From positions 1 to 24,510 of IMG/VR virus record IMGVR_UViG_3300037502_000842: a stretch of DNA of 24,510 nucleotides. One strand, 5' to 3'. The translations under genes and the position numbers were made by a program. The DNA comes from a virus. A model generated the notes under the pieces. The model was not told where the DNA came from and did not search any database. It was given only the letters and a program-made list of their open reading frames with translations. Position 1 is the stretch's first letter, and each line of letters opens with the position of its first letter. Shown in pieces: positions 1 through 24,510 of the stretch.

Positions 1-2
1 AT

Positions 3-98
3 TCGCAAATTGCCAAAGCCTGCCGTGGTGTCATTCCAGAAGCCTATGGCTTGAAATGGGAGTATCTCACGCCAACCAAGGAAGTTTTGGTTGAATGA
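3..98 (+). CDS. C-terminal end of a probable HNH/intron-type homing endonuclease (partial)
   Basis: An open frame enters from the left edge and stops with TGA at 96-98, giving 31 residues. The peptide contains IAKACRGVIPEAYGLKWEYL, which has the shape of the intron-encoded-nuclease repeat/NUMOD1 DNA-binding motif (I-x-K-x-C-x-G ... G-x-K-W-x-Y) usually found at the C-terminus of HNH homing endonucleases. The catalytic domain would lie outside the window. The gene is on the strand opposite to the structural genes and its last 32 bases overlap the 3' end of the 105-aa minus-strand gene. The motif match was made by eye on a short fragment, so the family is probable rather than certain. Confidence 0.6.
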   Translation, partial: SQIAKACRGVIPEAYGLKWEYLTPTKEVLVE

Positions 99-384
99 CC
101 GGCGGATTCTTCTGGTTCTCGATCTGCGCGGCGACGGCGGCTTCAGTGGCTTCCTTGGGGACACCAGAGGCCCAGCACCAGCCCAGCACTTGATCCTGCG
201 TCAGGTCGGCGTAGGGCGTGAAGGTGCCGTCAGCCTCAGCGGCTTGGGTGAACGAGCAGGTGCCGTACACCGTGCCGGAGAACCCGTCTTGGGTATCCGA
301 GCAGCGCCAGCCGCATTGAACGACGTACTCGGGAGGAGTCGCCGTGGTGGGGGTGGTTTGCAGCCACTCAATTTGCCAGTTCAT
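67..384 (-). CDS. Small phage protein next to the tail fibre, unknown function
   Basis: This 105-aa protein is the last gene of the minus-strand structural operon, 24 bases after the fibre gene stop. The ATG at 384 follows an AAAGGAC ribosome-binding site. The sequence is rich in Trp, Gly and aromatic residues (for example QCGWRCSDTQDGFSGTVYGT) and ends in PPVIQPKLPWLA. Small proteins of this look sit beside fibre genes in many marine and freshwater phages, where they have no assigned function; a fibre-associated or minor virion role is inferred only from position. There is no signal peptide or membrane segment. Its 3' end overlaps a convergent plus-strand gene by 32 bases. Confidence 0.75.
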   Translation of the reverse strand: MNWQIEWLQTTPTTATPPEYVVQCGWRCSDTQDGFSGTVYGTCSFTQAAEADGTFTPYADLTQDQVLGWCWASGVPKEATEAAVAAQIENQKNPPVIQPKLPWLA

Positions 385-408
385 GGTTGTCCTTTCAGGG
401 TTGGGGGA

Positions 409-2703
409 TCACGGCCCAGCGTCACGCCATTGCCCGCCAGAGTAGAAGTACAGCTTGTTGTTCGTGGTGTCAACGACGATAGGTGCAGTGCCAGTCTGCG
501 TCGTCGGCGTGCCTGTAGGCGTGCCTGCGCAGGTGGGAACGTAGAGGAATCCGTCAGTTGCGCTGGTTGCGAGGGCTGCGGTACCTACTACCATGCCACC
601 GGCTGCGGGGATTCGGGCGCGTTCGGAGTTGCCAGAATAAAAAGCCATTGCACCGGCGGACGGACCAACACGACAAACATTAGCACTAATTGCTGGTACA
701 ACAATAAAATCTGATGTTGCTTCATCAGTTATTTCAAGACCAGTAACTCCAGCCGATACTTTTGATTTTAGTTTTGCATTCCCTACGTTAGTCGTCGTCC
801 CCACCAGCAAATCACCCCCGCTCGTGATGCGGGCGCGTTCGGTGTCGGCGGTATTGAAAACAAGGGCGCTGCTAGTTTGTGTGCCGACAACAAAGGTGTT
901 TACAAAAGCGTTGTTGGCAACAGCAGAGCCGCCTGTTCCAACATATCCTATCGCTGACCCAGCAGCAGCTTGTCCCCAGAGGCTGACGTTGTACTGATTG
1001 GTGCTTGAGTTGCTGTTGTAAAAACGTGTGACGTATGGTCCTGATGACATTTCAACATCAAACCGATACGCAGGATTTGTAATCCCAACACCAAGATTCC
1101 CACTCGCATCCAACGTCATCGCCTGCGTAAATGAAACAGTTCCTGTACCCGATGCAGCTATATGCCAAGCATGCGCTCCCTGGGATTGCTCATACCTAGA
1201 AGCGGGATGAGATGTGCCAAAAATATATTGCCAAGTCGTTCCGTTGTAGTAAGCGTTATATGAAATGCCGTTGGCATTGTTAGCGCCTATAGCGCCTTGA
1301 TATAAAGCCCCTTCAATGTTTGATGCTGCTGTTTTTTTAAGTTGCAAGGCTGTTGTATTTCCCCAAGCACTCGGCGTCACCCCCAGGCCGAGGTTGCCGG
1401 AGGAGTCGAGGGTGGCGGCAAGAACGCCGTTTCCAGAGCCAAAACGAATCGAAGCCCCAGCTAAGGCGGTATAAATGTTCAAATCACCAGCAGATGCCCC
1501 GGTGAGTAGGACGGTCGAACCAGTCACACCGATACCCGCCTCGTATGCGTTGCGCCCAAGGGACATATAAACAGAGTCGGTAGAGCCAGAACGCCATGCC
1601 CCAGCCGCCGCTGTTGCTGCTGGGCTTGTTACCCCTAGCTTTGCACCCGGCGAACTCGTCCCAATCCCCAGCCCGGTGCTGGTGAGGCGCATTTGTTCGG
1701 AAGCATTTGCATAAAATCTAACTGACTTGCCCGTGTCTCCGAATATGGCAAGATCAGTACTGGTGTCTGCCGCTGCATAGCCAGAATTAGACATGCCACC
1801 TATTAAAGAGCCACCAATGTTTATTCCGTAAACAGCGCCTACACCGGCATTCGCGCCGCCATCTAAGGTGACGCTTGCACGCTGCGTTGCCGTTCCAGTT
1901 CCAACCGTCAGTGCTTTCGTCCCATCAAACGTCAGCGCACTCCCGGTAGCCAGCGCCGAAGTCGAGGAGGCGTAGACAACGCCGTTCGCGGTGAACGAAG
2001 TCAGCCCCGTGCCGCCGTTGGTCGTCGCCAACGTGCCCGCAAGCGTTACCGCTCCAGAGGTGGCAGAGTTGGGCGTGAAGCCCGTGGTGCCTGCGCTGAA
2101 CGTGGTGACCGCCACACCAGACAAGGTGCTCCACTGCGGTGCCGTCCCCGTCGAGGTCAGGATCTGGCCGTTGGTGCCAATACCGAGTTTTGACAGCGCC
2201 GTGGCGCCCGTCGCGTACAGCAAATCGCCCGTGGTGTAGGACGCCTGCCCCGTGCCGCCCGAGGCCGCAGCCAAGGCCGCACCCAGCGTCAAGGACGCCA
2301 TGGCGTTGAACGTCTCCACCACGTTCGTGCCATCGCAATACAGGAACCTGTACTGGCCCGCAGGCACTGCAATCCCGGTGCCGCTTAGCGTCTTCAGCGT
2401 CAGCGTTTGGTTCGTGTCGTTGCGGAAAACATAGAACTTGCTTGCAGCAGGGCAGATGACGTTCCTGCTTGCTCCCGGCGTTCCGGTTGCCACAATGAAC
2501 ATCTTGCGGGCCTCATTGGCCGCAGAGCCATCCCCGTTGCTCAGGGTGTAATCACTGCCCCCTACCGTGATGGTCGTGGTCCCGGCAACAGCCTCAGACA
2601 AAGGTGTCGTGATGGCGTTATTGACCGTCGTGCCCCAAGTACCTGAAAGCTCACCAGTGGCCGGGAGTTCCAGTTTCAGAAGAGGGGTAAATGAAGAAGG
2701 CAT
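409..2703 (-). CDS. Long tail fibre / receptor-binding-type virion protein
   Basis: This 764-aa protein begins MPSSFTPLLKLELPATGELSGTWG, the usual N-terminal virion-attachment style of phage fibre proteins, and continues with a segment (about 45-135) rich in beta-strand residues. The remaining shaft is Gly/Ser/Thr/Ala-rich and carries recurring fibre motifs: GGTGQASYTTGDLLYA, LGIGTSSPGAKLGV, LGVGITNPAYRFDV, and ERARITSGGDLLVGTTT repeated in variants. The C-terminus ends NNKLYFYSGGQWRDAGP, with no visible intramolecular chaperone or peptidase S74 domain. It probably forms a trimeric fibre used in adsorption. ATG at 2703 has GAGG upstream. Parts of the shaft (about 650-790 and 1150-1360) look more AT-rich than the rest, as expected for a mosaic host-range gene. 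Confidence 0.88.
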   Translation of the reverse strand: MPSSFTPLLKLELPATGELSGTWGTTVNNAITTPLSEAVAGTTTITVGGSDYTLSNGDGSAANEARKMFIVATGTPGASRNVICPAASKFYVFRNDTNQTLTLKTLSGTGIAVPAGQYRFLYCDGTNVVETFNAMASLTLGAALAAASGGTGQASYTTGDLLYATGATALSKLGIGTNGQILTSTGTAPQWSTLSGVAVTTFSAGTTGFTPNSATSGAVTLAGTLATTNGGTGLTSFTANGVVYASSTSALATGSALTFDGTKALTVGTGTATQRASVTLDGGANAGVGAVYGINIGGSLIGGMSNSGYAAADTSTDLAIFGDTGKSVRFYANASEQMRLTSTGLGIGTSSPGAKLGVTSPAATAAAGAWRSGSTDSVYMSLGRNAYEAGIGVTGSTVLLTGASAGDLNIYTALAGASIRFGSGNGVLAATLDSSGNLGLGVTPSAWGNTTALQLKKTAASNIEGALYQGAIGANNANGISYNAYYNGTTWQYIFGTSHPASRYEQSQGAHAWHIAASGTGTVSFTQAMTLDASGNLGVGITNPAYRFDVEMSSGPYVTRFYNSNSSTNQYNVSLWGQAAAGSAIGYVGTGGSAVANNAFVNTFVVGTQTSSALVFNTADTERARITSGGDLLVGTTTNVGNAKLKSKVSAGVTGLEITDEATSDFIVVPAISANVCRVGPSAGAMAFYSGNSERARIPAAGGMVVGTAALATSATDGFLYVPTCAGTPTGTPTTQTGTAPIVVDTTNNKLYFYSGGQWRDAGP

Positions 2704-2712
2704 TTCAGAACC

Positions 2713-3558
2713 TCACGTTTGTATGTCGTTCCACCCGGGAGTTTGCGGGTTATTCACATCGGTCCAGCCGGGAGTCTGAGGGTTGCTCACCGCGCTCCAC
2801 CCAGGGGTTTGAGCATTGGGCACATTGGTCCAGCCGGGGCTCTGCCCGTTTGAGATATTCTGCCAGTTGGGGCTCTGGCTGTCATCTATTGGATTCCACA
2901 GATACCCGGCGCTGAACAGGTCCGCCCCGGTAGCACCCTCGCTGATCGAAGCCTTGAACGTGACCAGCGCCCCGACCGCATCAGAACCTGCGGCCCCCTC
3001 AGCAACGCTCGCCGCAAAGCGAACCTGCGCCTGGAAGGCGTCTGAGCCCGTGGCCCCGTCACTGACCGCCACCTGGAAGACAACAAGCCCCACCGGGCTG
3101 TCCGAGCCCGTAGCGCCCTCGGAGATGGCAGACTGAAGGGTCGCCTGGGTTGTAGTGCTGTCAGCCCCTGTAGCGAGTTCGCTGACGACGGCTTGGAAGA
3201 TCGCCTGGGTTGAGACTGCGTCTGCGCCCGTGGCCCCCTCAGAGAGCGCGACAGCGAAGCTGGCCTGCGCCTGCAAAGCATCTGCGCCTGTGGTGCTTTC
3301 ACTGACACTTGCGGGAAGCTGAAGGTAGACCGCCAGGGCATCTGCGCCTGTGGCACTCTCAGAGATGGCGGCTTGGAACGTGACGAGGGCAGAAGCCGCA
3401 TCTGCACCCGTGGCAAGCTCGATGACAGCGGCTTGGAAGGTGGCAAGGGCTGAGGGCGCATCAGTCCCTGTAGAGGTCTCAACGACACTCCGGTCATAGA
3501 CCGACATCCCCCAGCCAGCTTGCCCCCAGGTGCCGGAGCCCCAGCCGCCTTCGGACAT
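2713..3558 (-). CDS. Repetitive virion protein with 20-aa and 11-aa tandem repeats
   Basis: The 281-aa product has three parts. Residues 1-24 are Gly/Trp-rich (GGWGSGTWGQAGWG). Residues 25-214 are ten tandem 20-aa units with the core S-E-x-A-T-G-A/S-D-A followed by a variable stretch ending in F-Q-A-A or similar. Residues 222-276 are five 11-aa units ending Q-S/T-P-G-W. It lies between the 172-aa protein (2-base gap) and the fibre gene, so it is probably part of the tail spike or fibre network, possibly an extended beta-rich stalk. Such repeats occur in other phage tail-region proteins, but no biochemical role is known to me. Confidence 0.8.
   Translation of the reverse strand: MSEGGWGSGTWGQAGWGMSVYDRSVVETSTGTDAPSALATFQAAVIELATGADAASALVTFQAAISESATGADALAVYLQLPASVSESTTGADALQAQASFAVALSEGATGADAVSTQAIFQAVVSELATGADSTTTQATLQSAISEGATGSDSPVGLVVFQVAVSDGATGSDAFQAQVRFAASVAEGAAGSDAVGALVTFKASISEGATGADLFSAGYLWNPIDDSQSPNWQNISNGQSPGWTNVPNAQTPGWSAVSNPQTPGWTDVNNPQTPGWNDIQT
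2731..2895 (-). repeat. 33-bp in-frame tandem repeats encoding x-x-x-N-x-Q-T-P-G-W units
   Basis: Five 33-bp units code for residues 222-276 of the same protein. Units read NPIDDSQSPNW, QNISNGQSPGW, TNVPNAQTPGW, SAVSNPQTPGW and TDVNNPQTPGW, with Q, P and W invariant. Confidence 0.85.
2917..3486 (-). repeat. 60-bp in-frame tandem repeats encoding E-x-A-T-G-x-D-A units
   Basis: Nine full and one partial 60-bp units code for residues 25-214 of the repetitive virion protein. The best-kept part is the ATGADA/ATGSDA core and the codons before it; the second half of each unit varies. Nucleotide copies are diverged, so this is an old protein repeat rather than a recent DNA expansion. Confidence 0.85.
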
Positions 3559-3560
3559 GA

Positions 3561-4079
3561 TCAGGCCGCATCGAGGCTGAACGTGTAGGTCAGCACCAGC
3601 ACATCACCAGAGACCACCGAGCGGTCTCCAGGAGCGGCAAAGTCCGCAGCGGAGAACAACGTCCCCGTGCCACCGCCCTTGGTGTTGCTGCTGGTCAGGA
3701 ACGCCCCGCCGATGGTCGCGGTTGCGTTGATGTTGAACTGGGCCGGGGACAGCGTGTTGCTGATGACCGAAGGGTCGGCAGTGGTCGCCGTGCCGAAATT
3801 GCACTGAGGCCGCGTGGCGTTGCTGTAGCCCGTCTCTTCAGTCCACCCCGTATGGAGCGCCATGGTGTCGCCAGCAGCGGGACTGTTGGTCGCGCCAGAC
3901 CCGTACAGCCCGAGATACCACGCAGTGATCTGGGTGCCCCCGGCGAAATACACCGCGTTCATGGTCTGCAGGCCCTGGTTCACCACGAGGTTGCGGGACT
4001 GCGCCTCCCACTTCAGCACACCCTCGGAATCAAAACACTGCAGCTTGAACACGCCGCCAGCCTTGGTCTTTTCGATCAT
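3561..4079 (-). CDS. Virion structural protein of unknown role
   Basis: The 172-aa protein starts at an ATG preceded by AGGAG and contains QGLQTMNAVYFAGGTQITAW and YLGLYGSG near residues 34-62, followed by Gly/Thr/Ser-rich beta-type sequence to LVLTYTFSLDAA at the C-terminus. Proteins with this NAV-FAGGTQ-W-LGL pattern are common next to fibre and connector genes in phage genomes and are generally listed as hypothetical or structural. There is no signal peptide, membrane span or catalytic motif. Gene order between the 138-aa structural protein and the repetitive tail protein supports a tail or fibre-base role, which is inference. Confidence 0.75.
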   Translation of the reverse strand: MIEKTKAGGVFKLQCFDSEGVLKWEAQSRNLVVNQGLQTMNAVYFAGGTQITAWYLGLYGSGATNSPAAGDTMALHTGWTEETGYSNATRPQCNFGTATTADPSVISNTLSPAQFNINATATIGGAFLTSSNTKGGGTGTLFSAADFAAPGDRSVVSGDVLVLTYTFSLDAA

Positions 4080-4088
4080 CTTGGACTC

Positions 4089-4505
4089 CTAAGCAAAGCG
4101 CAGCAGCGCCGTGGTGGCTGTGGGCTGCGGTAGCGTGATGGTGAACGTGCCTGATGCGGTCTTGTCAGCACCGAAGTCAATCACCGCAATGGCCCGGTTG
4201 GCCTTGCTGGTGTTGTAGATCAGCCCGCCCCGGCATGTAAACGATGCACCAGTCCACACCGGGTTGTTGAAGGTGACATATGCAGTGGTGCCAGAAAGCA
4301 GGACTTGGACCCCGGTAAGGATCTCACCGCCTGCGGTGTACCCCGCGCCAACAACCTCCTGGGAAGTTGTGTAAACCGTCGTTGCCTGACTCAAGTCAGC
4401 CTGCCCCGTGTAAAGAGCAAACTTCAAGACATCAGTATCCAGGTCATGGATACCCAGCCAGGATTCCTGCTTGAAGGAGGAGCAAAGCCCTTGGAGGATT
4501 GCCAT
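4089..4505 (-). CDS. Conserved phage structural protein
   Basis: This 138-aa protein starts directly after the stop of the connector-like gene with no intergenic bases. It has the recognisable pattern KFALYTGQADLSQATTVYTT, then EVVGAGYTAGGEILTG, then RGGLIYNTSKANRAIAVIDF ending in a short beta-rich tail. This layout is shared by a common family of small phage virion proteins found close to tail genes; the precise virion location is unknown to me. It is likely translationally coupled to the gene before it (only a weak GTGAAG is upstream of its ATG). Confidence 0.78.
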   Translation of the reverse strand: MAILQGLCSSFKQESWLGIHDLDTDVLKFALYTGQADLSQATTVYTTSQEVVGAGYTAGGEILTGVQVLLSGTTAYVTFNNPVWTGASFTCRGGLIYNTSKANRAIAVIDFGADKTASGTFTITLPQPTATTALLRFA

Positions 4506-5162
4506 TTACTTCACCGGATACCTTACCTGCCCAGACCTGTACGCATCCTGCCGGTTCTTTGCATCGCCAAGCTGCTTGAGCAGAACGAACGATTCATCAA
4601 ACTGTTTGGTGTACAACTGGACAATATCCTGCTCTGCCTTCATAAACCGCGCTGCTTCTACCAAGACAGCGTTCAACAAGACGCTCTCGAAGTTATCGCC
4701 AAGCCAGGACGTACCCGCCGTGACAATGGTCTCCGGGTAGTAGAAGTAGTGCAGTTCTGCCGACAGCCCAGAGGTGGGCGTGGGGCCGAGAATGAAGGTC
4801 AACTCGGTGGGCAGATTGAAGACGGGTCCGAAGATAGCGTAGTACCTTGGCGTGCCCTCAGTGGCGGGGTCGGGGTAGCTCTCCCGAATGAAGTTCACAT
4901 CCTTGTTCAGGAGGTAGCTGTACTTCCCTGTCCCGTCGATGACCGCCAAACTGAAGACCGACAGAAAGTCATTTGGCGTGGTCAGGTACTTGTTTCCCTG
5001 GCTCAGAACACCAGTGACGTTCTTGCGCAGCGCCGGAAGCTGAACCGCGTTATAGATCTTCTGCTCAGCCACCTTCGTCATGGTGGCAAAGTCAGTTGCC
5101 GAGAACGTGTTCTCGGTGTAGTCCTCAACCGCCGTCTGAAGCTGCGAATAGGTCAGAGCCAT
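4506..5162 (-). CDS. Head-tail connector / adaptor-like protein
   Basis: The 218-aa protein begins MALTYSQLQTAVEDYTENTF and continues FATMTKVAEQKIYNAVQLPA, a helical start followed by a beta-rich centre (YLTTPNDFLSVFSLAVIDGT, TPRYYAIFGPVF) and a helical C-terminus rich in Glu, Lys and Gln. This matches the general plan of the phage adaptor/connector family of podoviruses such as SU10, which sits below the portal. It is followed with no gap by a structural protein. The ATG at 5162 has no close Shine-Dalgarno; a hairpin and an imperfect repeat lie just upstream (5158-5226), so start efficiency may depend on RNA structure. Confidence 0.72.
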   Translation of the reverse strand: MALTYSQLQTAVEDYTENTFSATDFATMTKVAEQKIYNAVQLPALRKNVTGVLSQGNKYLTTPNDFLSVFSLAVIDGTGKYSYLLNKDVNFIRESYPDPATEGTPRYYAIFGPVFNLPTELTFILGPTPTSGLSAELHYFYYPETIVTAGTSWLGDNFESVLLNAVLVEAARFMKAEQDIVQLYTKQFDESFVLLKQLGDAKNRQDAYRSGQVRYPVK

Positions 5163-5226
5163 GTTGTAAACCCATCAACCCCAGGTTGTAAACCTACCGG
5201 GGCCATGTTGTTAAGCCATCGGCCCC
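5158..5226. repeat. Imperfect 25-bp direct repeat with a hairpin between copies
   Basis: Copies at 5158-5182 and 5202-5226 match at 21 of 25 positions and each contains CCATGTTGT. Between them, GGTTGTAAACC flanked by CCCC and GGGG can form a hairpin. One copy contains the start codon of the connector-like gene and the other covers the stop codon of the preceding 57-aa gene. Confidence 0.6.
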
Positions 5227-5384
5227 CGGGCCATAAAGCCCTTGGTCTGCGCCTTGCCGCCGCGCACCTTGATGCCGGAGGTCTTCGGCTCAGGGGCAGG
5301 GGCACTGGCGATGTTGCCCACCACCACACGCGGCATGGGCGCGGGAGCGTTCACCACCGGGGTAGGTACGGACTTGGCCTTCAT
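5211..5384 (-). CDS. Small Lys/Gly/Ala-rich phage protein (57 aa), KGG group
   Basis: This gene was found by reading the minus strand by hand. It starts with ATG at 5384 and stops with TAA at 5211-5213, giving MKAKSVPTPVVNAPAPMPRV at the start and KVRGGKAQTKGFMARGPMA at the end. The N-terminal half is Pro/Ala/Val-rich and probably extended; the C-terminal half is basic with Gly-Gly and Lys-Gly motifs like other small proteins in this operon. The start overlaps the stop of the preceding 57-aa gene by four bases (ATGA), a strong sign of translational coupling and of both being real. Function unknown. Confidence 0.75.
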   Translation of the reverse strand: MKAKSVPTPVVNAPAPMPRVVVGNIASAPAPEPKTSGIKVRGGKAQTKGFMARGPMA

Positions 5385-5554
5385 TTCTTCCCCTTGCGCC
5401 CGACCGGGCCTTGGTTGGCGGTGCGAGCCATGCCCGCGCCCATCTTGAGCATCATCTCATTGGTCACGCCGCCCTTGGCGAGCTTGGTCTTGGGTTTGTC
5501 CGGGTGCATCGCCGCCTCATGCTTGTGGACGGCTTGTTTGGGTGTCATCTTCAT
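5381..5554 (-). CDS. Small basic KGG-motif phage protein (57 aa)
   Basis: This gene was also found by hand. ATG at 5554 is preceded by an excellent AAGGAG with a six-base spacer. The product starts MKMTPKQAVHKHEAAMHPDK and continues with TKLAKGGVTNEMMLKMGAGM and ends GRKGKK. It is strongly basic, Met-rich, and carries the AKGG motif that recurs in at least five other small proteins here. It overlaps the next 57-aa gene by four bases. No known catalytic motif is visible; a minor virion or nucleic-acid-binding role would be a guess. Confidence 0.78.
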   Translation of the reverse strand: MKMTPKQAVHKHEAAMHPDKPKTKLAKGGVTNEMMLKMGAGMARTANQGPVGRKGKK

Positions 5555-5589
5555 GGGTTTCTCCTTCGGGCTGCGCCCGGGTGAATCAT

Positions 5590-5605
5590 ACCGCCGACAG
5601 GCGGT
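5590..5605 (-). other. Short stem-loop immediately after the zinc-ribbon gene stop codon
   Basis: ACCGCC and GGCGGT pair around a four-base loop directly behind the stop codon at 5606-5608. There is no T-run after it on the minus strand, so it is more likely an mRNA-stabilising or processing hairpin than a terminator. Confidence 0.4.
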
Positions 5606-6031
5606 TCAGGAAACAGTCACTTGTCCCACCTCGCCCTTACCGACCAAGGTGTTAGGCGTGAGTACTGCGTCAAAATCTCTTGCGCCTCCAATCGGGTTCC
5701 AACCCCACTGGATGACCAGCATGCCCTCGCCCGGGAAGCCCCCCTGATCCAGCCCCGTGCCAGAGGTGGGGGCTGTTTGCAAACCAGTGGTACCTGATTG
5801 ATACCACGTATTGGTGTCAGGACGGGGGTCTCTGATTGCTTGTGGATCTGAGATCGGATACATGCCAAGCTGCAACTGCGGGTGATCGGGCGTCCAACAC
5901 TGCGGACACGCTTTGATCTGCGTTTGCTTTGTCTTGACGACGAGGTTCTTGAGCTTCTTCAGGTCAAAGCGAAACCCACAAACGTCGCAGAAGCCGAACG
6001 CTTTGGCGCCATTAGCAAAGCGGTTTGCCAT
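5606..6031 (-). CDS. Zinc-ribbon-containing phage virion-region protein
   Basis: The 141-aa product has an N-terminal two-knuckle zinc ribbon: Cys15-x2-Cys18 (FCDVCGFRF) and Cys42-x2-Cys45 (ACPQCWTPDHPQ). The rest is Gly/Pro/Thr-rich (TGLDQGGFPGEGMLVIQWGW) and ends TLVGKGEVGQVTVS. Similar small proteins with a CxxCGFR...CPxCW-PDHPQ pattern occur among connector and tail genes in phages, so a virion or assembly role is likely, but the exact function is unknown. Its ATG is preceded by only two bases after the HNH gene stop, in the arrangement TAAACATG, the same junction found upstream of the HNH gene. Confidence 0.78.
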   Translation of the reverse strand: MANRFANGAKAFGFCDVCGFRFDLKKLKNLVVKTKQTQIKACPQCWTPDHPQLQLGMYPISDPQAIRDPRPDTNTWYQSGTTGLQTAPTSGTGLDQGGFPGEGMLVIQWGWNPIGGARDFDAVLTPNTLVGKGEVGQVTVS

Positions 6032-6033
6032 GT

Positions 6034-6690
6034 TTACAGCCTGTTACCTTTCCGGACGTTTTCTACGCCACGCAAAAGCTGCAGATTGTTCGGTACGTGA
6101 AGGCCAGATACAGTTTTGCCGCGAAGCGGAAGCACATGATCAACATGCCATGCTTCTTTGTTAACACGCGTTAGCATCGCAGCAATAGCGTAGTAGGCTT
6201 CAATTTTTAACTTGTCAAATTCTGTGAGCCACTTTGGCGTACGCTGCAATCGGGCAGCTTTGCGTTTACCGGTGTGCGCGTTTACGATGCCCTTGTTCGC
6301 CATCCGCCACTCTTTTTGACGCGCAAGCTCAGTTTCTTTGTGTGCGTAATAGTGCTTACGCGATTTTGCTCTGTCCTTTTCGGGGTTTGCTAGTCTACGT
6401 TCTTTTGCTTGTGATTTAACTTTATCAATGTTTTTTTCGCGCCATGCGTTGTTACGAGCTAAACGTGCGGTTTTATTTTGCTGGCGGTAAATCTTACCTT
6501 GAACTTTCATGTACTCCAAAACAGAATCCCTGTTTTCTTGGTACAGTTCTTTTTTCCTATCGGATACACATTGAACACACGCGCCCGCCACCCACCGTTC
6601 GGCCACATGGCCTTTGCGGCAGGGCTTGCCAGTAAAGTATTTGCCTAGCCCATTAGCTAAAGCGTATTGACGGGTAACTATTTCTTGCAT
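6034..6690 (-). CDS. Free-standing HNH homing endonuclease
   Basis: The 218-aa protein has an N-terminal zinc-finger-like segment (Cys24, His28, Cys38, Cys41), a long basic helical middle (about 45-165) and a C-terminal HNH core: HVDHVLPL at 182-189 and VPNNLQLL at 199-206, ending NVRKGNRL. The double His, Asp and the Asn of the HNH fold are in place, so it should be active, making a site-specific break that spreads its own gene into uninfected alleles. The gene is visibly AT-richer than its neighbours, and an eight-base repeat CATGTTTA sits at both edges (6029-6036 and 6688-6695), consistent with a recent insertion between two virion genes. It is not inside an intron; neighbours are intact. 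Confidence 0.9.
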   Translation of the reverse strand: MQEIVTRQYALANGLGKYFTGKPCRKGHVAERWVAGACVQCVSDRKKELYQENRDSVLEYMKVQGKIYRQQNKTARLARNNAWREKNIDKVKSQAKERRLANPEKDRAKSRKHYYAHKETELARQKEWRMANKGIVNAHTGKRKAARLQRTPKWLTEFDKLKIEAYYAIAAMLTRVNKEAWHVDHVLPLRGKTVSGLHVPNNLQLLRGVENVRKGNRL

Positions 6691-6692
6691 GT

Positions 6693-7436
6693 TTAACCAC
6701 CAAGAAACATTTGTCGCGGGACCAGACGAATAGCAGCTTTCTCGCGGTCTTCCGTCGAAGCGCGATCCCAGTCCTCATCGTACTGCGCCTTTAGAACCTG
6801 CATACGCTCCATGGCGCCAGGGATCTTCATCGACAGGTAGTACGCAAGGCCGGAGACCAAGCACGGAAGGAAGCGGAAGGGGATGTCCTGCGTGGCAGTA
6901 CCGCCGTCACCGGCATCTTGGATGCGGCGCAGATACCAATACACGAACTGATACACGCCCGTCTGATCGGGCGTAGGCCACACAGTGATGCTCGGTGCCG
7001 CCGTGGCGCTGGGGGAGTAGCTGCTCCCTGCCGGGTACGTAGCATTCGAGTTCCGGTTCACCAGAACCTGGATGGGCCGCGCCTGCTGTAGCTTGTTGGG
7101 GATGGAGGAGTACGTGCTGATGCTGATCCGCGTGATGGTCAGATCGACTTGAGTCGAAACATTTCCTGCACCCGTGCGGATGACATGCTCCAGGAGATCT
7201 ACGGTGTCTGACGGAAGCGGATAAGTGTTGGTGCCCTGAACCAGATTGATCGTGCCCTGGTTGAAGGTCCACATATTCACCCCCCGGTTGGCCCAGTCGG
7301 CAAACAACAGGTTCAGGGACCGCCGCGCAGTGCGCAGGTCGTAGCCCGTGCGAAGTTCCGCTCCGCAGCGTTCAAACGCTTCCTCGACCGCGTCGTTGAG
7401 GTCGAGGTTAAACGTGGTGGTCCCTGAGGTGGTCAT
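6693..7436 (-). CDS. Head-tail connector / tail-nozzle-like protein
   Basis: The 247-aa protein starts with a helical segment (NLDLNDAVEEAFERCGAELR, then RTARRSLNLLFADWANRGVN), followed by MWTFNQGTINLVQG and beta-rich sequence, VWPTPDQTGVYQFVYWYLRR, then a helical C-terminus ending RLVPRQMFLGG. This order is typical of phage proteins assigned to the connector or tail-tube complex under the portal in podoviruses; it is paralogous in style to the 218-aa protein at 4506-5162. Its start overlaps the stop of the preceding 77-aa gene by four bases (ATGA). Which of the two is adaptor and which nozzle cannot be settled by eye. Confidence 0.75.
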   Translation of the reverse strand: MTTSGTTTFNLDLNDAVEEAFERCGAELRTGYDLRTARRSLNLLFADWANRGVNMWTFNQGTINLVQGTNTYPLPSDTVDLLEHVIRTGAGNVSTQVDLTITRISISTYSSIPNKLQQARPIQVLVNRNSNATYPAGSSYSPSATAAPSITVWPTPDQTGVYQFVYWYLRRIQDAGDGGTATQDIPFRFLPCLVSGLAYYLSMKIPGAMERMQVLKAQYDEDWDRASTEDREKAAIRLVPRQMFLGG

Positions 7437-7666
7437 CTGAATCTCGCAGTTTTTGCCGCCACCTTGGGCGGTTGCTTGACGAACTGCTTGCCTGCAGCCT
7501 TACCTTGACGTTTGGCTTTGGTCGTTGCCGCGTACTCAGCAGGGGACAGCGCCGCAATCGCTGCTTTGGGCAAATACCGCTCTCCCGTCTTGGACGACGG
7601 TTTGCCCGACTTGGTCTGCCATTCTTGGCTTGTCCAATCGCGCAGCGATTTCTGCGGAGACTTCAT
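7433..7666 (-). CDS. Small basic phage protein (77 aa), conserved family
   Basis: I chose the ATG at 7666, preceded by AAGGAC and one base after the stop of the upstream gene; a longer open frame extends upstream but lies inside another gene. The product starts MKSPQKSLRDWTSQEWQTKS and contains RYLPKAAIAALSPAEYAATT followed by a Lys-rich tail GKQFVKQPPKVAAKTARFR. This pattern (W-x-W-TKSGKPS ... YLPK-A-A-L-S-EYAAT-KAKR-G ... GKQFVKQP) is recognisable in many aquatic phage and some algal-virus genomes as a small conserved protein without known function. It is translationally coupled to the connector-like gene that follows. Confidence 0.8.
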   Translation of the reverse strand: MKSPQKSLRDWTSQEWQTKSGKPSSKTGERYLPKAAIAALSPAEYAATTKAKRQGKAAGKQFVKQPPKVAAKTARFR

Positions 7667-7667
7667 G

Positions 7668-7913
7668 TCAGTCCTTGTACGAACCGCCCTTGGCCTTGTA
7701 CTGCTTCGCCAGAAGCTGCGCCTTGCGTGCGGACCACTGGCCCGCCGCAGTGCCTTGTGTCGCCTGCCCCTTGATCTTCTCAAAGAGGCTCTTGCGCATC
7801 CCAGGCTTGGTGTAGTTGCCTGCTTCGTTCACGCGAGACTCGCCACCCTTGGCGTAGCCCTTGGGACGTTTTAGTTCCGGGCGGATGGCGCCCATCCCGC
7901 GTGAGACCTTCAT
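7668..7913 (-). CDS. Small basic KGG-motif phage protein (81 aa) with GQWSARKAQLLA motif
   Basis: The ATG at 7913 is taken as the start because AAGGTG lies upstream and the longer frame overlaps the previous gene. The protein begins MKVSRGMGAIRPELKRPKGY, has an AKGG motif, then NEAGNYTKPGMRKSLFEKIK, TAAGQWSARKAQLLAKQYKA and ends KAKGGSYKD. The YTKP-RK-LF-xIK ... GQWSARKAQLLA-YK-GGGYK segment is a conserved small family in aquatic phages and large algal viruses (I recall it as DUF5872, not verified). The function is unknown; its strong positive charge suggests nucleic-acid contact. Confidence 0.82.
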   Translation of the reverse strand: MKVSRGMGAIRPELKRPKGYAKGGESRVNEAGNYTKPGMRKSLFEKIKGQATQGTAAGQWSARKAQLLAKQYKAKGGSYKD

Positions 7914-7914
7914 C

Positions 7915-8826
7915 TCAGTACACCTTGCACTTCCGCAGGCCGCGCTGCTCACAGCCAGAACCCTTGACGCTGCCGCCCTTAGCGTAGGTCTTGACCTTGC
8001 CGCCCTTGCGGAATTCCACATCCTCCTCATCCCGAGTGCGGGAACGCGGAGATTCCTTGGCCTTTTCCGTCCGAAGGATGGGCTTGTCTGCCTTGGCTTC
8101 TGCTGCGGCCTGAGAACGGCCCGTTCGAGCCTCTTGGACTGCCTTGCGGCTTGCGGCGCCCCTGACAGCAGAGGTCGCTGCTTCCATCTCCTGTGCCGGT
8201 GTAAACCTACGCCCAGCGTCAGAGGTGGTTGCCGTCGATCTCATGGGAGTGCCGCGCCCGACAGAACCGGAACCGATGTCCTTTGCCAACTCTTTGGCAA
8301 GAGCCTCTTTGGACATACTGCTTGGGGGCGTTAAACCACCAGGATATGCCTCATCAATCTGGCGAACGATAGCCTGCCACTTGCCAGGATCTGCGCCCAC
8401 AGGGGGTTCATCACGCCAGTTGCGAGCCGCTTTGGCGCCCATCATGGCCGACCGAGCAGCGTTTCCTGCCCCAGCAGCCACAAATGCCTGACCTTGACCA
8501 CGGCCAAAAGGCACGCGGTCCACGCCTTCGGACATGCCGCGAACGATCAGGCCAGGGATGTCCCCAACAGAAGCACGGCGACGGGGAGTTTCAACACGCG
8601 GGGCAACATTTGCCTCCTGCGGCCCCCGCGCGCGCATGTCACGCTCGCTAAACATTTCAGGCAGCTTTCCAGAACGATCTGCGTTCAAGAGATCCCTGAG
8701 GGTCTTGTCGGCGCCGTACTTACGCCGGAAGTCAGCGAGTTCTTCGCGGCTAACGAGGGCTCGACCCTGGTCATCTCTGCCCCGGCCTTGCACCGGGCCG
8801 GTGTACGTGGTTTTGCTGTACGCCAT
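7915..8826 (-). CDS. Charged 303-aa phage protein with C-terminal KGG tail
   Basis: The ATG at 8826 follows AAGGATG. The N-terminal half is highly charged and likely partly disordered (KTTYTGPVQGRGRDDQGRAL, then EELADFRRKYGADKTLRDLL). The centre is Ala/Gly-rich (about 125-150) and the C-terminal third is rich in Ala, Arg, Lys and Glu. It ends with two KGG units, FRKGGKVKTYAKGGSVKGSG, then CEQRGLRKCKVY. This tail is shared with other small proteins here and with phage proteins ending GSG-x-x-RG-x-KxCK, whereas the body is not a family I recognise. It may be an ejection or scaffold-type minor virion protein, but that is inferred from position and charge only. Confidence 0.78.
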   Translation of the reverse strand: MAYSKTTYTGPVQGRGRDDQGRALVSREELADFRRKYGADKTLRDLLNADRSGKLPEMFSERDMRARGPQEANVAPRVETPRRRASVGDIPGLIVRGMSEGVDRVPFGRGQGQAFVAAGAGNAARSAMMGAKAARNWRDEPPVGADPGKWQAIVRQIDEAYPGGLTPPSSMSKEALAKELAKDIGSGSVGRGTPMRSTATTSDAGRRFTPAQEMEAATSAVRGAASRKAVQEARTGRSQAAAEAKADKPILRTEKAKESPRSRTRDEEDVEFRKGGKVKTYAKGGSVKGSGCEQRGLRKCKVY

Positions 8827-8827
8827 C

Positions 8828-9145
8828 TCACACCATCCTTCCCTTGGTATGCCCCTTGGTCACGCAGCCATCAGCCCGGGTCACCCCGCCCTTGGCATAT
8901 TTCTTGGTCATGCCGCCCTTGGCATACCCGGCTTGGTTATAAGCCTCGCCCTCGCGGACAGCCATTGGAAGCTCTTCCCGAAGTTTCTTCGCTGCCCGCA
9001 TCTCATCGCGGGCAGACTTCGCCATCGTCGGCATCAGCTTGGCAAGGAAGTCTTTCTCGCCTTCAATGCCCCTGCGCATCATGGCGCGGGACTTCTCCAG
9101 CTTGGCGGACTCTTCTTCCGTGGGGGTACGGTAGTTCCTAGGCAT
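8828..9145 (-). CDS. Small charged KGG-motif phage protein (105 aa)
   Basis: The start is the ATG at 9145 with GAGGAG six bases upstream; an upstream extension of the frame lies inside the next gene and is ignored. The protein begins MPRNYRTPTEEESAKLEKSR, is mostly charged helix through about residue 75, and ends with two KGG units: YAKGGMTKKYAKGGVTRADG then CVTKGHTKGRMV. The ending RADGC-x-x-x-G-x-TKG-R-V is a recurrent C-terminal signature among small aquatic-phage proteins. A coiled-coil or helical bundle is likely for residues 10-70. Function unknown. Confidence 0.82.
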   Translation of the reverse strand: MPRNYRTPTEEESAKLEKSRAMMRRGIEGEKDFLAKLMPTMAKSARDEMRAAKKLREELPMAVREGEAYNQAGYAKGGMTKKYAKGGVTRADGCVTKGHTKGRMV

Positions 9146-9155
9146 GTCTTGCTCC

Positions 9156-9476
9156 TCAGCAGCTTCCGCCGCCCATTTTCTTGACCGTCTTGCCACCCTT
9201 GGCGAACGGCTTGCCCTTGGCCTCAGCCATCTCATGCTTGATCATGGACTTGGGAGCGCCCTTCTTCTTCATAAAGGCCACTTCCTTCTTCATCATGGCG
9301 GGGGATTCCGGCTTCGCCTTGTGCTTCATTTCGGACTCCTTTACGGGACCACCTTCGGCCCGGTGTTGCTCAAACTTCCGGCCAACGGCCTGGGGAATTC
9401 CCACCTTCTTGGCGAAGCTGGGGCTGTGCGCGACAGCACGCATGAGGCGTGCCTGGGGTTCAGATCTGTACGGCAT
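9156..9476 (-). CDS. Small lysine-rich phage protein (106 aa), KGG group
   Basis: The ATG at 9476 is chosen because MPYRSEPQARLMRAVAHSPS is the usual start of this small phage family; the preceding codons lie within the neighbouring gene. It continues FAKKVGIPQAVGRKFEQHR, then a very Lys/Met-rich region with repeated MMKKE and MKKKGAP motifs and ends FAKGGKTVKKMGGGSC. The gene overlaps the 3' end of the membrane/coiled-coil gene by 17 bases. It is probably a DNA- or RNA-associated or virion minor protein; the evidence is composition and company only. Confidence 0.8.
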   Translation of the reverse strand: MPYRSEPQARLMRAVAHSPSFAKKVGIPQAVGRKFEQHRAEGGPVKESEMKHKAKPESPAMMKKEVAFMKKKGAPKSMIKHEMAEAKGKPFAKGGKTVKKMGGGSC

Positions 9477-9711
9477 GGGACTTGCCGCGTAGGTTGTCGA
9501 TCTTCTGCTCGATCCGGTCGAAGCGTTCAATCAACTCCTTCATGTCCTGTCTGAACTCTGACCGAGTGATATGGTCCCGGGCAACTTCCTCACGGGTCCG
9601 GTTCAGCAGGATACTGAGCCTATCAAGCTCTCTGAACTTGGATGCCATGAAAAAGCCCACAACACCAATCAACACCGTCAAGATGGTGTTCCAAATGACC
9701 GTTGCTTCCAT
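9460..9711 (-). CDS. Small single-span membrane protein with coiled coil
   Basis: The 83-aa protein has one hydrophobic segment at residues 6-23 (IWNTILTVLIGVVGFFMA) followed by a charged helix (24-75) with heptad-like spacing of Leu, Ile and Val (FRELDRLSILLNRTREEV ... FDRIEQKIDNL). This is the layout of a membrane-anchored coiled-coil protein with the bulk probably on one face of the inner membrane. Proteins of this type are often found in phages near lysis or DNA-ejection genes and are sometimes called holin-like, but a single span plus long coiled coil makes that only one option. Its start lies two bases from the HNH gene stop. Confidence 0.72.
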   Translation of the reverse strand: MEATVIWNTILTVLIGVVGFFMASKFRELDRLSILLNRTREEVARDHITRSEFRQDMKELIERFDRIEQKIDNLRGKSHAVQI

Positions 9712-9712
9712 G

Positions 9713-10225
9713 TCAGCACGCCAATTCCTTATTTACACGAACGCGCCCCACAAGCTCCCCGGCTTCGCGCATCGCCTTTACTTTGGCCTGCGCGGCAGCC
9801 TGGAATGCTTGGTACTTTGCTTTGTTGGAAATGCACGGATGCAAAAGTCCGTGTTGTTGCGGCGTCAAAATGCGAAGATTTGCGTAGTGGTTGTTTCCAT
9901 GATCTCCATCAAGATGATCAACCTGCGCACCTTCAAAAAGCTCGCCTACAAATGCCTGAGCAACCAGACGATGTACGAGAAAAGACTTGCAGCGTACGTG
10001 CCGCGGCGATCCATCACGCAGTCGAATCTCTATATACGGCAAAGTACGTCCGTCAGCAGTACGTTTTTTCTGCTGTAGCTGCATGATTTTGCCCTGCACG
10101 GGGACCAAAGAGCCCGATTTTCCTCGCCGCCATCTAGTCATTGAGCGAACGCGTCCGTGGTCGCTAATTTCATAACGACCTTCGTACCCAAGTATCGGAG
10201 CCCAGCGCTCAATCAGCAGTTCCAT
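9713..10225 (-). CDS. NUMOD4-HNH homing endonuclease
   Basis: The 170-aa protein starts MELLIERWAPILGYEGRYEI then SDHGRVRSM, the NUMOD4 DNA-binding motif (W-x-x-I-x-G-Y-E-G-x-Y-x-I-S-x-x-G-R-V-R-S). The HNH core follows: LVHRLVAQAFVG at 83-94 and VDHLDGDHGNNHYANLRILT at 102-121, with the His-Asp and Asn residues expected for metal-dependent DNA cleavage. It is a free-standing homing endonuclease of the HNH_3 type. Its ATG has AGGAAAG upstream and overlaps the end of the preceding small gene by 13 bases, so insertion has been tidied into the operon. A more AT-rich stretch than its neighbours supports horizontal origin. Confidence 0.92.
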   Translation of the reverse strand: MELLIERWAPILGYEGRYEISDHGRVRSMTRWRRGKSGSLVPVQGKIMQLQQKKRTADGRTLPYIEIRLRDGSPRHVRCKSFLVHRLVAQAFVGELFEGAQVDHLDGDHGNNHYANLRILTPQQHGLLHPCISNKAKYQAFQAAAQAKVKAMREAGELVGRVRVNKELAC

Positions 10226-10476
10226 GCTTTCCTCGCTTTGCGCAACCGGCTTTCGGGGTCTTTGGCCGCTTCAGGAAACATCTTAGCTTGCCCAGCAGAT
10301 CGGGCGCAAAAAGACTTCCGTCTTGCTGCGTCCTTATCTGTCTTGGGGTGCGGTGCTGGAGGCTTAAGCCCCGGCTTCCCCGGATTGGCTGCGTTATAAG
10401 ACGCCCGCCCCTTGGCATTGAGACCTCCCTTGGGGTTCTTGCCTTCGGCTCGTTGCCAAGCAGGGGTCTTAGCCAT
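10213..10476 (-). CDS. Small conserved phage protein with GKNPKGGLNAKGRASY motif
   Basis: The 87-aa protein begins MAKTPAWQRAEGKNPKGGLN and continues AKGRASYNAANPGKPGLKPP, a clear family signature in aquatic phages that I recall as DUF6321 (not verified). The rest is basic (KSFCARSAGQAKMFPEAAKD) and ends RLRKARKAWNC. The start overlaps the stop of the preceding 92-aa gene by eight bases and its end overlaps the start of the HNH gene by 13 bases, leaving the reading frame complete. It is a small, positively charged, probably unstructured protein; its role in the virion or assembly is unknown. Confidence 0.85.
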   Translation of the reverse strand: MAKTPAWQRAEGKNPKGGLNAKGRASYNAANPGKPGLKPPAPHPKTDKDAARRKSFCARSAGQAKMFPEAAKDPESRLRKARKAWNC

Positions 10477-10747
10477 AGAACACCGTCGCAGTGGTGTCCG
10501 TCCCGGAGACGGTCACATGGAGGTCGGTGTAGCACAAGACGCCTTCACCAGGGATCAGGATCGAGAAGGGCGTGCCGTTCGCCACCGTGGCCGTTGAGTA
10601 CAGCGTAGTACCCGTGGCCCCGCCGTCTCGCACAACCACCGTGCCCGCCGTAGACCCCGGCGTGACCACCAGACCCTTGAACCGGGTCCGGGCCGCAAAG
10701 ACCGTTGCTGTGCTACTGACGTAGCCAGCTTTTACGTCAGTTTGCAT
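10469..10747 (-). CDS. Small beta-rich phage head/decoration-like protein (92 aa)
   Basis: The ATG at 10747 follows TAGGAGG. The protein, MQTDVKAGYVSSTATVFAAR then TRFKGLVVTPGSTAGTVVVR and ending HVTVSGTDTTATVFYG, is short, almost devoid of Lys after the N-terminus, and rich in Thr, Val, Gly and Ser in alternating patterns typical of beta-barrel or beta-sandwich virion proteins. The MQTDVKA start and TVFYG end recur in small phage structural proteins beside capsid genes. I infer a minor capsid or decoration role. Confidence 0.75.
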   Translation of the reverse strand: MQTDVKAGYVSSTATVFAARTRFKGLVVTPGSTAGTVVVRDGGATGTTLYSTATVANGTPFSILIPGEGVLCYTDLHVTVSGTDTTATVFYG

Positions 10748-10759
10748 GACAGCCTCCTA

Positions 10760-11119
10760 TCAGGCTGCGAGCAGACCGAGGTCTTTCAGAGCCTTGACGA
10801 TGTCGCCAATGGTGTAAGCAGCCGAACCGGTGTTGCCGGTAAACGTGCTGCCGCTGAGCACCGCCGTGCCCGTTGCCGCACTGAAACCCGTCGTCGTGCC
10901 AGTCGTGGCGGGTTGAACCACCGCCGTAGCGCCGTAGAAACCGACCGTGTCAGTAGCAGCATTACCGATGGACGCACTGGCGGTTACAGCCAGCGAATCC
11001 ACAGTGGTGGCGGGGCCGAGCGTGGAGGTGACCGTAACAGCGCCAGTGGTGCTGTTCTTCGTGATGGTTTGGAAACCGTTCTCCGAACGAACCGGCCCGT
11101 TGAAAGTCGTGGTAGCCAT
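10760..11119 (-). CDS. Small virion protein, head fibre/decoration-like (119 aa)
   Basis: The ATG at 11119 follows GAGG. The sequence MATTTFNGPVRSENGFQTIT then Thr/Val/Ala-rich repeats, VGFYGATAVVQPATTGTTTG, and a final helix YTIGDIVKALKDLGLLAA is a recognisable phage pattern. The VGFYG-x-T-P/A-VVQPATTGTTT and C-terminal ALK-GLL-A segments occur in many fibre or decoration proteins coded just after the capsid. It probably coats or projects from the head. It lies downstream of the capsid terminator and may begin a separate transcript or be reached by read-through. Confidence 0.8.
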   Translation of the reverse strand: MATTTFNGPVRSENGFQTITKNSTTGAVTVTSTLGPATTVDSLAVTASASIGNAATDTVGFYGATAVVQPATTGTTTGFSAATGTAVLSGSTFTGNTGSAAYTIGDIVKALKDLGLLAA

Positions 11120-11235
11120 GGTAGTCCTCAGTTTGCGCCCGCCGTCGTTGAGGTGACGTCTGCCGAGTCAGTCGGCGGGCTGGGGTAGGTCTCGGAGCCC
11201 TGCGCGGGCGCAGCCCGAGCCTAGCACACTCCTGC

Positions 11236-11266
11236 GAAAAAGAAAAGGCCCGCCGAAGCGGGCCTT
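11236..11266 (-). terminator. Intrinsic terminator after the major capsid gene
   Basis: On the minus strand AAGGCCCGC and GCGGGCCTT form a nine-base-pair GC-rich stem with a TTCG tetraloop, followed by a T-rich run TTTTCTTTTT. It lies 18 bases beyond the capsid stop codon in a 164-base gap. A strong terminator just after the capsid gene could raise relative capsid expression while partly shielding the genes that follow. Confidence 0.9.
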
Positions 11267-11283
11267 GAACGCAAGAGCTTGGC

Positions 11284-12192
11284 TCAAGCCCCAGGGCTTC
11301 CAAACGCCCCAAGGGGATCAGAAACGCCGAAAGAATACCTCTCACGGGCCTTGTACCGGCTGTTGCCCGTGTCGAAGTCGGCATCCATGGACGTTGCCAG
11401 GGGCACGCGCACGAAGTGCTTCAGACCGTTGGGCACATCGGTGGTCAGGAACCACGCGTTGGTGTCGGTCAACCAGTGGTTGATCGTGTAGCCCTCGGGG
11501 ACCGAGCCGTTGTTCTTCAGGGCGTTGATGTCGTTGTCGGCGGTGCCAACACGGAGGTTGGTCTCCAACAGACGCGTTGCAACGAACTGAAGCGCCGGAG
11601 GCACGATCAGCTTGCGGGGCTTGGCGGCGATCAGGAGGCCACGCTCATCGGTCCAGCCAGCGATCTGAATGACCGCAGCTTCCAGCGAGGTCTCGTTCAG
11701 GTCAGCACCGACCGTGGGACGGTTGCTGTTGGAACCACCAGACACCAGCGGGTGAGCGGTGCTGAACAGCGATTGGCCGTCCCCGTAGGTCACGGAGGCG
11801 TTGAAACCGTTGTTCAGGATGGCGGCAGCCTTGACCTGCTTCGTGTACGCCATGGCCCGAGCGAGGGCCTTGGTGTAGCGCGCCGAGAGACTGTCGTACA
11901 GGTTGTCTTCCATCGCCTCTTCGGTGATGGAGAAGCCCATAGCGATGGTCTCGTGGTTGTAACGAGCGGTCCAGGCTTCCTGCGCATTGTCATACGCGAT
12001 GGCTTGGCCTTCGTTCTTCACCGGGGCGGCGCTGAAGCCGGAGAGCTTGGTCTCCTCTTCGAACGAACGCTCGGAGGTCTCCGTCTCGTAGATCTCCTTG
12101 TGCTCTTCGCCGTAACGCTTGTACTCCAGGCCGAACAGGGCGTTCAGACCAGGGAGCAGTTCCTTGAGTAGTTGGGCACGAGAAATTGCCAT
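11284..12192 (-). CDS. Major capsid protein (HK97-fold, Mu gpT-like)
   Basis: The 302-aa protein begins MAISRAQLLKELLPGLNALF then GLEYKRYGEEHKEIYE, which is the N-terminus typical of Mu gpT-like capsid proteins of many phages. YNHETIAMGFSITEEAMEDN, the conserved HPLVSGGSNSNRPT loop and PRKLIVPPALQFVATRLLE are all present and end in a conserved RERYSFGVSDPLG. Length and position between the scaffold-like genes and the terminator support the call. AAGGAG precedes the ATG. Upstream lie a 308-aa head protein and the scaffold; no protease gene is seen, and no cleavage site can be assigned by eye. Confidence 0.93.
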   Translation of the reverse strand: MAISRAQLLKELLPGLNALFGLEYKRYGEEHKEIYETETSERSFEEETKLSGFSAAPVKNEGQAIAYDNAQEAWTARYNHETIAMGFSITEEAMEDNLYDSLSARYTKALARAMAYTKQVKAAAILNNGFNASVTYGDGQSLFSTAHPLVSGGSNSNRPTVGADLNETSLEAAVIQIAGWTDERGLLIAAKPRKLIVPPALQFVATRLLETNLRVGTADNDINALKNNGSVPEGYTINHWLTDTNAWFLTTDVPNGLKHFVRVPLATSMDADFDTGNSRYKARERYSFGVSDPLGAFGSPGA

Positions 12193-12204
12193 GATGTGTG
12201 CTCC

Positions 12205-13131
12205 TTAGACGCCAGCGGCCAGCAGATAGCTGTGGTAGCCGAAGTTCCAGGCCACGATCACTTCCGGGTAACCCACGAAAGAGACGGTGGTGCCGCTGCC
12301 TGCAGTGACGTTGGTGCTGACCGTGATGGTCTTGGTCGAAGTAACCACACCCGTGACCGTCAGGTTGCTGCCCGGAGAGCCTGCGGTCGTGCTGGAGATA
12401 CCAGCGATGATGCACTGCATACCGGGCTGGATGCCCGTGACGGAATCGACCGTGAAGGTCGAGCCACCCGAAGGCGAGTTGGTCAGGGTCGTGGCGACCG
12501 TGACAGCCGTGTCCGGGACCAACTGAACCACACGCAGGCACGGCGAGGTGCCGGCGCCAGTACCCGTCGTTTGACGGATGTTGCCCGCCACAGACGAGGA
12601 CACCGTCGGGTTGGCACCCGAGATCGCCATGGCCGAGTTGCCCGTCGTGGTGCTGCCCGTGTTCCCTGCGACGAGGAACGCGTTGGAACCAACGAACGAC
12701 GGCGACATGTAGCCGATGGTCGTGCCCGTGTTCAGTTGCGTGTTGGCCGAGCCCTGGGGCTGGGTAACCACCGCCGCCTTGAAAAGGGCATTGGGGTCGT
12801 CCAACACATAGGCCACCGCGTCAGGGGCGTTGGTCCCTGCGGGCCACTGCTCGTTGCGCAGCTTGCCGAAGAGCGGGCCACCCGTGGGGGTGTACTCGCA
12901 GCCGAGGAAGACACCGATGATGTCTCCAGCGGCAGCGGCGGACTGCGTGTCCGCGTTGTACGGGGTGATGATGGTGTTGCCGTTGGAAAGACCCACAACG
13001 TCGCCCGTGAAGAGGCCCGTGTTGTAGCCCTGACCAATCGGAATCATCCGGGTAGACCCAGCGAAGGGAATACCCCCGCGCAGGTTCACCGGCTTTAGGC
13101 CGTAGGGCCCGTCGATGATGGGATAAGCCAT
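12205..13131 (-). CDS. Head structural/decoration-like protein next to the capsid
   Basis: The 308-aa protein begins MAYPIIDGPYGLKPVNLRGG then IPFAGSTRMIPIGQGYNTGL, a start shared by head-region proteins of many aquatic phages. It continues with a beta-rich body and a Thr/Ser/Gly/Val-rich insertion (about 150-280) that resembles an Ig-like or decoration domain, ending VIVAWNFGYHSYLLAAGV. It has AAGGAG upstream of its ATG and sits between the 149-aa protein and the major capsid gene. I consider a capsid-associated or decoration role likely; no enzyme motif is visible. Confidence 0.8.
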   Translation of the reverse strand: MAYPIIDGPYGLKPVNLRGGIPFAGSTRMIPIGQGYNTGLFTGDVVGLSNGNTIITPYNADTQSAAAAGDIIGVFLGCEYTPTGGPLFGKLRNEQWPAGTNAPDAVAYVLDDPNALFKAAVVTQPQGSANTQLNTGTTIGYMSPSFVGSNAFLVAGNTGSTTTGNSAMAISGANPTVSSSVAGNIRQTTGTGAGTSPCLRVVQLVPDTAVTVATTLTNSPSGGSTFTVDSVTGIQPGMQCIIAGISSTTAGSPGSNLTVTGVVTSTKTITVSTNVTAGSGTTVSFVGYPEVIVAWNFGYHSYLLAAGV

Positions 13132-13145
13132 TTAAGACTCCTTGA

Positions 13146-13595
13146 TTACTGACCGCGTCCAAACGAAACCTCAGAACGCCGCTGCTTAAACAGCGGCATA
13201 CGAGGATCGTTCTCGCGCATGAAGGTGTTGTCCACGGACTCCATCTGACCAGACGCCTGACCCTGGTAGAAGGCATTCCGTTGATCAACAAGTTCTTTGG
13301 GGGTTCGGCAAAGCACCAGACCACCAATCTCCAGCGCATCAGGAATCCGAGACTTCGGATCGCACAGATGTTGGAGTTCAGGATGATCTGCCACCTTGGC
13401 AGGTTCCCAGCCTTCGCGGAACTTGGAGGTGATGTTCCTGGGGTCGGCGGTACCCAAGGTGCTGACGCGAATCCACCGATAGACATATCCAGGAACCGGG
13501 ATCGGATCCGGGAGAAGTTCGGCGGGCTTCCAAGTCATTGGACGCTCTGCCTTGGCGCGAGAGTCTGCTTCGCGGGGGGTTCGTTGGTCAGCCAT
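13146..13595 (-). CDS. Head-region structural protein (149 aa), conserved in phages
   Basis: The protein carries PGYVYRWIRVSTLGTADPRN, then KFREGWEPAKVADHPELQH, a recognisable pattern in phage genes located between scaffold and capsid genes. It continues with GGLVLCRTPKELVDQRNAFY and a basic C-terminus MPLFKQRRSEVSFGRGQ. The start overlaps the scaffold-like gene stop by eight bases, so translation is probably coupled. It could be an internal virion or assembly protein. The exact function is unknown; the family is common, though. Confidence 0.82.
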   Translation of the reverse strand: MADQRTPREADSRAKAERPMTWKPAELLPDPIPVPGYVYRWIRVSTLGTADPRNITSKFREGWEPAKVADHPELQHLCDPKSRIPDALEIGGLVLCRTPKELVDQRNAFYQGQASGQMESVDNTFMRENDPRMPLFKQRRSEVSFGRGQ

Positions 13596-14541
13596 TTTCT
13601 TTCCTCATCTGTTCCGCAACTGCCTTTGCGTACTGCTCGTTGGTGAGCCCGAGACGCTTGGCAATGTTGACCTGGGTTCTCGTCAGCACGATTTTCTTGG
13701 GCGCTGTGCTACGGGTTGCCGGGGCAACCACAGATGAACTCTTCTTCTCCTGCGGGAACGCTGCAGGGAAAATAGACTTCATCTCGGAGTCAATCCGGTT
13801 GAAGTACTCCTCGCTTCCGGGGGGCACTCCTTTGGACGTAAGCTCCTTGTCAATGATCAAAGCCATTTCAGTCATTCGCTGATTCGACCCAAACCACGGA
13901 TTGGCTTCTTGCCACGCACGGGTTTTTGGATCGATTTGCGGCTGCGGTTGCGTTTGTACAACATTCTGCGGCGTTTGTACAGGGGCCGTTTGAACAGGAC
14001 GCTGCGGTTTGAACGATGCCAGCCTTTCGGACTTCAGCTTGGCCGCGAACAACTCCTCCTGAGCTGCCACGATGGCCTTTGCATCTCCGTCCTCATAGGC
14101 CTTCTCATACTTCTTCCGGGCATTGTCCAGTTCAATCTCGACCGCCTTTTTGGCTTGGTCAAGAGCGACTTGCTGGCTTTGGCCTGCCGATGCCTGGAGC
14201 TTTTGGTTTTCTTCCAGAAGCCTCTGGGCAAGGCGAATAGCCTCTTCCCGCTCTCGCAGGGCCGCCTCCTTGCCACGGCGCTCCTCATGGTAGCCCTTGG
14301 CGAAATGCTGGATCCGCTGCTTCACCCCTTCGGAGTATTTGGATAGCTCCTCGTCGGTGACATCCTGCGGAGGCTCCTTCATCGGGGCGCGGCCACGATC
14401 CGGCTCGGGGGTGTCGTCCACCACCTCTACGTCGTTTTCGCCCTCAATCTCGAAGTCAACCTTCTTGTCTTCGGACTTGGTGTCCACCGGCGTCTCGTCC
14501 GGGAACCGAAACGCTTCATGTTCTTCATTAGCCATGTTCAT
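13588..14541 (-). CDS. Scaffold-like, highly charged coiled-coil protein
   Basis: The 317-aa protein has an acidic N-terminus (VDFEIEGENDVEVVDDTPEP), a long charged coiled-coil segment (about 75-195) rich in Glu, Lys and Ala (QRIQHFAKGYHEERRGKEAA), a Pro/Gln/Val linker (QTAPVQTPQNVVQTQPQPQ) and a conserved Trp motif (RAWQEANPWFGSNQRMTEMA), then a Lys-rich C-terminal helix typical of a capsid-binding end (KKIVLTRTQVNIAKRLGLTN). Placement immediately before the head proteins, size and acidic/coiled-coil layout are classic scaffold features. The start at 14541 overlaps the GroES-like gene stop (ATGA). Confidence 0.78.
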   Translation of the reverse strand: MNMANEEHEAFRFPDETPVDTKSEDKKVDFEIEGENDVEVVDDTPEPDRGRAPMKEPPQDVTDEELSKYSEGVKQRIQHFAKGYHEERRGKEAALREREEAIRLAQRLLEENQKLQASAGQSQQVALDQAKKAVEIELDNARKKYEKAYEDGDAKAIVAAQEELFAAKLKSERLASFKPQRPVQTAPVQTPQNVVQTQPQPQIDPKTRAWQEANPWFGSNQRMTEMALIIDKELTSKGVPPGSEEYFNRIDSEMKSIFPAAFPQEKKSSSVVAPATRSTAPKKIVLTRTQVNIAKRLGLTNEQYAKAVAEQMRKENG

Positions 14542-14936
14542 GCCCTCTGAACGCCACGGGGATCTTCAATGACGGCTTCCACGCTGTCATCGTTGATGAT
14601 GCGGAACTCCCGACCGTGAATCTTCAGTCTCGTGCCGCTATTGGGTCGGACAAGGACGAAGTCACCTTCCTTGCAAGAAGGACCAGAGGGGAAGCGGATG
14701 GGGTCTTTGTAGCAGTCGGGGCCCATCTTGACCACCCACAGCACGGGGGACAGCACCTCCTCGAAGTGCATGGTCTGCCCGGACTTCAGAATCCCGCTTT
14801 CATAGGACTCTTCCGCCTGTGGGAGCATACAGAGGATATGGTATGTCTTGGGATCCGGCACCTGTTTTGCCTTTTCTTCTGCAGTTTGAGGCAAAACGGT
14901 CTCGGATTTTCCGTCCGAGATAAGCAATTCACTCAT
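14538..14936 (-). CDS. GroES-like co-chaperonin (phage Cpn10-fold protein)
   Basis: The 132-aa product has VPDPKTYHILCMLPQAEESY, then ESGILKSGQTMHFEEVLSPV, LWVVKMGPDCYKD and CKEGDFVLVRPNSGTRLKIH, ending FRIINDDSVEAVIEDPRGVQ. The GDFVLVRPNSGTRLKIHGREFRI region and an alternation with a mobile-loop-like segment (about 45-58) resemble the GroES barrel; phages such as T4 (gp31) encode a related partner that lets GroEL fold the capsid protein. Its place next to the head genes fits. The mobile loop is diverged, so binding to host GroEL is an inference. ATG at 14936 has AAAGGG upstream, and the gene overlaps both neighbours by a few bases. Confidence 0.82.
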   Translation of the reverse strand: MSELLISDGKSETVLPQTAEEKAKQVPDPKTYHILCMLPQAEESYESGILKSGQTMHFEEVLSPVLWVVKMGPDCYKDPIRFPSGPSCKEGDFVLVRPNSGTRLKIHGREFRIINDDSVEAVIEDPRGVQRA

Positions 14937-15126
14937 CTTGAGCCCTTTCCAATCGGTCTACGAGGTCTTTGATGTACATATGAGCCTGCGATAGACCTCT
15001 AATCTCGCCGGTCATGGACTTGTACTCGGAAAAGTCCCGCGCAGCGCCGGAGATAAGGGCTTCAGCGATGTCTTGTCGCCTATCTTCTATCTCTTTCAGC
15101 ACCACGGAGAACGCAGTGGTTGCCAT
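14929..15126 (-). CDS. Small helical phage protein (65 aa) between portal and GroES-like genes
   Basis: The ATG at 15126 has AAAGGAGC upstream. The product, MATTAFSVVLKEIEDRRQDI then AEALISGAARDFSEYKSMTG and ending IKDLVDRLERAQDE, is a charged helical protein that may form a coiled coil. The motif AEALISGAARDFSEY...GEIRGL is seen in small proteins following portal genes in aquatic phages. It is coupled to the GroES-like gene by an eight-base overlap. Function unknown; an assembly or connector-associated role is only suggested by position. Confidence 0.8.
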   Translation of the reverse strand: MATTAFSVVLKEIEDRRQDIAEALISGAARDFSEYKSMTGEIRGLSQAHMYIKDLVDRLERAQDE

Positions 15127-15146
15127 AAAGCTCCTTTCGGAGGTTG

Positions 15147-15173
15147 AAAATGCCCAAAATCATTCTTTGGGCA
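15147..15173 (-). terminator. Weak terminator/attenuator hairpin between portal and the 65-aa gene
   Basis: TGCCCAAA and TTTGGGCA (15151-15158, 15166-15173) form an eight-base-pair stem with a seven-base loop, followed on the minus strand by TTTT. The stem has four GC pairs and the T-run is short, so partial termination is more likely than complete. Confidence 0.5.
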
Positions 15174-15185
15174 GAATTTCTGTAA

Positions 15186-17594
15186 TTATTGGGTGGGTTT
15201 TTGCTGTTTTTGTTGTTGAGGGGGCTTGACCATCGTCTTGACGAGGTCCGTCCGCAGCTTTTTATCGGTTTGAGCCGCCTGGGCTTGCAGTCTGGACTGC
15301 TCCTTGAGCATTTCTGACCGAATTCGCTCCTGTTCCAGGGCGATTTTCTGCTGGGCAATTTGGAAATCCCTCTGGCTATCAGCCTCCTTTCTCTGAAGTT
15401 CCTGGGCCCTGAGCTGAAGTTCAGCTTGTTGAAGCTGCAATTCAGGGTTTTGTGCCTGCTGTTGAGCTTGCTGTTGGGCAAACATGGCTTGGTTCTGGAC
15501 CATGGTCCTCTGGGCCGCTGCCGCGATGAGCGGGGCAAGGGCCTTTTCATCCTCCGGCGCGATGGGGGCGTTGTCATCCTCGTCCAGTTCAGGCAGAGGA
15601 ACACCCAACTGCATCTCAACCTGAGCCCGGTAGGCAAATGCAGCATGTTCTGCCAGATGAGCCATCAGCGCGGCCATCATTTGCTGCGACATGGGGTTCT
15701 GCCCCAGGACAGCAGCAATGCTTGGGTCTTGCATGAATGCCTGATGGGTTGCCATGTGGGCCTGATGGTCCTGATAGGCGAATGCCTTGATGGGCTGAAG
15801 CCTCAGAACAGCCATGTTCTCCGATACAGGATCACGGGGCTTCTGATCATCGGAGGTGGGAACCAGCTTTGCTGCGTCCTTGATGCCCAGAACCTCCAGC
15901 ATCTGCCTATGGAGCTTAGGTAGATCATAGATTTGTGGGGCACCTTGGGCCAGTTGGAGTGCCGCCTGATACTGCATGATCCGCTGGGCCATTGTTGCGG
16001 CGTTCGGATCGCTGACCGGGATCACCTCCACCATGTCGTAGTCCGCTTGTTTCAACGAACTACTACCGCCCTCCGGGGTGTAGGAATAGGACGGAGGCAT
16101 GAAGTCCCGGATGATCTTCTTCAGGAGCTTGAACTCCATCCGAAGACTGGCATGGACCCGGGCCTGCACGGCACTCATGGTCTTGAGTTGCCGCTCCAGG
16201 ATAGCCAGGGTTGTCCCCACCGGGGCCTGGGCGGACATGTCACTGATCTTCAGATCAGCAATGGCCGCGAGCCTGCGCCCCTCTTCGGTGATCCTTTCAA
16301 GAAGAGCGGCCAGAACTTGGCTGGGCTCCTTGTAGGGAAGGGGCATGATGTTGTCCCGCACCGCACCGGAGGGCACATCCACATCCCTGAACTCCCCCGG
16401 GGCAATTGGTGTGTCATCACCCTTGATCCGCAAACCCCGGGCCTTCAAGCCGCCGGGCAGATTACTTAGAGTGCCGGCATCGACAAGCTGTCGAATGATG
16501 CTGGTCCCTGCCCGGGCATATCCACCAATCAGATGGATATATCCCAGACCATATGCGCCAAACCCGGGAATATAGGTGTACTGGACAAAATGCTGTCGCT
16601 TTTGCTTCTTTTTGTCATCCTCTTCCCAGTTACGTCGAATGGACAAAACCTTGTTTGATCCACGTTCAATGGAAACTACATAGGGTAGTGCCACATCCTC
16701 CTCATAGCCGGGGAGGTCATAGTCCACATGGATCTCCATGACCCGGTAACGTTCATCGTCCTGAAGGTTATATCCCTGCTCTTCGGCCTTTTTCTTTTCG
16801 ATGTCCGAAAAGAATTGAACGGGCTCACCAAGATCAATATCTCGATAGAAGCGGGAAACCTGGAGTTTCCTGACTTCATTCTTGGTTTTGCGCATCACAT
16901 GGGTTACCCGCTCTGCGGTGTAAACATTGGAGGCGCCATAAGGGATGATCATGTCTTCCGCCGGGATAAAAGGGGCGGCGGGAAGGCGGGTGCTTTCATC
17001 CGGGTAGATCTTCTTGAAGCCTGCCCCAGAAAGACCCAGGGAATACAGAAGCCGCTCATGTTCTGAGCGGTAGTCAATCATCTTCTCGGTCAGGAAGACG
17101 TTCATATCTTCCCGGACCCGGTCAGCCACTTCCTCTTTCTGACGGGTGATCTGACCAATGATCTGCGTCTTGACCGGACCCTGGGCAGGGAAGGTTTCAA
17201 CGATCATCTCTGACTGGAACCTGACAGCAGCTTCCGTCAAGAGCGGAGAGAAGACTCCACATGCCCCATTCCAGGGCTCGGTCCTCTCTTCATACTTCAT
17301 CCCCAGGACTTCCAGACCCTTGATGTACATCTCGGTCCAGTCTTTCCGGGAGTTGATGTCTGCATCTACAAGCTCAATCAGCTCCGAGGCGATGGCGTCC
17401 AATGCCCCCTCATCCATGAACTCTGCCAGATTGGCATTGAAGTCCTCCGGATACTCTCCCTCTGGCTCAAGGACAACCTCCACACCATCCATGCCGATGG
17501 TGACCTTGTCCGGGTTCTCGATCTCAATCTCCAGGTCCGGACCTTCTGAGGGGAGATCCATGGGTTCAAGTGCCCGGTCGATATTGGTTGCCAT
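15186..17594 (-). CDS. Portal protein
   Basis: The start is the ATG at 17594, preceded by AAGGAT and 20 bases after the large terminase stop; an earlier TTG start would overlap that stop. The 802-aa protein contains conserved portal segments (SLGLSGAGFKKIYPDESTRL and PAAPFIPAEDMIIPYGASNV, then ERVTHVMRKTKNEVRKLQ) and a stem/crown region (GGYARAGTSIIRQLVDAGTL). The C-terminal 110 or so residues are Gln-rich with a coiled-coil run (LQQAELQLRAQELQRKEADS, then QRDFQIAQQKIALEQERIR) that could be a barrel-type extension. It forms the dodecameric ring through which DNA enters and leaves the head and docks the connector proteins. The call rests on motifs and on the gene order terminase-portal-scaffold-capsid. 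Confidence 0.92.
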   Translation of the reverse strand: MATNIDRALEPMDLPSEGPDLEIEIENPDKVTIGMDGVEVVLEPEGEYPEDFNANLAEFMDEGALDAIASELIELVDADINSRKDWTEMYIKGLEVLGMKYEERTEPWNGACGVFSPLLTEAAVRFQSEMIVETFPAQGPVKTQIIGQITRQKEEVADRVREDMNVFLTEKMIDYRSEHERLLYSLGLSGAGFKKIYPDESTRLPAAPFIPAEDMIIPYGASNVYTAERVTHVMRKTKNEVRKLQVSRFYRDIDLGEPVQFFSDIEKKKAEEQGYNLQDDERYRVMEIHVDYDLPGYEEDVALPYVVSIERGSNKVLSIRRNWEEDDKKKQKRQHFVQYTYIPGFGAYGLGYIHLIGGYARAGTSIIRQLVDAGTLSNLPGGLKARGLRIKGDDTPIAPGEFRDVDVPSGAVRDNIMPLPYKEPSQVLAALLERITEEGRRLAAIADLKISDMSAQAPVGTTLAILERQLKTMSAVQARVHASLRMEFKLLKKIIRDFMPPSYSYTPEGGSSSLKQADYDMVEVIPVSDPNAATMAQRIMQYQAALQLAQGAPQIYDLPKLHRQMLEVLGIKDAAKLVPTSDDQKPRDPVSENMAVLRLQPIKAFAYQDHQAHMATHQAFMQDPSIAAVLGQNPMSQQMMAALMAHLAEHAAFAYRAQVEMQLGVPLPELDEDDNAPIAPEDEKALAPLIAAAAQRTMVQNQAMFAQQQAQQQAQNPELQLQQAELQLRAQELQRKEADSQRDFQIAQQKIALEQERIRSEMLKEQSRLQAQAAQTDKKLRTDLVKTMVKPPQQQKQQKPTQ

Positions 17595-17614
17595 GTCTGA
17601 TCCTTGTAAACGAT

Positions 17615-19111
17615 TCAATAATAACTGACCCGCCTTCTGGCGAGAACATCGTCAGGCTCATCCGATGCAATGGAGATGAAGCCTCCCTTTCGGAACCTCA
17701 TCAAAGCCTGGGAGGCAGAGTCGGTCAGGTCATCATGCTCCCCATGGGGGAACTCTGCCATCTCTTCAGCAACTTCCTCTGCCCACCGCCGGTCAGGTCT
17801 CCAAACCATCCCAGAGGCAAACAGATCCACGATGGAGTTCACCCGGGAGATCTTGTCTTGCCCTTTGTATGGGGTGTATTCAGAGACCGGAACTCCAGCC
17901 TTACGAAGCTCATAGACCAAAGGAGCGCCAGCGGCTCTCTTTTCAATGATCGTGGTGTCAGGGCTCCATTCCCTGTACATCTCCACCGCTTTCCTCTTCA
18001 GATCCGGGAACTCCATCCGCTGTTTCAACGCATCCAGAAGGATGATGTTGGAGACCATGTTCCCATGCCTGTCCTCCCGGTCAAACACCCCCCAGGTGGT
18101 ACATGCCGAGTAGTCAGCCCTGTTCGAGGTCTCAAAGGCGGTATCCCAAGACTGGATGATGTACTGGCACGGAGGAGGACTCTCCCCCTCCCATATCTTC
18201 CAGTACTCCCGTTTAACTATCGCCCCCTCTTCCGAGGTCGGGTTCTGCTGGTACTGAGCTTCCCACTTGGCTACAGGGATCTCAGCCTTGATCGACTCCA
18301 ACTCCTCCTTCTTCCAGAACCCGGGCCACAAGGGAGTCCCAGAAGGAAGAATGGCCGGGAACTCAATGACTTCCCAGTCATCAGTGCCATCTTTTGAAGA
18401 GTTCTTCAGGATCTGCCCGGTCAAGTCCTTCTTGGACCACCGGGTCATCACCACAATGATCGCACCCCCAGGCTGTAAACGCTGTCTCGGACCAGAGGTG
18501 TACCACTCATACACAGCGTCATACACAGCAGGATTCCCCTGTTTCGCCTCCTGCTCGCTATGGGGATCGTCAATGATCAACAGATCAGCGCCCTTGCCAG
18601 TGACCGCTCCACCCACACCAATGGCAAAGTAGTCCCCGCCCTTGTCGGTGTTCCACCGCCCAGCAGCTTTCGAATCACTGGATAACTTGGTCCCAAAGAC
18701 CTTCTGGTAGTCCTCCGAAGAAACAAGGTTCCTAACCTTCCGGCCAAAACCCACAGCCAATTCCGCTGTATGTGCCGTCTGAATGATCTTCTTCTCCGGG
18801 TACTTCCCAAGGAACCAAGCAGGAAGCAGATACGAAGCAAACTCCGATTTGGTATGTCTCGGAGGCATGTTGATGATCAGCCTCTTCAACTCTCCATTGG
18901 CAACCCTCTCAAAAGCATCAGCCATGATCTGATGATGCTTCCCAGAGATAAACACCGGCCACATCTGCTTGACAAAGAACAGAAAGCTCTCCCGGCACCT
19001 CTGCACCCTGTCCATCTCAAGAAGAGCCTTGATCTTCTTCCTGTCCCCCTCCGACACCTTGTCCACTATCTGCAGATAGCTTGAGATCTCCTGCCTTGAC
19101 AACAATGTCAT
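17615..19111 (-). CDS. terL: Terminase large subunit
   Basis: The 498-aa protein has the ATPase motor: Walker-A-like PPRHTKSE (83-90), Walker B LLIIDDPH (177-184) and the coupling motif VMTRW (221-225). The C-terminal RNase-H-type nuclease has SWDTAFE with Asp323, TIIEKRAAG with Glu390 and HDDLTD around Asp460-Asp464, so both activities look intact. It drives DNA into the prohead through the portal and makes the packaging cuts. The start at 19111 has AGAGG upstream and includes KKIKALLEMDRVQRCRESF, which is typical coding sequence of this family; it overlaps the LexA-like gene by 95 bases. A shorter start at Met33 (19015), two bases after the stop of that gene, is possible. Confidence 0.95.
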   Translation of the reverse strand: MTLLSRQEISSYLQIVDKVSEGDRKKIKALLEMDRVQRCRESFLFFVKQMWPVFISGKHHQIMADAFERVANGELKRLIINMPPRHTKSEFASYLLPAWFLGKYPEKKIIQTAHTAELAVGFGRKVRNLVSSEDYQKVFGTKLSSDSKAAGRWNTDKGGDYFAIGVGGAVTGKGADLLIIDDPHSEQEAKQGNPAVYDAVYEWYTSGPRQRLQPGGAIIVVMTRWSKKDLTGQILKNSSKDGTDDWEVIEFPAILPSGTPLWPGFWKKEELESIKAEIPVAKWEAQYQQNPTSEEGAIVKREYWKIWEGESPPPCQYIIQSWDTAFETSNRADYSACTTWGVFDREDRHGNMVSNIILLDALKQRMEFPDLKRKAVEMYREWSPDTTIIEKRAAGAPLVYELRKAGVPVSEYTPYKGQDKISRVNSIVDLFASGMVWRPDRRWAEEVAEEMAEFPHGEHDDLTDSASQALMRFRKGGFISIASDEPDDVLARRRVSYY

Positions 19112-19310
19112 ATCGACCTCTGTCCTTTGATATATATCCCTTGTCCCGGAGAGCCCCCACTAACCTGTATGTCCCTCCACAAGATTTCACCTTGCAGCCT
19201 ATCGCTATCACCCTGTACGTCGGAACAACGCCCCATTTCCTCTTGTATGCCTCTATGAACTCCAGGACAAACCTCTGCCTCCTGGTCAACATACATCCGG
19301 CTTTTTCCAT
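19017..19310 (-). CDS. LexA-N-terminal-like winged-helix DNA-binding protein (97 aa)
   Basis: Residues 8-62 read LTRRQRFVLEFIEAYKRKWG, VVPTYRVIAIGCKVKSCGGT and YRLVGALRDKGYI, matching the order of the LexA DNA-binding winged helix (LTxRQxxVxxxIxxxxxxxGxxPTxxxIA ... xxLxxLxxKGxI). There is no LexA peptidase domain. The C-terminal 25 residues (AGDLKLSADSGQGVGGGQEE) lie entirely within the first codons of the large terminase in another frame and look unspecialised. It may be a small regulator of the late genes. The start could be Met1 (19310) or Met7 (19292); both have weak ribosome-binding sites. Confidence 0.68.
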   Translation of the reverse strand: MEKAGCMLTRRQRFVLEFIEAYKRKWGVVPTYRVIAIGCKVKSCGGTYRLVGALRDKGYISKDRGRYDIVVKAGDLKLSADSGQGVGGGQEEDQGSS

Positions 19311-19346
19311 TTCTCAACATGACCGGGGGGTGTCTCTATATATATA

Positions 19347-19386
19347 GGGGGTGGGGGTCTGGATGGCGGGAATGAAGGGGCGGGGG
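19347..19386 (+). other. Potential G-quadruplex on the plus strand
   Basis: G-runs of 5, 5, 3, 4 and 5 bases lie at 19347-19351, 19353-19357, 19368-19370, 19377-19380 and 19382-19386. The loop between the second and third runs is long (10 bases), so folding is plausible rather than certain. Confidence 0.4.
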
Positions 19387-19387
19387 T

Positions 19388-19438
19388 GGAGTCGGGGTGA
19401 AATGTTTGAGCGGAATTTGGGTGAAATGTTTGAGCGGA
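19388..19438. repeat. 24-bp tandem repeat, two clear copies and a partial third
   Basis: GGGTGAAATGTTTGAGCGGA is present exactly at 19395-19414 and 19419-19438, a 24-base period. The flanking bases GGAGTCGGG and GGAATTTGG start each unit, and a third, decayed unit starts GGAGTCGAGCGTAACG at 19436. The repeat lies in the non-coding gap between the two terminase genes. Confidence 0.85.
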
Positions 19439-19498
19439 GTCGAGCGTAACGTGGCGGAGGGTGGTCATCGCCACCACAGGCCCCCTCCCCCGCCGGTG

Positions 19499-19519
19499 CC
19501 CTCCCGCCCGCGCCCTCCC
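19499..19519 (-). other. G-quadruplex-capable run on the minus strand
   Basis: The minus strand has five GGG runs separated by A, CGC, C and A, i.e. GGG-A-GGG-CGC-GGG-C-GGG-A-GGG. Loops of one to three bases make this a strong canonical quadruplex motif. It lies 33 bases past the end of the small terminase open frame. Confidence 0.65.
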
Positions 19520-19552
19520 GCTCACCCGCCCCCGTGCACACGCCCCCGCGTT

Positions 19553-20206
19553 TCAACGCTCGTCGGTGCCGGTCCTGCCCACGAGGCGCAGGTGCTGCGC
19601 GAGATCCCGGCGCAGCGCATCGGGCGAAGCCGGCGTGTCGCGCTCCTGCGGTGCTGATGTAAACGCGCCGCTGGCCTTGCCTAGTAGCTCCAATGCCCGG
19701 AGCCGGGTGTTGTCCGCCGTGCCTTTACTTAGCTCCACCAGACTCCGCACCACATAACGCCGAGCCGCTATGTGGTCCTCAACGAGTGCCTCTTGCGTCT
19801 GCTCCCATGCCTGATCGATGAGTGCCCGGATCCTCGGGTTGCGTCCTAGCCGGTATGCCTGGACGCTTGCTGACTCATCTGAGGCCTGCGACCCATAGGC
19901 ATCCCTATACGCCTGTCTGAGGCTGCTGCCCTCTATGACGCGTCTCGCAAACTCCTGTTGCTTGGCAGTCAGTGGGCGCAGGCGACGGTAGCTGGGCATG
20001 CCCCTTAGCTCTCCGTCTCCTCTCCTCTCTGGTGCTGGTGAAGCCTGGGCAGCCTGCTCCGCTTCGCTCAACTCCGGGCCGGGCTCTTGTTCGTTTAAAC
20101 GGTCTAGGTCCGCCTCAGCCTGCGCCAGGGCATCGAGCACGTCCCGCTGGCTCGCCTTCCCCCGCGTCCGCCCAGGCCCGCCGCCATTCCCTGTGGTTTC
20201 GTACAT
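19553..20206 (-). CDS. terS: Terminase small subunit
   Basis: The 217-aa protein has a low-complexity acidic N-terminus (1-68; rich in Glu, Ala, Pro and Gln), then LTAKQQEFARRVIEGSSLRQ, AYRDAYGSQASDESASVQAY and RLGRNPRIRALIDQAWEQTQ, which is the DNA-binding helix-turn-helix signature of small terminases, and a helical oligomerisation region (140-180, DHIAARRYVVRSLVELSKGT then LRALELLGKASGAF). It recognises the packaging start site and stimulates the large subunit. The gene is separated from terL by about 440 bases including the LexA-like gene and the repeats. Its base composition is more GC-rich than terL. A promoter with 17-base spacing lies just upstream. Confidence 0.9.
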   Translation of the reverse strand: MYETTGNGGGPGRTRGKASQRDVLDALAQAEADLDRLNEQEPGPELSEAEQAAQASPAPERRGDGELRGMPSYRRLRPLTAKQQEFARRVIEGSSLRQAYRDAYGSQASDESASVQAYRLGRNPRIRALIDQAWEQTQEALVEDHIAARRYVVRSLVELSKGTADNTRLRALELLGKASGAFTSAPQERDTPASPDALRRDLAQHLRLVGRTGTDER

Positions 20207-20234
20207 ACCTATGCATCCATCCAGTAGTGTTCAC

Positions 20235-20263
20235 ATTATCCACAGGTTGTTCAAACATGGCAA
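20235..20263 (-). promoter_or_regulatory. Sigma70-type promoter for the small terminase / late minus-strand genes
   Basis: On the minus strand TTGCCA (20258-20263) and GATAAT (20235-20240) are separated by exactly 17 bases, five of six matches to each consensus hexamer. The expected start is about 20228, leaving a short leader to the ATG at 20206. The -10 hexamer overlaps the DnaA box at 20236-20244. Confidence 0.6.
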
Positions 20264-20349
20264 GTTGTCCACAGGCTGTGGATAAACCTTAGATCTGCCT
20301 CATTTTTGAGCATTTGTCTATGAAGCCCTGTGGATAACTTTGTGGACAA
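20236..20349. other. Cluster of five DnaA boxes (origin-like or DnaA-responsive region)
   Basis: Five 9-mers of the bacterial DnaA-box type lie within 114 bases: TTATCCACA at 20236-20244; TTGTCCACA at 20265-20273; TGTGGATAA at 20277-20285; TGTGGATAA at 20329-20337; TGTGGACAA at 20341-20349. Boxes two and three form an inverted pair three bases apart, and four and five a direct pair three bases apart. An AT-rich run (20364-20379, seven or more T) follows on the right, as an unwinding element would. This sits in the 460-base gap between the divergent minus-strand and plus-strand genes. It may be the replication origin or a host-DnaA switch. Confidence 0.85.
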
Positions 20350-20501
20350 CTCGCTAGAAGCTCCGATCTATTTTTTTCCATACCCAGGTAGCCATGCACC
20401 CCTTGCGCGTCTCCTGGGCCCTTCTAGGCCCCTTCCTGCGGCATGGATGCCTGTACAGGTTTGACCCTTGGGTTTACTTGGTCTTCTGTCTCTGCTACTC
20501 A

Positions 20502-20521
20502 CGCGTGCGGGCGCACACGTT
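20502..20521. other. Imperfect palindrome, possible operator
   Basis: ACGCGTGC and GCACACGT, separated by four bases, are inverted copies with one mismatch. It lies 80 bases before the plus-strand promoter and could be a repressor site; there is no direct evidence. Confidence 0.3.
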
Positions 20522-20577
20522 CGTTGTCTAGCTGGCCGGGCCTTGTGCTGCTAGTGCAGTCATCTCGCAACACCCTA

Positions 20578-20606
20578 TTGCAATCCCCTGTTTAACCCGG
20601 TATGCT
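20578..20606 (+). promoter_or_regulatory. Sigma70-type promoter for the SprT-like/AAA+/VWA operon
   Basis: TTGCAA (20578-20583) and TATGCT (20601-20606) are separated by exactly 17 bases. The expected transcription start is about 20613, leaving a leader of about 54 bases before the ATG at 20667. Confidence 0.6.
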
Positions 20607-20626
20607 CGCGGTGCCCGCAAGGGCCC

Positions 20627-20645
20627 CCGCAGCAGGGTGCTGCGG
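20627..20645 (+). promoter_or_regulatory. Leader hairpin before the ribosome-binding site of the SprT-like gene
   Basis: CCGCAGCA (20627-20634) and TGCTGCGG (20638-20645) are perfect inverted copies around a GGG loop. The stem ends just before the AGGAAGACAGGAG ribosome-binding region, so it could protect the transcript or modulate initiation. Confidence 0.5.
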
Positions 20646-20666
20646 AGGAAGACAGGAGTGATCGAG

Positions 20667-21239
20667 ATGGCGTATCAGACCCGCGAGGAGTGGCTCAATG
20701 CCGCCCTCAGCATCATCAGGGACCGCGTGCCCGGGCTCGCGTCCCGCGTGCGTGTTGCGTGCGGTTTTCCCAGCACGTACACCCGCTCCGGCACTCTGTC
20801 GGAGTGCTGGCCTGATAAAGCCTCGAAGGATGGCACCTGGGAGGTTCTCATCAGTCCGACCGTCGCCCTCCCGACGGAGGTGTTCACGTTGCTCCTGGGC
20901 AGCGTGCTGCATACCCTCCCGGGCGCCGCCTCGAAGACGTCCACCACCTACCGGTCGGCATGCCTCGATGCTGGTCTGGCCCCCGCCGATGAATCGTGGA
21001 AGTCCCTGACCGGCACCGAGTACCTGTGGGAGACCTACGGTGCGGATCTTGAGGCACTCGGCACCTACCCGCACGCCGAGATCCAGGCCGGGACCAGGAA
21101 GGTCCAGACAACCCGCATGTTGAAACTGACGTGCCCCCAGTGCGGCTACATCGTCCGCACCAGCGCCCGCTGGCTCGCCACCGGCGTCCCGACCTGCCAC
21201 GACGGCGCCGAGTTCACTGTTGAGGAGTCCGCAGAATGA
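20667..21239 (+). CDS. SprT-like protein with lost HExxH motif and C-terminal zinc ribbon
   Basis: I start the gene at the ATG at 20667, with AGGAG eight bases upstream, rather than the earlier GTG at 20637, which lies in the leader hairpin. The 190-aa protein resembles phage SprT-like zincins: ACGFPSTYTRSGTLSECWP (31-49), LISPTVALPTEVF (61-73), the position where relatives have HExxH reads GSVLH (78-82), then LGTYPHAEIQAG (131-142) and MLKLTCPQCGYIVRTSARWL (151-170) with Cys156, Cys159 and Cys177. The metal-binding His and catalytic Glu are replaced by Gly78 and Ser79, so protease activity is unlikely. It overlaps the AAA+ gene by four bases (ATGA) and probably acts with it, perhaps as an adaptor. 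Confidence 0.72.
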   Translation: MAYQTREEWLNAALSIIRDRVPGLASRVRVACGFPSTYTRSGTLSECWPDKASKDGTWEVLISPTVALPTEVFTLLLGSVLHTLPGAASKTSTTYRSACLDAGLAPADESWKSLTGTEYLWETYGADLEALGTYPHAEIQAGTRKVQTTRMLKLTCPQCGYIVRTSARWLATGVPTCHDGAEFTVEESAE

Positions 21240-22804
21240 ATTCCATCCAAGCCCAGGCCGCGCTGGCCTCTATCCCCATGCCTACCCTGCTGGCTGCCTA
21301 CAGGTCGCTGACGGGCGATATGGCATCGACCGTGTCCCGCTCGCAGGTGATCCAGTCCCTTGCATCACTTGTCGGCAAGGGCCACCTGACCATTGACGAC
21401 ATCCGCAACAACGGCGCCCAGGCTGGCCGCGCCACGTTGGGCCGCGCCACGCCCGCATTCACCCCCCCTGTAGCCCCCTCCCGCACCCCCGCCGGGCCGG
21501 ACACGGTCCAGGTGGCCCATCAAGCCCAGTGGGACGCAACTCAGGCAACCCAGGCGGCAGAGGCGGCGCGGCAGCAGGCGGAGTCGGTCCGCCAGCAGGC
21601 GGAGTCCACGGCGCGGCACCTAGAGGCCCGCATCGACGGGGTCGCTCGGGACATTGGATCCCTGGCCTCTACCGTGTCATCCCGGGTGACCAGCATCGAC
21701 GGCAACATCGCAGACCTGGGCACCAGGGTCGGAGCCCTCTCCGCTGACCTGCGCAAGGTGACCCGCGCCGATGCTGATCAGATCCAGACCCAGGTGGCCG
21801 AGGCAGTGTCTGCCGCGCTACGCCCGGTCCTGGCAGTGATCGAGGAGCGCCCCGAGCTTGCCCCTCAGGTAGCCCAGGCTGCGGCGACTCCGGTCCTGGC
21901 CGACTGCGATGAGGTTTTCGGCCTCGATGCCCGCGACCCCCGGGGCGAGCCGCTGCGGTTCTCTGTCTACGCGCACCCCGAGGCGCCCGCGATTGACGGG
22001 CATCACCTGTGGACCGAACGCATGGTGCGCTACCTCGCACTCGCCCAGGCTACCGGGCGCAATGTCTGGCTGGGTGGCCCCGCAGGGACGGGCAAGACCC
22101 AGACGGTCGCCCAGTTCGCGGCCCGCACCGGGCGCCTGTTCCGTCGCTTTGTCTTCGACCGTCTCGCCACCCGCGAGGACTACCTTGGCGCCATCGGCCT
22201 GCAGCAGGGCTCGACGGTGTTTCAGCAGGGTCCGGTGCTGGATGTTTACACAACACCCGGTGCGGTCTGTCTCCTCGACGAGGTCGGCATGGGTAACGCG
22301 AGCGCCCTGTCTAGCCTCAACGGCTGGCTGGAGCCCGGCGCCAGGATGGCATACGCAGACCGGGTCTGGCACCGCGCCCAGGGGAGCATGTTCTTCGCCT
22401 GCGACAACTCGCTGACCCAGGGCGACCAGTCCGGGCGGTATGCCGGAGTCGGCACGATGAACGTGGCGTTCGCTGACAGGTTCTCGTTCGTGGTGCCGAT
22501 GACCTACCTCGATCCCGACCAAGAGGCAGACGCTATCGCCCGCCATACCGGGTGCTCGGTCACCCTGGCGCGGCACGTAGTCGATGCCCTGGCGGTCTGC
22601 CGCTCGAAAGTGGACAAGGGCGAGATCATCGATGCGCCCAGCATTCGGCAGGCTATCGCTTTCGTGGAAGCCTGCCGCTTCCTTCCCGTCGCCGAGGCGT
22701 GGCAATTGGCGATCCTGGCCCGCCAGCCTGCCGAGTCTTCGGTGTCCCTCGCTGCGGTCTATGCGTCCGCGATCAACGAGGCCCTGATCACCCGGGAGGT
22801 CTGA
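21236..22804 (+). CDS. MoxR/CobS-type AAA+ ATPase with N-terminal coiled coil
   Basis: The 522-aa protein has an N-terminal helical domain (1-60), a Pro/Ala-rich linker, a long heptad-type coiled coil (about 105-178; AARQQAESVRQQAESTARHL) and a C-terminal AAA+ module: Walker A GPAGTGKT (281-288), Walker B VCLLDEV (344-350), sensor-1-like FFACDNS with Asn391, and NVAFADRFSF (409-418) with the arginine expected near the subunit interface. The order and the GRNVWLGGPAGTGKTQTV core point to the MoxR/CobS/CbbQ group, often called cobS in phages. Such ATPases remodel proteins with VWA partners; the VWA gene follows one base later. The coiled coil is longer than in bacterial MoxR and may tether a target. 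Confidence 0.9.
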   Translation: MNSIQAQAALASIPMPTLLAAYRSLTGDMASTVSRSQVIQSLASLVGKGHLTIDDIRNNGAQAGRATLGRATPAFTPPVAPSRTPAGPDTVQVAHQAQWDATQATQAAEAARQQAESVRQQAESTARHLEARIDGVARDIGSLASTVSSRVTSIDGNIADLGTRVGALSADLRKVTRADADQIQTQVAEAVSAALRPVLAVIEERPELAPQVAQAAATPVLADCDEVFGLDARDPRGEPLRFSVYAHPEAPAIDGHHLWTERMVRYLALAQATGRNVWLGGPAGTGKTQTVAQFAARTGRLFRRFVFDRLATREDYLGAIGLQQGSTVFQQGPVLDVYTTPGAVCLLDEVGMGNASALSSLNGWLEPGARMAYADRVWHRAQGSMFFACDNSLTQGDQSGRYAGVGTMNVAFADRFSFVVPMTYLDPDQEADAIARHTGCSVTLARHVVDALAVCRSKVDKGEIIDAPSIRQAIAFVEACRFLPVAEAWQLAILARQPAESSVSLAAVYASAINEALITREV

Positions 22805-22805
22805 C

Positions 22806-24506
22806 ATGTCTGCCCTCGACACCCTCGCCCCCATCATGGCCCGCCCCTGGGTCCACGGTCACGCCTTCCGGCGCGGCATCGAGACGTTCGCGCACCACGC
22901 ATGCGCCGCCCTGGGCCTCGCCCCGGTGGAGGTCGCCTGGACCAACTACATCAGGACCGCAGCTATCAACGCGCACGGCACGATGCTCCTGCCCGACTGC
23001 GCCGACGACGAACGCAAGACCAAGGGTGACGTCGCCCGCCTCGCGGGATACGTCACGCACGAACTCCTGCACCGCAAGTACACGGACTTCAGCGCCCGGG
23101 ACCGGCGCCCCTACGTCGCCGCCCTCCACAACGCCATCGAAGACGCCTGGATCGAGCGTCGCGCCGCCCGCGAGGGTCTGCTCGGCAACGTCCGCCCGCT
23201 GCTCGGCGCAATGATCGAGGACATGGTGACCGAGTCCCTGCAGACCGTGTCCGACTGGACCGACCCGGCCCAGTACCCATGGGCCCTGGCAGTCCTGGCT
23301 CGGGGCTATGGGGTGACCGTCCCGGTCCCAGGCTCCCTCCTGCCCGCCTTCCGGTCGGTCGCTGACGGGGTCGATGGATGCACCACCTCGCACGACACCC
23401 TGGCCCTGGCGCGGTGGCTGTTCGACCAACTGCAGCAAGACCCGCAGCAGGACCAGCAGCAGGACCAGCAGCAGGACTCGCAAGGCCAGGACGGGCAGCA
23501 GGATGGCCCGCAGGGCGCCCAGGACGGAGGGGGCCAGGACGGGCAGCAGGACGCCCAGGACGGGCAGCAGGATGGCGAGGGCCAGGACGGTCAGCAGCAG
23601 GGCCAGGGCGGGGAGGGACAAGGCGGGCAGCAGCAGGGCGACGCTCCCGCTGACGCAGGCCCCGCGCAGCGCCCAGGCCCCTATACGACGCCCCGCGAGA
23701 CTGAGCCGCACCCGGGGCATGGGACCGGACCCGCATCAGGTGGTAGCTACCAGCGCAAACCGGCGCCTCCTGGGAAGCTGGGATCCTATTCGTCAGTGTG
23801 CTGGGCATCGAACCTCGCAGTCCCCGCCCGCCTGCGCTATGAGGTCCGCAGGCTCTTCGAGAACTCGGCCCGCGAATGGCGCGACGGTGGATTTAGGTCC
23901 GGCACCCTGCACCGCGCCGCCCTGCATAAGGTGCCCCTGGACCGTCCGGAGATCTTCGCTCGCCGCTTCAGCGAGGAGGGCATCGATTCCGCCGTGGTGA
24001 TCCTGCTCGACATCAGCGGGTCCATGAACCCCGAATTCTTCCAGCCGCCCTACATCGAGCAGTCCAAGATTGCAACCGCAGTGTCCTCCTGCATCATGCT
24101 CATGGACTGCCTCGCCCAGGCGGGGGCACAGTCGATGGTCATCGCGTTCGGCGAGAGGACTCACGTGGTCAAGACCTGGACCCAGAATTGGCGCACCGTG
24201 GTGCCTACCCTGCAGCAGATCGGGACCGAGGGCGACACGAACGACTTCCATGCTCTGCGCCTCGCACATGAGCACCTATTGCAGCATCCCGCGCAGCGTC
24301 GCGTGGTGTTCGCCCTGACCGATGGCGAGGGCAACCGCGACGCCACCCGAGAACAACGGACCAGCGGGGAAGCCCTGGGGATCCAGCACTGGTGCCTCGG
24401 GATCCAGCACGACGCCCGTCATACCTGGGGCCCGAACACCATCCGCGTGGACCGCGTCGCAGACCTGGGCCGGGTGGCCTTTCAACAGATCAAGCAAGCC
24501 GCTTGA
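22806..24506 (+). CDS. CobT-like metallopeptidase-VWA protein with Gln/Asp/Gly linker
   Basis: The 566-aa protein has an N-terminal metallopeptidase-like domain with HELLH at 85-89 and LHNAIEDAWIERR at 107-119 supplying the expected downstream acidic residues, an extended Gln/Asp/Gly-rich linker (209-278), and a C-terminal VWA domain with the metal-ion-dependent adhesion site DISGS (402-406), Thr478 in GDTNDF and Asp506 in LTDGEGN, all present. This layout is that of CobT-like/DUF2201-like partners of MoxR ATPases. The VWA domain probably binds a substrate protein or metal and the ATPase remodels it. Whether the zincin site is active cannot be judged by eye. The gene starts one base after the ATPase gene stop and ends four bases before the window end. 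Confidence 0.88.
   Translation: MSALDTLAPIMARPWVHGHAFRRGIETFAHHACAALGLAPVEVAWTNYIRTAAINAHGTMLLPDCADDERKTKGDVARLAGYVTHELLHRKYTDFSARDRRPYVAALHNAIEDAWIERRAAREGLLGNVRPLLGAMIEDMVTESLQTVSDWTDPAQYPWALAVLARGYGVTVPVPGSLLPAFRSVADGVDGCTTSHDTLALARWLFDQLQQDPQQDQQQDQQQDSQGQDGQQDGPQGAQDGGGQDGQQDAQDGQQDGEGQDGQQQGQGGEGQGGQQQGDAPADAGPAQRPGPYTTPRETEPHPGHGTGPASGGSYQRKPAPPGKLGSYSSVCWASNLAVPARLRYEVRRLFENSAREWRDGGFRSGTLHRAALHKVPLDRPEIFARRFSEEGIDSAVVILLDISGSMNPEFFQPPYIEQSKIATAVSSCIMLMDCLAQAGAQSMVIAFGERTHVVKTWTQNWRTVVPTLQQIGTEGDTNDFHALRLAHEHLLQHPAQRRVVFALTDGEGNRDATREQRTSGEALGIQHWCLGIQHDARHTWGPNTIRVDRVADLGRVAFQQIKQAA
23430..23639 (+). repeat. Degenerate Gln/Asp/Gly-coding repeat (protein linker)
   Basis: CAGCAGGAC-type triplets repeat through this stretch and code for residues 209-278, in the pattern QQDQQQDQQQD then GQDGQQDG variants. 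Runs like this expand and shrink by replication slippage, so length is likely to vary among relatives. Confidence 0.85.
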
Positions 24507-24510
24507 AACC

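Follow-up and report, generated by a model that had tools for sequence, protein, structure and literature searches.

The locus analysed here, a cluster of five 9-mers of DnaA-box type beside the late genes of a phage, raises the question of which protein reads these sites and to what effect. A preliminary description of the sequence had offered three functions: recruitment of host DnaA for replication, titration of DnaA, or a late-gene switch. The whole stretch of DNA analysed (the window) is a 24.5 kb virus record (24,510 bases) and is probably a fragment.

The array and its setting

All five exact 9-mers previously described at 20236–20349 were recovered, each matching TTWTNCACA or TTRTCCACA (Table 1). 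Three are copies of TTATCCACA and two of TTGTCCACA, a usual DnaA box in other bacteria. The inverted pair (boxes 2 and 3) and the direct pair (boxes 4 and 5), each with a gap of 3 nt, were likewise confirmed. The five are the only TTNTCCACA sites in the whole window, for which a mean of 0.72 was expected by chance, and five were reached in none of 100 shuffles; these shuffles, together with the counts in 29 non-redundant regions given below, ruled out a chance origin of the array. A lone near-match, TTATTCACA, is located at 2750.

The array is intergenic, as had been stated, and lies between the leftward terS (start 20206) and a rightward SprT-like gene (from ca. 20667). Genes to the left of 20.2 kb are late genes and run leftward, and those to the right of 20.6 kb run rightward. 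The AT content is 0.58 inside the array versus 0.41 for the whole contig. The AT-rich run said to adjoin the boxes is present as a T7 tract (20371–20377), but it is only modest. AGATCT, which in the E. coli dnaA promoter is the 6-mer reported for ATP-DnaA (PMC8203912), is found between boxes 3 and 4 (20291–20296) and is kept only partly in relatives. The rightward operon (20667–24506), comprising the SprT-like, CobS/MoxR-like ATPase and CobT-like von Willebrand A genes, is conserved in the clade described below and probably encodes a module of chaperone/protease type and not of cobalamin synthesis.

Table 1. Coordinates of boxes, predicted promoters and genes in the window.
Feature	Position	Strand	Remarks
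DnaA box 1	20236–20244	+	TTATCCACA; overlaps -10 hexamer of predicted terS promoter
DnaA box 2	20265–20273	+	TTGTCCACA; 1 base upstream of terS -35 hexamer
DnaA box 3	20277–20285	-	TTATCCACA; inverted partner of box 2, gap 3
DnaA box 4	20329–20337	-	TTATCCACA
DnaA box 5	20341–20349	-	TTGTCCACA
Predicted sigma70-like promoter, terS/late operon	20235–20263	-	-35 TTGCCA (20263–20258), 17-nt spacer, -10 GATAAT (20240–20235), then GTGAAC
Predicted promoter, SprT-like/CobS/CobT operon	20578–20606	+	TTGCAA-17-TATGCT; block conserved in L002–L006
Capsid-like gene	11284–12192	-	leftward
Portal protein	15186–17618	-	phrog_1216, 1e-25
terL, terminase large subunit	17615–19111	-	phrog_38, 1.2e-106
terS, terminase small subunit	19553–20206	-	phrog_51, 6e-16; PF03592, 1.2e-06; first gene of leftward late operon
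phrog_6361 protein, SprT-like protease	20667–21239	+	annotation of distant phage homologues; clade marker gene
CobS/MoxR-like AAA ATPase	21236–22804	+	phrog_249, 5.1e-35
CobT-like von Willebrand A protein	22806–24506	+	PF13519, 2.6e-12; phrog_17276

Conservation of the boxes and their probable reader

Five IMG/VR contigs (L002–L006, CobS identity 86–92%) served as close relatives. Boxes 1–3 are kept in all five. Box 4 is kept in L002 and L004, in both of which box 5 reads TTGTTCACA, and boxes 4 and 5 are lost with a deletion of ca. 170 bp in L003, L005 and L006. Boxes 2 and 3 are 3 nt apart in the window and 2 nt apart in L002 and L004, so that conservation extends to the 9-mers but not to the spacer.

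Scanning of 2.9 million viral contigs of IMG/VR with the inverted box pair gave at least 120 loci, versus 8 with a control pattern of equal base composition, and at least 13 of these loci were divergent clade members with boxes beside terS. Because such a scan selects for boxes, two further sets were recruited by protein alone, with TerL and with the phrog_6361 protein. In the TerL set, two or more boxes stood beside terS in 14 of the 14 loci that had a TerL identity of at least 76% and reached past terS; the boxes fade below ca. 73%, most loci being without them at 70–73% TerL identity and almost no loci having them below that. Among the 78 loci recruited by phrog_6361 that also showed terS (boxes not being used for recruitment), 77 carried 2–7 boxes between terS and the phrog_6361 gene, with 0–3 boxes in the remainder of each 4–13 kb locus; L285 was the single exception. 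Since some of these loci were near-duplicates, the set was reduced by clustering at <15% shared 12-mers to 29 non-redundant regions, which are largely unalignable. Within 400 bp of terS these regions hold 96 boxes, versus ca. 0.7 expected; the maximum in 300 Markov shuffles was 4, and the best of 400 permuted motifs occurred 8 times. At least two boxes are present in 27 of the 29 regions, some clade members carrying two only, and their orientation varies ('++', '+++', '---', '----', '++--', '+-+-+', '++--++').

The search for other DnaA boxes that had been proposed was extended to the genomes of eight relatives (40–66 kb), each of which holds one box cluster and 0–2 stray TTRTCCACA sites genome-wide. 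The array is a feature of a clade of uncultured tailed phages and not of the window contig alone, and the possibility that the boxes might not be conserved in close relatives was dispelled by the five contigs as well as by the 77 loci. A captured fragment of a host oriC was ruled out, the element being clade-wide at one genomic place. One of the relatives (G004, 66,006 bp) has an end overlap of 285 bp and reads as a complete circular map of 65.7 kb, on which RusA, a PD-(D/E)XK exonuclease, a Sak annealing protein and a MazG-like protein are encoded along with a primase-helicase (phrog_239, 2.5e-88). Another contig, G005 (IMGVR_UViG_3300042516_001671, 95 kb), combines a 65.7-kb genome unit with a short wrap-around stretch and a tail of unrelated sequence and is likely an assembly chimera.

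When the 29 regions were searched without a motif, the most shared 8-mers were pieces of TTATCCACA. The substitutions tolerated within the boxes were A>G at position 3 (20 cases) and C>G at position 5 (13 cases), each with ca. 0.1–0.3 expected, and almost none were seen at positions 2, 4 and 8. E. coli DnaA tolerates change at position 5, where C is best and A or G next (PMC5835720), and the tolerance of the boxes at positions 3 and 5 matches that of DnaA in comparison with this source. An initiator gene, for which a search had been suggested, was sought as a DnaA homologue, and no match to the DnaA C-terminal domain (Bac_DnaA_C) is encoded in the eight relatives. A phage-encoded DnaA was thus rejected as the binder, and the reader would be the DnaA of the host. 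Judged from the sequences, it is very likely that DnaA reads the boxes; the earlier assignment of the sites to host DnaA is strongly supported by their conservation, their exact spelling and the DnaA-like tolerance at positions 3 and 5. As for the host, the best match in bacterial genomes was L312, a contig of 5 kb in the bin of a Burkholderiales MAG, and hints weakly at Burkholderiales; the dnaA region of that MAG contains three TTATCCACA sites.

Proposed late-promoter control and its rivals

Five of the six -10 bases of the predicted terS promoter are covered by box 1. Across the clade, GNGAAC preceded by a -10-like hexamer and a -35 was found in 18 of the 29 regions, the -10 being GATAAT in 7 of these 18. 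The promoters anchored in this manner had a mean score of 6.5, versus 2.9 at random positions; 15 of them are overlapped by a box, 10 of them at the -10. The spacer of TTGACG-16-GATAAT in L266 is occupied by two boxes, an arrangement resembled by those of L253, L272 and L290. As in DnaA-regulated promoters, the predicted promoter thus has a box inside or adjoining it. No GNGAAC-anchored promoter was found in 11 of the 29 regions, and the boxes of L252, L260 and L312 lie upstream of the best promoter and not on it, so that simple occlusion is not universal. In a free search of all 29 regions, the best promoter in the terS direction scored 7.0, only modestly above the 6.5 of shuffles; because of this modest score, and because the GNGAAC anchor was picked after inspection of the regions, the terS promoter is to be taken as a supported prediction and not as a fact.

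Other elements recur nearby. CAGTACTG and GTTTAAAC are found near the terS leader in the clade (e.g., L254, L263, L291), and a related GTTTAA motif is located inside the spacer of the rightward promoter of the window; these elements are candidates for an operator through which a phage regulator would act on both of the divergent promoters. Another conserved block, resembling GGTAGGTAGCCTGAACCCC, lies ca. 100–150 nt from the boxes (e.g., L261, L268; ca. 20380–20400 in the window).

Of the three functions offered at the outset, the late-gene switch fits best, the array being placed on the predicted sigma70-like terS promoter. With chances slightly better than even, the boxes are sites at which host DnaA would regulate the late operon. 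With box 1 lying over the -10 and box 2 directly next to the -35, bound DnaA should block RNA polymerase at the late promoter, and DnaA probably represses this promoter until phage copies titrate it. Early in infection, host DnaA would occupy the promoter of terS, terL, portal and capsid genes and keep RNA polymerase off. As phage genome copies accumulate, each with several boxes, they would outnumber and titrate free DnaA, upon which the late promoter would open; the expression of packaging and virion genes would thereby follow phage copy number, and initiation at the host oriC would be slowed by this titration as well. Titration by DnaA boxes is reported to derepress DnaA-repressed promoters (PMC8203912, PMC5835720); in E. 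coli, DnaA represses dnaA, and extra boxes on a plasmid relieve this repression (PMC8203912). The DnaA titration proposed earlier may accordingly be part of the mechanism of such a switch. Taken as a whole, a copy-number gate, in which DnaA shuts the late promoter and amplification titrates DnaA, opens the promoter and starves the host origin, is put forward tentatively, as something that may well prove otherwise. L285 and several more distant members (TerL 70–73%), all without boxes, count against late-promoter control by DnaA. The main alternative is regulation of the opposite sign, with DnaA activating the late promoter as it does at lambda.

Rather less can be said for the array as a DnaA-dependent origin, at which host DnaA would open the DNA, the phage primase-helicase would be loaded and host polymerase would carry out synthesis; this reading is doubtful, although several features speak for it. 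Several consensus boxes lie within ca. 110 bp, the AT content of the array is raised in the relatives (mean 0.57, versus 0.45 for contigs), and the complete relative encodes the primase-helicase mentioned above. No match to PolA, PolB or PolIII-alpha was found in the eight relatives, which also have no DnaA match; host replication proteins are therefore probably used, which makes a DnaA origin possible. In a phage family not related to the clade, a '++--' array is followed by a stretch of very high AT content. No consistently strong AT-rich unwinding element was, however, seen across the regions: the AT content, only slightly raised, is 0.57 in the array and ca. 0.5 beside it, and the best 40-mer (0.69) lies at scattered positions. 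The cumulative GC-skew minimum that had been proposed as a check is absent from the array of the complete 65.7-kb relative, which lies at 21.5 kb on a slope between extremes at ca. 6 and 32 kb; the skew curve rotated at the array is dominated by net strand bias. The array also adjoins terS, ca. 6–11 kb from the primase-helicase and recombination genes, and the order, number and orientation of the boxes vary from '++' to '----' to '++--++', down to two boxes in some members. Such variety in orientation is more in keeping with a regulatory site than with an origin of rigid layout. The origin grammar claimed in the preliminary description is the weaker part of that interpretation, given the variable architecture, the lack of a fixed unwinding element or skew minimum and a location at the late operon, away from the replication genes. 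Origin and promoter roles may coexist, as in lambda.

Two further readings, both improbable, would dispense with a DnaA-read promoter. The boxes might be a pure DnaA sponge with which phage copies stop initiation of the host chromosome, with no role for the phage promoter: with 2–7 consensus boxes on each of many genome copies, the phage could compete with the host, and titration by box-bearing plasmids is documented (PMC5835720). The location of a sponge would, however, be free and a larger number of boxes would be favoured, whereas in the clade the boxes keep their place at the terS promoter. Alternatively, the sites might be read by a phage protein (TerS at a pac site, or a phage regulator) and merely resemble DnaA boxes. 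Pac sites are often near terS and the position of the array is compatible with one, and the recurrent GTTTAAAC and CAGTACTG motifs of the same region could be phage operators. Against such a reader, the spelling and tolerance of the boxes match DnaA, and the 9-mer is unchanged while TerS identity to that of the window drops to ca. 35–40% across the set; TerS of L285 is ca. 66% identical to that of box-bearing relatives, yet L285 has no boxes, and box-pair scans also recover arrays in unrelated phages. Formation of DNA or RNA hairpins by the inverted repeats, for example as a terminator, is hardly credible: boxes 2 and 3 form an inverted pair that is perfect but for one position, but many members have same-strand boxes only ('++', '+++', '---', '----'), and this reading was rejected on the varying box orientations.

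Relation to known systems

Lytic phages must time their late genes to follow DNA replication. If late-promoter control by DnaA is true, a promoter read by the host initiator would couple late genes to replication without a phage activator, and initiator titration, which has been studied in bacterial cell-cycle control, would also be used by viruses. The array provides a testable element of 120 bp and a marker for the uncultured phage clade. No published description of a DnaA-box array on a phage late promoter was found in a search without preprints and most subscription journals; on DnaA boxes in phages, the literature found was confined to studies of lambda and to a single Ori-Finder prediction, made for a Pseudomonas phage.

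Arrays were also seen outside the clade. An unrelated IMG/VR family with terS of the Sf6 type (PF20901) has a conserved '++--' DnaA-box array just 3' of terS (L027, L055, L058, L064, L065, L105, L114, L119), with a very AT-rich run ca. 100 bp beyond it, and this array looks more origin-like. In many viral contigs (L033, L035, L050, L057, L068, L091 and others), an inverted DnaA-box pair is contained in a reading frame of 237–238 aa. DnaA-box arrays in phages are suggested to be more widespread than the literature found records, and an initiator-titration switch, if one is conserved in the uncultured clade, was perhaps reached independently by the unrelated family too.

The closest isolates by TerL (HTVC027P, HTVC023P, DSL-LC04 and 023Pt_psg01, 50–58%) have related late proteins and, unlike the clade relatives, encode PolA-type polymerases; no DnaA-box cluster was found in the stretches read of these four and of MinM2. 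With bacterial oriC and DnaA-dependent plasmid origins, the array shares clustered consensus boxes in both orientations in an intergenic position, but it differs in its variable architecture, its location at terS and the absence of a clear unwinding element or skew minimum. In lambda (pR/pO, ori-lambda), the phage DNA is bound by host DnaA, which influences phage transcription as well as replication and acts through transcription near the origin (PMC3985674, PMC8203912). The two box-like sites reported there lie downstream of pO and the replication region is the target, whereas the clade has 2–7 consensus boxes at the late operon, conserved clade-wide. The E. coli promoters regulated by DnaA (dnaA, nrdAB, mioC) likewise have consensus boxes within or beside the promoter; DnaA acts there as a repressor or an activator, and repression is lifted when extra boxes titrate it (PMC8203912, PMC5835720). 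In the present case, the promoter belongs to a phage and apparently drives terminase and virion genes.
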